Assembly: GCA_029254215.1 (NCBI GenBank)
Contig: JAQWYA010000218.1
Location: forward strand, 1 to 59,684
DNA: 59,684 bases
Direction of reading: 5' to 3'
Origin: Pseudorhodobacter sp.
GTDB taxonomy: Bacteria; Pseudomonadota; Alphaproteobacteria; Rhodobacterales; Rhodobacteraceae
Shown here: one piece after another, positions 1 through 59,684 of the stretch
Numbering within the stretch: the first letter of the stretch is position 1
Layout of the letters: each line of letters starts with the position of its first letter
Translations under genes and position numbers: made by a program
Notes under the pieces: generated by a model
Told to the model about the DNA's origin: nothing
Database searches by the model: none
The model's input: the letters and a program-made list of their open reading frames with translations, nothing else

Positions 1-428
1 TCCTCATGGTCGCCCTTGTAGGGGACTTTGTGCAAGGTGCCGCCAAAGCCCGCGACATGGAAATTGAAGGTCGGATAGGCCCCGTCCGAGGTGACAACCG
101 GATCGCCGGGGCCGATAATCAGGCGCACAAGATAGCCCAGCAACCCGTCAATCCCTTCGCTCACAACGATATTTTCAGCCCCTACGCCATGATGGGCCGC
201 CAGAGCCTGACGCAGATCGTGGTTTTCAGGGTCGCCGTACATCCAGACGTCCTGCGCAGCCGCAGCCATGGCGGCGTTGGCCTTTGGGGAGGCGCCGAAC
301 ATGTTTTCATTCGCGCCAAGCCTTGTCGCAAAGCGGCGGCCCCGAGCGCGCTCTTGCGTTTCGGGGCCAACGAAGGGAACCGAAGCGGGAAGGGAGGCGG
401 CAAGCTCGGTATAGCGCGGCGTTTTCAT
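1..428 (-). CDS. HisC-like PLP-dependent aminotransferase, N-terminal part (cut by window edge)
   Basis: The gene starts at 428 on the minus strand and runs off the left edge, leaving about 142 residues. The protein begins MKTPRYTELAASLP and carries features of class I/II aminotransferases of the histidinol-phosphate aminotransferase group: GANENMFGASPKA near the N terminus (substrate arm), YGDPENHDLRQALA, and SEGIDGLLGYLVR followed by GPGDPVVTSDGAYPTF, which surrounds the PLP-stacking region. The PLP lysine lies outside the window. It is downstream of valS on the same strand with a gap of about 95 bases. HisC itself and broader-specificity paralogues cannot be told apart from this fragment, so no symbol is given. 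Confidence 0.82.
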   Translation of the reverse strand, partial: MKTPRYTELAASLPASVPFVGPETQERARGRRFATRLGANENMFGASPKANAAMAAAAQDVWMYGDPENHDLRQALAAHHGVGAENIVVSEGIDGLLGYLVRLIIGPGDPVVTSDGAYPTFNFHVAGFGGTLHKVPYKGDHE

Positions 429-523
429 TTCAGGACCTCGGGTGGAGGGGGGAGGGGGCATTCTGCCCCCTCTTGGCGTGCCGCCAATTCACCCCCTGAG
501 GATATTTATGAACAGATGAAAGC

Positions 524-3409
524 CTAGCCGATTTCTGCCAGCCGGGCGAGGGCGGCCTTGATCTTTTCGGCCTCATCCTCGCCTTGTGCCAGTTTCTCGC
601 GGGTTTCTGTCACGACTTCGGGCTTGGCGTTTTCGACGAAATTGGGGTTGTTGAGCCGGCCTTTCAGCCCGCCGAGATCCTTGGCGAGCTTTTCGAGGGT
701 TTTGGTGAGGCGGGCCTTTTCTTCGTCGATATCGATCAGACCAGCTAGCGGAATCGCGAACATGCCCCCTTCGGCGGCCAGCGTGATGGCCCCTTTCGGC
801 ATCTCAGTCGCCTCCTCGACGGTTTCGATCCGGGCAAGGCGAGCGATCAGGGCGGCGTTGCGGTCATAGGCACCGCGGGCGGTCTCATCGAGGCCGATCC
901 GCAGGAGGGTCACCTTGAGGCCGGCGGGCACATGCATCTGAGCGCGCGCCGAGCGGATGTCGTCGATCAGCTTCGTGACCCAGTTCATTTCGCGCAGCGC
1001 GTCTTCGTCGATCAGTTCCGCCCCATAGGTCGGCCAATCGGCATGAACGAGCGGCTTGGCGCGGGTGCCTGTGGTGGACCAGAGTTCTTCGGTGATGAAA
1101 GGCATGATCGGATGCAGAAGGATCATGCATTGATCCAGCACCCAAGCCATCGTCGCGCGGGTTTCCTGCGCCTGATCGCCATCGAACAGCGGCTTGGCGA
1201 ATTCGACATACCAGTCGCAGACCTTCCCCCAGACAAAGGCGTAAAGCGCATTGGCGGCATCGTTGAAGCGGTAGCTTTCCAGCGCCGCGTCAACCTCGGC
1301 GCGCACTTTTGCGGCCTCCCCGATGATCCAGCGGTTCACGGTGGCGTTGGCCTGCGGTGGGGCAGAGGTCGCGTGGCCTTCCCAGACGCCGTTCATCTCG
1401 GCAAAGCGGCAGGCATTCCAGAGTTTGGTGCCAAAGTTGCGATAGCCCTTGATCCGCTCTTCGCTGAGTTTCAGCACCCCGCCGAGGGCCGCCATCTGCG
1501 CCAGACTGAAGCGCAAGGCGTCGGCCCCGTATTCATCAACGATGACCAGCGGGTCGATCACATTGCCACGGGTTTTCGACATCTTCTCGCCCTTCTCGTC
1601 GCGGACGAGCTGGTGAAGATAGACGGTATCGAAGGGTTCCTGACCCACAACAGCAAGCTGCATCATCATCATCCGGGCGACCCAGAAGAACAGAATATCC
1701 TGCCCGGTGACGAGTACGTTTGTTGGGAAATACTTTTGCAATTCCGGGGTATTGTCGGGCCATCCTAAAGTGCCAATCGGCCAGAGGCCCGACGAGAACC
1801 ACGTGTCGAGGACGTCGGGGTCGCGGGTCAGGTTGCGGCCCGGTGCCATCGCTTGGGCCTCTGCTTCATTCGCGGCGCAATACTGGTTGCCCTCTTCGTC
1901 GAACCATACCGGAATCTGATGCCCCCACCAAAGCTGGCGCGAGATGCACCAGGGCTCGATGTTTTCAAGCCAGTGGAAATACACCTTTTCGCCGCTTTCG
2001 GGCATGATCTTGGTCCGGCCCTCACGCACGGCGTCCAGTGCCGGGCCGACGATCTTGGCAGTATCGACGAACCACTGATCCGTCAGCATCGGCTCGATCA
2101 CCACTTTGGAGCGGTCGCCGAAGGGCTGCATGATCGGCTTGTCTTCTACGTAAGCAATCTTTTCCAGATGCTCGGAATTGGTTTCCGGATCGATGGATTT
2201 CACCAGATGGGTCACGGCGAGACCATCGGCGGTGATCGCGGCCACGACGCGCTTGCGCGCCTCAAAGCGGTCGAGGCCGCGATATTCGTCGGGTACAAGG
2301 TTCATCGCGGCGATCTTGGCCTCGTCGAAGCTTTCCTCGCCCGCAGCGATACGCTGTGCGGTGGCGGCCTCTTCGGCATAGGGGCGACCATCGGCGCGCA
2401 TAGCACCCTTGGTGTCCATCAGCGCATACATCGGGATGTTGTTGCGCTTGGCGACCTGATAGTCGTTGAAGTCATGCGCGCCAGTGATCTTCACCGCACC
2501 AGAGCCAAAATTCTTGTCGGGGTATTCATCCGTGATGATCGGTATCAGGCGGCGCTGCGCCTTTGGTCCGACCGGGATTTCACAAATTTTTCCGATGATT
2601 GGCGCGTAACGCTCATCTGATGGATGAACTGCAACGGCGCCATCCCCAAGCATGGTTTCGGGCCGCGTCGTCGCGATCGAGATGTAATCCCGCGTCTCGC
2701 GCAGCGTCACATTTCCGTCTTCGTCGCGCTCGATATATTCATAGGTTTCGCCCCCTGCGAGCGGGTATTTGAAATGCCACATATGGCCCGCAACCTCGAT
2801 ATTCTCGACCTCAAGATCGGAAATCGCGGTTTCAAAATGGGGGTCCCAGTTCACGAGGCGCTTGCCGCGATAGATCAGGCCCTTGTTGTACATATCCACG
2901 AAAACCTTGATCACAGCATCGTGGAAGTTGCCCTGCTCGCCCTCGGGGGCATTGGGGGCGCCGGACATGGTGAAAGCGTTGCGATCCCAGTCACAGGAGG
3001 CACCGAGGCGCTGCAACTGGTTGATGATGGTGCCGCCGGATTCGGCTTTCCACTCCCAGATCTTGCCGAGGAATGCCTCGCGTCCCATCTCGACCCTGCG
3101 CGGCTGACCGGATTCGGCCAGTTTGCGCTCCACCACCAATTGCGTGGCGATGCCGGCATGGTCCTGCCCCGGCTGCCAGAGCGTGTCATAGCCCTGCATC
3201 CGCTTCCAACGAGTCAGAATATCCTGAATGGTGTTGTTGAACGCATGGCCGATATGGAGCGAGCCGGTGACATTCGGCGGCGGGATCATGATGCAGAAAG
3301 TCTCGTCTCGGCTGGCATTCGCGCCTGCCCGAAACGCCCCGTCTGCCAGCCATTTCGCACTGATGCGGGCCTCTGCCTCATTCGAGTCGAAGGTCTTTTC
3401 CATCGCCAT
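524..3409 (-). CDS. valS: Valine--tRNA ligase
   Basis: Class I aminoacyl-tRNA synthetase that charges tRNA-Val in the cytoplasm. The 961 residues match the family length. The HIGH signature is at residues 52-55 within [15 protein letters not shown], and the KMSKS-type signature KMSKTRGN is at 609-616. The editing (CP1) domain lies between them, with the typical stretch [12 protein letters not shown] at about 245-256. The C terminus ends in a helical region rich in Lys and Glu ([18 protein letters not shown]), the usual ValS coiled-coil tRNA arm. Start choice: an AAAGGA lies just upstream of two in-frame ATGs at 3409 and 3403, and either may be used. It is followed on the same strand by the HisC-like gene. 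Confidence 0.98.
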
Positions 3410-3492
3410 CGGTCCTTTCCCCTACCACTTTGGCGGGGTTTTAGCGTGGCGCGGGCGCGAGGGAAAGCGCGACTTGGCGCGGGCGGCCTTCG

Positions 3493-3924
3493 TCAGACGG
3501 CCCGGTCAATCTTGGTGGCCAGATGGATCAGGCTTTCAGAGGCTTTGACCCCGGCCATCGACCCGATTTCATCGAGAACCTGATCCAGAACATGGGTGTT
3601 CGGGGCCGCGACCTCCAGCAGCAGATCAAACCGGCCCGAGGTGGTAAACACGCGTTCAATCTCGGCGATGGATTTCATCCGGGTCAGGCAGGCGGCCTGT
3701 GCGCGCGGCTCGATCGTCAGAAGGACCGAGGCGCGCAGCCGCGATTGCCGCCCCGCTTCGCCCAGCTTGAGCGTATAGCCCACGATGACGCCCGTCGTCT
3801 CCAGCCGGTCGAGCCGCGCCTGAAGCGTGGACCGGGCAACCCGCAACCGCCGGGCGAGCGTTGCCACCGACATCCGCGCATCGGCCCCGAGCAGGCCCAA
3901 GATGTTTCGATCCAGTTCATCCAT
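3493..3924 (-). CDS. Lrp/AsnC family transcriptional regulator
   Basis: A 143-residue protein of normal Lrp/AsnC length. The N-terminal helix-turn-helix is seen in MDELDRNILGLLGADARMS and in VATLARRLRVARSTLQARLDRLE, followed by GVIVGYTL, the linker strand. The C-terminal RAM domain has the ligand-binding/oligomerisation pattern with VFTTSGRFDLLLEV. These regulators bind DNA as dimers to octamers and often respond to an amino acid. The gene is divergent from the ornithine-decarboxylase-like gene, and a long imperfect palindrome at 3953-3989 lies between them. A neighbouring target and autoregulation are therefore likely (inference). The effector cannot be read from the sequence. Confidence 0.93.
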   Translation of the reverse strand: MDELDRNILGLLGADARMSVATLARRLRVARSTLQARLDRLETTGVIVGYTLKLGEAGRQSRLRASVLLTIEPRAQAACLTRMKSIAEIERVFTTSGRFDLLLEVAAPNTHVLDQVLDEIGSMAGVKASESLIHLATKIDRAV

Positions 3925-3952
3925 ACAATCTGCATTCCTTTTTCGTCGTTAT

Positions 3953-3989
3953 ACCCGAAAAAAACAACATTTATACTGTTTTATCGGGT
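3953..3989. promoter_or_regulatory. Long imperfect palindrome in the lrp/decarboxylase intergenic region (candidate operator)
   Basis: The outer arms are ACCCGA (3953-3958) and TCGGGT (3984-3989); the inner arms are AAAACA (3961-3966) and TGTTTT (3977-3982). The centre is AT-rich (acatttatac). The arms are symmetric except for one base of difference in the spacers. The site is about 30 bases upstream of the Lrp start and lies between two divergent genes, the expected place for an autoregulatory Lrp-type operator. Confidence 0.6.
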
Positions 3990-4094
3990 GATTTTGTGGG
4001 CCATACGGTCCATCCTCGTTTCAGGAAAAGGGCGGCTCATACGCACCTGGCCTGGTTGTTGATCAGACACCGCGCAGGGGCGATCGCTTGTGAT

Positions 4095-4111
4095 TTCCGG
4101 ATGATCCGGAA
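4095..4111. promoter_or_regulatory. 17-bp perfect inverted repeat upstream of the decarboxylase gene
   Basis: TTCCGGAT and ATCCGGAA are perfect reverse complements around one central G, 40 bases before the chosen start at 4151. It could be an operator or the stem of a 5' leader hairpin. It is unrelated in sequence to the palindrome at 3953-3989. Confidence 0.45.
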
Positions 4112-4150
4112 CCAGACCCTGTGTCATTGGCACCTGAAAGGATGTTTCCC

Positions 4151-5296
4151 ATGGGCGTTTCAAAAACCATCTGGACCAATCCGACCGAGTTTCTGCGCGT
4201 CAATCGCCCGGAAAACCCGGTTCTGTTCTTTTCGCCTTCGGCGCTGCAGGCCACAGCGCGCCGGTTTATCGACGGCTTTCCGGGCATGGTCACTTATGCG
4301 GTCAAATCCAACCCCGAAGAGGTCGTGATCGAAAACCTGCTGGCGGCGGGCTTGCGGGGCTTTGATGTGGCCTCTCCGTTTGAGATGCGGCTGATCCGCC
4401 GTCTCGCCCCGGATGCCGCGATGCATTACAACAACCCGGTCCGGTCGCGCGCTGAAATTGCTGTCGCGGTGGAAATGGGGATCAAATCCTATTCGGTCGA
4501 TTCGGCCTCCGAGCTTGCCAAGCTGATCGAGCTTGTCCCCGCCGCAGAAACCGAGATCACCGTGCGGTTCAAACTGCCCGTCGGTGGGGCGGCCTATAAT
4601 TTTGGGGCCAAATTTGGCGCGACGGCGGATCTGGCGACGGAATTGCTGCGCGAAGTGGCGCAGGCGGGGTTCATCCCCTCTTTGACCTTTCACCCCGGAA
4701 CGCAATGCACCGAGCCCACGACATGGGAGGCCTATATCCGCACCGCCGCCCAGATTGCCGACGATGCCGGCGTTGCGATTGCGCGGCTGAATGTGGGGGG
4801 GGGCTATCCCAGCCACCGTCTGAAAGACGCGCCGCCCGATCTGGAGGCGATTTTTGCAATGATCGACACGGTCGCGACCGAAGTTTTTGGCGACAATCAC
4901 CCGATTCTGATCTGCGAGCCGGGCCGGGGCCTGTGTGGCGATGCGTTTTCGGTGGCGACCCGCGTCAAAGCGGTCCGGGATGAGGCGCATGTGTTCCTAA
5001 ATGACGGTGTTTACGGGTCTTTGTTTGAATTGCCTATGATCGGCGTGATCGACCGGACAGAGGTTCTGGCCTCTGACGGCAAGCGCCGCAGCGGAGAGGA
5101 CCTGCCGCGCATCGTCTTCGGCCCGACCTGCGATTCGGTGGATCGCCTGCCCGGAGAATTGCTGTTGCCGGGCGACATCGAAGAGGGTGATTTTCTGATT
5201 TTCCACGGCATGGGCGCTTATTCCACCGTCACCAACACACGTTTCAATGGCTTTGGTGAGCTTGGCTTGGCCACGGTGCTGTCGCTTCGGCTGTGA
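4151..5296 (+). CDS. Ornithine/diamino-acid decarboxylase, fold-III PLP type
   Basis: An alanine-racemase-fold (fold III) PLP decarboxylase of 381 residues, most like alphaproteobacterial ornithine or lysine/ornithine decarboxylases. It would make putrescine or cadaverine. The PLP lysine is K52 in TYAVKSNP. Other family marks are FHPGTQC, GGGYPS (phosphate binding), CEPGRG, the active-site cysteine C327 in GPTCDSVDRL, and MGAYS near the C terminus. The frame opens at GTG 4121, with ATGs at 4142 and 4151. I chose 4151 because GAAAGGA sits 9 bases before it. It is transcribed away from the Lrp-type gene. A GC-rich hairpin follows at 5323-5350. Ornithine, lysine and other substrates cannot be separated by eye. 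Confidence 0.88.
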   Translation: MGVSKTIWTNPTEFLRVNRPENPVLFFSPSALQATARRFIDGFPGMVTYAVKSNPEEVVIENLLAAGLRGFDVASPFEMRLIRRLAPDAAMHYNNPVRSRAEIAVAVEMGIKSYSVDSASELAKLIELVPAAETEITVRFKLPVGGAAYNFGAKFGATADLATELLREVAQAGFIPSLTFHPGTQCTEPTTWEAYIRTAAQIADDAGVAIARLNVGGGYPSHRLKDAPPDLEAIFAMIDTVATEVFGDNHPILICEPGRGLCGDAFSVATRVKAVRDEAHVFLNDGVYGSLFELPMIGVIDRTEVLASDGKRRSGEDLPRIVFGPTCDSVDRLPGELLLPGDIEEGDFLIFHGMGAYSTVTNTRFNGFGELGLATVLSLRL

Positions 5297-5322
5297 TCCG
5301 GACTTTGTTGCCAATCCCGATC

Positions 5323-5350
5323 CCCCCGGCTGGACAATCCACGCCGGGGG
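5323..5350 (+). terminator. GC-rich hairpin after the decarboxylase gene
   Basis: CCCCCGGC (5323-5330) pairs perfectly with GCCGGGGG (5343-5350), with a further TGG/CCA pairing inside the loop. There is no T-run after it, so it is a weak or factor-assisted terminator at best. It lies between the decarboxylase stop and the CoxL-like gene. Confidence 0.45.
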
Positions 5351-5370
5351 CGTAGTCTTCCCAAAGGCTT

Positions 5371-7677
5371 TTGCCATTTGGGGGGCGGTTCGTGGGACAG
5401 GGTTTCGGTAAGGCGCAGGGCCGGATTGAGGATGCGCGCTTTCTGACGGGGCAGGGCCGTTATGTGGATGACATCACCCCTCCCGACGCGCTTTTCGCGG
5501 TGTTTCTGCGCAGCCCTGTGGCCCATGCGAGGCTCACCTCGCTTGATTTGACGGCGGCGGCGGATGTTCCCGGCCTGCGACTAATCCTGACGGCAGACAG
5601 CCTGGCCGCGGCGGGCGTAGCCCTTGATATGAAAGGCACAACCGTCCGCAACCAAGACGGAAGCCGCGGGGCCGCGCCGTTTCGTCCGGTTCTGGCGCAA
5701 GGCCAGCTTCGTTTTGTCGGAGAGCCTGTCGCCCTGATCGTGGCTGAAAGTCTGGATGCCGCGCGGGACGCGGCCGAGGCGATCGAGCTTGGCTATGAAG
5801 ATTTGCCGGTCAAGATCCGGGCCACCCCCGGTGGGCCGGATCTGCACCCCGAGGCGCCCGACAATATCGCCTATGATTGGGCGATGGGCGACTTTTCCGC
5901 TGTTCAGGCCGCGCTGAAAGCCTCTGCCCATCGGGTGCGGCTGCCGGTGGTTCACAACCGCATCCTCGTGAATGCGATGGAACCACGCGGGGCCTATGCC
6001 GAATGGGACGGGGGCAGGCTGCATCTTTGCGTGAACGGTCAGGGCGTCTGGGTGCAGAAATCCGAACTTTGCCGTCTGTTCGGGCTGAATCCTGAAGACG
6101 TGCGGGTCACCAATCCGGATGTGGGCGGTGGCTTTGGGATGAAGGCCATGACCTACCCGGAATATGTTTCCATCGCGCAGGCGGCGCGGGTTCTGGGCCA
6201 GCCGGTGCGCTGGATGTCTGAGCGGACTGAGGCGATGCTGTCGGATAATGGCGGACGCGGGCTTTTGGCCGATACCGAAATCGGCTTTGACGAGAGCTTT
6301 AAGATTACCGCCTATCATGTTGATGTTAAGTCCGATTTAGGTGCCTACAACTCACAGTTTGGGCAGGCGATTCAATCCGATCTTTTTGCCAAGGTGCTGA
6401 CGGGGGTCTATGACATCCCCTGCGCCAGCCTGCGGTCGCGGGCCGTCTATACCAACACCACCCCGGTGGATGCCTATCGCGGTGCAGGTCGGCCAGAGGC
6501 TATTCTGACGCTGGAACGGGCGATGGACAATGCAGCCCGCGTGCTGGGCATCGATCCGTTCGATCTGCGGCGGCGGAACTTTATCCAGTCCTTTCCCTAT
6601 CGCATGATGAACGGAGAGGTGATTGACGTCGGCGCTTTTGACACCGTGCTGAACCGAATGGTGTACGAGGCTGACATGCCGGGGTTTGCCGCAAGGCGGG
6701 CTGCCTCTGCCGCAAAGGGGCTTCTTCGCGGCGGCGGTTTGGCAAGCTATATCGAGGCAATCCTTGGCAACCCCGAAGAAACCGCCGAGATCCGCTCTGA
6801 CGAGGACGGCGGGCTGACCTTGTTTGTCGGTACTCAATCCAACGGGCAGGGGCATGAAACCGTTTACACGCAGATCCTGGCAGATCGCACCGGGGTTGAT
6901 CCTGCGCTGATCCGGGTGGTTCAAGGGGATAGTGACCAGATTGCCAAAGGCGGCGGGACGGGCGGCTCTCGGTCCGTGACGACGCAGGGCACGGCCATGA
7001 TCGCGACCATCGGCGCAATGACGGCTGCTTTCGCGGCCTTCCTGACCGATGAGATGGGGGAGGGCGTCACCTTTAAGGCGGGGCGCTTCGGGGCGGCAGG
7101 CTCCAACCTGCGGCTGACGCTGATCGAGGCGGCAGAGCGCGCGCGGGCTGCCGGGCGCATGGATTTGCTGCGCCACAGCCAGACCACCCGGCTTGAGGCG
7201 CGCTCTTTCCCGAACGGATCCCATTGGGCAGAGGTGGAACTGGACCCCGAAACCGGAGAGATCCGCTTGGATCGCTATGTCATCACCGATGATTTCGGCA
7301 ATATCCTCAACCCGCAACTGGTAGAGGGGCAAGTCCATGGCGGCATCGCGCAGGGGTTTGGGCAAGCGATGCTGGAAAACGCGGTGCATGACGATCAAGG
7401 CCAGCTCTTGACCGCGAGTTTCATGGATTACGCCCTGCCTAGGGCGCAAGACCTGCCGCTGTTCCAGTTCACCACCGAACCCGTCCCCTCCACCGCCAAT
7501 GTGTTGGGGATGAAGGGCTGCGGCGAGGCCGGGACGGTGGGCGCGCTTGGGGCCATCTGCAATGCTGTCGCCGATGCTTTGGCCCCGCTGGGCGTGACGC
7601 AGATCGACATGCCCTTTACGCCACAACGCGTCTGGGGATGGATCGCGGCTTCGGCAAACCAAAGGAAAGCAAGCTGA
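5371..7677 (+). CDS. Xanthine dehydrogenase/CoxL-family molybdopterin-binding large subunit (orphan)
   Basis: About 768 residues covering the whole molybdenum-binding large subunit of the xanthine oxidase family. It has the N-terminal RIEDARFLTGQGRYVDDI, GGGFGMKAMTYPEY, AYRGAGRPEA at 368-377, the GQGHET loop, and GCGEAGTVGALGAI with the catalytic glutamate at about residue 719. The loop AYRGAGR is the form II (non-canonical) type, not the AYRCSFR of true CO dehydrogenase, so the substrate is unknown. The usual FAD (CoxM) and 2Fe-2S (CoxS) subunit genes are absent on both sides. The frame starts at TTG 5371; GTG 5392, 6 bases after a G-run, is an alternative. The 3' end overlaps the DUF2235 gene. 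Confidence 0.88.
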   Translation: MPFGGRFVGQGFGKAQGRIEDARFLTGQGRYVDDITPPDALFAVFLRSPVAHARLTSLDLTAAADVPGLRLILTADSLAAAGVALDMKGTTVRNQDGSRGAAPFRPVLAQGQLRFVGEPVALIVAESLDAARDAAEAIELGYEDLPVKIRATPGGPDLHPEAPDNIAYDWAMGDFSAVQAALKASAHRVRLPVVHNRILVNAMEPRGAYAEWDGGRLHLCVNGQGVWVQKSELCRLFGLNPEDVRVTNPDVGGGFGMKAMTYPEYVSIAQAARVLGQPVRWMSERTEAMLSDNGGRGLLADTEIGFDESFKITAYHVDVKSDLGAYNSQFGQAIQSDLFAKVLTGVYDIPCASLRSRAVYTNTTPVDAYRGAGRPEAILTLERAMDNAARVLGIDPFDLRRRNFIQSFPYRMMNGEVIDVGAFDTVLNRMVYEADMPGFAARRAASAAKGLLRGGGLASYIEAILGNPEETAEIRSDEDGGLTLFVGTQSNGQGHETVYTQILADRTGVDPALIRVVQGDSDQIAKGGGTGGSRSVTTQGTAMIATIGAMTAAFAAFLTDEMGEGVTFKAGRFGAAGSNLRLTLIEAAERARAAGRMDLLRHSQTTRLEARSFPNGSHWAEVELDPETGEIRLDRYVITDDFGNILNPQLVEGQVHGGIAQGFGQAMLENAVHDDQGQLLTASFMDYALPRAQDLPLFQFTTEPVPSTANVLGMKGCGEAGTVGALGAICNAVADALAPLGVTQIDMPFTPQRVWGWIAASANQRKAS

Positions 7678-8753
7678 GCTTATTTGGCCAACTGACCTCG
7701 TGGTTTCGGCGTCACCCGCCGCCTGTTACGGGTGGGGTGGCGCAGGGGCGTGGGGCTGTTGACCACATCCTCATTCTGGATGGAACGCTGTCGTCGCTGG
7801 CACCGGGGGCGGAAACCAATGTCGGGCTGATCTTCAAACTGCTGTCCGAAGTGCATCCGGCGCGCCGCAGGTCTTTGTACTATGAGGCCGGGGTGCAGTG
7901 GGAAAGCTGGCAACATCTGGCGGATGTGGCGCAGGGCCGGGGTATCAATCGTCAGATCCGCCGGGCGTATGGCTATCTTGCCAGCCATTACACACCCGGC
8001 GACCGGATCTTTCTGATCGGCTATTCGCGCGGGGCATTTGCGGTGCGCTCGCTTGCCGGAGTGATCGACCAGATCGGATTGCTGCAAAAAGACCATGCGA
8101 CGGAACGCAATGTCCAACTCGCCTACCGCCATTATCAACGTGACCCCGAACGGGTATCCGCCCGCGCCTTTGCCCGCCGCTTTTGCCACGCCGACACCCC
8201 GATCGAGATGGTCGGCGTTTTTGATACGGTCAAGGCGTTGGGCATCCGCCTGCCAATCCTGTGGATGTTGACCGAGGCGAAACATGCCTTCCATTCGCAT
8301 CGCTTGGGCAGGCATATCAAACACGGGTTTCATGCCTTGGCGCTGGATGAAACCCGCGTGGTGTTCGAGCCGATCCTCTGGGTCTGCCCCCCCGATTGGC
8401 AGGGCAATGTGGAACAGGTCTGGTTTCGGGGCGCGCATGCCGATGTGGGCGGGCAAGTGGGGCGGAACAATGCGGTGCGCGGCCTGTCCAATATCCCCCT
8501 CGTCTGGATGCTGGAGCGGATGGAGGGCTGCGGTCTTGATCTGCCGGAGGGGTGGCGGGGCCGGTTTCTGTGTGACCCTAAGGCTCCTAGCTTGGGGACA
8601 TGGCGCGGCTTGCGCGCAGTCTTCCTGTTGCGCCGTAAACGGGTCTGGGGGCGGGATCGGTCGGAAACCCTGCATCCTTCGGTGTTGGAGGTGGGAAGCC
8701 CCGCCTATCTTGCGCGTGCGGCCCCTGACAGCCTGCTTGAGCAAGCAAAGTGA
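7638..8753 (+). CDS. DUF2235-domain alpha/beta hydrolase
   Basis: A 371-residue protein of the DUF2235 (Tle1-like phospholipase) group. The nucleophile elbow GYSRG is at 128-132 (Ser130). It is followed by FDTVKALGI, the usual aspartate region, and by WFRGAHADVGG, the histidine-bearing motif of the family. The N terminus is basic with no clear signal peptide or membrane segment. Related proteins include type VI secretion lipase effectors, but no secretion genes are near, so a household role is equally possible. The only good start in frame is ATG 7638, which overlaps the CoxL-like gene by 40 bases and suggests translational coupling. The substrate is unknown. Confidence 0.82.
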   Translation: MDRGFGKPKESKLSLFGQLTSWFRRHPPPVTGGVAQGRGAVDHILILDGTLSSLAPGAETNVGLIFKLLSEVHPARRRSLYYEAGVQWESWQHLADVAQGRGINRQIRRAYGYLASHYTPGDRIFLIGYSRGAFAVRSLAGVIDQIGLLQKDHATERNVQLAYRHYQRDPERVSARAFARRFCHADTPIEMVGVFDTVKALGIRLPILWMLTEAKHAFHSHRLGRHIKHGFHALALDETRVVFEPILWVCPPDWQGNVEQVWFRGAHADVGGQVGRNNAVRGLSNIPLVWMLERMEGCGLDLPEGWRGRFLCDPKAPSLGTWRGLRAVFLLRRKRVWGRDRSETLHPSVLEVGSPAYLARAAPDSLLEQAK

Positions 8754-8831
8754 CGGAACGATCTTCGGGGGCTTCAATTTCCGGACAGGCTGCGCCATCC
8801 TGACAATGGCAGTCACAAAGGACCGAACCCC

Positions 8832-9701
8832 ATGCGCCAGATCACCCTTGCAGCCCCGCAATTTGCCTGCGACTGGGACCTTCCCGCCAATGCTGACAAG
8901 GCCGAGGCCATGGTGCGTGAGGCCGCCGCGCAGGGCGCCCAAGTGATCCTGATCCAGGAACTTTTCGCCACCCCTTATTTCTGCATCACCCAACGTCCCG
9001 AATATTTCGACCTTGCCGCCCCGATGGAGGGGCATCCGCTGATCGCGCGCTTTGCCGATCTTGCCAGAGATCTGGGCGTCGTCCTGCCTCTGTCTTACTT
9101 TGAGCGGGCGGGGCCGGCCTTTTTCAACTCCATGGCGATGATTGATGCCGATGGCCGGGTGCTGGGCAATTACCGCAAAAGCCACATCCCCCAAGGCCCC
9201 GGATATGAAGAGAAATTCTTTTTCTCGCCCGGAGATACAGGGTTTCGGGTGTGGCAGACCGCGTTTGGGCGCATCGGTGTCGGCATCTGCTGGGATCAGT
9301 GGTTTGCCGAATGCGCCCGCGCCATGGCGCTGCAGGGGGCAGAGATCATCCTCTATCCGACCGCCATCGGGTCAGAGCCGCCAAGCCCCGGCTATGACAG
9401 CCAGCCGCATTGGGAAATGGTGATGCGTGGCCATGCGGCGGGCAATATCCTGCCCGTGATGGCCGCCAACCGGATCGGGCGCGAAGTTGCCCCTGAGGGG
9501 GTGGAGGTGACCTTCTACGGCTCTTCCTTCATTGCCGATCATCAGGGGCAGCTATTGGCCAAGGCCAGCCGCGACCGGGCCGAGATCATCACCGCCACCG
9601 TCGATCTGGAGGCGATTGCCGATCTGCGCCGCAGTTGGGGTATTTTCCGGGACCGGCGGGTCGATCTTTATTCCAGCGTCCAAACGCTTTCAGGCGCGTA
9701 A
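8832..9701 (+). CDS. aguB: N-carbamoylputrescine amidase
   Basis: A nitrilase-superfamily amidase of 289 residues that would hydrolyse N-carbamoylputrescine to putrescine, CO2 and ammonia. The catalytic triad is visible: Glu43 in IQELFATPYF, Lys116 in NYRKSHIPQGPGYEEK and Cys153 in GVGICWDQWFAE. These segments match AguB closely, including AIGSEPP and GHAAGN. The usual partner, agmatine deiminase (aguA), is not in the window, while an agmatinase that makes putrescine directly is encoded about 29 kb away. The gene is convergent with gltA, and a shared hairpin terminator lies between them. Confidence 0.92.
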   Translation: MRQITLAAPQFACDWDLPANADKAEAMVREAAAQGAQVILIQELFATPYFCITQRPEYFDLAAPMEGHPLIARFADLARDLGVVLPLSYFERAGPAFFNSMAMIDADGRVLGNYRKSHIPQGPGYEEKFFFSPGDTGFRVWQTAFGRIGVGICWDQWFAECARAMALQGAEIILYPTAIGSEPPSPGYDSQPHWEMVMRGHAAGNILPVMAANRIGREVAPEGVEVTFYGSSFIADHQGQLLAKASRDRAEIITATVDLEAIADLRRSWGIFRDRRVDLYSSVQTLSGA

Positions 9702-9718
9702 CCCGCGCGCAGAATGCG

Positions 9719-9746
9719 AAACGGCGGCCCCGAAAGGCCGCCGTTT
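9719..9746. terminator. Bidirectional terminator between aguB and gltA
   Basis: A perfect 11-bp stem, AAACGGCGGCC (9719-9729) and GGCCGCCGTTT (9736-9746), closes a CCGAAA loop. It lies in the 67-base gap between two convergent genes. The A/T ends of the stem give short T-runs in both directions. Confidence 0.85.
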
Positions 9747-9768
9747 AGTCTCGTTCAGATGGCAGCGA

Positions 9769-11064
9769 TCAGCGGTTCGGCACCGGGACGTAATCGCGAT
9801 GCGCTTCACCGACATACAGCTGACGCGGGCGGCCGATCTTCTGGTTCTTGTCGGCGATCATCTCTTTCCACTGGGCGATCCAGCCCACCGTGCGCGAAAG
9901 TGCAAAGATCGGCGTGAACATCGCGGTGGGGAAGCCCATCGCATCCAGAATGATGCCCGAATAGAAGTCGACGTTCGGATAGAGCTTTTTGGAGATGAAA
10001 TAATCATCCTCCAACGCGATCCGCTCCAGCTCCTTGGCGACTTGCAGCGTTGGGTTGTTGTGGATGCCCATCAGCTCCAGCACCTCATCGGCGCTTTCCT
10101 TCATCACCTTGGCGCGCGGGTCGAAGTTCTTGTAGACGCGGTGACCAAAGCCCATCAGGCGGAACGGGTCGTCCTTGTCCTTGGCGCGGGCGATATATTC
10201 GGGAATCCGGTCCACGGTGCCGATCTCGCGCAGCATCTCAAGGCAGGCTTGGTTCGCACCGCCATGCGCCGGACCCCAAAGGCAGGCGATACCGGCTGCG
10301 ATACAGGCGAAGGGGTTGGCGCCCGACGAACCGGCCAGACGGACGGTCGAGGTGGAGGCGTTCTGTTCATGATCGGCGTGCAGCATCATGATCCGGTCCA
10401 TCGCCTTGGACAGGATCGGGTTCACCTCATATTCCTCGGCGGGAACGGCAAAGCACATACGCAGGAAGTTCGACGGGTAATCGAGCGAGTTTTTCGGATA
10501 CACGAATGGCTGCCCGATGGAGTATTTATAGGCCATGGCCGCGATGGTCGGCAGCTTGGCGATCAGGCGGATGGCCGCAACCTCGCGCTGCCAGGGGTCG
10601 TTCACATCGGTGCTGTCATGGTAAAAGGCCGACATCGCCCCGACCACGCCCACCATGGTCGCCATCGGGTGGCTGTCGCGGCGGAACCCACGGAAGAAGT
10701 TGTGCATCTGTTCATGCACCATCGTGTGGTTCGTCACGCGGCTTTCGAAATCGGTCATCTGGGCTTCATTCGGCAGTTCACCGAACAACAGCAGGTAGCA
10801 GACTTCCAGAAAATGCGATTCAGAGGCCAATTGCTCAATCGGGTAGCCCCGATACAGCAATTCGCCCTTGTCGCCGTCGATAAAGGTGATCGTGCTTTCG
10901 CAAGAGGCGGTGGAGGTGAAGCCGGGGTCATAGGTGAAAATATCAGCCTGCCCGTAAAGCTTGCCGATATCCACGACATCTGGGCCAAGCGTGGGAGAGT
11001 GAATCGGAAGATCGATCACCTTATTCCCGATCGTCAGCTGCGCAGTTCTGCTTTCTGTTGACAT
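9769..11064 (-). CDS. gltA: Citrate synthase
   Basis: Condenses acetyl-CoA and oxaloacetate to citrate, the entry step of the TCA cycle. The 431 residues belong to the type II (hexameric, Gram-negative) group. Marks include [18 protein letters not shown] near the N terminus, [23 protein letters not shown], and [14 protein letters not shown], which holds the active-site histidine and its flanks. The start was set at 11064 ([10 protein letters not shown]) because GAGGGA lies 8 bases before it; the frame extends 12 codons further upstream without support. gltX ends about 120 bases upstream on the same strand, and that gap should hold the gltA promoter. Confidence 0.97.
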
Positions 11065-11181
11065 GTCACGTCCCTCTCTCGGTTCCGGCAGCAGTCGCAC
11101 CTGCGCTGCGCCTAGGCTTCAAGGCGTAGCCCCGATGGGCAACCCCCGATTTATTGGGCCAGAGAGTCCTGCCGTTCCTTG

Positions 11182-12600
11182 TCAGAGGGCGGCCTCTTCC
11201 AGCCGGGCTATCGTTTCATCTTTGCCGATAACCAGCATCATATCATAGACGCTTGGCGTTGCCGTCCGGCCAGCGAGAGCCGCGCGCAACGGCGAGGCCA
11301 ATTTCCCGAAACCGATGCCATGCGCGGCAGCAAGCTCTGTCAAAATCGGCTCCAGCGTGTCTTTTGTCCAGCTAGCATTTTGCAGGCGCGGCGTCAATTC
11401 CTGCAGTATACCACGGGATACCGCGTCAAGGTTTTTTGCTGCTGCCTCCTCGATTTCAATCGGGCGGCTTGTCAGGCAAAAATGTGCCTTTTCAAGGAGT
11501 TCCGGGAATTTCTTGGCGCGGTCCTTCAGGCAGTACAGGGCTTGCGACAAAAGCGACACCTGCGCCTCGCTCAGCGGGGGAAGGGCGGCTGCCTCCAAAT
11601 ATGCAAGGATTTCATGCAGCAGCGCAGCATCGTCGGCGGCAGCAATGTGCTGGCCGCAAAGATTGTCGAGTTTCTTGAAATCCAGCCGCGCCGGAGCGCG
11701 CCCGATTCCCTCAAGGCTGAACCATTCCTGCGCCTGTTCGGTCGTGAAAAACTCGGCATCGCCATGCGCCCAGCCCAGACGGGTCAAGTAATTGCGCATG
11801 CCCGCTGCGGGGTAGCCCATCGCCTGATATTCCTCGACGCCTGTGGCGCCATGACGCTTGGACAGCTTCTTGCCATCTGGCCCGAAGATCAGCGGGATAT
11901 GCGCCCAGACCGGGATCTCCCATCCCATCGCCTGATAGACCATGGTCTGGCGGGCCGCGTTGTTCAGATGGTCATCGCCCCGGATCACATGGGTGACCCC
12001 CATGTCATGATCGTCCACCACCACGGCCAGCATATAGGTCGGCGTCCCGTCCGAGCGCAGGACGACCATATCGTCCAACTGCTCATTCTGGAAGGTCACC
12101 ACGCCTTGCACCTTGTCGTCGATCACGGTTTCACCCGTCAGGGGGGCTTTCATGCGGATCACATAGGGTTCATCCGGGTGCGTGACCGGGTCAGCGTCGC
12201 GCCAGGGGCTGCGAAACAGGGTCGAGCGTTTCTCGGCCGTGGCCGCCTCGCGGAAAGCCTCAATCTCGGCCTGAGAGGAGAAACATTTATACGCAGCCCC
12301 CCGCGCCAACATTTCATGCGCCACTTCGGCATGGCGGTGGCGTTGTTCAAACTGGCTGACTGCCTCGCCGTCCCAATCGAGCCCCAGCCACGTCATCCCG
12401 CGCAAGATCGCCGCTGTCGCCTCAGGGGTAGAGCGTTCGCGGTCCGTATCCTCGATGCGCAGCAGGAAGGTTCCGCCGTGATGGCGCGCAAAAAGCCAGT
12501 TGAACAACGCCGTGCGGGCCGTGCCAATATGCATATATCCGGTGGGCGAAGGCGCAATGCGGGTGACAACGGGCCGGGCGGCGGGGCTTGAAGCGCTCAT
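11182..12600 (-). CDS. gltX: Glutamate--tRNA ligase
   Basis: Class I synthetase, 472 residues, that charges tRNA-Glu and in many alphaproteobacteria also mischarges tRNA-Gln for amidation. The HIGH-type motif is HIGT at 24-27 in [19 protein letters not shown], and the KMSKS-type motif is KLSKR at 245-249 in [11 protein letters not shown]. The start at 12600 is preceded by GAAAGG. It is divergent from comEC and upstream of gltA. Alphaproteobacteria often carry two gltX genes; only this one is in the window. Confidence 0.97.
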
Positions 12601-12677
12601 GCGGCATTAACCTTTCGGAAACCATACGGGAATTAGAGTTCGGCCTTGTCTTAGGCAATCATGGGGCGGGAAACAAG

Positions 12678-14798
12678 GTGGGCAGGATCGCCACGCTCCT
12701 GATGAGCCCGGTCGAGGCGCTGATCGCGGCGCGCGGAATCCTCTTTCCCTGGGTTCCCGTTTTTCTGGGGCTGGGCATCGGGATCTGGTTCAGCCTGCGG
12801 TGGGAGCCGGGGGGGATATCCTATGCGCTTTGTCTGGTTTTGTTTATCGCGGCGGTTGGGGTTCGTCTGCGCGGCCCCGAACCGCTGCACCCTTTTGCCA
12901 TCGCGGTGGCCTGCATGTTGCTTGGCGGGCTTGCGGCTGGCTACAGGGCGTATAGCCTGACTGCGCCGATCCTTGGCTTTCGCTTTTATGGCGCGGTAGA
13001 GGGCCGGATTGTGCTGATTGACCGATCACAATCCGACAAGATCCGCCTGACGCTGGATCAGGTGATCCTTGAAAACACCCCGCCGCAGCGCACGCCCGAA
13101 CGGGTCCGGGTGTCCCTGCATGGCGTACAGGACTATCTGACGCCCGAACCGGGGCAACGCGTCATGGCCACGGCGCATTTGGCCGCCCTCGATGGCCCGG
13201 TGGAGCCGGACGGCTTTGATTTCCGCCGCATAGCCTTTTTTGACCGGTTGGGGGCGGTGGGCTACACCCGCGCGCCGGTCCTGTTGCTGGAGCCGCCAGC
13301 GCCGGGCGCGCAACAGATCAACCGCCTGCGCAACCAGATCCGCCAAGCCGTGCAGGCCCGCATTCCCGGTGAGGCGGGCTCGGTTTCGGCGGCCCTGATG
13401 ACGGGTGACCGCGCCGGGATTTCGCAATCCACGACAGAGGCGCTGCGGGCCTCCAACCTCTCGCATTTGCTTGCAATTTCTGGGCTGCATATGGGGCTGC
13501 TTGCGGGGTTCGTTTTTGCGGCGCTGCGCTATGGTCTGGCCTTGGTGCCCGTGCTGGCCTTGCGGATCAACACCAAAAAGACCGCCGCCGTGGTGGCCTT
13601 GATCGCAGGCTTTGTCTATCTGCTTTTGTCGGGGGGTAGCGTGGCTACTGAACGCGCCTATGTGATGGTGGCGGTGATGCTGGGCGCGGTGCTGTTTGAT
13701 CGCCGCGCGCTGTCTTTGCGATCCGTCGCCATGGCCGCGACGGTTCTGTTGCTGGCGCAGCCTGAAACCCTGCTGGAGCCGGGGTTCCAGATGTCCTTCG
13801 CGGCGACGATTGCACTTGTCGCGGGCTATGGGGCGCTGCGGGGGCGGGGGCAGCCGCATCGAATGCCGTTTTGGGTGGCACCTGTGTTTACGCTGGTTTT
13901 CACCTCGCTGATCGCGGGCCTTGCGACGGCCCCGATTGCTGCTGCGCATTTCAACCGCATCGCGGGCTATGGGCTGATCGCGAACTTCCTCGCGGTTCCC
14001 TTGATGGGCACCGCCGTCATGCCCGCCGCCGTTTTTGCCGCCCTCGCAGCCCCTTTCGGGCTGGAGGCGCTGCCGCTTTGGGTGATGGAACAGGGGACGC
14101 GGTGGATCCTAGGGGTGGCGCATTGGGTCGCAAGCTGGCAGGGCGCGCAGCGTGCCGTGCCAACGCCGCCATGGATGGTTCTGCCGATCCTGTCCTTTGG
14201 TTTCTTGTGGCTGGTCTTGTGGCGCGGGCCGGTGCGCCTCTGGGGCCTTGCCCCGATGGTTGCGAGCTTTGGTCTTTGGGTCATGGCGGAACGTCCGATT
14301 ATGCTGCTGACTGCCGACGCGGGCCTTCTGGGCCTCAAAGAGGCAGGCCCCCGCGCGCTTTCAGCTGAGCGGAGGTCGGGCTTTGCCGCGGGCCAATGGC
14401 TTGAAAATGATGGGGATTTGTCAGACCAAGCGCAGGCGGCGCTGCGGTTTGGGGCTGAAGGCTCCGACAGCAACCGTCCGTTCTTATTGGGCGGGCTGGA
14501 AGGCGTCATCCTGCGTGGCAAAGAGGCAGAGGCACAGGCCAACGCGCTTTGCGACCGCGTCGATCTTGTAATTGTCAGCGCTTATCTTGAGGATCCGCCG
14601 CGCGGGAGATGCCATCTTATCGACCGCACCCTTTTGGACAAAACCGGGGCTTTGGCCGTCCGGAAACAAGGGGGCCATTTGGTGGTAGAGCCAACGCAAA
14701 GGGCGCAGCGTCTTTGGTCCCCAAAGGAACCGGTCGCCCCTTGGCTCCTGCCCAACCCGGGGGCTGCAACCCTTCTGTCTCAACGAGAGGCTCAGTAG
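12678..14798 (+). CDS. comEC: ComEC/Rec2-family DNA internalization channel protein
   Basis: A polytopic inner-membrane protein of roughly 700 residues. An N-terminal DUF4131-type region with several membrane segments ([15 protein letters not shown]) is followed by the Competence domain with [19 protein letters not shown], many hydrophobic helices, and [19 protein letters not shown]. It would carry single-stranded DNA across the membrane during transformation. The C-terminal part is soluble and lacks an obvious HxHxDH metallo-beta-lactamase motif. The frame is open from 12588, which would overlap gltX. GTG 12678 or ATG 12702 are better starts because homologues begin just before this hydrophobic segment. 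The 3' end overlaps the end of lexA by 7 bases. Confidence 0.9.
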
Positions 14799-15478
14799 CT
14801 GCGGATCAGGCCAACAAGCCGCCCCTGCACTTTGACCTGATGATCCGCCAACAAACGCGTCTCATAATCCGGGTTGGCGGCTTCGAGGGCAATCATATTG
14901 CCCCGGCGGCGAAACCGTTTCAGCGTTGCTTCCTGATCTTCGACCAATGCGACCACGATATCGCCATTCTCCGCCGTGCTTTGTTCGCGGATGACAACGA
15001 TGTCGCCATCATTGATCCCCGCTTCAATCATCGAATCGCCCTTCACCTCCAGCGCGTAATGCTGGCCGTTGCCTTGCAGCATGGAGCCGGGAACGGCGAC
15101 GTGATGCGACACCTCTTGAATGGCTTCGATTGGGACACCGGCGGCAATCCGGCCCATAACCGGCAGTTCCAGCGCGTGAACCGTTTCGATCGGCAGGGCG
15201 GCGCGGGGGGCGGGGCGTTTATCACCCTCGATCACGCGCGGCTTGAAGCCGGGCGCTTCCATCGCTTCGGGCAGCTTCACGATTTCGATGGCGCGGGCCC
15301 GATGCGCGAGGCGGCGAATGAAGCCCCGTTCCTCCAGCGCGGTAATAAGCCTGTGGATCCCGGATTTGGAGCGCAGATCAAGCGCCTCTTTCATTTCGTC
15401 GAAAGACGGGGGCACACCTTCTGCCGCCATGCGGGTGCGGATGAAATCCAGAAGTTCCAGTTGCTTGCGTGTCAGCAT
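14792..15478 (-). CDS. lexA: LexA repressor, SOS regulator
   Basis: A 228-residue SOS repressor and self-cleaving serine peptidase. The winged helix occupies the N terminus ([17 protein letters not shown], then [19 protein letters not shown]). The cleavage site is the Ala113-Gly114 bond in [10 protein letters not shown]. The catalytic dyad is Ser149 in [10 protein letters not shown] and Lys187 in EATLKRF. Two overlapping GTTC-N7-GTTC boxes directly upstream show autoregulation. RecA-promoted cleavage would relieve repression after DNA damage (family knowledge). The gene follows moeA on the same strand after about 80 bases and converges on comEC. Confidence 0.98.
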
Positions 15479-15497
15479 GGTGCCCCTCAGGTTACGC

Positions 15498-15523
15498 GTT
15501 CCCTTCCTGTTCTTTCAGTGTTC
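15498..15523. promoter_or_regulatory. Tandem overlapping SOS (LexA) boxes upstream of lexA
   Basis: Three GTTC direct repeats sit at 15498-15501, 15509-15512 and 15520-15523, each separated by exactly 7 bases. This gives two overlapping copies of the alphaproteobacterial LexA box GTTC-N7-GTTC. On the minus strand a TTGACA (15537-15532) stands at the -35 position, so the boxes would cover the spacer, the -10 region and the transcription start of lexA. Confidence 0.88.
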
Positions 15524-15558
15524 TTGCTTTGTGTCAAGCGATTCACGCAACCCTTTGC

Positions 15559-16737
15559 CTAGAGCGGCAGAAAAAACACGTCGCTGCCAGAGGGTCTTGG
15601 CCCGTCCGACACCGGGCGGACTAAAAGGGCGTTCGCCTCGGTCAGGGTCTTGAGGAGGGCGGAATCTTGATGCTCAAAGGCCCGGATCATGGGAAGGCTG
15701 CTGCCCTCCGTCACTTCGGCACGCATGTAATGGGCGCGGGGACCGTTGGGGGGCAGATCATGGGTCAGCACTGCGCGGCGCAGGGGCGCGACGGGGGCGG
15801 GGTCTCCTTGCATCGCCCGAAGCAGCGGCAACATGAAGATATGGCCGCAAACGATTGACGAAACGGGGTTTCCGGGCAATCCGATCAAGGACGATCCGCG
15901 CAGCTTTCCGGCCATCAAGGGCTTTCCGGGCCGCATAGCGATCTTGTAAAAGGCCCGCTCCAACCCAAGGTCGCCCGCGACTTTCGCCACCAGATCATGA
16001 TCGCCAACCGAGGCCCCGCCAATGGTCACGATTAGGTCCGCGCCGGCGGCCAGATCGAATACCATCCTCAGATCCCCCTCGGTATCGCGCGCGATGGGCA
16101 GGAGGCGGGCGGTTGCCCCCACACTCTCGGCCATGGCCTTGAGGGCATAGCTGTTTGACGCAATGATCTGATCGTCACGCGGAATGCCGCCGGGGGCGAT
16201 CAACTCGTCGCCCGTCGCGATAATGGCCACGACGGGCCGACGCGCAACGGCGACTTGGGGGATGTTCATCGCCGCAAGAAGGGCAATATCGCCGGGCCGC
16301 AGCCAGCGGGGCGACACCCTGTCTCCAACCCGAAAATCCTGCCCTTGCGCGCGGATGTAGGGGGCCGGGTCCAGCTTGTCGCGCAGGGTGATCCATTGGC
16401 CATCGCGCAGCGCATCCTCTTGGATGATAACGCGGTCTGCCCCCTGTGGCACGGGTGCGCCGGTGAAAATGCGGGTGCATTGACCGGCAGAGATGTGCCC
16501 GTCAAAGCGATGGCCTGCGCTGGCCTCTCCGATCACTTCAAAGCGTGCGCCGGGCAGGGCGGGGCCGCAAATCGCGTACCCATCCATGGCTGAGGCAGAG
16601 AATGGCGGCTGATCGCGCAACGCGCGGGCCTCTGTCAGCATGAAACGACCGGCGGCCTGCGACAGGGGGACATCCTCTGCCTGCGGCACGGCTGCCAATT
16701 GAAGCACTTTTTCAAGCGCTTCCGCGACCGAGATCAT
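15559..16737 (-). CDS. moeA: Molybdopterin molybdotransferase
   Basis: Inserts molybdenum into adenylylated molybdopterin in the last step of molybdenum cofactor synthesis. The 392 residues fit the family. Typical segments are [29 protein letters not shown], and ATGDEL followed by IIASNSYAL. The MPT-binding region has [12 protein letters not shown], then [12 protein letters not shown] and GLPGNPVSS. Its start overlaps the moaC stop by 4 bases, so the two are translationally coupled at the end of the trpG-trpD-trpC-moaC-moeA operon. The cofactor would serve molybdoenzymes such as the lone CoxL-type subunit at 5371-7677. Confidence 0.96.
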
Positions 16738-17225
16738 GGCTGTGCCTCAAACCGCCCCGATTTGCCGCCGTCTTTGAACACCAGCTTTATGTCGCTGATT
16801 TCCATAGTTTTCTCAACCGCTTTGACCATGTCATAAATGGTCAAGGCCGCCACGGAGACGGCTGTCAGGGCCTCCATCTCAACCCCGGTCTGGCCCCCAG
16901 TCTTGACCGTGGCCTCGATCACGACGCCCGGAAGGGCCGGGTCCGGCGACAGGGTCAGGGCCACTTTGGTGATTGGCAGCGGATGGCAAAGCGGAATGAG
17001 ATCGGCGGTTTTTTTCGCCGCCATGATGCCCGCTAGCCGCGCAACACCCAGAACATCGCCCTTTTTAGCGCGTCCTTCGGTGATGAGGTCCAGCGTCTGC
17101 GCGCTCATCCGGACGACGCCCCTTGCAACCGCGACACGGTCCGTCACGGGTTTTGCACTGACATCAACCATATGCGCATGGCCGGAGCCGTCGAAATGGG
17201 TCAGCCCGCCATTGTCCGACATCAT
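16734..17225 (-). CDS. moaC: Cyclic pyranopterin monophosphate synthase
   Basis: Converts the MoaA product, 3',8-cyclo-7,8-dihydro-GTP, to cyclic pyranopterin monophosphate in molybdenum cofactor synthesis. The 163 residues match the family. Hallmarks are [16 protein letters not shown], the active-site [20 protein letters not shown], and KSGRF at the C terminus. The first two codons are both ATG, so the true start may be one codon in. It overlaps trpC by 4 bases upstream and moeA by 4 bases downstream. MoaA and MoaB are not in the window. Confidence 0.96.
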
Positions 17226-18037
17226 GCGCCCCCGTGCTGGCTGGCGCTTTGGGCCAGAATCGCGCGGGTGGCAGCCTCGACATCGTCCTGACGCATCAGG
17301 CTTTCGCCGATCAGGAAACTGCGCGCGCCAAAGCGGGCCACATCGGCCAGATCCGCCGGAGTGAACAGCCCGCTTTCCGAAATGATCAGCCGATCCTCTG
17401 GCACGCGGCGCGCCAGATCGCGGGTGGTCTGCAGGGTCACCTCAAAACTGTGGAGGTTACGATTGTTGATGCCCACCAGCGGCGAGCGCAACAGCGACGC
17501 CCGTTCCAACTCCGCCCGGTCATGGACTTCGATCAGCACATCCATCCCCTGTTCAAAGGCCGCGGCTTCCAATTCGGCCGCCTGCGGGTCCGAGACCGAG
17601 GCGAGGATGATCAGGATACAATCGGCGTGCAAGGCGCGGGATTCGACCACCTGATAGGGATCGTAGAGAAAATCCTTGCGCAGACAGGGCAGCTTTACCG
17701 CCGCATGGGCCGCCGTCAGATAGCTGTCATCGCCCTGAAAGCTGGGGCCATCGGTCAGCACCGAAAGGCAGGTGGCGCCCCCGGCCTCATAGGCGCGGGC
17801 AAGCGCTGGCGGGTCAAAATCCGCGCGGATCAACCCTTTGGAGGGGCTGGCTTTCTTGATTTCCGCGATCAAACCATAGCCGCGCGAAGAGGCCGCGCGC
17901 AGTGCCTCGGCAAAGCCGCGTGGGGCAGGGGCCGCCGCCGCGCGATCTTCCAGCGTCGCAAGCGAGGTCTGGGTTTTTCGGGTGGCGATCTCTTCCAGCT
18001 TATAGGCTTTGATCTTGTCCAGAATGGTGCTGCTCAT
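17222..18037 (-). CDS. trpC: Indole-3-glycerol phosphate synthase
   Basis: TIM-barrel enzyme that closes the indole ring from CdRP in tryptophan synthesis. The 271 residues carry [28 protein letters not shown], and [13 protein letters not shown], with the catalytic Lys and Glu residues of the family, then [11 protein letters not shown]. It is monofunctional, with no TrpF domain fused. It lies 21 bases downstream of trpD and overlaps moaC by 4 bases. Confidence 0.97.
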
Positions 18038-18058
18038 AGGGCTGATCCCGGTTATGGG

Positions 18059-19072
18059 TTAGGCTGTGGTCAGACGCGCCAGCGCCTCGACCTTGGCGCG
18101 GGCTGCGCCGCTGTCAATGCTGGATCTGGCAAGGGCGACCCCTTCGGTCAATGTGCCGGCCTTGCCCGCAACCAAAAGGGCCGCCGCCGCATTCAGCAAA
18201 ACGGCATCGCGGTAGGCCCCGGATTGGCCATTCAGCAGGGCGCGGAAGGCTTTGGCGTTTTCAGCCGGGGTACCGCCCAGAATATCCTCGAACGGATGAA
18301 GTGGCAGGCCCGCATCTTCGGGGCTGATCTCAAACTCGCGGATCTGGCCATCCTTCAGCGCGGCCACCTTGCTGGGGGCAGCGATCGACAATTCATCCGT
18401 GCCATCCCCCCCATGGACGAGCCAGGCCGAGCTGGACCCGAGGGCCAGCAAGACTTCGGCCATCGGGCGGATCAGATCGGCAGAGAACGCGCCCGTCAGT
18501 TGCATCTTGACGCCTGCGGGGTTTGTCAGCGGGCCCAGAATGTTGAAAAGCGTCCGCGTTCCAAGCTCCAGCCGCACCGGGGCCACATGGCGCGTCGCGG
18601 GGTGGTGCATCGGGGCCATCATGAAGCCGATCCCGGCCTCGGACAGGCATTTTTCGACGATTTTCGGGCCGACCATCACGTTCAGGCCCATTTCGGTCAG
18701 GGCATCTGCAGCGCCGGATTTCGACGACAGGTTGCGGTTGCCATGCTTGGCCACTGGCACGCCCGCCCCCGCCACGACAAAAGCCGTCGCGGTCGAGATG
18801 TTCAGCGTGCCTTTGCCATCGCCTCCGGTGCCGACGATATCCATCGCCCCGATCGGGGCCGCGACAGGGTTGCATTTGGTCCGCATCACGGCGGCGGCAG
18901 CGGCGATCTCATCCACGGTTTCGCCGCGCGTCCGCAAGGCCATCAGAAAGCCGCCCATTTGCGCCGGGGTCGCAGCCCCTTCAAACAGGGCGGTAAAGGC
19001 GGTCTCCGCCTCGGCGCGGGTCAGGGGGCGGTCGGCGGCAAGGCCGATCAGGGGCTTCAGGCTATCGCTCAT
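18059..19072 (-). CDS. trpD: Anthranilate phosphoribosyltransferase
   Basis: Transfers phosphoribose from PRPP to anthranilate. The 337 residues show [21 protein letters not shown], the PRPP loop of the family, with the glycine-rich GTGGDG, then [20 protein letters not shown] and HHPATRHV. It overlaps trpG by 4 bases (ATGA) and is 21 bases upstream of trpC, so it belongs to the trpG-trpD-trpC-moaC-moeA operon. It is not fused to trpG, unlike in some enterobacteria. Confidence 0.97.
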
Positions 19073-19650
19073 GCCGGCACCTTTGCGCTGTCGAGAAAGG
19101 TTTTCAGCAATTGATGCCCGTGTTCAGAGGCGATGCTTTCGGGGTGAAACTGCACGCCTTCAATCGGCAGGGTCTTGTGACGCAGGCCCATGATCGTGCC
19201 ATCCTCCAGCCAGGCCGTGACCTCCAGACAATCCGGGAGGCTTTCGCGCTCAACGATTAGGCTGTGATAGCGGGTTGCCTGAAAGGGCGAGGGCAGGCCC
19301 GCAAACACTCCTTTGCCTTCGTGGTGCATCGCGCCCATCTTGCCATGCACGATCTCGTGGCAGCGCACGACCTTGCCGCCAAAAGCCTCGCCAATCGTCT
19401 GATGTCCAAGGCAAACCCCCAAAAGCGGGATCTTCGCCTCGGCAGCGGCAAGGGTCAGGGGCAGGCAGATCCCGGCTTGGGCCGGGTCACAGGGGCCGGG
19501 CGACAGCACAATCATCTCGGGCCGCAAGCCAAGGGCCGCCTGAACATCCATCGCGTCATTGCGCACGACCTTGATGTCCGCCCCAAGCTCCCCAAGATAA
19601 TGGACCAGATTATAGGTGAAACTGTCGTAATTATCGATCAGAAGCAGCAT
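19069..19650 (-). CDS. trpG: Anthranilate synthase component II (glutamine amidotransferase)
   Basis: Class I glutamine amidotransferase subunit that supplies ammonia to TrpE, and probably also to PabB. The frame opens at 19665, but family members begin at [14 protein letters not shown], so 19650 was chosen, giving 193 residues. The oxyanion motif [11 protein letters not shown], the nucleophile Cys80 in [15 protein letters not shown], and the His-Glu pair in QFHPES are all present. It is the first gene of its operon. TrpE is encoded elsewhere in this window, on the other side of the deacetylase gene. Confidence 0.95.
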
Positions 19651-20019
19651 GGCGGCAGAAACCATTTCTTGTCAGGGCGCTTCAGGTCCGGGGCTGCGGA
19701 TCACGGCATGCGCAATCCCAAGAGCCGAAGCAATCCCCGGACTTATCGCCGATCCGCCGCGCCGTGTAAACCGCGCGAAAGCCTGTCGCGGGGCTGGCCA
19801 TGCGCCAGTGCTGCGGCTTTCGCGGCGCGCGATCGCGCGGCCTGGGGTGCGGATGCTGGATTGTCAGCCGGGGCGGTGCTAAGCTTTTGACGATACGGCG
19901 TATCTGGATGGGCCGCGGGGCTTTTGGGGTTAACCCTTGTGACCGGGTCAGTGTAAGGTTTGGCGAGGCGTCCGAAAAGCTCTGACGCGGCGCAGCATAA
20001 CGAGGCGGGAGGATACGGT
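19651..20019. other. 369-base gap between trpG and the deacetylase gene
   Basis: This gap between divergent genes must hold both promoters. I see no RNA gene and no convincing small coding sequence. GGGTTAACCC at 19927-19936 is a 10-bp palindrome and resembles a half CtrA site. I found no leader peptide with tandem Trp codons before trpG, so no attenuator is claimed. Several open frames cross the gap, but none is recognisable. Confidence 0.5.
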
Positions 20020-21615
20020 TTGAGCCGGGGATTTCTAGGTGGCATAGTTTGGGGCGGCGTCTTTGCGGGCCTAGGTCTGGCGGTTGCATCGCAATTCACG
20101 GCCCCCGTGACGCCAGAGGCGCTTAGGGCTGCCGGGCAAGCGCCCTCAAAACCCGTGGCGGTGGAAGTCAGCACACCGCCCGCTTTTGCCTCGGATGCGG
20201 AGAAACCGGGTGAAGACGTCGCGTTGGACACGCCTGCGGCCATGCAGGAAACGGCCGCGGCACCATCAGGTGACGCGGCCCCAGAGGCACCGCCATCTGA
20301 GCCCCCTGTCGCCGCCGTCGCGCCTGAACCCGCCCCGCCAGAGGGACCCGCGCCTGTCGTCACTGCCGATGCACCATCGCAAGCGGACCCTGCTGGGGCC
20401 GCCGCCTCTGCCCCGCAAGCGCCTGTTGTGGCCGTGTCGAACCCCACACCCTCTGCTACGCCAGATGCGCCTGCGGCTGTTTCGGTTCTGCCTCAGGCCG
20501 AGATTGACCGCAGCCCAGCCCCGCGCCCGGCTGTCACTGAAACCTCCGCAGGGCTGCGCCAACCCGCATCTCCGCCCTCGCCACCGGTGTTGGAGGGCGG
20601 AACCGGCCCGGCGTCGGAGGCAACGCTTCCTTCCGCTGCGGCACAGCCAGAGGCCGCAACGCCAGAGGCAGAGCCGGACCGCGCCGAATTGCCGCCGCCA
20701 CCGCCCCTGTCGGCGGAAGAACAAGCGGTGGTGGATGCAAACACCGCTCCCCCGCAGCCCGATCCGCCGAGGCAGGACAGTTTGGCCAGTGCCGAACCAG
20801 AGCCTCAGCGCCCGACGCCCGGCTTTGGCAACCGGGTTGAAGGGGTGACGACCGGACGCCTGCCCAGCATCACCTCCGGCCCCGTGGTCGATCCCGCGCC
20901 CGGCGATGCACCGCCCGATGTCGTGGTGGTGGTTGATGACCTGCCCCCCGTTGACCGCTTTGCGCAAAGCTTCTCTAACCCCATGGGAAAGCCGGTGTTT
21001 TCGGTGCTTCTGCTGGATGATGGCGCGGCCGGAACCGATCGCGCGGCCCTTGCGGCCTTGCCCTTCCCGGTGAGCTTCGTTCTGGACCCGACGAACCCGA
21101 ATTCGGCCGAGATCGCGGTGCTGTATCAAGCGGCGGGAAAAGAGGTGGTGATGCTGGCCGCCGGCATCCCCGAGGGGGCCACGCCTGCGGATCTGGCCGT
21201 CAGTTTCGAAGCCAACGCGCAGGTCTTGCCGCATGCGGTCGCGGTGATCGACAGTTTCACCGGGATCTATCAGAACAACCGTCAACTGGCAGCAGATGTT
21301 CTGGCCGAAATCGGCGCGCAGGGGCGGGGGGTCTTGTCCTGGGACCGAGGCTTGAACGCGGCCTCACAGATCGCGCGGCGCGAGGGGCTGCGCAATGCGC
21401 TTGTCTATCGCCATCTGGATGCCGACGGCGAAGCCGGAACCGTGATCCGTCGCTATCTGGACCGGGCGGCCTTCAAGGCGGCGCAGGATGGGCGCGTCAT
21501 TGTTCTGGGAACCACCCGGCCCGAAACGGTTGCCGCCCTGCTGGAATGGGCGGTTGAGGGGCGTGCGGCCACTGTGGCGCTGGCCCCCGTGACGGCGACC
21601 CTGACCGCGCAATGA
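20020..21615 (+). CDS. Divergent polysaccharide deacetylase-family protein with Pro/Ala-rich linker
   Basis: The start is TTG at 20020, where GGGAGGA lies 6 bases upstream; the frame runs open from 19960 without support. This gives 531 residues. One N-terminal membrane segment (GFLGGIVWGGVFAGLGLAVA) is followed by about 280 residues very rich in Ala, Pro and Glu, surely disordered and probably periplasmic. The C-terminal 200 residues are a divergent polysaccharide deacetylase (DUF610/YibQ-like) domain, with PVFSVLLLDDGA, FVLDPTNPNS, AVIDSFTGIYQNNR and VLSWDRG. Such proteins are sometimes misnamed antifreeze glycopeptide polyprotein because of the linker. The substrate is unknown. It converges on trpE. 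Confidence 0.82.
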   Translation: MSRGFLGGIVWGGVFAGLGLAVASQFTAPVTPEALRAAGQAPSKPVAVEVSTPPAFASDAEKPGEDVALDTPAAMQETAAAPSGDAAPEAPPSEPPVAAVAPEPAPPEGPAPVVTADAPSQADPAGAAASAPQAPVVAVSNPTPSATPDAPAAVSVLPQAEIDRSPAPRPAVTETSAGLRQPASPPSPPVLEGGTGPASEATLPSAAAQPEAATPEAEPDRAELPPPPPLSAEEQAVVDANTAPPQPDPPRQDSLASAEPEPQRPTPGFGNRVEGVTTGRLPSITSGPVVDPAPGDAPPDVVVVVDDLPPVDRFAQSFSNPMGKPVFSVLLLDDGAAGTDRAALAALPFPVSFVLDPTNPNSAEIAVLYQAAGKEVVMLAAGIPEGATPADLAVSFEANAQVLPHAVAVIDSFTGIYQNNRQLAADVLAEIGAQGRGVLSWDRGLNAASQIARREGLRNALVYRHLDADGEAGTVIRRYLDRAAFKAAQDGRVIVLGTTRPETVAALLEWAVEGRAATVALAPVTATLTAQ

Positions 21616-21625
21616 CGTCTGGCAG

Positions 21626-21670
21626 CCGCAACCCGGTCAGGCCCCCTTAGCGGGTTCAACCGGATTGCGG
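21626..21670. terminator. Possible hairpin between the deacetylase gene and trpE
   Basis: CCGCAACCCGGT (21626-21637) pairs with ACCGGATTGCGG (21659-21670) with one mismatch, and a second pairing, AACCCG with CGGGTT, competes with it. It sits in the 63-base gap between two convergent genes, but no T-run follows. Confidence 0.35.
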
Positions 21671-21678
21671 GTGTTGGG

Positions 21679-23190
21679 TCAGCTGTTTCCGCGTTGTGCG
21701 AAAAGCCCTGCATCCTCTGCCGCCATCCGCAGCGCCTTGGATTTATTGACGGTTTCCTGAAACTCCGCCTCTGGGTCGCTGTCATAGACAACGCCGCCTC
21801 CGGCCTGAATATACAGGTTTTCGTCCTTCAGGACCGCTGTGCGCAGGGCGATACAGAAATCCATCTCGCCATTGGCGGCGAAATACCCGACGCCGCCACC
21901 ATAGACGCCGCGTTTTTCCGGCTCCAACTCGTCGATGATCTCCATCGCGCGGACTTTGGGCGCGCCCGAGACCGTGCCTGCGGGCAAACCGGCCAAGAGG
22001 GCTGACAGCGCGTCCTCGCCATCGGCAATCTGACCCACGACGTTGGAGACGATATGCATCACATGGCTGTAGCGTTCGATGATGAACTCTTCCGTCGGGC
22101 GCACCGTCCCGATCTTGGCCACGCGGCCCACATCATTGCGCCCCAGATCCAGCAGCATCAGATGCTCGGCCAGTTCCTTTTGATCCGCGATCAGATCGGC
22201 CTCATTGGCGCGGTCTTCCTCGGGGGTGGCGCCGCGTTTGCGGGTGCCTGCAATCGGACGAACTGTCACCTCGCCATCGCGCAGCCGCACGAGGATTTCC
22301 GGGCTGGCCCCGACCACCTGAAATCCGCCGAAGTTGAAGAAGAACAGGAAGGGCGACGGGTTTGTCCGGCGCAGCGAGCGGTAAAGCGCGAAGGGCGGCA
22401 GTTCAAAGCGTTGCGTCCAGCGCTGTGATGGCACCACCTGAAAGATGTCACCCGCGCGGATATATTCCTTGGCCTTCTCAACCGCCGCGAGATAGCCCTC
22501 ATGGGTGAAGTTTGACAGGGCCTCGCCCACGGGGGCCGTCTGGCCGAAATCGCGCAGGGCGGCCGGGGCGCGGTCCAGATCGCGCAGGGCATCCATGACA
22601 CGCTCGGCGGCTTGGGCATAGGCCGCGCGCGCGCTCAGGCCAGAGGCCACCCATGCGGGCGCCACGACCGTCACCTCGCCCTTCACGCCATCCAGCACCG
22701 CCACGATCGATGGCCGCATCAGAACGGCATCGGGCAGGCCCAACGGATCGGGGTTCACATTCGGCAGGTTCTCGACCAGCCGGATCATGTCATAGCCGAG
22801 ATAGCCAAAAAGCCCCGCCGCGATGGGCGGCAGATCGGCGGGCATGTCGGCCGCACTTTCGGCAATCAGCGCGCGCAGGCTGTCCAAGGGGGCCTCGCCT
22901 TGCGGAACAAAGGCCGCTGGGTCAAAGCGGGCCTCGCGGTTGATTTCCACCTGATCGCCCCGGCAGCGCCAGATCAGATCGGGCTTGAGCCCAACGACCG
23001 AGTAGCGCCCCCGCACCTCGCCCCCGGTGACGGATTCAAGCATGAACGTATCCGAGCGCGCCTCGCCCAGTTTGAGCATCAGCGAAACAGGGGTGTCCAG
23101 ATCGGCCGCAAGGCGCGCATAGACAAGCTGGTTGCGTCCTTCTGCCCAGCCTTTTTCAAAGCTGGCAAAGCTTGGGATCAGGTCCGCCAT
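21679..23190 (-). CDS. trpE: Anthranilate synthase component I
   Basis: Makes anthranilate from chorismate with ammonia from TrpG. The 503 residues have the chorismate-binding core: FQVVPSQRW, GASPEILVRL, RPIAGTRKRGATPEED, LDLGRNDVGRVAKIG, SHVMHIVSNV, and LPAGTVSGAPKVRAMEII. It lies 9 bases downstream of the PpiD-like gene and is probably co-transcribed with it. It is separated from trpGDC by the deacetylase gene, a split arrangement common in this order. No attenuator is evident because the upstream gene abuts. Confidence 0.97.
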   Translation of the reverse strand: MADLIPSFASFEKGWAEGRNQLVYARLAADLDTPVSLMLKLGEARSDTFMLESVTGGEVRGRYSVVGLKPDLIWRCRGDQVEINREARFDPAAFVPQGEAPLDSLRALIAESAADMPADLPPIAAGLFGYLGYDMIRLVENLPNVNPDPLGLPDAVLMRPSIVAVLDGVKGEVTVVAPAWVASGLSARAAYAQAAERVMDALRDLDRAPAALRDFGQTAPVGEALSNFTHEGYLAAVEKAKEYIRAGDIFQVVPSQRWTQRFELPPFALYRSLRRTNPSPFLFFFNFGGFQVVGASPEILVRLRDGEVTVRPIAGTRKRGATPEEDRANEADLIADQKELAEHLMLLDLGRNDVGRVAKIGTVRPTEEFIIERYSHVMHIVSNVVGQIADGEDALSALLAGLPAGTVSGAPKVRAMEIIDELEPEKRGVYGGGVGYFAANGEMDFCIALRTAVLKDENLYIQAGGGVVYDSDPEAEFQETVNKSKALRMAAEDAGLFAQRGNS

Positions 23191-23199
23191 TTTGTGCCC

Positions 23200-25062
23200 T
23201 CACTGAAACTGGGCGTGAACGGCGGCGATGGCCGCATCGTTCAGGGTGATCCCGGCGTCGCGGGTCAGGGCATTGTTGAACAAGACGAAAGCATCCTGCG
23301 CGAAGGCTTGTTCCGTCTGCGCCGAGATCGCCCCTTTCAGCGCCTCTACGTCCGGGCCATCCGTGGCACCGGGGGTAACCCGGTCCAAGACCGCCACGGC
23401 GGTGAAATCACCAGCCGTGATCACCCGCGCCTGACCTTCCTCCATCGCGAAGACTTCCTCGATGAGGGTCGCGGGCGCATCCGTCACCGTGGAAGAGCGG
23501 GTCAGGGCCCCGATAACTTCGGTGATCCCGAAGGCCCCAAGCGAAGCCCCGGCCTCGATTTCGGCCTTAATGGCGATTGCCCGCTCGCTCAGCGCTTTGG
23601 CGACCGCAGCGGCTTGCCAGCTTTCGGTCACCAGATCGGTGGCCTCGGCAAAGGGGATCGGGGTGGCAGGCACGATTTCATCCAGACGCAGGGCAAAAAC
23701 GCCGCCCTCATCCAGTTGGAGGATTTCGGGGAAATCCCCTTCGGCCACAGCCTCGGCGGCAGCGCGGAAATCGGGATAGCCCGCGATGCCGTCATCGGTC
23801 TGGGCGGAGTAATCGATCTGGGCCAGCGTCATGCCGGTTTCCTTGGCCAGATCTTCCAGCGTTGCGCCTGCGGCCAGCCGGTCATCCAGTTCTTCGATCC
23901 GGTCGGCGATCAGACGCCGCGCGGCATCCATTTCCAACTCGGGGGCCAGATCAGCGCGGGCCTCCTCAAAGGGGGTGTTCTGCGCGGCAAGAATGCCATT
24001 CATGCGAAACAGCGCTGGCCCCAGATCCGAGGTGAAAGGGCCAACGACGCCCGGTTCGGTCAGCGCAAAGATCGCAGCGCCCGCAGCGCCCAGATCTTCT
24101 TGCGACTGATCGCCCAGATCAACATCGCTCAGGCTCAGGCCACGATCCGCAACCAGCGTTTCAAAGGAGGTTCCCGCCTCCAGCCTTGCCTTTGCCTCAT
24201 TGGCGGCGGCCTCATCGGCAAAGACCAGACGCTCCACCAAGCGGCGCTCGGGCTGGACGAATTCTGCGATCCGGTCCTGGTAAAGCGCGCGCAGATCCTC
24301 TTCGCTCAGGCTGACCTGCCCCAGAACGTCTTGCGGCAGAAGGCTGGCATAGGTGATGCGACGGGCTTCGGGGCGGGTGAATTCCGCGATATTCGCGTCG
24401 TAATGGGCTTGCAGATCTGCCTCGGTGGGGGCTGCGGGCTGCGCCTCCAGATCCAGCGCTGTCAGGCGCAGCAGGCTGATCGCCCGACGTTCCGAGATAA
24501 AGCTGTAAAGCGTATCGCGCAGGCTGTCAGGCGTGGTAAAGCCGCCCGTAACTGCCCCTTGCAACAGGGCGCGGGCCAGATCATCGCGCAGACGCGACTC
24601 GTAGGCGGCCTCGGTCATATTGTTGCGCTGGAGCGTGAAACGGTAGGTTTCGCGGTCAAACTGCCCGGACGGACCCCGAAAACTGGACATCGCGAGGATT
24701 TCCTGCGCAACCCGCGCATCGCCCGCTGAAAGCCCGATCCGGTCGGTTTCATTGGCCAGCGCCGTGGCGTTGACCAATTGCTGGCGCACCTGACGGTCCA
24801 GACCAAAGGCCTGCGCCTGTTGCAGGCTGATCGTCGTGCCAAACTGCGCCGAGAGCGCGTTGATTTCCTGCTGAAGCGCGCGGGCGTAATCATTCACGTC
24901 GATCTTGCGCTTGCCGACTTCGCCGATCGCGGTGACGCCTCCGCCGAAATTGGTCACCCCAAAGCCGCCAAGGCCGAGCACCAGCATCCCCATCAGGATC
25001 CAGACCACGACAGAGGTGCCCTTGCCCTTTTTGCGTCCGCTATCTTCGCTGTGTTTTGCCAT
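23200..25062 (-). CDS. PpiD-like periplasmic folding chaperone (SurA N-domain, peptidyl-prolyl isomerase)
   Basis: A membrane-anchored periplasmic foldase of 620 residues. The start at 25062 (MAKHSEDSGRKKGKG) gives a short basic cytoplasmic tail followed by one membrane segment (SVVVWILMGMLVLGLGGFGV), the PpiD layout. A SurA_N_3-type region follows (KIDVNDYARALQQEINAL, with repeated PRQL-like helical parts), then a long region including a divergent parvulin-type domain. The frame extends 26 codons upstream without support. It is followed at once by trpE. PpiD is known to help outer-membrane protein folding at the Sec exit; that role here is inferred. Confidence 0.88.
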   Translation of the reverse strand: MAKHSEDSGRKKGKGTSVVVWILMGMLVLGLGGFGVTNFGGGVTAIGEVGKRKIDVNDYARALQQEINALSAQFGTTISLQQAQAFGLDRQVRQQLVNATALANETDRIGLSAGDARVAQEILAMSSFRGPSGQFDRETYRFTLQRNNMTEAAYESRLRDDLARALLQGAVTGGFTTPDSLRDTLYSFISERRAISLLRLTALDLEAQPAAPTEADLQAHYDANIAEFTRPEARRITYASLLPQDVLGQVSLSEEDLRALYQDRIAEFVQPERRLVERLVFADEAAANEAKARLEAGTSFETLVADRGLSLSDVDLGDQSQEDLGAAGAAIFALTEPGVVGPFTSDLGPALFRMNGILAAQNTPFEEARADLAPELEMDAARRLIADRIEELDDRLAAGATLEDLAKETGMTLAQIDYSAQTDDGIAGYPDFRAAAEAVAEGDFPEILQLDEGGVFALRLDEIVPATPIPFAEATDLVTESWQAAAVAKALSERAIAIKAEIEAGASLGAFGITEVIGALTRSSTVTDAPATLIEEVFAMEEGQARVITAGDFTAVAVLDRVTPGATDGPDVEALKGAISAQTEQAFAQDAFVLFNNALTRDAGITLNDAAIAAVHAQFQ

Positions 25063-25115
25063 GGCGCTGCCTGTCGGTAAAAATTGTTTTGCTGTGTCTA
25101 GGGCTTTGGGCGCAC

Positions 25116-25138
25116 GGGGGCAAGACAGGCTTGCCCCC
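25116..25138. terminator. Perfect hairpin between the aminotransferase and PpiD-like genes
   Basis: GGGGGCAAG (25116-25124) and CTTGCCCCC (25130-25138) form a perfect 9-bp stem with a 5-base loop. It lies in the 128-base gap between two genes of the same strand. No T-run follows on the minus strand, so it may mark an operon boundary or an RNA processing site. Confidence 0.45.
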
Positions 25139-25190
25139 AATCCCGTATGAGCGGCGCGATTGCGCGATCAAAAACCGGTTAGGGGCTGAT

Positions 25191-26369
25191 TCAGGGCTGA
25201 TATTCGGCCAAACGTGCGAACAGGGCCTTGATCCCGGCCTGATCCACATTCGCAAAAGCGATCCGCAACTGGCGCTTTCCGGCGGCCGAGCCTGTGGGCT
25301 GGAACATCGTGCCGGGCAGGGTGAGGACGCCCGCCTTGGCCACCATCTCGCGGGCCAAATGATCCGAGGCCATCTGGAACGGATGTTCCACATAGGCGAA
25401 ATACGCGCCACAGCCCAGCAGCTTCCAATCCGGCAGCGCCCCAAACCCGGCGACCATCGCGGCCCGGCGCGACAGGATTTCCAGCCGTTCCGAGGCGACC
25501 CAATCGCCCAGATTGCGCATCCCCCACAAGGCCCCGATCTGGCCCAACTGGCTGGGACAGATCGCGACCGTATCCAGAAATTTCTCAACCTCTGCCAAGC
25601 GCGCGACATCAGCCACAACCGCCCCAACGCGGTGGCCGGTCAGCCGATAAGCCTTTGAAAAGCTGTAAAGCTGGATCAGCGTATCGGCCCAATCGGGGTC
25701 GGTGAACAGGGCATGAGGCGCGCCCTCGCGGCTGTCGAAATCGCGGTAAGTCTCATCCATGATCAAGGCCAGCCCATGCCTGCGGGCCAGTGCCATGAAA
25801 TCGGCCAGAACCGAAGCCGGATATTCCGCGCCGCCCGGATTATTGGGGCTGACCAGCACGATCGCGCGGGTTTTGGGCGTGATCAGGGCAGCGGCAGCCT
25901 CTGCCGAGGGGATCAGACCTTCGCCTGTGGCCAGCGGCACGGTTTTCACGCCCTGCATATCCAGCCACATCTTGTGGTTGAAATACCACGGGGTCGGCAA
26001 GATCACCTCATCGCCCGCGCCGGCAAGGGTCGACATCACCGCCGTAAACGCCTGATTGCAGCCTTGGGTTATCGCTACCTGATCGGGGCGAATGGCGCCG
26101 CCATACCCTGTCGACCATTGCGCCGCGATTTCGGCGCGCAAAGCGGGCAGGCCGAGGACCGGCCCGTAAAGATGGGCGGCAGGGTCGTTCAGCGCGGCTT
26201 CGGCCAGCGCCTGACGCAACCCCAAGGGAGGCGGCTCCACCGGGGCGGCCTGACTGACATTGATCAGCGGGCGCTCTGGCGGAAAGATCACGCCATCCAG
26301 CCAGCGGCGCGCCTCCATCACCGGGGGCGGTTCGGTCGCGGCCATGGCGGGGTTCAGGGGCAGGGTCAT
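25191..26369 (-). CDS. Class I/II PLP-dependent aminotransferase
   Basis: A 392-residue fold-type I aminotransferase. It has GLPALRAEIAAQW, TQGCNQAFTAVMSTLAGAGDEVILPTPWYFNHKMW, VSPNNPGGAEYP, DETYRDFD, and the PLP-lysine motif YSFSKAYRLTGHRVGAV. This pattern fits the aspartate/aromatic aminotransferase superfamily, but the substrate cannot be named. It lies 27 bases downstream of gpt on the same strand, in a run with lysE and fabI. Confidence 0.88.
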   Translation of the reverse strand: MTLPLNPAMAATEPPPVMEARRWLDGVIFPPERPLINVSQAAPVEPPPLGLRQALAEAALNDPAAHLYGPVLGLPALRAEIAAQWSTGYGGAIRPDQVAITQGCNQAFTAVMSTLAGAGDEVILPTPWYFNHKMWLDMQGVKTVPLATGEGLIPSAEAAAALITPKTRAIVLVSPNNPGGAEYPASVLADFMALARRHGLALIMDETYRDFDSREGAPHALFTDPDWADTLIQLYSFSKAYRLTGHRVGAVVADVARLAEVEKFLDTVAICPSQLGQIGALWGMRNLGDWVASERLEILSRRAAMVAGFGALPDWKLLGCGAYFAYVEHPFQMASDHLAREMVAKAGVLTLPGTMFQPTGSAAGKRQLRIAFANVDQAGIKALFARLAEYQP

Positions 26370-26396
26370 CGAAGGGTCCTTGCGAAAAGGGGGCGG

Positions 26397-26900
26397 TCAG
26401 TCAGTGCCGCGATAGGGCTGCACATATTGCAGCGCCATATCCCAGGGGAAGAAGATCCATGTGTCCTGGCTGACTTCGGTGATGAAAGTCTCGACCATGG
26501 GGCGGCCCGAGGGTTTGGCATAGACGGTTGCGAAATGCGCCTTCGGGTAGAGCTTGCGCACCAGTTCCAACGTTTTGCCGGTGTCGACCAGATCATCAAC
26601 GATCAAAATCCCCTCGCCATCGCCCATCAACTCCGCCTGTGGGGATTTGATGACCTTGGCCTCGGACCGGTCCTGATGGCTGTAGCTTTTGACCGAGATC
26701 GTATCGACCACGCGGATGTCCAACTCTCGGCTGACGATCATCGCGGGCACCAATCCGCCACGGGTGATCCCGACCACGGCCTTCCAGCCGCCTTCAATCG
26801 GGCCCTTGCCATCAAGCCGCCAAGCAAGCGCGCGGGCATCGCGGTGGATCTGGTCCCACGAGACGTGGAAGCCTTTTTCATGCGGCAAACGGTCGGTCAT
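26397..26900 (-). CDS. gpt: Xanthine (guanine) phosphoribosyltransferase
   Basis: Purine salvage enzyme that joins PRPP with xanthine or guanine. It is 167 residues, close to the E. coli Gpt length. The PRPP-binding loop is [19 protein letters not shown]. Other matches are [26 protein letters not shown] near the N terminus and [11 protein letters not shown] at the C terminus, the type-I Gpt ending. It lies between lysE and the aminotransferase gene on the minus strand. Confidence 0.94.
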
Positions 26901-26919
26901 TGGCTGTCCTTTCGGCAGG

Positions 26920-26957
26920 TTGGTCGGCAGGGTGGGCGGTACATTGGTCGGCAGGGT
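26920..26957. repeat. 14-bp direct repeat between lysE and gpt
   Basis: TTGGTCGGCAGGGT occurs at 26920-26933 and again at 26944-26957, a 24-base period in the 78-base gap between the two genes. It could be a regulatory repeat or a chance duplication. Confidence 0.5.
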
Positions 26958-26978
26958 CGCAAAAAGAAGGGCGGTGCA

Positions 26979-27593
26979 TCAGCCAAGGGCAATCCTTGCC
27001 CCAAGCAGGGTCAGCAACCCCCCGAAACTCCGGTCTATCACGGTTTTGAGCGAGAGATATCCGCGCCGCGCACCCTCGAACGAGAAAAGCCGCGCGATCA
27101 GGACATTCCACAGAAAGTCAGAGGCGAAGACGATGCAAAGAAGCAGCAACAGCCACGGCAGGCTGGTGCCGGGCGGCACGACCCCGGCAAAAACTGCCCC
27201 GAAAAACACCACGGGTTTGGGGTTGGCAAGCTGGGTCGTGACGCCGCACCAGAAATTGGACAGACCGCTGCGGGGGGCGGTGTCGCGGGCGCTGACGGTG
27301 ATCGGCTCGGCTGCGTGCCGCCAGATCTGAAGGCCCATCCAGACCAGATAGGCCCCGCCCAACAGCTTGATCGCCATCAACAGGCCGGGGGCAAGCGTGA
27401 ACAGGATCGCCAGCCCGAACAGCGCCGAGGCGGCCCAGAACACCGCCCCCGCACCGATGCCTGCGGCCAGAAATACGCCGCTGCGCAGCCCGTGTGACAT
27501 GCCGGTCCGCGCCGCCAGAATGACGGCCGGGCCGGGGCTGATCGCTGCCATCACCTGCAATCCCAGCAGGGTCAGAAACGTCGCCAGCGTCAT
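26979..27593 (-). CDS. LysE/RhtB-family amino-acid exporter
   Basis: An inner-membrane exporter of 204 residues with about six hydrophobic segments. The family signature is at the N terminus: [31 protein letters not shown], read here as motifs AISPGPAV and GMSHGLRSG. It is followed by [13 protein letters not shown] and [12 protein letters not shown]. It would export an amino acid or related solute; the substrate is unknown. Its start is one base after the fabI stop, suggesting coupling to that gene, and gpt follows after 78 bases. Confidence 0.9.
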
Positions 27594-27594
27594 G

Positions 27595-28416
27595 TCAGCC
27601 GTCCTTGCGCCCGGTCACGACATCGATGTCCGGCGCATCAACCGCCTTCATGCCGACGACATGATAGCCCGCATCGACATGCAGACATTCGCCCGTCACG
27701 CCCGAGGACAGGTCCGACAGCAGATACATCGCGGATTTGCCGACCTCATCCTGGGTCACATTACGACGAAGCGGCGAGTTCAGCTCATTCCACTTCATGA
27801 TATAGCGGAAATCGCCAATGCCAGAGGCCGCAAGTGTCTTGATCGGCCCTGCGGAAATCGCGTTGCAGCGGATGTTATCCTTGCCCAGATCTTCCGCGAT
27901 ATATTTGACCGATGTCTCCAGCGCGGCCTTGGCCAGCCCCATCACGTTGTAATGCGGCATGACCTTTTCCGCGCCGTAATAGGACAGAGTCAAAAGGCTG
28001 CCACCATCGGGCATCATCGCGCAGGCGCGCTGGCAGACAGCGGTGAAGGAATAGACCGAGATATCCATCGTCATGCGGAAATTCGCCGCCGAGGTATCAA
28101 CATAACGCCCCCGCAATTCCGCCTTGTCGGAAAAGCCGATGGCATGCACGACGAAATCCAACTTGCCCCAAACCGCCTTGAGATGCGCAAAAAGCGCGTC
28201 CATAGACGCCTCGTCCGAGACATCGCATTCGATCATCTCGGTGCAACCGATAGAGGCGATCAGCGGCTCCACACGCTTTTTAAGCTGTTCGCCCTGATAG
28301 GAAAACGCCATTTCCGCGCCCTGATCGGCACAGGCCTTTGCAATGCCCCAGGCGATGGATTTGTCATTCGCCAAACCCATGATCAACCCGCGCTTGCCCT
28401 CCAGCAATCCCGCCAT
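27595..28416 (-). CDS. fabI: Enoyl-[acyl-carrier-protein] reductase (NADH)
   Basis: Short-chain dehydrogenase of 273 residues that makes the last reduction in each round of type II fatty acid synthesis. The start at 28416 ([20 protein letters not shown]) is preceded by a GGGGGG run and fits the family; the frame extends 33 codons further without support. The active-site Tyr-x6-Lys is in [12 protein letters not shown], and the C-terminal motif is [11 protein letters not shown]. This is the triclosan target family. It is divergent from pdxH and leads the run fabI-lysE-gpt-aminotransferase. Confidence 0.96.
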
Positions 28417-28584
28417 TTTGTCCCCCCGTTTTTCACCCGTGTTTTGAGGTGGTGTAGGCGATCCCTCGGGTTTCATCAAGGGCGCTGGGATTCTCCCTTG
28501 GCAACCTGCCGCCAAGGTCTATCTTGGACCCACTGCAAGGCCCAAGACAGCAAGACCTGCGGGCAGGACGTGAAAGGCAAGATC

Positions 28585-29193
28585 ATGACATCCGAAAGAG
28601 ACGGCATTTTTGCGGGCGATGACCCGTTTGCAATCGCGCGGCGCTGGCTGGCCGAGGCAGAGGCCTCTGAACCCAACGATCCCAACGCGATCGCGCTTTC
28701 GACGGTGGATGCGCAAGGTATGCCAAATGCCCGGATGGTCCTGCTGAAGGATATCGAGCCTGCCGCCTTTGTCTTTTACACCAATTACGGCAGCGCCAAA
28801 GCGCAAGAAATCGAGGCCAGCGGCGCCGCAGCCTTCGTGCTGCATTGGAAATCCTTGCGCCGCCAGATCCGCGTCCGGGGCCGGACTGAACGCGAAGAAG
28901 GCCCCGCCGCCGACGACTATTACGCGTCCCGCTCGCTCAAAAGCCGGCTGGGGGCCTGGGCGTCGAAGCAGTCGCAACCCTTGTCGTCACGCGCAAGTTT
29001 GATGGCCGAGGTGGCCAAGGTAACGGCCCAGCATGGCCCGAACCCAAAGCGTCCGCCCTTCTGGGGGGGCATCCGCATCATTCCGACGGAAATAGAGTTT
29101 TGGGCCGACGGTGCCTTTCGCCTGCATGATCGGTTTCAGTGGCGACGCGGGCAAGTGTCTGATCCATGGGCAATTACCCGATTGAACCCCTGA
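28585..29193 (+). CDS. pdxH: Pyridoxamine/pyridoxine 5'-phosphate oxidase
   Basis: FMN enzyme that oxidises PNP or PMP to pyridoxal 5'-phosphate. The start ATG 28585 has AAAGG 7 bases upstream and yields 202 residues; the frame is open long before it but is antisense to fabI. Family marks are [53 protein letters not shown], and the C-terminal RFQWRRG. The AWAS/QS segment is the FMN and phosphate site. It provides PLP for several enzymes in this window. pdxA is in another cluster at 44229-45242. Confidence 0.96.
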
Positions 29194-29202
29194 ATGGTGC
29201 GC

Positions 29203-29216
29203 ATTGGTAAACCAAT
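29203..29216. promoter_or_regulatory. Inverted repeat upstream of the cold-shock gene
   Basis: ATTGGT (29203-29208) and ACCAAT (29211-29216) are perfect inverted repeats separated by AA, just after the pdxH stop and about 100 bases before the cold-shock start. It could be a binding site or a leader hairpin. No clear promoter hexamers were read around it. Confidence 0.35.
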
Positions 29217-29316
29217 GTCGCGGAATCTCTGTATTCTGACCGTAATGGGCTTGATCCTTTGGGCCGCCTCAGAGAAAAGAAGACTTTGAGGGCTTAATCT
29301 GGGGACGCAGCTCTAA

Positions 29317-29847
29317 ATGGAAGAAAAAGACACAGTCGCGCAGGTGATGCGCGGCGAAGTGAAGTGGTTTGACCCATCCAAGGGGTTTGGGTTTGTCCTG
29401 TCTGAAGAGGCTGGCACTGACATCTTGTTGCACGCCAATGTTCTGCGGAACTTTGGGCAAAGCACGGTCGCGGATGGCGCGCTGATCACGGTTGCCGTTC
29501 AACAAACGCAACGCGGGGTCCAAGCCGTCGAGGTCATTTCGATTACGCCGCCCGAAGGCGCAGGCTTTGCCCTGGCCGAGGAAGGGGATCCGAAATCCGC
29601 CGCCGAAATCGCCCTTTTGCCGATGGAGCCCGCGCGGGTGAAATGGTTCGACAAGGGCAAAGGCTTTGGCTTTGCCAATGTCTTCGGAATCGGCGAAGAT
29701 GTGTTTATCCACATTGAGGTTCTGCGCCTGTCCGGCTTTGCGGATCTTGCAGCCGGTGAAGCGGTCAGTTTGCGGATCATCGACGGAAAGCGGGGCCGGA
29801 TGGCCGCGCAGGTGTTGTCTTGGGAAGCGGCCACAAGGAGTTCGTAA
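29317..29847 (+). CDS. Cold-shock protein with two CSD domains
   Basis: A nucleic-acid-binding protein of 176 residues with two cold-shock domains. The first spans about residues 12-75 (GEVKWFDPSKGFGFVLS; DILLHANVL) and the second about 105-170 (RVKWFDKGKGFGFANV; DVFIHIEVL). Each has the RNP1 (K-GFGF) and RNP2 (the D-I-L-L-H or D-V-F-I-H strand) pattern. A linker of about 30 residues joins them. Two-domain CspA homologues are usual in alphaproteobacteria. The stop TAA shares its last base with the ATG of the DUF192 gene, so the two are coupled. Confidence 0.94.
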   Translation: MEEKDTVAQVMRGEVKWFDPSKGFGFVLSEEAGTDILLHANVLRNFGQSTVADGALITVAVQQTQRGVQAVEVISITPPEGAGFALAEEGDPKSAAEIALLPMEPARVKWFDKGKGFGFANVFGIGEDVFIHIEVLRLSGFADLAAGEAVSLRIIDGKRGRMAAQVLSWEAATRSS

Positions 29848-30320
29848 TGAGGTCAATTGTTTATGCGGCGTTCTTAATCCTTGCGCCGGGGCTGGCCCTT
29901 GCGGAATGTCGGGAAGATGGCGTTGATCTGAAGCTTCAAAATGGCAATACGGCGCGCTTTACGATCGAACTTGCGGATGAACCGCAGGAACGTTCGCAGG
30001 GTCTGATGAACCGCGAAGCGATGGCAAGTTCGGCAGGCATGCTCTTTGTGTTCGAGCGGCCCGGACGTGTTGCCTTTTGGATGAAGAACACGCTGATCCC
30101 TCTGGATATGATTTTCACCGATGCAACAGGGCTTGTGACGCGCGTGCACGGCAATGCCATTCCGCATGACGAGACCCCGATTGATGGCGGCGAAGGGGTC
30201 TTGACCGTGCTGGAGATCAACGGCGGTCTGGCCAAACGGCTTGGTATCACGGAGGGCGCAATTCTGCGCCATCCTTCCTTGGCGCAAGACACGGCAGGCT
30301 GGCCCTGCGCGGCTCAATAG
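29847..30320 (+). CDS. DUF192 family secreted protein
   Basis: A 157-residue protein with a clear N-terminal signal peptide ([19 protein letters not shown], cut before ECREDG). The DUF192 domain follows: [51 protein letters not shown], and [14 protein letters not shown]. The function of the family is not known. The start is ATG 29847, with AAGGAG 6 bases before it and a one-base overlap with the cold-shock stop. A terminator-like hairpin follows at 30330-30365. Confidence 0.93.
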
Positions 30321-30329
30321 GTCTTGGGG

Positions 30330-30365
30330 GCGCTTATCTTTGCCTTGAGGCAATTCAGCGCTTTT
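30330..30365 (+). terminator. Rho-independent terminator after the DUF192 gene
   Basis: The outer stem is GCGCT (30330-30334) with AGCGC (30357-30361), and the inner stem TTGCC with GGCAA closes a TTGA loop. TTTT follows at 30362-30365. It lies just downstream of the cold-shock/DUF192 pair and before the tRNA gene. Confidence 0.6.
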
Positions 30366-30399
30366 CAAGTCCGGCGCGCTTGTGTAACTAGCGGCCAGT

Positions 30400-30476
30400 C
30401 GGGGCGTAGCGCAGCCTGGTAGCGCGACGGTTTTGGGTACCGTAGGTCGGAAGTTCGAATCTTCTCGCCCCGACCA
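30400..30476 (+). tRNA. tRNA-Pro (UGG anticodon)
   Basis: A 77-base tRNA gene with the CCA end encoded. The acceptor stem is CGGGGCG (30400-30406) with CGCCCCG (30466-30472), then A and CCA at 30474-30476. The anticodon stem ACGGT/ACCGT closes the loop TTTGGGT, with anticodon TGG at 30434-30436. The T-loop is GTTCGAATC. The mature anticodon UGG reads proline codons. Confidence 0.97.
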
Positions 30477-30679
30477 CTTTCAAAAAAACTGCCACATTCA
30501 AAGACCATGCCGGTTTAACAAAGCGGCGGGCTTTGCCTGCCAATTGCCGCGTCTCGCCGTTTTTATCGGGCTCAAGCCGAAAGGCGTGCAGGGGCCAAAG
30601 ACGCGCGCCGAAGCATCTTGCCTTGGCGATCAGACCGGTGTCACCTCTGACCAGATAACCGCCGCAGAGGAGAGACATC

Positions 30680-31876
30680 ATGTCCAACCCCCAAGACATC
30701 CCCCCGAATCTGGTGCGCCGCACGCCTTGGCCGCAATCGGTCAGCCGCGCTGTGGGCACGCCTTTGCAGCCATCGGTCGTCTATGCCTCTGAAAGCCCGG
30801 ATCAGCTTGACGCGCAATATGGCGGGGCCGTGCGCGGCTATACCTATGCGCGCGAGGGGCATCCCAATGCCGATGTTCTGGCGCAGAAGATTGACGCATT
30901 GGAGGGCGCTTCGGACGGGCTGATCCTTGGGTCGGGCATGGCGGCGGTGACGGCGGCGCTGATGGGCCTTCTGGGGGCAGGGGACCATGTGATCGGCGGC
31001 GATCAGCTTTACGGGCGGTCTTTGCGGCTGATGCGGCAAGACCTGTCGCGATTCGGTATTCTCACCAGTCTTGCAGACCCGACCGATCCGGCAGCGATCG
31101 AGGCCGCGATCCGCCCGGAAACGAAGATGATCCTGATCGAGACGGTCTCTAACCCTACTTTGCGCATTGCGGCCCTGCCCGAAATTGCGGCCATCGCCAA
31201 GGCGCGAGGCATTTTGCTGGCCGTTGACAGCACGTTTTCAACGCCGCGCTCCGTGCGACCCTTGGAGCATGGCGCGGATATCGTGATCCACTCGGTCACG
31301 AAGCTTCTGGCGGGCCATTCCGATGTGACGCTTGGCTATGTTGCCTGCGCCAACCCGGAGCACCGCCGGGCGGTCTATGATTTCGCGGTGACAACCGGCC
31401 TGACGCCCAGCCCGTTTGATTGCTGGCTGGCAGAGAGGGGGCTTTATTCCTTCCACCTGCGCTATGACCGGGCGGAAGAAAACGCCAAGCGGCTGGCGGA
31501 TCATCTGGCGGGCTTGGCGGGGGTCAAGCGGGTGCTTTATCCGTTGCGCCCGGATCATCCCGATCACAACCGCGCGGTGGGTCTTTTGGGCGCGCGGGGT
31601 GGCAATATGGTGTCCTTTGAACTGGACGGGGGGCGGATGGCCGCCAATGCGCTGACCCGCGCGATGCCCGATCTGGCCTTCGCACCGACCTTGGGGGACA
31701 TTGGAACGACACTCTCACATCCGGCTTCGTCCAGCCACCGGGCGGTCAGCCCCGAGGATCGCGCGGCGATCGGAATCTCGGAAGGGTTTTTCCGCATTTC
31801 CGTCGGGGTCGAGGATATCGGCCAGTTGATCGCGGATTTCTCGGCCGGGGTGGCGGCGGCGAAGGCGGCGTCATAG
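30680..31876 (+). CDS. Cys/Met metabolism PLP-dependent enzyme (trans-sulfuration family)
   Basis: A 398-residue enzyme of the cystathionine beta/gamma-lyase, cystathionine gamma-synthase and methionine gamma-lyase family. The PLP lysine is K208 in IHSVTKLLAGHSDVTLG. Other marks are GYTYAREGHPNADVL (the tyrosine and arginine that contact the neighbouring subunit), the GSGMAAV phosphate loop, and ETVSNPTLRI. The sub-family cannot be assigned by eye, but cystathionine beta-lyase (metC-like) is a fair guess. The start ATG 30680 follows a GAGGAGAG ribosome-binding site. A 203-base gap separates it from the tRNA gene. Confidence 0.88.
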   Translation: MSNPQDIPPNLVRRTPWPQSVSRAVGTPLQPSVVYASESPDQLDAQYGGAVRGYTYAREGHPNADVLAQKIDALEGASDGLILGSGMAAVTAALMGLLGAGDHVIGGDQLYGRSLRLMRQDLSRFGILTSLADPTDPAAIEAAIRPETKMILIETVSNPTLRIAALPEIAAIAKARGILLAVDSTFSTPRSVRPLEHGADIVIHSVTKLLAGHSDVTLGYVACANPEHRRAVYDFAVTTGLTPSPFDCWLAERGLYSFHLRYDRAEENAKRLADHLAGLAGVKRVLYPLRPDHPDHNRAVGLLGARGGNMVSFELDGGRMAANALTRAMPDLAFAPTLGDIGTTLSHPASSSHRAVSPEDRAAIGISEGFFRISVGVEDIGQLIADFSAGVAAAKAAS

Positions 31877-32061
31877 CGCTGTTACCTCGCACCCGCATTT
31901 TAGCCTGAATTTTGGCAGGCGAATAACGGGCGAGAGATGGGGTTGTTGACGATCCGGACGATGCGCAAAGTGGGCAGACCCAAGGGCAGGCTTGCCCTCT
32001 TGCCCTTCGGTGCAAAGCGCGACACAGTCGGGCCGAATTCGCCATGACCGGAGAGACTGCC

Positions 32062-33102
32062 GTGAAAACCAGCCTGACGCAAAGCTTGCTGGAAGCGGTG
32101 CCGGCGCCGAGCGTGCTGATCGGGCGCGATGACCGGATTCTCGCGGCCAATCTGACGGCGCGTGCGCTGTTGGGGCCGGACATCCGGGGCAGGCTTTACG
32201 TCACCTGTTTGCGCCAACCCGGTCTGATTGATTGTATCGAGCAGGGGCTGCGCAATGGGGCTGCGGGGCAGGGACGGCATGTGGTGCGCGGTGCCTCCAG
32301 CGACAGTATCTACCGGGTGATCGTCAACCCGGTCGAGGGCGATGGCCAGAACGGTGTGCTCTGCACTTTCGAGGATATCTCGGAGCAAGAGCAGATCGGC
32401 CAGATGCGTCGCGATTTTGTGGCCAATGTCAGCCACGAGCTGCGCACCCCCCTCACGGCGCTTTTGGGTTTTATCGAGACGCTACAAGGGGCCGCCCGGC
32501 ATGACGCTGCCGCGCGCGAACGTTTCCTCGCGGTGATGGCGCGAGAGGCGGGGCGGATGAACCGGCTGGTCGGGGATCTGCTGCAACTCAGCCGCGTCGA
32601 GGCAAATGAACGGGTGCGCCCGACCCAGATGGTGGATATCGCGGCCCTTGTCGGGCGCGTGGTTTCGGATTTGCAGCCGCTGGCGATTGAGGGGGGCGTC
32701 TCGATCAGCGTAAGCGGTGCCGAAGCTGCCGCTTTGGTGCCAGCGGACGGCGATCAGATGACACAGGTTTTGGCCAACCTCATTGAAAACGCGATCAAAT
32801 ATGGCGGGGCGGGCAAGGTTGTCGAGGTCGCCCTTTCCCATATCGACACCGACAGTTCCGTCAAGGGGCCCGCGCTGAGGGTCGAGGTCCGTGACAAGGG
32901 CGAAGGCATTGACGAGGTGCATCTGCCGCGCCTGACCGAACGGTTCTACCGGGTCGACAGTCACAGATCGCGCGAGAAAGGCGGCACCGGGCTGGGCTTG
33001 GCGATTGTGAAACACATCATCAATCGGCATCGCGGGCGGTTGAAAGTGGCCAGCGTCAAGGGGCAGGGCAGCACCTTCACCGTGATCCTTCCGAAAAACT
33101 GA
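32062..33102 (+). CDS. PhoR-like sensor histidine kinase
   Basis: A histidine kinase of about 346 residues. An N-terminal PAS domain (LEAVPAPSVLIGRDDRILAAN onward) is followed by HisKA with the phosphorylated His125 in FVANVSHELRTPLTALLGFIETL, then HATPase_c with NLIENAIKYG, DKGEGI, FYRVD and GGTGLGLAIVKHI. No membrane segment is visible, as in other roseobacter PhoR proteins. GTG 32062 has GGAGAG 6 bases upstream; ATG 32044 in the same frame is the alternative. No response regulator and no pst or phoU genes lie beside it, so linkage to phosphate control rests on similarity only. Confidence 0.85.
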   Translation: MKTSLTQSLLEAVPAPSVLIGRDDRILAANLTARALLGPDIRGRLYVTCLRQPGLIDCIEQGLRNGAAGQGRHVVRGASSDSIYRVIVNPVEGDGQNGVLCTFEDISEQEQIGQMRRDFVANVSHELRTPLTALLGFIETLQGAARHDAAARERFLAVMAREAGRMNRLVGDLLQLSRVEANERVRPTQMVDIAALVGRVVSDLQPLAIEGGVSISVSGAEAAALVPADGDQMTQVLANLIENAIKYGGAGKVVEVALSHIDTDSSVKGPALRVEVRDKGEGIDEVHLPRLTERFYRVDSHRSREKGGTGLGLAIVKHIINRHRGRLKVASVKGQGSTFTVILPKN

Positions 33103-33117
33103 CGTGGCCCACCTGCC

Positions 33118-34059
33118 CTAAAGCCGGGCGATCCTTTCGGCCAACAGCGCAAAAAACGCCTCTGCATCAATCTGTTGCATGAACAGCGCATTGGCCGGGC
33201 GATCCGTGACGCGCCAGTAATCGGCCACCGTCATCCCAAGCGTTAGGGGCGATTGCGTCTCCACCTCGACATTGATGAAGCGACCCTCAAACAGGTCGGG
33301 GCGGATCAGATAGGCGATCACGCAAGGATCATGCAGCGGCGCGCCCTGAGAGCCGTATTTTTCCTTGTCGAAGCGTTCAAAGAAATCGGTCCATTCGGCA
33401 ACCATGCGGCCCGGTTCGGTGCCAAGGGCGCGAAAGGCCTCGACCCTTGGGGCTGTCGTGAGGGCGCGATGCGTCACATCCAGTGGCATCATGACAATGC
33501 GCGCGCCGGATTTCAGAACGATATCAGCGGCCTCCGGGTCGACATAAATGTTGAATTCGGCCGCTGGCGTGATGTTGCCCACCTCAAAATAGGCTCCGCC
33601 CATCAGGACGATTTCCTGCACCTTTTCGATGATATCGGGCGCGCGTTGAAACGCGGTGGCGATATTTGTCAGCGGCCCAAGCGGGCAAAGCGTGACCGTG
33701 CCCGCAGCCTCTTGGCGCAGGGTTTCAATAATGAAATCAACCGCATGTTCGGGTTGCAGCTCGGTCACAGGGTCGGGCATCGCCGGGCCATCAAGGCCGG
33801 TCTTGCCGTGCACATGCTCTGCGGTGACCAGTTTGCGCATCAAGGGCGCGTCACAGCCTGCGTAAACTGGCACATCGGGGCGGCCCGCGAGTTCACAAAC
33901 GATCCGCGCGTTCTTGGCGGTAAGGGGCAGCGGCACGTTTCCGGCCACGGCGGTGATGCCCAGAACCTCCACCTCCTCGAGGCTGCCCAAGGCCAGCAGG
34001 ATGGCTACGGCATCATCCTGCCCCGGATCCGTGTCGATGATAATCTTGCGCGCGGCCAT
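33118..34059 (-). CDS. Nucleoside hydrolase (IunH/RihA family)
   Basis: Hydrolyses the N-glycosidic bond of nucleosides to base and ribose. The 313 residues have the calcium-binding signature IIDTDPGQDDAVAILLAL at the N terminus and VYAGCDAPL, then IVLMGGAYFEVGNITPAAEFNI, the family's second signature with EFN. HDPCVIAYL near 240 is the third typical block. Purine or pyrimidine preference cannot be told. It converges on the PhoR-like gene and lies downstream of the iron-binding-protein gene, separated from it by a terminator. Confidence 0.93.
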   Translation of the reverse strand: MAARKIIIDTDPGQDDAVAILLALGSLEEVEVLGITAVAGNVPLPLTAKNARIVCELAGRPDVPVYAGCDAPLMRKLVTAEHVHGKTGLDGPAMPDPVTELQPEHAVDFIIETLRQEAAGTVTLCPLGPLTNIATAFQRAPDIIEKVQEIVLMGGAYFEVGNITPAAEFNIYVDPEAADIVLKSGARIVMMPLDVTHRALTTAPRVEAFRALGTEPGRMVAEWTDFFERFDKEKYGSQGAPLHDPCVIAYLIRPDLFEGRFINVEVETQSPLTLGMTVADYWRVTDRPANALFMQQIDAEAFFALLAERIARL

Positions 34060-34128
34060 GATAACCCCTTTGGCGAGGTCTCAGAAAAGCCGAAACGGCA
34101 CAAAGGGTCAATGCCGATTGTGCCCCTG

Positions 34129-34160
34129 AAAAGGGGCCCCCTGCGAAAACAGGAGGCCCC
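34129..34160 (-). terminator. Rho-independent terminator of the iron-binding-protein gene
   Basis: GGGGCCCCCTG (34133-34143) pairs with CAGGAGGCCCC (34150-34160) with one G-T wobble around CGAAAA. Read on the minus strand the stem is followed by four Ts (34132-34129). It lies directly downstream of the substrate-binding-protein gene. Confidence 0.75.
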
Positions 34161-34183
34161 AGTTCTGATTTTTAAACAGATGT

Positions 34184-35191
34184 TTAACCGTCGAAGTTAA
34201 TCTCTTCGATGATCTTGAGGGCCGCTGCACGATGCGAGGCGACGTCTTCAAGATTGATGCTGTCAGGGGTGAAATCCCCCCAGCTTGCAACAAGGGCCGA
34301 CCGCGCGACACCCGGCTTCACCGGGTATTCATGGTTGGTCTCGGCATAGATTTTCTGGGCTTCGTCCTGGCTCAGCCATTCCATCATTTTCAGCGCGGCG
34401 TCCTTGTTCGGGGCTGACTTCGTCATCGCCACGCCCGAGACGTTCAGATGGGTGCCCGCGCCTTCAAAGATCGGAAACGCGATGCGTACCGAATCCGCCC
34501 ATTCCTTTTGCTCCGGATCGCTGAGCATCTGACCGATGTAATAAGTGTTACCTATGGCAATATCGCATTCTCCGGCCCAGATCGCCTTGACCTGATCCCG
34601 GTCGCCGCCTGCCGGTTTGCGGGCCAGATTGGCCTTGAGGCCCTCGGCCCAGGTCTTGGCGGCCTCTTCGCCTTTATGGGCGATTACGGCTGAAAGAAGG
34701 GCGATGTTATAGTCATTCGTGCCGGAGCGCGTGCAGATCCGGCCCTTCCACTTGTCACTGGCAAGGTCTTCATAGGTGGTGATTTCCCCATCGGCCACCC
34801 GCTCTTTGGAGGCATAGACGATGCGCGCGCGCGAGGTCAGGCCAAACCAGTTGTTGTCCGGGTCGCGCAGAGTTGCGGGGATGTTTTCGGTCAGCACAGC
34901 ACTTTCGACAGGCTGGATCACGCCTGCCTCAACGATCTGCGTCAGCCGCGCGATATCCACCGTCAGCACCAGATCTGCCGGGCTGCGGCTGCCTTCCGCC
35001 ACAAGGCGTTCCGCCATGCCTTTGTCAACAAACGCAATATTCACGGTGATTCCGGTTTCTGCCGTGAAGGCATCGACCAAGGGCTGGATCAGTTCGGGCT
35101 GGCGATGGGAATAGATGTTCACCTCTTCGGCCAGCACGGGCAGGGCGGCGGTGCACAAAAGCAGGGTTGCGAGCGTGGTTCGGATCGTCAT
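34184..35191 (-). CDS. Iron(III) ABC transporter substrate-binding protein
   Basis: Periplasmic FbpA/AfuA-type ferric-iron-binding protein. From ATG 35191 (GAGG 6 bases before it) it has 335 residues with a signal peptide, MTIRTTLATLLLCTAALPVLA, cut before EEVNIYS. Body matches include NIYSHRQPELIQPLVDAF, VDKGMAERLVAEG, and the iron-ligand tyrosines in IGNTYYIGQML. It would deliver Fe(III) to an inner-membrane permease, but no permease or ATPase gene is nearby. The promoter holds an inverted repeat of the iron-box type (35232-35252), and a strong terminator follows, so the gene is likely a single-gene, iron-regulated unit. Confidence 0.92.
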   Translation of the reverse strand: MTIRTTLATLLLCTAALPVLAEEVNIYSHRQPELIQPLVDAFTAETGITVNIAFVDKGMAERLVAEGSRSPADLVLTVDIARLTQIVEAGVIQPVESAVLTENIPATLRDPDNNWFGLTSRARIVYASKERVADGEITTYEDLASDKWKGRICTRSGTNDYNIALLSAVIAHKGEEAAKTWAEGLKANLARKPAGGDRDQVKAIWAGECDIAIGNTYYIGQMLSDPEQKEWADSVRIAFPIFEGAGTHLNVSGVAMTKSAPNKDAALKMMEWLSQDEAQKIYAETNHEYPVKPGVARSALVASWGDFTPDSINLEDVASHRAAALKIIEEINFDG

Positions 35192-35226
35192 GAAAAGCCT
35201 CATTGGAGGGGTGGGTTATGCCCCCT

Positions 35227-35255
35227 CTTAAACCTGAGTATTTTAGTCAGGTCAA
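35227..35255 (-). promoter_or_regulatory. Promoter with embedded iron-box-like operator for the iron-binding-protein gene
   Basis: On the minus strand TTGACC (35255-35250) and TTTAAG (35232-35227) stand 17 bases apart as -35 and -10. ACCTGA (35232-35237) and TCAGGT (35247-35252) form a perfect inverted repeat with 9 bases between, so its core is TGA-N9-TCA, the form described for the RirA iron box of alphaproteobacteria. The operator fills the promoter spacer, so binding would block transcription. Confidence 0.7.
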
Positions 35256-35267
35256 TACTTGACTTTA

Positions 35268-36110
35268 TTACTCGGTTAAATTTGATCGAGGCTGCTGGGC
35301 GGCTTTCTCTTCGGCCTTGGCGCGATCCCAAAGGGCGTCCATCTCGGCCAGATCGCTGTCTTTGGGGCGGCGGTTATCCTCGGCCAGCCAATCTTCGATC
35401 CGGTTGAAGCGACGGGTGAACTTGGCATTAGCGGCCCGCAGGGCGGCCTCTGGGTCAATGCCCAAATGGCGGCCCAGATTGGCCATGACAAACATCAGAT
35501 CACCGAATTCCTCGGCCAATTCGGCTTTTGACAGATGATCGCGGGCCTCAACCAGCTCGCGGCTTTCCTCAAGGATCTTGTCGATGACCTGATCGGTTGA
35601 GGGCCAGTCAAACCCCACGCGGGCGGCGCGCATTTGCAGCTTCAGCGCGCGGGTGAGGGCGGGCAGGCCCAGCGCCACGCCATCCAGCACGCGAGGCTCC
35701 GCCTTGCCTGCGCGTTCCGCCTCCTTGATCCGTTCCCAATCCGCGCTTTGCTGGTCGGCGGATTTGTCACGGCTTTCAGCGCCGAAAACATGGGGATGGC
35801 GCGCCACCATCTTGTCACTGATGGACCGGACCACCTGTTCAAAGCCAAAAAGCCCGGCCTCCTCGGCCATTTGCGCGTGATAAACCGTCTGAAGAAGCAG
35901 ATCACCCAACTCTCCTGGCAGCTCCTCCCAGGCCTTTCGGGCAATGGCATCGGCAACTTCATGAGCCTCTTCAAGCGTGTAGGGCGCGATGCTGTCAAAA
36001 TCCTGTTCAATGTCCCAAGGGCATCCGGTTTGCGGGTCCCGCAACCGCCGCATGATTTCCAACAGGCGCGGCATTCCGCCATTCGGGTCGTGTATCAGAT
36101 CATCCGGCAT
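35268..36110 (-). CDS. mazG: Nucleoside triphosphate pyrophosphohydrolase
   Basis: Hydrolyses NTPs to NMP and pyrophosphate, a house-cleaning role. From ATG 36110 (AAAGGGG 8 bases upstream) it has 280 residues, the length of the two-domain MazG form. The first MazG domain carries TGCPWDIEQDF and EEAHEVADAI; the second carries EEFGDLMFVMANLGRH, with the ExxE/D metal-ligand helices. The frame is open 14 codons further upstream. The stop lies 13 bases from the promoter of the iron-binding-protein gene on the same strand. Confidence 0.95.
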   Translation of the reverse strand: MPDDLIHDPNGGMPRLLEIMRRLRDPQTGCPWDIEQDFDSIAPYTLEEAHEVADAIARKAWEELPGELGDLLLQTVYHAQMAEEAGLFGFEQVVRSISDKMVARHPHVFGAESRDKSADQQSADWERIKEAERAGKAEPRVLDGVALGLPALTRALKLQMRAARVGFDWPSTDQVIDKILEESRELVEARDHLSKAELAEEFGDLMFVMANLGRHLGIDPEAALRAANAKFTRRFNRIEDWLAEDNRRPKDSDLAEMDALWDRAKAEEKAAQQPRSNLTE

Positions 36111-36264
36111 CGGCTGGGCCCCTTTCAAACATGCGTGCTTGGTTATCGGCAAAGCGGGGCGCCATGTCTACCAGCCCCGCGCTGGCAGGCGTGTCTCGCA
36201 GGGTCTTGCGGCGCGGCGCACCTTCTGGGATCATGCCTGCGGAAACCAAGAGAAAGCAGCCGCT

Positions 36265-37428
36265 GTGCCCGTTCTGAACCGGATCGCCGATTACGCCCCC
36301 GACATGCAAGCCTGGCGTCGCCATTTGCACCAACATCCCGAATTAGGCTTTGACTGTCATCAGACAGCGGCCTTCATCGCCGAGCGTTTGCGCGACTTCG
36401 GGGTGGATGAGGTCCATGAGGGCATCGCGACCAGCGGGATCGTGGCCATCATCAACGGGAGCGGCGACGGCCCGACCATTGGTCTGCGGGCCGATATGGA
36501 CGCGCTCCCGATCAATGAGATGACCGGGGCCGACTATGCCTCGACCGTGCCGGGCAAGATGCATGCCTGTGGGCATGACGGGCATGTCACCATGCTTCTG
36601 GGGGCCGCTCGCTATCTGGCGGAAACGCGGCGCTTTTCGGGGCGCGTGGCCCTGATCTTTCAGCCCGCAGAGGAAGAGGGCGGTGGCGGCGATGTGATGG
36701 TGCGCGAAGGCATCATGGACCGCTTTGACATCGCGCAGGTCTACGGGATTCACAATGCACCGGGGCAAGCCTTGGGGCATTTCTCGACCAATCCGGGGCC
36801 GCTGATGGCGTCGGTCGACACCGCGACCGTTCGGATCAAGGGCAAGGGCGGGCATGGGGCGATGCCGCATGAATGTATCGACCCGATCGTGGCCGTTGTG
36901 GGCATGGTGCAGGCCGTTCAAACCATCATCACCCGCAATATCTATGCGCTGGATGAGGTTGTGATCTCGGTCACGCAGATCCATGCGGGGTCGGCCAGCA
37001 ATATCATCCCCGAAGAGGCATGGTTCTGCGCCACGATCCGCTGCTTTAACCCGGAAGTGCGCGAGCAGATCAAATCGCGCTTCCATCAGATCATCGAGGG
37101 CCATGCGAGCGCGTATCAGGTCTCGGCGGATATCGATTACGATTGGGGCTATCCCGCGACCATCAACCACGCTGCCGAGGCCGGATTTGCCGCCGATGTC
37201 GCGTCAGAAATCGCAGGCCCCGCCGCCGTGAACCGCGATGCCCCGCGTGAAATGGGGTCCGAGGATTTCTCGTACCTGCTGGAAGCGCGACCCGGTGCCT
37301 ATCTTTGGCTGGGCATTGGCGACGCGGCAGGGCTTCACCACCCCGCCTATGATTTCAACGATGAAGCCGCGCCACTTGGTGCCAGCTTCTTCGCCCGTCT
37401 CGTTGAGCGGGCACAACCTCTCGCCTGA
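36265..37428 (+). CDS. M20 family metal-dependent amidohydrolase (hippurate hydrolase-like)
   Basis: A 387-residue peptidase M20D/amidohydrolase. The metal site is in HACGHDGHVTMLLGAA (residues 100-115), with the acidic EEE at 136-138 in FQPAEEEGGGGDVM. GIHNAPG and GKGGHGAMPHECIDP (dimerisation-domain His) follow, then MGSEDFSYL near the C terminus. The family deacylates N-acyl amino acids such as hippurate, indole-acetyl conjugates or N-acetyl-diamino acids. The start is GTG 36265, which gives the usual length; the upstream frame is antisense to mazG. It leads a run with the class III aminotransferase and agmatinase. Confidence 0.88.
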   Translation: MPVLNRIADYAPDMQAWRRHLHQHPELGFDCHQTAAFIAERLRDFGVDEVHEGIATSGIVAIINGSGDGPTIGLRADMDALPINEMTGADYASTVPGKMHACGHDGHVTMLLGAARYLAETRRFSGRVALIFQPAEEEGGGGDVMVREGIMDRFDIAQVYGIHNAPGQALGHFSTNPGPLMASVDTATVRIKGKGGHGAMPHECIDPIVAVVGMVQAVQTIITRNIYALDEVVISVTQIHAGSASNIIPEEAWFCATIRCFNPEVREQIKSRFHQIIEGHASAYQVSADIDYDWGYPATINHAAEAGFAADVASEIAGPAAVNRDAPREMGSEDFSYLLEARPGAYLWLGIGDAAGLHHPAYDFNDEAAPLGASFFARLVERAQPLA

Positions 37429-37449
37429 ACCCCAAGAAGGAAGCATTAC

Positions 37450-38856
37450 ATGACAGCGCCCCTGCGCCAGAACGGCCCCAGCCCCGAGGAGTTGTGGGAA
37501 ATGGACCGTGCGCATTCGCTCCACCCATGGACCAACTTCGGACCGTTTGAAAAGGAAGGCTCTTTGCTGATTGAACGCGGCGAGGGTTGTTATCTTTGGG
37601 ATGGGGCAGGGCGGCGTTATTTCGACGCGGTGGGCGGCATGTGGTGCACCAATATCGGCCTTGGTCGGGCCGAAATGGGGCAGGCGATTGCGGATCAGGC
37701 GGTAAAGCTTGGTTTTGCCAATAGCTTTGTGGACGTAACCAACGGGCCTTCGGCGCTGCTTGCGGCGAAACTGGCCGCTTTGGCACCCGGCGATCTGAAC
37801 CGGGTGCATTTCACGACGGGCGGATCCACAGCGGTGGATACGGCCTACCGCATGGTGCATTTCTATCAATCCTGCCGGGGCCAGCCGCAAAAGACCCAAG
37901 TGATCGCCCGCAATCACAGCTATCACGGCTCCACCTATATCTCGCAAAGCATCGGCAAGCGGCCCGGCGACCGTGTGGCCGAATTCCGCTATAAGGAAAG
38001 CGGCATTCACCATATCAGCGCTCCGAATTTCTACCGCGCCCCCGAAGGCATGTCAGAGGCCGCCTTCACCGACCATCTGATCGCGGAATTCGAGGCCAAA
38101 CTGGCCGAGGTCGGACCCGAGAATGTTGGCGGCTTCTTTGCCGAGCCGATCCAGGCCTCGGGTGGGGTGATTGTGCCGCCTGAGGGCTATCTTCCGCGCA
38201 TGGCCGCGATCTGCCGCCAGCATGACATCCTGTTCATCGCGGATGAGGTGGTAACCGCCTTTGGCCGCCTTGGTCACTGGTTCGCGAGCCAGGATCACTT
38301 TGGGTTCCAACCCGATATCATCACCTGCGCCAAAGGGTTAACATCGGGCTATATCCCCTTGGGCGCGCTGATCTTTTCGGATCGGATCTGGGATGTGATG
38401 GCAGAAGGCGGGGATCGCTGGTTTACCTCTGGCTTCACCTATTCGGGGCATCCCGTGTCTTGCGCCGCCGCTCTTAAGAATATCGAGATCATGGAGCGGG
38501 AAGACCTGTTGGGCAACGCCACCCGCACCGGCGCGCTGTTCCAATCCCGGCTGGGGGCCTTGCGCGATTTGCCCATGGTGGGCGACGTGCGCGGCGCGGG
38601 CCTGATGATCTGCGTGGAAAACGTCGCTGACAAAGCCAGCCGAACGCTGTTGCTCGACGACCTAGACGTGGGCAAGCGTATCTCGGACACGGCCGAGGCG
38701 ATGGGGCTTTTGGTGCGACCGATGGGGCATCTGAACGTGATGTCGCCCCCCCTGACCATCACGCCCGAAGAGGTGGAGTTTGTCGCCACCACGCTGGAGG
38801 CCGCCATTCGGCAGGTCGCCGATGATTTGACACGGATCGGAGTAAGGTTGTCCTGA
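37450..38856 (+). CDS. Class III aminotransferase (omega-amino acid or putrescine type)
   Basis: A 468-residue PLP aminotransferase of class III. The N terminus has the family block HSLHPWTNFG, followed by EGCYLWDGAGRRYFDAVGGMW. HFTTGGSTAVDTAYRM is the phosphate-binding region, then NHSYHGST and the PLP lysine K295 in CAKGLTSGYIPLGAL. The closest described relatives are beta-alanine/pyruvate and putrescine/pyruvate (SpuC-like) aminotransferases, but the amino donor is not fixed by sequence. It starts 22 bases after the M20 gene and shares one base with the agmatinase ATG. Confidence 0.88.
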   Translation: MTAPLRQNGPSPEELWEMDRAHSLHPWTNFGPFEKEGSLLIERGEGCYLWDGAGRRYFDAVGGMWCTNIGLGRAEMGQAIADQAVKLGFANSFVDVTNGPSALLAAKLAALAPGDLNRVHFTTGGSTAVDTAYRMVHFYQSCRGQPQKTQVIARNHSYHGSTYISQSIGKRPGDRVAEFRYKESGIHHISAPNFYRAPEGMSEAAFTDHLIAEFEAKLAEVGPENVGGFFAEPIQASGGVIVPPEGYLPRMAAICRQHDILFIADEVVTAFGRLGHWFASQDHFGFQPDIITCAKGLTSGYIPLGALIFSDRIWDVMAEGGDRWFTSGFTYSGHPVSCAAALKNIEIMEREDLLGNATRTGALFQSRLGALRDLPMVGDVRGAGLMICVENVADKASRTLLLDDLDVGKRISDTAEAMGLLVRPMGHLNVMSPPLTITPEEVEFVATTLEAAIRQVADDLTRIGVRLS

Positions 38857-39818
38857 TGGCCCTCGAAGACGCAAAAACCGAAATTGACGCCGCCTTCACC
38901 CGCGATGATTTGCGCGGCCTGACCTTTGAGAACGCCTTTGGCGGGGCGACAAGCTTTCTGCGCCGCCGGTACAGCAAGGATCTGGCGGGTGTTGATCTGG
39001 CGATCACTGGCGTGCCCTTCGATCAGGCGGTGACCCATCGCACTGGCACCCGCTTTGGCCCCCGTGCCATTCGTGAGGCCAGTGCCTTGCAGCCCTTCGA
39101 TCCGCCCTTTGGCTGGCCCACCAGCCCGCTGGAGGAGATGGCGATCGTCGATTATGGCGATCTTGCCTTTGACTATGCAAAGACCAGCGAATTTCCAGCA
39201 ACGCTGACAGCGCATATTCGCGGTATTCTCGCCGCCGGACCGGGGACGATCACGCTGGGCGGTGATCATTTCATCACGCTGCCTATCCTGCGCGCCTATG
39301 CCGAGAAATTCGGCCCTCTCTCGGTCATTCAGTTTGATGCGCATTCCGACCTTTGGGCGGATGATGATTTTGACCGGATCGACCACGGGACATTTCTGTA
39401 CAAAGCAGTGAAACAGGGGCTTATTGACCCTGAAACCTCGGTTCAGATCGGTATCCGGACCCATTGCGATGATTATCTGGGGGTCAACAAGATTGACGCC
39501 GCTGAGGTGCATGAACGTGGCATCGCTGACACCATTGCCCGCGCCAAGGCAATCGTCAAAGACCGTCCCTGCTATGTGACCTTTGACATTGACGCGCTGG
39601 ACCCGGCCTTTGCGCCCGGCACGGGCACGCCGGTCTGGGGCGGGCTTGCGACATGGCAGGCGGCGGGATTGCTGCGCGGCCTTGCAGGCATCAATATTGT
39701 GGGCGGGGATGTGGTCGAAGTCTCCCCCCCGTATGACACGGCGGGGATCACGGCAGTCGCAGGGGCGCATGTCGCGCATGAGCTGATTTGCCTTTACCAT
39801 TGGGCCCATCACAAGTGA
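38856..39818 (+). CDS. speB: Agmatinase
   Basis: Ureohydrolase of the arginase family, 320 residues, that converts agmatine to putrescine and urea. Five metal ligands are in place: His138 in GGDHFITLPIL, Asp161, His163 and Asp165 in QFDAHSDLW, and Asp244 and Asp246 in TFDIDALDPAFAPGTGTP. The match to E. coli SpeB runs through FDHGTF-like RIDHGTFLY, SVQIGIRT and IVGGDVVEVSPPYD. Its ATG overlaps the stop of the aminotransferase by one base (TGATG). A related guanidino substrate such as 4-guanidinobutyrate or guanidine is possible in this family. Confidence 0.92.
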   Translation: MALEDAKTEIDAAFTRDDLRGLTFENAFGGATSFLRRRYSKDLAGVDLAITGVPFDQAVTHRTGTRFGPRAIREASALQPFDPPFGWPTSPLEEMAIVDYGDLAFDYAKTSEFPATLTAHIRGILAAGPGTITLGGDHFITLPILRAYAEKFGPLSVIQFDAHSDLWADDDFDRIDHGTFLYKAVKQGLIDPETSVQIGIRTHCDDYLGVNKIDAAEVHERGIADTIARAKAIVKDRPCYVTFDIDALDPAFAPGTGTPVWGGLATWQAAGLLRGLAGINIVGGDVVEVSPPYDTAGITAVAGAHVAHELICLYHWAHHK

Positions 39819-39838
39819 CACGAGCATCGGCGCGCAGT

Positions 39839-40288
39839 ATGTTGATCTTCATCAGTTTTCTGATTTTGACGTTGCTCGGGCTTCTGGCCTATGTCCGGCT
39901 TGCGCCCTCTGATCCGGCGGTTTGGCATGGTGATCCTGCCGACCGTTTCGATTTTGCGGCGGCCCCTGTGGGGCAGGTGATCGCTTTGCAGGGCGGTGCT
40001 GCGCTGCGGATCGCGGCGGCAGAGCCTGAGGAGGCTTTAACCCAGCTTGATGCCATCGCGCTGGCGACGCCGCGCACCCAGCGTCTTGCCGGCAGCGCGG
40101 CAGAGGGGCGGATCACTTGGGTCACCCGCTCCAACCTATGGGGGTTTCCGGATTATACCACCGCCGTTGCGCGTACGGATCAGGTCGATGTTTACGCCCG
40201 GCTGCGCTTTGGCAAATCCGATTTGGGTGTGAATGCCGCGCGGCTGACCGATTGGGCGGCCCGGCTTGCCGCCTTGCCGCCCTCTTGA
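39839..40288 (+). CDS. DUF1499 domain protein
   Basis: A 149-residue protein with one N-terminal membrane segment ([19 protein letters not shown]), then a DUF1499 domain. The domain shows [16 protein letters not shown] and [17 protein letters not shown], the family core. Function unknown. ATG 39839 is used so that the hydrophobic segment begins the protein; the frame runs back to 39788. It is 20 bases after agmatinase and about 30 bases before prfA, on the same strand. Confidence 0.82.
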
Positions 40289-40319
40289 CCAACGCGCGCC
40301 TCTCGGTCACACCGCCTCC

Positions 40320-41375
40320 ATGGTTCCCTTAGACACCCTTGCCCAGATTTCGCAGCGCTTCGAGTTTCTCGAAGCGAAACTGTCGTCTGGCGCGGCCCCG
40401 GCCGAGATTGCGACGCTCAGCCGCGAATACGGGGATCTGAAGCCGGTGATCGCCCAGATTGACGCCTATCGTCGGGCACTCGATGATCTGGCAGAGGCAG
40501 AGGCGATGCTGTCAGACCCGGAAATGCGCAAGCTCGCCGAAGAGGAAATCCCCAGTCTGCGCGACCGGATCCCGGAAATGGAACAGGCACTGCGGCTTGC
40601 ATTGCTGCCCAAGGATGCCGCCGATGCGCGCCCGGCAATCCTTGAAATCCGTCCCGGCACGGGGGGGGAGGAGGCCGCACTTTTCGCAGGCGATCTGCTG
40701 CGGATGTATCAACGCTATTGCGAGACTCAGGGCTGGCGGTTCGAGATTCTGGAGCTTCAGGAAAGCGATCTCGGCGGGATTCGCGAATTGACGGCCCATA
40801 TTCAGGGCGAGGGCGTCTTTGCGAAACTGAAATTCGAATCCGGTGTGCACCGGGTTCAACGCGTGCCTGAAACTGAAGCGGGCGGTCGGATCCACACCTC
40901 GGCGGCGACCGTGGCCGTGCTGCCCGAGGCCGAAGAGGTGGATATCGACATTCCCGCCAGCGATATCCGCATTGATACGATGCGCGCCTCGGGGGCAGGG
41001 GGGCAGCATGTGAACACCACCGATTCCGCGGTGCGCATTACCCATCTGCCGACCGGGATCATCGTGACCTCGGCGCAGAAATCCCAGCATCAGAACCGCG
41101 CCATCGCCATGCAGGTCTTGCGCGCCCGATTGTTCGAGCTGGAGCGGGAGCGTGTGGAGTCGGCCAGATCGGCGGATCGAAAGGCACAGATCGGCTCTGG
41201 CGACCGATCCGAGCGGATCCGCACCTATAACTTCCCGCAGGGTCGGATGACGGACCATCGGATCAACCTGACGCTTTATTCGCTGGGGCAGATCATGGCG
41301 GGCGATCTTGGCCCGGTGGTGGAGGCTTTGGTGGCCTATGATCAAGCCAGCAAACTGGCCGAGATGGAGGCATGA
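40320..41375 (+). CDS. prfA: Peptide chain release factor 1
   Basis: Class I release factor of 351 residues that ends translation at UAA and UAG. The GGQ motif is at 227-229 in [17 protein letters not shown], where Gln229 is the target of Prm[20 protein letters not shown], the recognition-domain region of RF1, is present, and the C terminus has [18 protein letters not shown]. The start at 40320 ([18 protein letters not shown]) is the family start. It overlaps prmC by 4 bases. Confidence 0.97.
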
Positions 41376-42208
41376 CCGGCGCTGAGGCGCTGCGCGCCGC
41401 TGCCGCCAAGCTGACCGCAGCAGGGATCGAGGCTTCCCTTGGCGATGCGCGCCGGCTTTTGGCCCATGCGTTGGGGCTGGCCCCGGACCGCGTGATCCTG
41501 CATCTGCCCGATCCCCTTGAAGCAGAGGCCCTTCTTCGCTTCGAGGCCGCTATTGCCGCCCGCCTAAACCGACAGCCCGTCAGCCAGATCATCGGCGCGC
41601 GGCTGTTCTGGGGCCGGTCTTTTCGGGTGACCCGCGATGTGCTGGACCCGCGCCCGGAAACTGAAATCCTGATCGAGGCGGCGCTGAGGCACCCTTTCTC
41701 ATCGGTCCTTGATCTGGGCACCGGAACGGGGGCAATCGCCCTGACACTTTTGGCCGAACGGCCCGCAGCGCGGGCTTGTGCCACGGATGTTTCCGCAGCC
41801 GCCCTTCAGATTGCCGGTCAGAACGCCGCCGATCTGGGGCTGACGACGCGCCTGCGTCTGGTGCAATCCGATTGGTTTGAGGCGGTCTCGGGGCGGTTCG
41901 ATCTGATCGTTTCCAACCCGCCGTATATCGCCGCCGAAGAGATGCCGGGCCTCGCCCCGGAGGTGCGCTGCTGGGAGCCGCATCTGGCCCTGACGCCCGG
42001 CGGTGATGGGCTGGACCCTTATCGCGCGATCGCTGCCGCTGCGCAGGCCCATCTGACCCCCGGCGGCCGCGTCTTGGTGGAGATCGGCCCGACGCAAGCA
42101 GATGCCGTTTGCGGCTTTTTCACCGATTCCGGCTTTGGCCATCTTGAAGTGCTCCGTGATCTTGACGGCCGCGACAGGGTTGTTTGTGCCACAGCCGTCC
42201 CGCGCTAA
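41372..42208 (+). CDS. prmC: Release factor glutamine methyltransferase
   Basis: Methylates the GGQ glutamine of release factors using S-adenosylmethionine. The 278 residues have [11 protein letters not shown], the AdoMet loop [13 protein letters not shown], and the catalytic NPPY at 182-185 in [13 protein letters not shown], followed by [17 protein letters not shown]. Its ATG overlaps the prfA stop by 4 bases, an enzyme-target pair in one operon. A 258-base gap to the DUF4167 gene follows, in which I recognise nothing besides a likely promoter. Confidence 0.96.
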
Positions 42209-42466
42209 TATGAGGAAATTGGGTCACAATTCCGATTTGATCCGCAGAATTCCGCCATATCGCGCGAAATCCCTCAGATTTTACTTGTTTCCGGCGCAAA
42301 CACAGGGTTAGACAGAAGTGTGGTCGGTGCTTGGAACGGGGAAACCCGCGCAATAGCGCCTCACGCAAATGCCAAAAATGCTCCTAACGCCCGGCTCGGT
42401 CAACATGCGTCTTTTGCAGCCGCTTGCGTTACAGCAAAGCCAGAATCATCTGGATCAAAGGACAAG

Positions 42467-43261
42467 ATGAGATCTTCCAAGTCCCGCTCGCGTTCCAAGT
42501 CGAACCGCCCGCGCACCCTCGGCAATGTCACCAACCGTGTCTTCGACAGCTCCGGCCCCGAAGGCAAGGTGCGGGGGACGCCGCAGCAAATTATTGACAA
42601 ATATCTGATTCTTGCACGCGATGCACAGCTGTCGAATGACCGCGTTGCCGCCGAGAATTTCTTGCAACATGCCGAGCATTACACCCGCCTTCTGGGGGAA
42701 GCCCAGCGTGAGCAGGCCGCCGAGCAGGAAAGCCGCCGCCAGCAGGATCAACAGAACCAGCAACGCGATGGGCAAAACCAGCAGCGCGACCGCTATGATC
42801 GCAGCGACCGGGGCGATGGCGCGCAGAATGACCGGGGCAATGAGGCGCAGGCCGAGGGCAATTCAGACCCGGTTTCGGGCAATGGCGGGTCGGGTAATGG
42901 CGGATCGGGCAACGGGCGCCGTGACGATCGGCGTGATGATCGCCGGGATCGCCGTCAGGACCGTTCAAGCGGTCAGGACAGCGCCGATGTGATGGAACCC
43001 TCTTCGGCATCCGAGGAAGAAAGCACGCTGGTGGATACACCAGAAACGCGCCGTCCGCCGCGTCAGCGTGGCCCCAAGCCGCAAACCTCAGAGGCCCCAG
43101 CTCCCGCCGCCATCCCCGCCGCGGCAGAGGATGCAAGCTCGGACGCAGCAAGCGACAAACCCGCGCGCCGTCCGCGTGTGCCACGGGGGCCGCGCAAGCC
43201 CAAAGCGGCAGAGGCTGCCCACGCCCAGGACGGCAACGATCCGCGCGAAGCGGCAGAGTAA
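42467..43261 (+). CDS. DUF4167 domain protein with disordered basic/acidic tail
   Basis: A 264-residue protein. The N-terminal 80 residues are the conserved alphaproteobacterial DUF4167: a basic start (MRSSKSRSRSKSNRPR), then RVFDSSGPEGKVRGTPQQI and the helical KYLILARDAQLSNDRVAAENFLQHAEHY. The rest is low complexity: Gln/Arg-rich, then GNGGSGNGGSGNG and repeated RRDD, and an Ala/Pro/Arg C terminus. The tail is surely disordered and may bind RNA or DNA (inference). Function unknown. AAAGGA lies 4 bases before ATG 42467. A strong terminator follows. Confidence 0.9.
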   Translation: MRSSKSRSRSKSNRPRTLGNVTNRVFDSSGPEGKVRGTPQQIIDKYLILARDAQLSNDRVAAENFLQHAEHYTRLLGEAQREQAAEQESRRQQDQQNQQRDGQNQQRDRYDRSDRGDGAQNDRGNEAQAEGNSDPVSGNGGSGNGGSGNGRRDDRRDDRRDRRQDRSSGQDSADVMEPSSASEEESTLVDTPETRRPPRQRGPKPQTSEAPAPAAIPAAAEDASSDAASDKPARRPRVPRGPRKPKAAEAAHAQDGNDPREAAE

Positions 43262-43278
43262 ACGGCAAACACAGCTTT

Positions 43279-43330
43279 AAACGCCCCCTGTGCGGTTCAA
43301 CAGAAAGTTGACCCGAACAGGGGGCGTTTT
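43279..43330. terminator. Long terminator after the DUF4167 gene
   Basis: AAACGCCCCCTGT (43279-43291) pairs perfectly over 13 bp with ACAGGGGGCGTTT (43317-43329). The 25-base loop holds a second hairpin (GGTTCAAC with GTTGACCC, one mismatch). Ts follow on the plus strand. It lies between the DUF4167 and rsmA genes, which converge. Confidence 0.85.
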
Positions 43331-43396
43331 GCGTTTTAATCTCTGGTTTCGCGGAGTCGTTCTTTCGGCTTTGCGGGCAGGGTTTGCAGGCACAGC

Positions 43397-44242
43397 TTAG
43401 CGGGGCTGCCCAAAGCTCCGCGCCAAAGCGCAGAATTTTTCAAGCGAGATTTCTTCGGCCCGTGCCGTAGGTGCAATATCTGCCGCCAGAAGACGCTCTT
43501 CAATGTCAGGCCCAAGCCCCTTGAGGCTGGAGCGCAGCATCTTGCGCCGCTGGTTGAAGGCCATGCCCGTGATCCGCGACAATTGCGCGGCATCCGCCGG
43601 AAAGCGCGGCTCCGCCAGCCGGGTCAGATGCACAACCGCCGAATGCACCTTGGGCGCAGGCGTGAACGCCTCGGGCGGCAAGGTCAGGACAATCCGGGCA
43701 TCGGCGCGCCATTGCGTCAGCAAGGCCAGGCGGCCATAGGCCTTGTCCCCCGGCTTTGCGACGATCCGCTGCGCCACTTCTTTCTGGAACATCAGGGTCA
43801 GACTATCCCAAAAGGGTGGCCAAACCTGTGGGCTTAGCCAGCGTACCAGCAGTTCCGTGCCGACATTATAGGGCAGATTGGCAATCACCCGCACCGGGGC
43901 CGTCAGATGCGCCGAGACATCAACCTCCAAAGCGTCGCCGTTGATCACCTCCAGCCGGCCCGGATAGTGATCTGCGATCTCGGCCAATGCGGGCAGGCAG
44001 CGCGCGTCTTTCTCGATGGCCAGAACCTTGCGCGCGCCTTCGGCAAGCAACCCGCGCGTCAGACCGCCGGGGCCGGGGCCGACCTCCAGCACATCGCATT
44101 TCGTCAGATCCCCGGCAGAGCGGGCGATGCGCGCGGTCAGGTTCAGATCCAGCAGAAAGTTCTGCCCCAACTGCTTTTTGGCCACCAGATCATGCGTGCG
44201 GATCACCTCACGCAGCGGCGGAAGGTCATCAATCAACCCCAT
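43397..44242 (-). CDS. rsmA: 16S rRNA (adenine1518-N6/adenine1519-N6) dimethyltransferase
   Basis: Also called KsgA. It dimethylates two adjacent adenines in helix 45 of 16S rRNA during late assembly of the small subunit. The 281 residues show [18 protein letters not shown], the AdoMet loop [16 protein letters not shown], and [16 protein letters not shown], with the NLPY catalytic motif. The C-terminal [15 protein letters not shown] is also typical. Its start overlaps the pdxA stop by 14 bases. It ends the lptF-lptG-lptD-surA-pdxA-rsmA run, the same order as the surA-pdxA-ksgA cluster of E. coli. Confidence 0.97.
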
Positions 44243-45242
44243 GGGACGGGCCTTTCTGCAGGGCGCGGGCCTCTGCCATGCTGCGCGCCATGCGCAAGGC
44301 GGCGATCAGGCTGCTTGGGTCGGCAATCCCCTTGCCTGCGATGTCAAAAGCCGTGCCATGGTCGGGCGAAGTGCGGATGAAGGGCAACCCAAGCGTCAGG
44401 TTCACCCCCCCCGCGAAATCAATCGTCTTGATCGGGATCAGCGCCTGATCGTGATACATGCAGACTGCCGCGTCATAACGCGCCCGTGCTGCCGGATGAA
44501 ACATCGTATCGGCGGGCAGGGGGCCCGAAAGGGCAAACCCTTCGGCGCGCAAGCGGCTTAAAAGGGGCGCGATGAAGGCCAGTTCCTCTTGCCCCATGGC
44601 GCCGCCTTCCCCCGCATGAGGGTTCAGGCCCGCTACGGCGATCCGGGGGGCTGTCAGGCCGAAATCCTGCTCCAGCCCGGCTTTTGTCAGGCGCAGCGTT
44701 TCTTCCAGCAGGGCTGGGGTCAGGGCCGAGGGCACCTCTGCAAGCGGGATGTGGATCGTCGCGGGAACAACGCGCAAACCTTTGCAGGCGAGCATCATCA
44801 CAACCCTGTCCACCCCCGCCAAAGCCGCAAGAAACTCCGTATGCCCCGGAAAGGCAAAGCCCGCGCCATCCTTCAGCGCCTTCTTGTGGATCGGCGCGGT
44901 GCAGACCGCCGAAACCTTGCCGCGCAGCGCCAGATCCACCGCACGTTCAATCACGGCAATCACACCGGCAGCATGAGAGGCCTGAGGCACCCCTGCCACC
45001 GCAGGTCCGCTAAAATCATGCGGCAAGACCGCCAGACAATCGGCAGGGGTCTGCAAAGCCTCATCCGGGTCAGAGATCAGCGCAACTTTGGTGCCGTCCG
45101 GCAAATGGCGCGGATCACCGATCCAGAAAAACGGGACAGTGCGACCCAGCAGGGCAGCCGCTTTCGCTGCGATTTCGGGACCAATACCAGCAGGCTCACC
45201 GCAGGTCAGCGCGATGGGAGCATGGCCGGGCGCGTTTGCCAT
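44229..45242 (-). CDS. pdxA: 4-hydroxythreonine-4-phosphate dehydrogenase
   Basis: NAD-dependent enzyme in the DXP-dependent route to pyridoxal phosphate. The 337 residues have [19 protein letters not shown] at the N terminus, [34 protein letters not shown], and [19 protein letters not shown] with the metal histidine, followed by [15 protein letters not shown]. It begins 3 bases after the surA stop and overlaps rsmA by 14 bases. PdxA is part of the same vitamin B6 pathway as pdxH at 28585. Confidence 0.97.
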
Positions 45243-45245
45243 GGA

Positions 45246-46448
45246 TCAGGGTTCGCGAACGAAGGCCGCTTGACGCAACTCTTCCAGATAAACCTCGGCC
45301 AGACCCGCAAGGCGCTGGTTCAGCAATTGACCGCGAATGTTCTCGCGCGACGGCTTGACCGCGCCGAAGGGGTTGCGCGTGCAGACCATCAAGACGACAT
45401 GGTTCGACCCCATCGCGAAATCCGTGGACTCATTGGCATCCAACTGCGCCACTTGGGCCGCGATCCCCGCCGGAACCTGTGAGACGGGCCGGGTTTCGCG
45501 GATCAACTGATCCTCGGGCAAGCCCTTGGCGGCGGTGTACAGATCATCGCAATTGTCCAGCCGGGCGCGGATCGCCCCCGCCTCGTTTGCCGATCCGGCG
45601 GGCAGGAACAATTGTGCATATTCAACGCGGTTCGCTGCTTCCGGGCCCGCCGGGGTCTGCTGCAATTCGCGCATGTAATACATCGTCACCGCGCCATTCA
45701 CCAACATCGGGTCCGACACTTGGCCTGCGGCCAGCCGGATCACCGTCGGGATCGCGGATTCGGGCAGGTCCGCCGCCGACATCCAACCCAGACGCCCGCC
45801 CGCAGAGGCCGAAGCCGCCGTCGAATTGGCCCGGGCAGCGGCGGCAAAGCTCGCCTCAGAATCGATGCCCTTCTTCAGCCTGCGCGCCACGCCCATGGCA
45901 GCCCCTTCGCTACCGGGACGCGTGGCAATAACGATTTCAGAGATCAGAACCCGCACGTTCGGCGCAGCCTCAAGCCGTTCAAGAGCGCGGTCAATATCGG
46001 CATCCGAAACGGTGACCGTTCCCACGAACTTCGCCCGGATCACACCCCGCCATAGGAGGCCCGAGCTGACGAAATCCCGGAAGGTTTCGGCTGAAACGCC
46101 AGCCTCGGACAGGGCCTGCAAGAATTGTTCAGCCGTGAGGTTGGCACGGGCCGCGAATTCTTCCATCCCGGCCTTGATTTCATCTGCCGAGACGGTCACG
46201 CCAAGCCGTGCCGCGCTGTCTTGATAGATCCGGTCGTCGATCAGCGCCTGCAGCGCCAGATCCTGCACATCGCCGGGCGTGCGGAACAATTGCAGCATCC
46301 GAACGCGTTGCAACCATTCGTAATTGGTGATCGCCCGATCATTCACAATCACCTTGGGGGCAAAGCTGCTTTGTGCGGCGGCAGGCAAGGGGCCAAGCAT
46401 CACAGCGGCGAGGGCGACGGACAAAAGGGCAGGGCGGATCATCGGCAT
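45246..46448 (-). CDS. surA: SurA-like periplasmic peptidyl-prolyl isomerase
   Basis: Periplasmic chaperone that escorts outer-membrane proteins. From ATG 46448 it has 400 residues: a signal peptide (MPMIRPALLSVALAAVMLGPLPAAAQ), a SurA N-terminal domain (VNDRAITNYEWLQRVRML; DDRIYQDSAARLGVTVS), and one parvulin domain with GGRLGWMSAADLPES. E. coli SurA has two parvulin domains; a single one is normal in this group. The frame extends 68 codons upstream without support. It lies 157 bases after lptD and 3 bases before pdxA. Confidence 0.93.
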   Translation of the reverse strand: MPMIRPALLSVALAAVMLGPLPAAAQSSFAPKVIVNDRAITNYEWLQRVRMLQLFRTPGDVQDLALQALIDDRIYQDSAARLGVTVSADEIKAGMEEFAARANLTAEQFLQALSEAGVSAETFRDFVSSGLLWRGVIRAKFVGTVTVSDADIDRALERLEAAPNVRVLISEIVIATRPGSEGAAMGVARRLKKGIDSEASFAAAARANSTAASASAGGRLGWMSAADLPESAIPTVIRLAAGQVSDPMLVNGAVTMYYMRELQQTPAGPEAANRVEYAQLFLPAGSANEAGAIRARLDNCDDLYTAAKGLPEDQLIRETRPVSQVPAGIAAQVAQLDANESTDFAMGSNHVVLMVCTRNPFGAVKPSRENIRGQLLNQRLAGLAEVYLEELRQAAFVREP

Positions 46449-46605
46449 ATACTCTTGGCAGGGATTTTTGGGTCTTGCGGCGGAGATCTGTTCATAAGGT
46501 GGTACTCTGCGCGCCGGGGTAATGGCAACACCCAAGCGCATATTGCATCGCCAGCCCGGCCAAAAACCGCGGCCCTTGGCATAAGTGCCCGGATTGACGA
46601 CCCGA

Positions 46606-48747
46606 TCAGCCACTACAGGCCTGCGCAGGGCCAGCTTTGCCCTTCTGGCCAAATCCGATCAAATCGAAGGACAGACCGAAGGCCGTCGTCGGATCAACCG
46701 CGGTGGAGGAGGTGAAACGGCGCTGGATCGTCATATCGACTTTCAGACATTCATTCGCAAAGATCAGATTGAGACCCGCACTCGCGGCGCGGTCCGCCTC
46801 AAAATCATAGCGCGTGCTCAGGTTGGCGGTCCAGCTGGGGCTGAATTCATAGCGCACGTCGATGGTCAGTTCCGAGACGCGGGCATCGCGGCTTTCGGTT
46901 TCATCCGCCAGCATCCAGACATAGCTGGAGCCGAGCCCGAAGGTTTCTTGCTGCAAGTCAAACCGCAATTCCGCCTTGGTCACATCAAGATCATCGTCGA
47001 AAACCAGACGGTTGGTCATGGTCAGGCCTTCCGACGTGGCAAGCTGCATCGCGGCCAGCCAATCCGATTTCTTCCCCGCAAGGCCGGAGGCGGTGCTGAA
47101 CTGGCCAAAATCCTCGCTGCGCAAAACACGCCCCACCGTCATGCCAAGTGACCAGCCCGCCGGATCAAACCGGGTGTAGGTCACCCCGACATTCGCGCGC
47201 GGGCCTTGTTCAACCTCATCCGCCCCCGGAAAACGGTTCAGGGAAAAGAGGTTGCCCGCGTCGAATTCCGTCAGAACGCTATCTTCGACAGGAACATCGC
47301 TGGCGGTCTTCGGGGACCAGATCAGTTGCACGATCGGCTCGATCACATGGCTGACGCCATTTTGGGCGCTGCGCGTCCAGGGCCAGCGGAATTCAACCGC
47401 GACCCCGCCATGCGCGCGCGTGAATTCCCCCCCGTAAACATCATCTTGCACAACAGAATAGAAATCGCCGTTGACCTCGGTCAGCACGGCGGCCAGAACG
47501 CCGCCCGGCAGGATCCAGTTGCGCCGCCAATCTGCTGTGACGGAAATCCGGCTCATGTCGCGCCCGTCGCTGATCCCGTCGCTGTCGCTGTCGGCCCCGC
47601 TGTCGGAACTGCGGTAATGGCTGTGCGTCTGAAGCCGCAAGCCGCCTTCTCCGCCAATCAGATCAGGCGAGAACCGGCGCTGCCACGTCATATCCGTGAT
47701 GATCGACGGCAGGGTGGAGGGCACATCATCATCACGCAAAGACCGGAAGTTGATCAGGCGGGCCGAGATATATTCGTTGCGTCTGGTCCGCGTCGCCTCG
47801 ATCCGGCTGTCAAGACGGTCGTCCGAGGACAGGCCGTAATCCACAAGATAGGCTTTGTCCGTCACCATCTTGCCGGAAAACTGCAAGGTAAAATCCCGTG
47901 GCAGGGTGAAGACCCCGTCCGCAGACATATAGCCACGCCACTCGCCCGGCAGGGCCTCATCCCGACCCAGCGCACCGCTGACCTCGATCCGGCCAGAGGT
48001 GAAGGCCTGTCGATAGCGCAGATCGACGGAACGCACGTTCTTGGAGGCAACATAGGGGGTAATCGTCAGATCACGGCTGTCGCCCAGACGAATGAAATAC
48101 GGCACTTTGACGCCGAAACCCAGATCGCTGGTCGTGCGCACGGTTGGGGCCAAAAACCCGGTGGCGCGGTCCAGCGTCGGGTCCGGCATCCGCAGTTGTG
48201 GCACCCAGAAAATCGGGATCCCCGCCACGCGCATCTGCGCGCTTTCAAAGTAGATCTGCCGTTCCACTTCATCATGGATGACCCGCTTTGCCCGGATTTC
48301 CCACAGTGGCGTCGGGTTATTCGCACAGATCTTGCAAGAGGAAACGACCGTCTGGCCTAGGCTGGTGTAGCGCCCGCCGATGCGCATCATCTCATTCGCG
48401 GCCAGCTGCAATTGCTGGTTCAGCACCAGCCGCGCGCTGGTCAAAACGCCCTCGGTCAGATCAGCGGAAAGTTCAGCCTGATCGGCCAAAATTACCGTGC
48501 CTTGATCGTCGGTGAGGGCGATTGGCCCCTCGATCGTCAGGATTTCGGTGCTTTGGTCATAAGAGATGCGCTGCGCCTTAAGGCGGCGGCCTTTGTAAAA
48601 CACCTCCACCGCGCCCTGCGCGACCAAAGTATTCCCCCCCGAAATCGCCACACGATCGGCCACCAGGGTCGCCAGATCCTGTGCTGCGACCGGCGTGATC
48701 GCCAGCACGGCCAGACATAAACCAAAAACTTTAAGAAAGTGCCGCAT
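46606..48747 (-). CDS. lptD: LPS assembly protein LptD
   Basis: Outer-membrane beta-barrel that inserts lipopolysaccharide into the outer leaflet. From ATG 48747 it has 713 residues with a signal peptide (MRHFLKVFGLCLAVLAITPVAA) and an OstA-like N-terminal domain (LVAQGAVEVFYKGRRLKAQ). The family mark VVSSCKICANNPTPLWEIRA holds conserved cysteines used in disulfides. A long barrel region ends in QACSG. Its ATG shares bases with the lptG stop. LptE was not recognised in the window. Confidence 0.95.
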   Translation of the reverse strand: MRHFLKVFGLCLAVLAITPVAAQDLATLVADRVAISGGNTLVAQGAVEVFYKGRRLKAQRISYDQSTEILTIEGPIALTDDQGTVILADQAELSADLTEGVLTSARLVLNQQLQLAANEMMRIGGRYTSLGQTVVSSCKICANNPTPLWEIRAKRVIHDEVERQIYFESAQMRVAGIPIFWVPQLRMPDPTLDRATGFLAPTVRTTSDLGFGVKVPYFIRLGDSRDLTITPYVASKNVRSVDLRYRQAFTSGRIEVSGALGRDEALPGEWRGYMSADGVFTLPRDFTLQFSGKMVTDKAYLVDYGLSSDDRLDSRIEATRTRRNEYISARLINFRSLRDDDVPSTLPSIITDMTWQRRFSPDLIGGEGGLRLQTHSHYRSSDSGADSDSDGISDGRDMSRISVTADWRRNWILPGGVLAAVLTEVNGDFYSVVQDDVYGGEFTRAHGGVAVEFRWPWTRSAQNGVSHVIEPIVQLIWSPKTASDVPVEDSVLTEFDAGNLFSLNRFPGADEVEQGPRANVGVTYTRFDPAGWSLGMTVGRVLRSEDFGQFSTASGLAGKKSDWLAAMQLATSEGLTMTNRLVFDDDLDVTKAELRFDLQQETFGLGSSYVWMLADETESRDARVSELTIDVRYEFSPSWTANLSTRYDFEADRAASAGLNLIFANECLKVDMTIQRRFTSSTAVDPTTAFGLSFDLIGFGQKGKAGPAQACSG

Positions 48748-49841
48748 CAGCCATCCTCCAGATGCAGCAAAAGGCCAAGCGACAACAGCACCGCGGCGAC
48801 AGGCGGGCTCCATGCGGCAAGGATCACCGGGATCTGGCCGTTATCCCCCAAGACCTGGGCAAAGTTACGCAAGAAGAAAATCGCAAAGCCTCCCAGTATC
48901 GCATAAAGCACCATTTGCCCGGTTTTCCCGAACCGCGCATGACGCATTGTAAACCCTGCCGCCACAAGCACCATCGACCCCAACAAAAGCGGCAAAGCAA
49001 GCTCCATCTGCATCCAGACACGATGCGCCCTTGCAGAGAATCCGGCAAGCTCCAGTTTTGCGATGTAATCGGGCAGGGCCCAGATGGAGATGGCAGACGG
49101 GTCGCCAAAACTGTCGCGAATGCCCTCGCGGGTCAGTTCTGACGGAAGGGTCGTGTTTTCAAGCTCTTGCGCCGTGACTTCGGGGTTAGAGGCCCGGAGG
49201 TCCCACAGTTTGGCTTCCGCGATGGCCCAAGCGCCGGGGGTCAGATCGGCGCGCTTTGCCTCGATCCGCTGGATCGGCATTCCGCTGGGGTCAAAGATCA
49301 GAAAGGACACGTCATAAAGCCGCGTCCCTTCCAGATCGGCGCGGCTGGCATTGATCACGATCTGGCCGTCTTCGTTGCCCTGCCGCAACCAAAGCCCGGC
49401 GCGGCTCAGCGACAAGACACTTTCAGCCCCCCGCGCATGTTTGGAAAACAGCGCCTCATAATGTTTGGAGGTGGCCGCGACCAGCGGGTTCAGGACCGCG
49501 ATGCAAAAGAGGCCCAGCACCAGCGCCGCAAAGACCGGAGCCATCAAAAACCGCAGGCCAGAGCGGCCCGCCGCGCGCACGACAACCAGTTCGCTGCTGC
49601 GCGCAAGGCCCAGAAACAGCGAGATCGACCCAAAGATGAATATCAGGGGCAGGATTTGATACAGGCTGCTGGGCACGTTGAACAGGGAAAGCCCGGCCGC
49701 CTCGGTCAGGGTGATCCCCTTGTCACCAAACCGGCGCAACTGTTCCACCATGTCGATCAGCATCATGATGCCGAAAAAAACTGCCAGAACCTGCCCGACG
49801 GCCTTCACAAACCGCCAGATGAAATAGAGGCTGAGGGTCAT
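48747..49841 (-). CDS. lptG: LPS export ABC transporter permease LptG
   Basis: Inner-membrane half of the LptB2FG transporter that pulls lipopolysaccharide from the inner membrane. The 364 residues follow the LptF/LptG plan: N-terminal segments (LYFIWRFVKAVGQVLAVFFG), a periplasmic beta-jellyroll in the middle, and C-terminal membrane segments (LGSMVLVAAGFTMRHARFG). SSELVVVRAAGRSGLRFLMAP is the coupling-helix region that contacts LptB. Its start overlaps lptF by 4 bases and its stop overlaps the lptD start by one base. Confidence 0.95.
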   Translation of the reverse strand: MTLSLYFIWRFVKAVGQVLAVFFGIMMLIDMVEQLRRFGDKGITLTEAAGLSLFNVPSSLYQILPLIFIFGSISLFLGLARSSELVVVRAAGRSGLRFLMAPVFAALVLGLFCIAVLNPLVAATSKHYEALFSKHARGAESVLSLSRAGLWLRQGNEDGQIVINASRADLEGTRLYDVSFLIFDPSGMPIQRIEAKRADLTPGAWAIAEAKLWDLRASNPEVTAQELENTTLPSELTREGIRDSFGDPSAISIWALPDYIAKLELAGFSARAHRVWMQMELALPLLLGSMVLVAAGFTMRHARFGKTGQMVLYAILGGFAIFFLRNFAQVLGDNGQIPVILAAWSPPVAAVLLSLGLLLHLEDG

Positions 49842-50980
49842 GGCGTTGCCCCCTCATGCGGGCCGACAGGCCCTGCCTGATGCCGCCGCCTTGGGCGTTG
49901 CGCGACCCACAACATGCTCGCCGCCATCGCCATGCCGCCAAGCGGGGCCAGATAGACAATCGGCCAAAGCCGCGGGTCAGTGACCGAACCGGCAGTCGCG
50001 GCATTGTTGACCATCTGCACCACAATCAGCAGGACGATGGCCCCCAGAATCTGACGCCAAAGACCGAAGCGACTGAAGGCCCCCAGCAAGAGGGCGGCAA
50101 ACCCAATCAGCGCCGCCGCAGGCGCCAGCATGGCTTGGGAAAAGCGGCCATGCCCCTCGGCCAGCAACTGCGCGACGGAGGCTTTCGTTTCCACCAGAAG
50201 GGCCGGGGTTGGGATCAGCAACTCAAGGGTCGAAAGTTCCTCGATCCGGCGACCTTCGCGGGGGGTGAAGCTGATCAGCCCGCCCAGATCATAGGTGAAA
50301 TCGCCAAAATGGGTGACGGAAAGCCGCCCCGTCGCCAGAACGATGGATTGGCTCATCCCGTCGAACATAACCAATTTGGGGCCGCTGTCGCTGCGGACCA
50401 GAAGGGCGGAGCGCGCCGTATACGTGGTCTTGGTCGTCTCTGCGCGTTCATCGCTTAGAAACACATCCATCAATTCACCGCGTTCCGTGATATCGCGGAT
50501 ATAAAGCGTGATCCCATCGGTCGGATGCATGAACTGACCGTCCACCAGCAGTTTCGCCGTCACATTCGCGCCGATCTCTGCGGTGCGTTCCGTCATCATG
50601 GTGCGACTGACCGGCACGATGACATGGCTGAGCATCAAGATCATCGCCATCACGCAGAGGCCGAAATACACAACCGGTCGGGCAAGCCGGAAAGCCGAAA
50701 ACCCGGTGGCCTGCATGACCACCAATTCACCATCCTGCGTCAGCCGGTTGGTCACATAGATCGTCGCTGCAAAGGCCGAAACCGGCAGAACGATGCGGAT
50801 CACATTGGGCAGGGTCAAAAGCGAGATTTCCAGAAAAACCAGCGCCGATTGGCCGTCCCCGATCAACTGGTCGAAAAGGCCGACGGCGCGGTTGATCCAG
50901 TAAACAAGCACAAGAACTAGAGAGAAAAAGCCGAAGAGCGCAAGCAGTTGCGACAGGAGATATCTGTCGAATCGTGCCAA
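49838..50980 (-). CDS. lptF: LPS export ABC transporter permease LptF
   Basis: Partner of LptG. The best start is TTG 50980, giving 380 residues beginning ARFDRYLLSQLLALFG; AAGGGAGA lies 7 bases upstream. The frame runs open to 51133, but those 51 codons do not look like the family. The plan is membrane segments, the loop DGELVVMQATGFSAFRLARP, a periplasmic jellyroll, and C-terminal membrane segments. It is the first gene of the lptF-lptG-lptD-surA-pdxA-rsmA run and is divergent from pepA across 280 bases that hold both promoters. Confidence 0.94.
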   Translation of the reverse strand: MARFDRYLLSQLLALFGFFSLVLVLVYWINRAVGLFDQLIGDGQSALVFLEISLLTLPNVIRIVLPVSAFAATIYVTNRLTQDGELVVMQATGFSAFRLARPVVYFGLCVMAMILMLSHVIVPVSRTMMTERTAEIGANVTAKLLVDGQFMHPTDGITLYIRDITERGELMDVFLSDERAETTKTTYTARSALLVRSDSGPKLVMFDGMSQSIVLATGRLSVTHFGDFTYDLGGLISFTPREGRRIEELSTLELLIPTPALLVETKASVAQLLAEGHGRFSQAMLAPAAALIGFAALLLGAFSRFGLWRQILGAIVLLIVVQMVNNAATAGSVTDPRLWPIVYLAPLGGMAMAASMLWVAQRPRRRHQAGPVGPHEGATP

Positions 50981-51260
50981 CGCTGCGTCTCCCTTTGATT
51001 TGATCTGTCCGCACCCTAGCCGGATTCGCCTTTGGGGAAAACTCATATCTGCCCAAAATCCGGGCCGCGCGGGGCTTGGCTTTGGCGAAACCGGGGCTTG
51101 GGGCCGCTTGGTCGTGTTGGCCGGTCTGGTCAATGGCTTGGGCGCGGGCTAGGCTGCGCCGAACCGGGCCATCCGGGCGGGGTCTGTGACCCGGCCCGCG
51201 CGCTTGGCCTCGTTCTTTGACGCATAACCACCCGATGACTGATAACCAGAGAGTGCACGC

Positions 51261-52736
51261 ATGACCCTTCCTCACCCGATCCAGTTTGTCGAAACCGATC
51301 TGGAGGCTCTTGCCTCTTACACCGGGCGGATAGCCCTTTTGGTGCCCGATCAGGCGACCTCAGCCCGTGGGCAGGGTGCGCGCAGGCTGAACCGTCTGAC
51401 CAAGGGCGCGGTGAACCGCTTTCTCGGCTCCGACGCGTTTGCCGCACTGAAAACCGGCGATGCGGCCGAGATCGGCTGGCCCACAGGGCTGGAGGCGGAG
51501 GCTATCCAGGTGATCAAGACCTCCACTCGCAAGGATGTGGGGCTGGCGCGCAAGGCCGGGGCGGCGATTGGGGCCAAGGCCGGGAAATCCGGGGTTCTGG
51601 TGGTCGCGGGAACGGCCCCCCTTGCGGCGGAAATCTCATTCGGGCTGGCGCTGCGCGCCTATGCTTTCGAGGCCCGCAAAAGCCGCAAGGCCGATCCGGT
51701 CGGCAAGATTTCGATGATGCTGGACAATCCGACCGAGGCTGCCGCACAGGCCGCCCCGCTGGCCGCCTTGGCCGAAGGCGTGTTCTTCACCCGTGATCTG
51801 GTGAACGAGCCTGCCAATATTCTGACCACCACCGAATTTGCCAACCGCCTTGCCGCCATGCGCGACATTGGCCTTGAGGTCGAGGTGCTGGAGGAAGACA
51901 AGCTGGCCGAACTGGGCATGGGGGCGCTTTTGGGCGTCGGCATGGGGTCCGAGACGCCCTCCAAAGTGGTTGTAATGCAGTGGAAGGGCGGGACGGAAGG
52001 CGAGGCGCCCTTTGCGCTGGTCGGCAAGGGGGTTGTCTTTGATACGGGCGGGATCTCGATCAAGCCGGCGGGCGGCATGGAAGAGATGACGATGGATATG
52101 GGCGGCGCAGGCGTTGTGTCGGGCGTCATGCGGACGCTGGCTTTGCGCAAGGCCAAGGCCAATGTTGTGGGGCTGGTGGGCCTTGTTGAAAACATGCCCG
52201 ATGGCAAGGCGCAGCGTCCGGGCGATGTTGTGACCTCGATGAAAGGCGACACGATTGAGGTGATCAACACGGATGCCGAGGGGCGTTTGGTGCTGGCCGA
52301 TGTGCTGTGGTACGCGCAGGAACGCTTCAAACCCACCGGAATGATCAACCTTGCGACGCTGACCGGCGCGATCATCGTGGCGCTTGGCCATGAAAACACA
52401 GGTGTTTTCAGCAATGATGACGCGCTGTGCAACGCCTTCCTGAAAGCTGCCGCCGCCGAGGGCGAAGGCGCGTGGCGGATGCCGATGGGCGATGCCTATG
52501 ACGCCAAGCTGAAATCACGCATCGCTGACATGATGAACGTTGGCGGGCGCGATGGCGGGGCGATCACGGCGGCGCAATTTCTCAAGCGCTTCGTGAAGCC
52601 GGAAACCCCTTGGTGCCATCTGGACATCGCGGGGACCGCGCTTGTCAAAGCCCCCACGACCCTTGCCCCCAAGGGCGCGACAGGCTGGGGCGTGATGGCG
52701 CTCGACCGGCTGATCCGCGACAAGTTTGAGGTCTGA
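51261..52736 (+). CDS. pepA: Leucyl aminopeptidase
   Basis: Cytosol M17 aminopeptidase of 491 residues with two metal ions. The family signature is NTDAEGRLVLADVL. GKGVVFDTGGISIKPAGGMEEMTMDMGGAG holds the metal-binding Lys and Asp residues (GKGVVFDTGG and MTMDMGGAG), and the C terminus has GATGWGV. AGAG in the start region is a weak ribosome-binding site 8 bases before ATG 51261. It is divergent from lptF and followed after 3 bases by holC, a conserved pairing. Confidence 0.97.
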   Translation: MTLPHPIQFVETDLEALASYTGRIALLVPDQATSARGQGARRLNRLTKGAVNRFLGSDAFAALKTGDAAEIGWPTGLEAEAIQVIKTSTRKDVGLARKAGAAIGAKAGKSGVLVVAGTAPLAAEISFGLALRAYAFEARKSRKADPVGKISMMLDNPTEAAAQAAPLAALAEGVFFTRDLVNEPANILTTTEFANRLAAMRDIGLEVEVLEEDKLAELGMGALLGVGMGSETPSKVVVMQWKGGTEGEAPFALVGKGVVFDTGGISIKPAGGMEEMTMDMGGAGVVSGVMRTLALRKAKANVVGLVGLVENMPDGKAQRPGDVVTSMKGDTIEVINTDAEGRLVLADVLWYAQERFKPTGMINLATLTGAIIVALGHENTGVFSNDDALCNAFLKAAAAEGEGAWRMPMGDAYDAKLKSRIADMMNVGGRDGGAITAAQFLKRFVKPETPWCHLDIAGTALVKAPTTLAPKGATGWGVMALDRLIRDKFEV

Positions 52737-52739
52737 GCC

Positions 52740-53216
52740 ATGGCAGTGGTGATGTTTTACCACATCACCCGCTCCAGTCTGGAGCAGACGGCGGCCAATC
52801 TGCTGACCCGCGCGCTTGGCGCGGGTTGGCCCGTGATGCTGCGCGGAACAGAAGCGGAAAAGCTGGACCAGCTGGATCAGGCACTTTGGCTTGGCCCCGA
52901 AGACGGGTTCTTGCCGCATGGGCGTGAAGGCGGGCCCCATGATGCGTTGCAACCGATCCTGCTGGGAACTGGCCCCATCGCCAATCAGGCCCGCGCCCTG
53001 ATGATGATCGACGGGGCCACCTTCACCCCGCAAGAGGCGGCAAGCCTTGAACGGGTCTGGGTGTTGTTCGATGGTCTGGATGAGGCGGCCGTAGCCAAGG
53101 CCCGAACGCAATGGAAGGCCGCCACCGCCGCTGGTCTTTCTGCGCAATACTGGTCGGAAGAGGACGGGTCTTGGGCCAAGAAGGCCGAGGCAACGCCTCC
53201 GGCCGCAAAGGCATAA
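52740..53216 (+). CDS. holC: DNA polymerase III subunit chi
   Basis: The chi subunit joins the clamp loader to single-strand-binding protein. The 158 residues match HolC: VMFYHITRSSLEQTAANLLTRAL at the N terminus, GWPVMLRGTEAEKLDQLDQALW, and FLPHG. The C-terminal tail is Ala/Pro-rich. It starts 3 bases after the pepA stop, so the two are co-transcribed. It converges on the UreE-like gene across a 23-base gap. Confidence 0.93.
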   Translation: MAVVMFYHITRSSLEQTAANLLTRALGAGWPVMLRGTEAEKLDQLDQALWLGPEDGFLPHGREGGPHDALQPILLGTGPIANQARALMMIDGATFTPQEAASLERVWVLFDGLDEAAVAKARTQWKAATAAGLSAQYWSEEDGSWAKKAEATPPAAKA

Positions 53217-53239
53217 CCCGTTCAGGGCACAGCCCGTCC

Positions 53240-53809
53240 TTAGAATGGCCCGTCGCTGTTATGCGGCGCCGGGGCGGTTTCCGGCGCTGAGTCTGGGGCA
53301 GGGGCCTCGGGCCGGGCAATCTCGCGCGGGGATGGCTGCGCAAGCCCGTGGCCGGGCGCAGGGACCGCTACTTTGTCGTTCAGAATCTCGGGAAAGAACG
53401 GGCCGCGACGGCGCGTTACCTCTGCCCCCATCTGGCGCAGATAAACTTCCAGATCATCGTTGTGATAGGTCAGAAGATGATCGGATTCGACCTGACAATG
53501 CATCCGGAGCGCGCCGATATGCCAAGCAATCCGCGCAAGATCACCCCGCACTTCCATCAGCTCCGCCGCCACAAACCGGATCTGGAGGAGGCGGCCATCG
53601 TCCAGCACAAAGCCAAGTGCTGCATCAAGCCGGGTGCGTTCGGAAAACTCGGCGACGAAAGGTTCGCCCTCGTCCGTCTCGAATTCTCGGATCCGGACCG
53701 TCCGATCCCGAGGGGTCAGGGTCACGGTCCCGGCGAACACAGGCGGCTCTGTCGCGTCCGAGGGCGGCGCGGGGTAAATCAGGCTTCGGGCGGTCGGCAA
53801 TGCGGTCAT
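53240..53809 (-). CDS. UreE-like protein, orphan, with altered metal-site histidine
   Basis: From ATG 53809 (GGAAAG 6 bases upstream) it has 189 residues. Residues 28-135 follow UreE, the nickel-binding urease accessory protein: GTVTLTPRDRTVRIREF, DDGRLLQIRFVAAELMEVRG, ARIAWHIG and LRQMGAEV align with the family. In UreE the conserved HxGNRHxP carries the bridging histidine. Here it reads HIGALRMH, placing Arg102 at the histidine position and His104 two residues later. The C-terminal tail is Pro/Ala-rich with no histidine run. No urease gene is in the window. Nickel delivery is doubtful, and another role is possible. Confidence 0.75.
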   Translation of the reverse strand: MTALPTARSLIYPAPPSDATEPPVFAGTVTLTPRDRTVRIREFETDEGEPFVAEFSERTRLDAALGFVLDDGRLLQIRFVAAELMEVRGDLARIAWHIGALRMHCQVESDHLLTYHNDDLEVYLRQMGAEVTRRRGPFFPEILNDKVAVPAPGHGLAQPSPREIARPEAPAPDSAPETAPAPHNSDGPF

Positions 53810-53895
53810 GTAGCGCTTTCCATCTGCCAAAGGCTTCTGCGATCAGCCTAGACCTTGCCCGCCGCCTGATAAAGCCCCAAGCCCGGCCGAAACGC

Positions 53896-53919
53896 AAAAG
53901 GCCGGGCGAAAGCCCGGCC
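53896..53919 (-). terminator. Rho-independent terminator of the DUF1127 gene
   Basis: GGCCGGGC (53900-53907) and GCCCGGCC (53912-53919) form a perfect 8-bp stem around GAAA. Read on the minus strand four Ts follow (53899-53896). It lies about 40 bases downstream of the DUF1127 stop. Another GCCCGGCC nearby (from about 53881) could pair in the alternative. Confidence 0.85.
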
Positions 53920-53961
53920 GCATCGCTGTTGGCTTGCGCCAAACCGCCTTTGACTGTGGGC

Positions 53962-54183
53962 TTACATGAAGCCCTTGCCAGCGAACAAACGCTGGATTTC
54001 ATCGGAGCGCGTCACGCCGCGCTCGGCCAGTTCCTCATCCGAGGTGGCGTTGAGCTTGTTGATCTTGGCGGTCAGCGGGCCAGCCTCGGCCAGCAGGACC
54101 AGAAAGTTCCAGAACATCACGAAAGGACGCGCCAGAATGTCGAGAACGTGCACAGAGGTCGTTGTCGAAGTCGTAAAAGCCAT
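53962..54183 (-). CDS. DUF1127 (YjiS-like) small protein
   Basis: A 73-residue protein. The last 40 residues match DUF1127, with LNATSDEELAERGVTRSDEIQRLF, the arginine-poor version of the usual LSDRELADIGLTRSDI pattern. The N-terminal half has a Thr-rich start and a hydrophobic stretch (PFVMFWNFLVLLAEAG). DUF1127 proteins bind RNA in phosphate and carbon metabolism in related bacteria; that is family knowledge only. AAAGGG lies 7 bases before ATG 54183. A perfect GNRA-loop terminator follows. Confidence 0.85.
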   Translation of the reverse strand: MAFTTSTTTSVHVLDILARPFVMFWNFLVLLAEAGPLTAKINKLNATSDEELAERGVTRSDEIQRLFAGKGFM

Positions 54184-54236
54184 TTGGAAACCCTTTGTAT
54201 GCGTTAGGTATTTCTCCCTTGGCCTCTATTTGCGCC

Positions 54237-54256
54237 CTTGCACCCTATTGTGCAAG
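54237..54256. other. Hairpin-forming inverted repeat between the DUF1127 gene and the small unknown gene
   Basis: CTTGCAC (54237-54243) and GTGCAAG (54250-54256) form a perfect 7-bp stem with a 6-base loop. CCTTGCACGGG recurs about 20 bases further. It could be a 5' leader hairpin of the DUF1127 gene or a terminator without a T-run. Confidence 0.4.
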
Positions 54257-54325
54257 TGCAGCATTGGTCTTCCTGCCTTGCACGGGATGCATAGCTTGGG
54301 CTTCATTCGGTTGGATGGAATGGAC

Positions 54326-54643
54326 TTAGATTGACAGGCGTGGCCCTGTCTCACGCAGGCGCGCGACATTCGCGGACGTCTTGTAGCGCAAGGGCTGAAG
54401 GGCCGCCAAGGCCGCCCCCGCTGCAGAGCCGTTTTGCGCAAATTCCTTTTGCGCCGCCTGACCAGAGGCCATCAGCGCCACCGCCTTTTCGCTGACCATC
54501 TGATGATGCTCCCCTTCGCCCAGATGCCAAAGCCCCATCAGACCCAGCACCCGCATCGTGACCACCATCTGCGAGTCCACGGTCAAGCGGCCCACCTCTC
54601 CGGCAAGTTGCATCGCTTCGGTCGAATTGAATGCCTTGAACAT
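54326..54643 (-). CDS. Small unknown protein of a roseobacter type
   Basis: A 105-residue protein, mostly helical, with QMVVTMRVLGLMGLWHLGEGEHHQMVSEKAVALM. Proteins of this length and pattern are found in Rhodobacterales and are sometimes called antifreeze protein in databases without support; I do not assign a function. GAGG lies 7 bases before ATG 54643. It is next to DUF1127 on the same strand. A phasin-like role is conceivable from the helix pattern, but this is a guess. Confidence 0.7.
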   Translation of the reverse strand: MFKAFNSTEAMQLAGEVGRLTVDSQMVVTMRVLGLMGLWHLGEGEHHQMVSEKAVALMASGQAAQKEFAQNGSAAGAALAALQPLRYKTSANVARLRETGPRLSI

Positions 54644-54757
54644 GAACCTACCTCATTACGGATGATCTAACGCCGGGCGGGGCCCCTCGCACAGGGTTTG
54701 GGGCGAACGTGTTGGCCTCATTGTATTCCGTTGTACACCAAAAAGCTACAAATCTTA

Positions 54758-56464
54758 TCAAGAGGAAAGTTGCTCTCTCAGCACCGCTGCCGTGATCGAG
54801 ATCATCAGATAGACGCCCGCGAAAATTAGCATCGCCACCACGGTGTTTTCAAAGGCGCGCGGGTAGGCGGCCTCATCTGGGGTGATGGGTTTCACGGAAA
54901 GCGACAGATAGCGGGTCTGACGATTGGCCTCGGCGCGAGTGGCTTCCATCGCTTGCAGCGATTGCGCCAACATCAATTGTCGGGTCGTCACATCGGCCTG
55001 TGCGACCAGAAGTTCCGATTGCACCTGCGCCAAAGACATGCCCGAGCCGTCGTTCTCGGTCAATTTGGAGCGGAGCGCCTCAATCTCGAACTCCAGCGCT
55101 TTGATGCGGCGTTGAAGCGGTTCCACCCTTGCGGCATTGGGGTTGGCGTTCGCTTGCAACTGCTGCATCGACAGTCGGTCTTGCGTCAGCAAGGATTCAA
55201 GCTGACCGATCTGCGCGGTGATCAGGCTGACCTCCACCTCAGAGGACAGAACCTTGAATTGTTCCTGCAGGGCCACAACGCGCCGCTGGGCCTCAAGCAT
55301 GTCAGCTTCGGTTTCGGCATAGGCCTCGCGGGCGCCTTTCATCTGATCTTCGCGCATCCGCTGGGTCAGTTGATCCACCTGACCCTCGGCATAACCGATC
55401 AGGGCTTGGGCAAATTCAACGGCCTTGGTCGGGTCGGCAGCAAGGATCTGCATTTTGACCAGACCTTCGGTCGGATCATAAGAAATCTGCACATTGCGCG
55501 TATAGACTTTATAGGCCTGCTCCAGCGTGGCATCGGGCGCCAGCCGCTGAATAGGGTCGATCGAGGGGTCGCTGAAATGATCCTTGAAGCCATGATCCTC
55601 ATCAAGCCGCAGCATCGCCTCGCGCGATTGAAGGTAACCCTGCACCGCGATACTGTCTTGCGAGGTCGCAAGGGGCGAGCCTTTGAGCAAGCCTCCCAGC
55701 CCGCCCGCAGAGGCAGTGGGCGCCTGCGATTGCTGAATAACGAATTCCGACTTGGTGGCATAGATCGGGGTGGCGACCTCGTAATAATACCAGCCTGTGA
55801 CCAGCGTCGGCAAAAAGACAAAGCAAATCAGGCGGACCAACAGCAAAAAGGAATTGCGGCGGCGGCGGCGTGCGATGTCTTGCTGGATCCGCGACAGTTC
55901 GGCCAAGGGGTTCGGCGACACCATTTCGGTTGACGGAACCTGCGCTGGTTTGAACGTTTGGGGCAGCTTGATGCCGTCGGGCGCGGCTTGTTCCCCTTTG
56001 GCGGGGCCCGCGCCGGACAAGGCCCCGTCGCTGGTGACCAGTTCCAAAAGGCTCGTGCGTTCAAACGGGTCAATGCCCGCATTGCGCAGCAGACGGACGG
56101 CGTCGAAATCAGAGGTGGCGGGCAGATTGTGCTTTTGGGCCAACCGGCGGGCCATGCGCAACTGACGGCCCGTCAGGCCCTCGCGCTTGATCTTCTCGAT
56201 CCCTTCGCCCGCACTATCGCCATTGGCCCCAACCACTTCGCCTTTTTTGGCACGCAGAGGGGCCGTCGGTTGCAAAGACAGGGCTCCGAAGCCGTCGTCA
56301 TGGTTGTCGAACAGCTGCGCGCCCGTGGTTTGCGGCGGCGGCGGGGGCGCTCCTGCGGGGGTAAGGGCGGCACTTGCGACAGGAGGAACGGGCGCAGGGG
56401 CCTCGGCGCTGGGAAATTCCGGGCGGCGGGTGCGAAAGCGTGTGAGTTTAAGTTTGGTAGTCAT
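54758..56464 (-). CDS. Capsule polysaccharide export inner-membrane protein (KpsE/BexC-like) with long N-terminal extension
   Basis: Polysaccharide co-polymerase of 568 residues. ATG 56464 lies inside the KpsT stop region (17-base overlap). The first 200 residues are cytoplasmic: a Pro/Ala-rich stretch, then LTGRQLRMARRLAQKHNL and DAVRLLRNAGIDPFERTSLLELV. A first membrane segment (about LVRLICFVFLPTLVTGWYYY) is followed by the large periplasmic coiled-coil region (EAQRRVVALQEQFKVLSSEVEVSLI) and a C-terminal membrane segment (VVAMLIFAGVYLMISITAAV). Typical KpsE is about 380 residues, so the extension is the odd feature. It would bridge KpsMT to the outer-membrane pore. Confidence 0.88.
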   Translation of the reverse strand: MTTKLKLTRFRTRRPEFPSAEAPAPVPPVASAALTPAGAPPPPPQTTGAQLFDNHDDGFGALSLQPTAPLRAKKGEVVGANGDSAGEGIEKIKREGLTGRQLRMARRLAQKHNLPATSDFDAVRLLRNAGIDPFERTSLLELVTSDGALSGAGPAKGEQAAPDGIKLPQTFKPAQVPSTEMVSPNPLAELSRIQQDIARRRRRNSFLLLVRLICFVFLPTLVTGWYYYEVATPIYATKSEFVIQQSQAPTASAGGLGGLLKGSPLATSQDSIAVQGYLQSREAMLRLDEDHGFKDHFSDPSIDPIQRLAPDATLEQAYKVYTRNVQISYDPTEGLVKMQILAADPTKAVEFAQALIGYAEGQVDQLTQRMREDQMKGAREAYAETEADMLEAQRRVVALQEQFKVLSSEVEVSLITAQIGQLESLLTQDRLSMQQLQANANPNAARVEPLQRRIKALEFEIEALRSKLTENDGSGMSLAQVQSELLVAQADVTTRQLMLAQSLQAMEATRAEANRQTRYLSLSVKPITPDEAAYPRAFENTVVAMLIFAGVYLMISITAAVLREQLSS

Positions 56465-57101
56465 ACATCCGCTTCGCTTCTTCCAAAGTGTCAAACAAGT
56501 GCAATTGGCCGTGCCGCAGAACGGCGGCGGACCGGCAAAACTTCTCCAGCGTGGACGGCTGATGCGAGACCACAACCATCGTCGCATTCTGCAGCCGCGC
56601 CTTGAGGATCTCTCCCGCTTTGCGGTTAAATTCCACATCCGTAGAGGCGGGCATCCCTTCGTCGATCAGATAGATGTCGAATTCCAGTGCCAGCATCAGA
56701 GCCAGTGAAAACCGCGCTCTCATCCCCGAGGAATAGATCCCCGTCGGCATGTCGAAATATTCTTCAAGGTCGGCAAGCCAGCGGCAGAAGCTTTCGACGT
56801 AATCCGGGTCAAGGCCGTAAAGCCGCGCGATGTAGCGGCAATTTTCCCGCGCGCTGTGTTTGGCCATGAGCCCGCCCATGAAGCCTAGCGGAAACGAGAT
56901 CCGGGAACTGCGGGTGACCTTGCCTTCATCGGGTTTTTCCAGCCCGCACATCATATTGATGATCGTTGTCTTGCCGGTGCCATTGGGGGCCAGAATGCCA
57001 AGCGAGTTGCCGATTTCCACGCGGAAAGAAGCGCGATCAAGGATGACCTTGCGCTGTTTGCCCGTCCAGAAAGACTTGCTGACGTTCTGAAACTCGATCA
57101 T
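56448..57101 (-). CDS. Capsule polysaccharide export ABC transporter ATP-binding protein (KpsT-like)
   Basis: A 217-residue ATPase from ATG 57101 (MIEFQNVSKSFWTGKQR). The Walker A motif is LAPNGTGKTTIINM, the signature is YSSGMRARFSLAL, and Walker B is DIYLIDEGMPASTD, the form seen in KpsT/RfbE-type transporters. The H-loop is VVVSHQ. It would power export of a capsule or similar polysaccharide with a KpsM permease. No permease or other capsule gene is in the window; the KpsE-like gene follows with a 17-base overlap. The frame runs open to 57149 without support. Confidence 0.88.
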   Translation of the reverse strand: MIEFQNVSKSFWTGKQRKVILDRASFRVEIGNSLGILAPNGTGKTTIINMMCGLEKPDEGKVTRSSRISFPLGFMGGLMAKHSARENCRYIARLYGLDPDYVESFCRWLADLEEYFDMPTGIYSSGMRARFSLALMLALEFDIYLIDEGMPASTDVEFNRKAGEILKARLQNATMVVVSHQPSTLEKFCRSAAVLRHGQLHLFDTLEEAKRMYDYQT

Positions 57102-57317
57102 CGACCCGCCCGACAGTTGCAGCCCGTTATACCCGAGGCTTGCACACACAAATTACCCAAACACAAACGCGGCATATTTGACACGCTGTCATCTTCATTA
57201 GACAGTCATTCTGGCAGCATTATGGCTTTGGCGGCGATCCGCAGCAAGGAAGTTGACGGCAAGGCCGATCACTTTTGTGCGCAGAGGGCGGTTTGAGGGC
57301 GGCAGGCCGCCTGCGTT

Positions 57318-58541
57318 TCAATCCTGACGCGACAGGGTGGCGCGATGCACCAGCAAAAGCAGAGGGCCCGCCAGCAGCGTTAGCCCAAGCCCCAGCCGCG
57401 CCCCTTCCTGCATGGCGCCGCCGGGCAGGGCTGCCTCCAACGCGAGGATCGGGCTGATGGCGCCAATCCCCATCAAGCCCGCCACAAACAGCACATTGCG
57501 CCCCTCAAGCCTGCGCAAAACCTCCAGCCCGGTCAGGCGCACCAGCGCAAGCGTCACCAAAAACCCAAAGGGTTTGCCAAGCCAGAACGCGCCCAGGACG
57601 GCCCATGTGGTCGGGTTCAGCGCCTGAAAATCCAGCCCACCATGGCTGAGCGCGAACAGAAACAGCACCCCGACAAGCGGCAGCAGCAAAAGATGCGCAA
57701 GCCGGTTGAGCGGGTCGGTCAAGAACCCCTCCGCCTGGCTGAACAGCCCGAAACTATGCGCGCCATGCGGGATCACAGGAAGGATCGGCAAAAGCCCCAG
57801 CGCGGGCGGCAGGCCGGAGGCGCAGATCCCGATCCATGACACGGCCCCAAGCACAACCCAAGGCCAGACATGATCGGCCCTCTGGCGCGAGACCTCTGAC
57901 AGTCCAAGCTGATGCAACGGGCGCGTCAGGGTGAAATACCCGGTCAGGGCGGCCAAAAGGGGCAGGGCGAGCCAGCCGGGGCGTAAATCTCCGGCCAAAA
58001 GCGTCAAGGCACCTTGGGCGGCCAGCGCCAGCACCGCATCCATCACGGTCAGAAACAGCAAGACCTGCAAGACGGGATGGCCCGCCCCAAAGATCATCCG
58101 CCCGAAAAAATAGCTCAGCACGATATCCGTGCCAAAGGGCAGCACCCAGCCCCGCGCCTCCGAGGCTTCCTCGGCGGTCTCGATCGCGGTCGAGATGAAG
58201 GACCAAGCCAGCATCCCGCCCAATGCCGCCCCGACCAGCAATAGCGCGGGGACAATGGCACGCGCGCCGTGCAGGCTGCCGCGTTTCAAAACCAGTGCCT
58301 CCCACAGCTCTTTTCCGACCAGCAGAAAAAAGACCGGCATAAGAAGCGCGGAAATCAACGTCTCCGGCGTCAGGACAGGGTCGAACATACCGAACCCCAG
58401 CAGCGCGCCCAGATCCAGGGGCTGCCATTCCACCGCGTCATAATAGGCCGCCGGGGCAAGATTGACCGCAAGCGTCGCAATTCCGCCGCCTGTCAGAAGG
58501 GCGATGGCATAGCGGTTCAGATAAGGGGAAACCGGGGTCAC
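57318..58541 (-). CDS. nhaA: NhaA-family Na+/H+ antiporter, divergent
   Basis: A polytopic membrane protein of about 407 residues from GTG 58541 (no strong ribosome-binding site seen; the frame is open to 58760). Family marks are PVFFLLVGKELWEAL, LPFGTDIVLSYFFG (Thr138, Asp139, matching the T132/D133 crossing region of E. coli NhaA), and WLGKPFGF (Lys323, matching K300). The paired aspartates of E. coli (D163/D164 in IIDDLGAI) align with VMDAVLAL, leaving only Asp168 followed by Ala169. Activity or ion coupling may therefore differ. The gene lies beside the capsule export pair without an obvious link. Confidence 0.83.
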   Translation of the reverse strand: MTPVSPYLNRYAIALLTGGGIATLAVNLAPAAYYDAVEWQPLDLGALLGFGMFDPVLTPETLISALLMPVFFLLVGKELWEALVLKRGSLHGARAIVPALLLVGAALGGMLAWSFISTAIETAEEASEARGWVLPFGTDIVLSYFFGRMIFGAGHPVLQVLLFLTVMDAVLALAAQGALTLLAGDLRPGWLALPLLAALTGYFTLTRPLHQLGLSEVSRQRADHVWPWVVLGAVSWIGICASGLPPALGLLPILPVIPHGAHSFGLFSQAEGFLTDPLNRLAHLLLLPLVGVLFLFALSHGGLDFQALNPTTWAVLGAFWLGKPFGFLVTLALVRLTGLEVLRRLEGRNVLFVAGLMGIGAISPILALEAALPGGAMQEGARLGLGLTLLAGPLLLLVHRATLSRQD

Positions 58542-58713
58542 TGGCGCGGACTTCTGAGGATACAGGGCTGCATGGGCTGTCTCTAAGCTTCGTCCGGGTC
58601 CGGGGCAATCGGCTGGCCCGAAAAAGCCCGGCCTGTGGCAAGGGCGCATCTTGCGGCCTCGTCCCGCACCCCCTAAGCGGGGTTTGCCTTTATCTAGCAC
58701 CGGAACCGCCGCC

Positions 58714-59517
58714 ATGACCGACCAGACCGCCACCCGACTGGAAATCGCCCATGCCGCCATGACGGCCCAGCCGCAGGACGATGCCGCGCGGTTGCGCTAT
58801 TTCGCAGCGCTGGCGGATGGCATGTTGTTTCTGATGCTGGAGGAAGAGGCCAAACAGGGGATGATGCGCCCGCGCGTCTTTGGCCTCGAAGATGGTCCCG
58901 TGGTTCTGGCTTATGATCTGGAAGAGCGACTGGCAGAAGCCGCCGGGGGGGCGACGCCCTACGCCGAATTGCCGGGCCGGGTGATTGCGGCCCAACTGGC
59001 GGGGCAGGGTATTTCACTCGGGATCAACCTTGGTGTGGCGGAAAGCGCCTATCTGATGCCCCCCGAGGCGCTGGACTGGCTTTCCACGACCCTGTCCCTG
59101 AACCCGGATGAACTGGCCGCGCGCCCGGTCGCCTTTGACCCGCCGCGGGGCCTTCCGCAGGCGCTGATGGAGGCGCTCGATGGCAAGCTGGCCCGCGCCG
59201 CAGGGCTTGCATCAGCTGCCTTGCTGGCAGCGGTGCGCTATGAGGACGGTCGGAAAGGCCATATGCTCGCCTTCCTGGATGCAAAACCGGAGGCAGAAAC
59301 GGCCCTTGCCCGCGCCGCGAATGAAGCTCTGACCTTCTCGGGCATTGAGGCCGGAGAGATTGATGTGACCTTTCTGGATGCGGGCTCTGCGGTGGCGCAA
59401 AAGATGCTTCGCGTCGCCTTGCGGTTCGATCTGCCGATCCCCCCAGAAACGGCAGAGGCAAGGCCAGCCCCCAAAGCGCCGGGAATGGACCCCAAGAACC
59501 CGCCAAAATTGCGCTGA
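58714..59517 (+). CDS. SseB family protein
   Basis: A 267-residue protein whose N-terminal half matches the SseB N-terminal domain: MRPRVFGLEDGPVVLAYDLEERLAEAAGG and YAELPGRVIAAQLAGQGISLGINLG, with the aromatic and acidic positions of the family. The C-terminal half is weakly conserved and ends in a Pro/Lys-rich tail. Function is unknown; E. coli SseB was linked to serine sensitivity. ATG 58714 is the start. It is divergent from nhaA and separated by about 170 bases. Confidence 0.8.
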   Translation: MTDQTATRLEIAHAAMTAQPQDDAARLRYFAALADGMLFLMLEEEAKQGMMRPRVFGLEDGPVVLAYDLEERLAEAAGGATPYAELPGRVIAAQLAGQGISLGINLGVAESAYLMPPEALDWLSTTLSLNPDELAARPVAFDPPRGLPQALMEALDGKLARAAGLASAALLAAVRYEDGRKGHMLAFLDAKPEAETALARAANEALTFSGIEAGEIDVTFLDAGSAVAQKMLRVALRFDLPIPPETAEARPAPKAPGMDPKNPPKLR

Positions 59518-59524
59518 AAAGTGG

Positions 59525-59538
59525 GGTACTATAGTACC
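59525..59538. promoter_or_regulatory. 14-bp perfect palindrome in the AT-rich gap after the SseB gene
   Basis: GGTACTATAGTACC reads the same on both strands. It lies 7 bases after the SseB stop and before a very AT-rich stretch and the promoter at 59587. It may be a repressor site for the next gene or a short terminator stem. Confidence 0.45.
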
Positions 59539-59586
59539 TATTTTATAAAGCTTTGATTTACAACAATAAATTATACATCACGTCAC

Positions 59587-59615
59587 TTGACTGCATCGCT
59601 GCGTTGAAAGATACA
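59587..59615 (+). promoter_or_regulatory. Probable promoter of the gene starting at 59669
   Basis: TTGACT (59587-59592) and GATACA (59610-59615) are spaced by 17 bases, as -35 and -10. The region before it is AT-rich, unlike the rest of the window, and a start codon follows about 50 bases later. Confidence 0.5.
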
Positions 59616-59668
59616 GCGCCATCCGAGACTGCGGGGCTTTTCCCGCCATAGACTTCACAGGGTTCCAA

Positions 59669-59684
59669 ATGAAAACCTTCACCG
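59669..59684 (+). CDS. Start of a gene running off the right edge
   Basis: ATG 59669 begins MKTFT and is preceded by CAGGG at about 8 bases and by a plausible promoter. Only five codons are visible, so the product cannot be named. Confidence 0.35.

Follow-up and report, generated by a model that had tools for sequence, protein, structure and literature searches.

A UreE-like gene lying tail to tail with holC in a Pseudorhodobacter sp. genome is most probably a remnant of an earlier urease operon; its product has lost the nickel site, and purifying selection seems to have kept the gene. The gene lies in the window, by which we mean the whole stretch of 59,684 nucleotides that was analysed (positions 1 to 59,684 of contig JAQWYA010000218.1, assembly GCA_029254215.1, here G000, of 242 contigs). 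In the scenario that we favor, a urease operon with the order ureD-A-B-x-C-E-F-G would have lain between kpsE and holC, and an ancestor of Pseudorhodobacter would have lost all of it except two genes, x and ureE. Urease would now be made from another operon elsewhere in the genome, with an ordinary ureE of its own. Presumably freed from nickel delivery, the leftover UreE kept its predicted fold and lost both the G-N-R-H nickel site at the dimer interface and the tail motif GGAYGxGRTxGHxH. The relic, as we call the leftover gene, would then have stayed under purifying selection in several species and disappeared from others. We infer that the operon was lost and that the relic no longer hands nickel to urease as UreE does. 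Coordinates are collected in Table 1; we take the plus-strand neighbor to be holC, as did the preliminary description of this stretch, and the pepA-like and kpsE-like names are those that we presume from the sequence.

Table 1. Features of the holC-kpsE interval in window coordinates, followed by the loci of short UreE_C proteins in other genomes
Feature	Position	Strand	Remark
pepA-like leucyl aminopeptidase (presumed)	51261..52736	+	syntenic anchor
holC, DNA polymerase III chi (presumed)	52740..53216	+	convergent neighbor, syntenic anchor
UreE-like relic gene	53240..53809 (stop included; 53243-53809 coding)	-	189 aa + stop; UreE fold = residues 4-144
C-terminal tip DGPF	53243..53254	-	-[GD][DG]PF in 4/4 relatives
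Pro-rich tail, residues 142-185	53255..53386	-	mostly low model confidence
HIGALRMH, residues 97-104	53498..53521	-	in place of H-x-G-N-R-H-x-P
Arg102	53504-53506	-	column equivalent to His96 of K. aerogenes UreE
Gap between the two relic genes	53810..54325		516 bases; ureC between their counterparts in Szabonella alba
Second relic gene, 105 aa	54326..54643	-	homologue of gene upstream of ureC in some urease operons
kpsE-like capsule-export gene (presumed)	54758..56638	-	syntenic anchor, opposite side
UreE_C mini-protein, L199	G046:C14:228705-229043
UreE_C mini-protein, L200	G262:C1
UreE_C mini-protein, L201	G114:C310:2282-2596
UreE_C mini-protein, L202	G016:C12:393049-393387

The translation of the gene, MTALPTARSLIY...WHIGALRMHCQVE...NSDGPF*, is one of several overlapping open frames, among them one of 320 aa on the plus strand (53245-54207), and it is homology that marks the minus-strand frame as the gene. 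Given that the three sister proteins described below begin alike (MTDFPTARRLL, MTDLPVVKCLL and MSNLPPCRRLR), its start is likely the ATG at 53809. The UreE-like identity first proposed for the product is borne out by family profiles and by its predicted fold. Pfam UreE_C matches residues 89-141 over its cut-off (E=1.8e-8; 35 bits against 23), and NCBIfam UreE NF009758 matches residues 25-141 (E=3.6e-24) with 85.4 bits, far under the equivalog cut-off of 237. Pfam UreE_N has no match in the window protein, and the sisters score 25.5, 21 and none against its cut-off of 26.9. An AlphaFold (AF2) model built on an alignment of 56 related sequences (pLDDT 85.6, pTM 0.70) has ten-residue confidence means of 89-98 up to residue 140 and of below 50 in the tail at 151-161. 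The structure prediction that had been proposed as a check thus yields the two-domain UreE fold: 14 UreE entries of the PDB match the model with Z from 16.3 to 12.7, 1gmu and 1gmv being the best, and among the matches listed everything above Z 8 is UreE, the first other entry following at Z 7.0. The fold is shared over 132-139 residues (Z 12.7-16.3) with UreEs encoded in urease operons, namely those of Klebsiella aerogenes (1gmu/1gmv), Proteus mirabilis (9zlo), Sporosarcina pasteurii (1ear) and Helicobacter pylori (3tj8), and the relics keep the first motif His and the D71, G72, G89, F138, P140 and E141 columns of such proteins. They differ from them in lacking GNRH and most of GGAYGxGRTxGHxH, in having no adjoining urease genes and, for the window protein, in falling under the equivalog cut-off.

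The gene had been described as an orphan, and it does lie outside any urease cluster; it is also the only UreE_C match in a Pfam search of the assembly. Yet the cell has another UreE. The ureC of G000 is at the start of contig C107, and the sequence past it reads MADFIAHSVRSAGDWEGAADRCVLTYDERFLRRKV... for 49 residues before it runs off the contig end; this product shares 60% identity with the beginning of an ordinary UreE and has no match to the window protein in alignment. That start of an ordinary ureE after ureC rules out the window gene as the sole UreE and makes it an extra copy. UreF was not found over its cut-off in the G000 assembly, which fits an assembly gap beyond the end of C107.

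The argument for an operon origin comes from synteny and collinearity. In the window and in three sister genomes, G201, G202 and G203, all Pseudorhodobacter, the gene is flanked by pepA-holC on one side and by a kpsE-like gene on the other. In Szabonella alba (L168) a complete urease operon fills the stretch from holC to kpsE, in the order lptF-pepA-holC-[ureG-F-E-C-x-B-A-D]-kpsE; the whole operon, ureE included, has the relic's orientation with respect to holC. The earlier remark that the window gene sits beside holC and not beside urease is correct, in that no urease genes are nearby and holC, 23 bases away, is convergent with it; since a urease operon fills this very interval in Szabonella alba, the position is explained by descent. 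The Szabonella UreE (L018/L168), which is also the best non-relic match to the relic profile, differs from the relic in belonging to a complete urease operon, in keeping HIGNRH and in carrying 15 His in its tail.

A second gene points the same way. Upstream of the relic lies a small gene whose product has a weak phasin-like match (NF045536, E=0.023) and no Pfam family over its cut-off, and which is 40% identical (E=5.6e-22) to the product of the Szabonella gene between ureB and ureC. A copy in G202 is 45% identical to it, and none was found in G201 or G203. Along the minus strand the window reads small gene, 516 bases, relic ureE, holC, which is the Szabonella order minus ureC and all other operon genes. 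A tblastn search found no ureC remnant in the 516 bases. When the holC-kpsE interval was searched for ureA, B, C, D, F and G in the four species with the relic and in two without it, no match reached E<=0.1, the best match of a urease gene other than UreE having an E of 0.14.

The association of the small gene with urease extends beyond Szabonella. A profile of it has a match no more than 800 nt upstream of ureC at 13 of the 92 ureC loci with room for it, a count that represents 12 distinct genomes (L119 and L168 are the same genome, and the 92 include some genomes twice) and that is slightly low, the first of two matched pieces having been taken and L113 (568 nt) missed as a result. The homologue is 11-154 nt from ureC in 12 of the 13 loci and 450 nt away in the other; two more, at L175 and L186, lie more than 800 nt from ureC and outside the 13. 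Urease loci with a copy just upstream of ureC include L168 (11398-11718), L169, L105 and L145. In the present Pseudorhodobacter operon, as found in G000 and G201, ureB abuts ureC directly and the small gene is absent between them.

The parent arrangement, with a urease operon in the holC-kpsE interval, is seen in one genome only, that of Szabonella. By HolC, Szabonella is not the closest relative of the window, with 56% identity against 65-68% for G051, G091 and G022 among the matches listed, and in 15 other genera the stretch around holC has no ureC, relic or second relic (two of these contigs, in G114 and G118, stop about 1.1 and 0.6 kb past holC). The shared position therefore needs either several losses or a transfer.

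What sets the relics apart from ordinary UreE is the nickel motif. In the passages of PMC13044922 and PMC7055735 that deal with it, the GNRH motif lies at the UreE dimer interface, its His binds nickel across the dimer, and this His is essential for urease activation. When the window protein is aligned with K. aerogenes UreE (1gmv), no gap interrupts the motif and Arg102 falls on His96, although the match is weak when taken alone (E=0.33). The replacement of the bridging His that had been reported for the window copy thus holds, and a better alignment that would restore the His is ruled out, given that the G202 sister has a His in that very column without a gap. Arg itself is not the fixed change. 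The four motifs are HIGALR in the window, HLGALN in G203, HLGTLH in G202 and HFGALN in G201, so that G-N-R-H has become G-[AT]-L-x in all of them, with x being R, N, H and N; what the four have in common is the loss of the N-R pair, and the H is gone from three. HxGNRH occurs in 116 of 116 distinct ordinary UreE proteins (identical copies removed, and a further orphan, from G111, set apart) and in none of the four relics. The D and V of the helix after GNRH are gone from all four relics as well. A set of 51 ordinary proteins has 57 columns in which at least 85% of them agree; 22 of these columns are kept by all four relics and 32 by the window copy.

One could suppose that the relic still carries metal through other ligands, for example His97 and the extra His104, or the short runs of His that the sisters have, but we consider this improbable. 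His97, the first motif His, is present in all four relics and in 51 of 51 ordinary copies, yet the bridging ligand is another residue, and that His97 never varies would fit a structural role. The His two residues beyond Arg102 to which attention had been drawn is present in the window copy, but its column reads H/H/Q/L across the four relics, so it is not a conserved new ligand. The missing C-terminal His tail was likewise only partly confirmed. In the window copy 2 of the 48 residues that follow F-x-P-E (residues 142-189) are His, whereas the three sisters have 6, 4 and 7; ordinary copies have a median of 7 and a minimum of 1, so that a poor His tail alone is not unusual. In the parts of PMC7055735 that treat K. 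aerogenes UreE, the His tail binds most of the nickel, although nickel delivery does not need it. Most of the GGAYGxGRTxGHxH tail motif (GAYG) is lost in the relics, as read from a tail alignment that is unsure. The suggestion of repurposing stands in part: this is a UreE homologue outside a urease cluster, without the bridging His and apparently selected, and it may hold another metal or none.

The distribution of the relic bears on whether it still serves urease. A search of the genus gave matches in eight of nine Pseudorhodobacter genomes, of which G000, G201, G202 and G203 have the relic and G199, G200, G204 and G205 have urease and no relic; in the ninth, G198, none of holC, relic and UreC was found. 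Relic and urease occur together in G000 and G201. For the marine isolate Pseudorhodobacter sp. E13, PMC6554599 reports ureABC, ureDEFG and urtABCDE. In G202 and G203, whose assemblies are 87% and 84% complete, neither UreC nor an ordinary UreE was found, a hint that the relic may last in species that lack urease. The holC of G202 (L045 2716-3161) reads in two frames, a frame shift that may be a sequencing error. With four Pseudorhodobacter genomes having the relic and four lacking it, and with none in the stretch around holC of the 15 other genera, the idea that the changed motif might be fixed across the holC neighbors of Rhodobacterales does not hold.

These co-occurrences in G000 and G201 could be read as a sign that the relic is a pseudo-chaperone acting on urease, in which it would pair with ordinary UreE or with UreG and tune nickel delivery; PMC7055735 describes UreE as a working dimer that binds UreG. 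We doubt this reading, because G202 and G203 have the relic with no UreC or ordinary UreE found in their incomplete assemblies, and because four urease-bearing species do without the relic.

Of the 163 relatives that a profile built from the four relic sequences found in genome contigs, the best 80 were examined: three are the relics of G201-G203, and the other 77 have WHxGNRH and lie beside ureC and/or ureF. In a draw of 394 family genomes that left out G202 and G203, the same profile gave 278 bits for G201, 270 for G000 and 157.9 for the best other among the matches listed, the Szabonella UreE. It found no relative in viral contigs, and a scan of genome contigs with the single protein confirmed none. 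A comparison by eye of the matches listed placed UreE less than 20 kb from holC in G000, G026 and G037 only. In G037:C69 (L178), holC immediately follows ureG, both genes being on one strand, and no pepA was found within the 19.5 kb taken, so this is a different arrangement. A literature search on orphan or paralogous UreE and on the urease of Rhodobacteraceae and Pseudorhodobacter found no report of the relic among the papers listed.

Selection seems, from the comparison of coding sequences, to have preserved the relic in several related species. The four frames are open, with no stop in any, at amino-acid identities of 37-58%. The dN/dS values are 0.17-0.22 among the sisters, 0.22-0.57 between the window and the sisters and 0.17-0.49 for the ordinary UreEs of the genus, and 0.28 for the second relic gene between the window and G202; all are rough, given that dS is near saturation (1.1-2.3, and about 1.6-2.2 for the sisters). 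A decaying, functionless gene whose frame is not yet broken seems unlikely to us. It would account for the window copy, the fastest of the relics with a dN/dS of up to 0.57 and the longest end branch (1.45), and for the absence of the relic from G199, G200, G204 and G205. Against it, the four open frames and the sister dN/dS of about 0.2 argue that the gene is not dead, and in a simple simulation of random replacement one copy stayed stop-free in just 0.5-8% of runs. The window copy taken by itself could be beginning to decay.

The tree of UreE proteins is weaker evidence for an operon origin than gene order is. It has 120 rows (one of 121 was dropped as too short for the core), few columns and one long branch. 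The four relics form one clade with support 100/100 beside Szabonella and others, and a 100/96 branch parts them from the ordinary UreEs of Pseudorhodobacter. Holding the relics with Szabonella gave a likelihood 15.8 above that of the free search and a p-AU of 0.83. A grouping of the relics with six ordinary UreEs of Pseudorhodobacter was rejected (p 0.0001), a rejection that is inflated because the free trees do not unite those six in a clade. With three such UreEs (L042, L040 and L043) the AU test gave no rejection (p 0.20). An origin of the relic by duplication of the ureE that serves urease in the genus, followed by a move to holC and divergence, is allowed by this last grouping but is very unlikely, given the 100/96 branch, the rejected six-member grouping with its caveat, and the fact that a moved ureE would neither bring along a second urease-operon gene in collinear order nor by itself land in the interval that holds the Szabonella urease operon. 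Returning to descent in place, a species tree from pepA and holC, with Szabonella as sole outgroup, has the window species basal in the genus. As the relic is absent in two pairs, (G200, G205) and (G199, G204), one ancestral presence followed by two losses fits.

If the relic is selected and does not deliver nickel, its C-terminus may offer a clue to its role. The relic tails vary in length and sequence, yet all four end in -[GD][DG]PF (SDGPF, SGDPF, RGDPF and SGDPF as the last five residues), which none of 117 other distinct UreE-type proteins does; a conserved tip on an otherwise variable tail points to a docking peptide. We tentatively raise the possibility that the relic is a UreE-fold dimer that presents a disordered, -PF-tipped tail to another protein, and so is an adaptor and not a metallochaperone. 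HolC binds the C-terminal tip of SSB. The relic resembles SSB in ending in P-F after a disordered tail, and its gene is beside holC, which might lead one to a narrower version in which a metal-free dimer, with a role that has nothing to do with nickel and kept even where urease is lacking, docks its tip on a peptide pocket, possibly that of an SSB-tail reader such as HolC. This narrower version is a long shot. The SSB of the same genome ends SDMDDEIPF, whereas the relic tip is hardly acidic and has no acidic run before P-F, and the Szabonella alba UreE tail already contains ...EKGPFTG at its end, so that the -PF tip may be inherited.

From the perspective of metallochaperone function, the relic can be regarded as a natural experiment, in which a gene of a lost operon stayed in place and kept its fold, and the nickel-bridging motif is gone. 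The likely parent arrangement in Szabonella, the relic and the present ordinary UreE together allow testing of which parts of UreE serve nickel and which have another use. The case is also a warning for annotation, in that a UreE match in a gene remote from urease should not be taken as a sign of nickel delivery.

Other UreE-like genes were seen in further genomes. In another genus of the family, G111:C58 (L019; L182 9448-9963, minus strand) encodes a full-length UreE-like orphan, WHLGRRQAAVQIE, in which the bridging His is changed to Gln (WHLGRRQ); its neighbors look to us like ilvD, LysR and Calvin-cycle genes. It resembles the relics in being full-length, away from urease and changed at the bridging His in a genome that also has an ordinary ureE. 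It differs in its place and in its part of the tree, and so is an independent case. A UreE_C-like stretch, WHLGLRRVPCEF, lies away from the ordinary UreE of its genome in G300:C126 (L197). Four further loci (L199, L200, L201 and L202) encode mini-proteins of 105-117 aa that consist of UreE_C only, with no N domain, and that score over the Pfam cut-off. Their motif, RGDLVxAALC[VI]G[QR]F[HR]APCQI, has Cys in place of the first His and keeps the bridging His in three of the four, and an ordinary UreE is present in all four genomes. We take their neighbors to be a pyrC-like and a glycosyltransferase-like gene in every case and a pyrE-like gene in three, the G114 contig being short. Mini-protein matches of at least 170 bits occur in 3 of 198 genera, a draw to which G262 does not belong, and the next best match has 70 bits.
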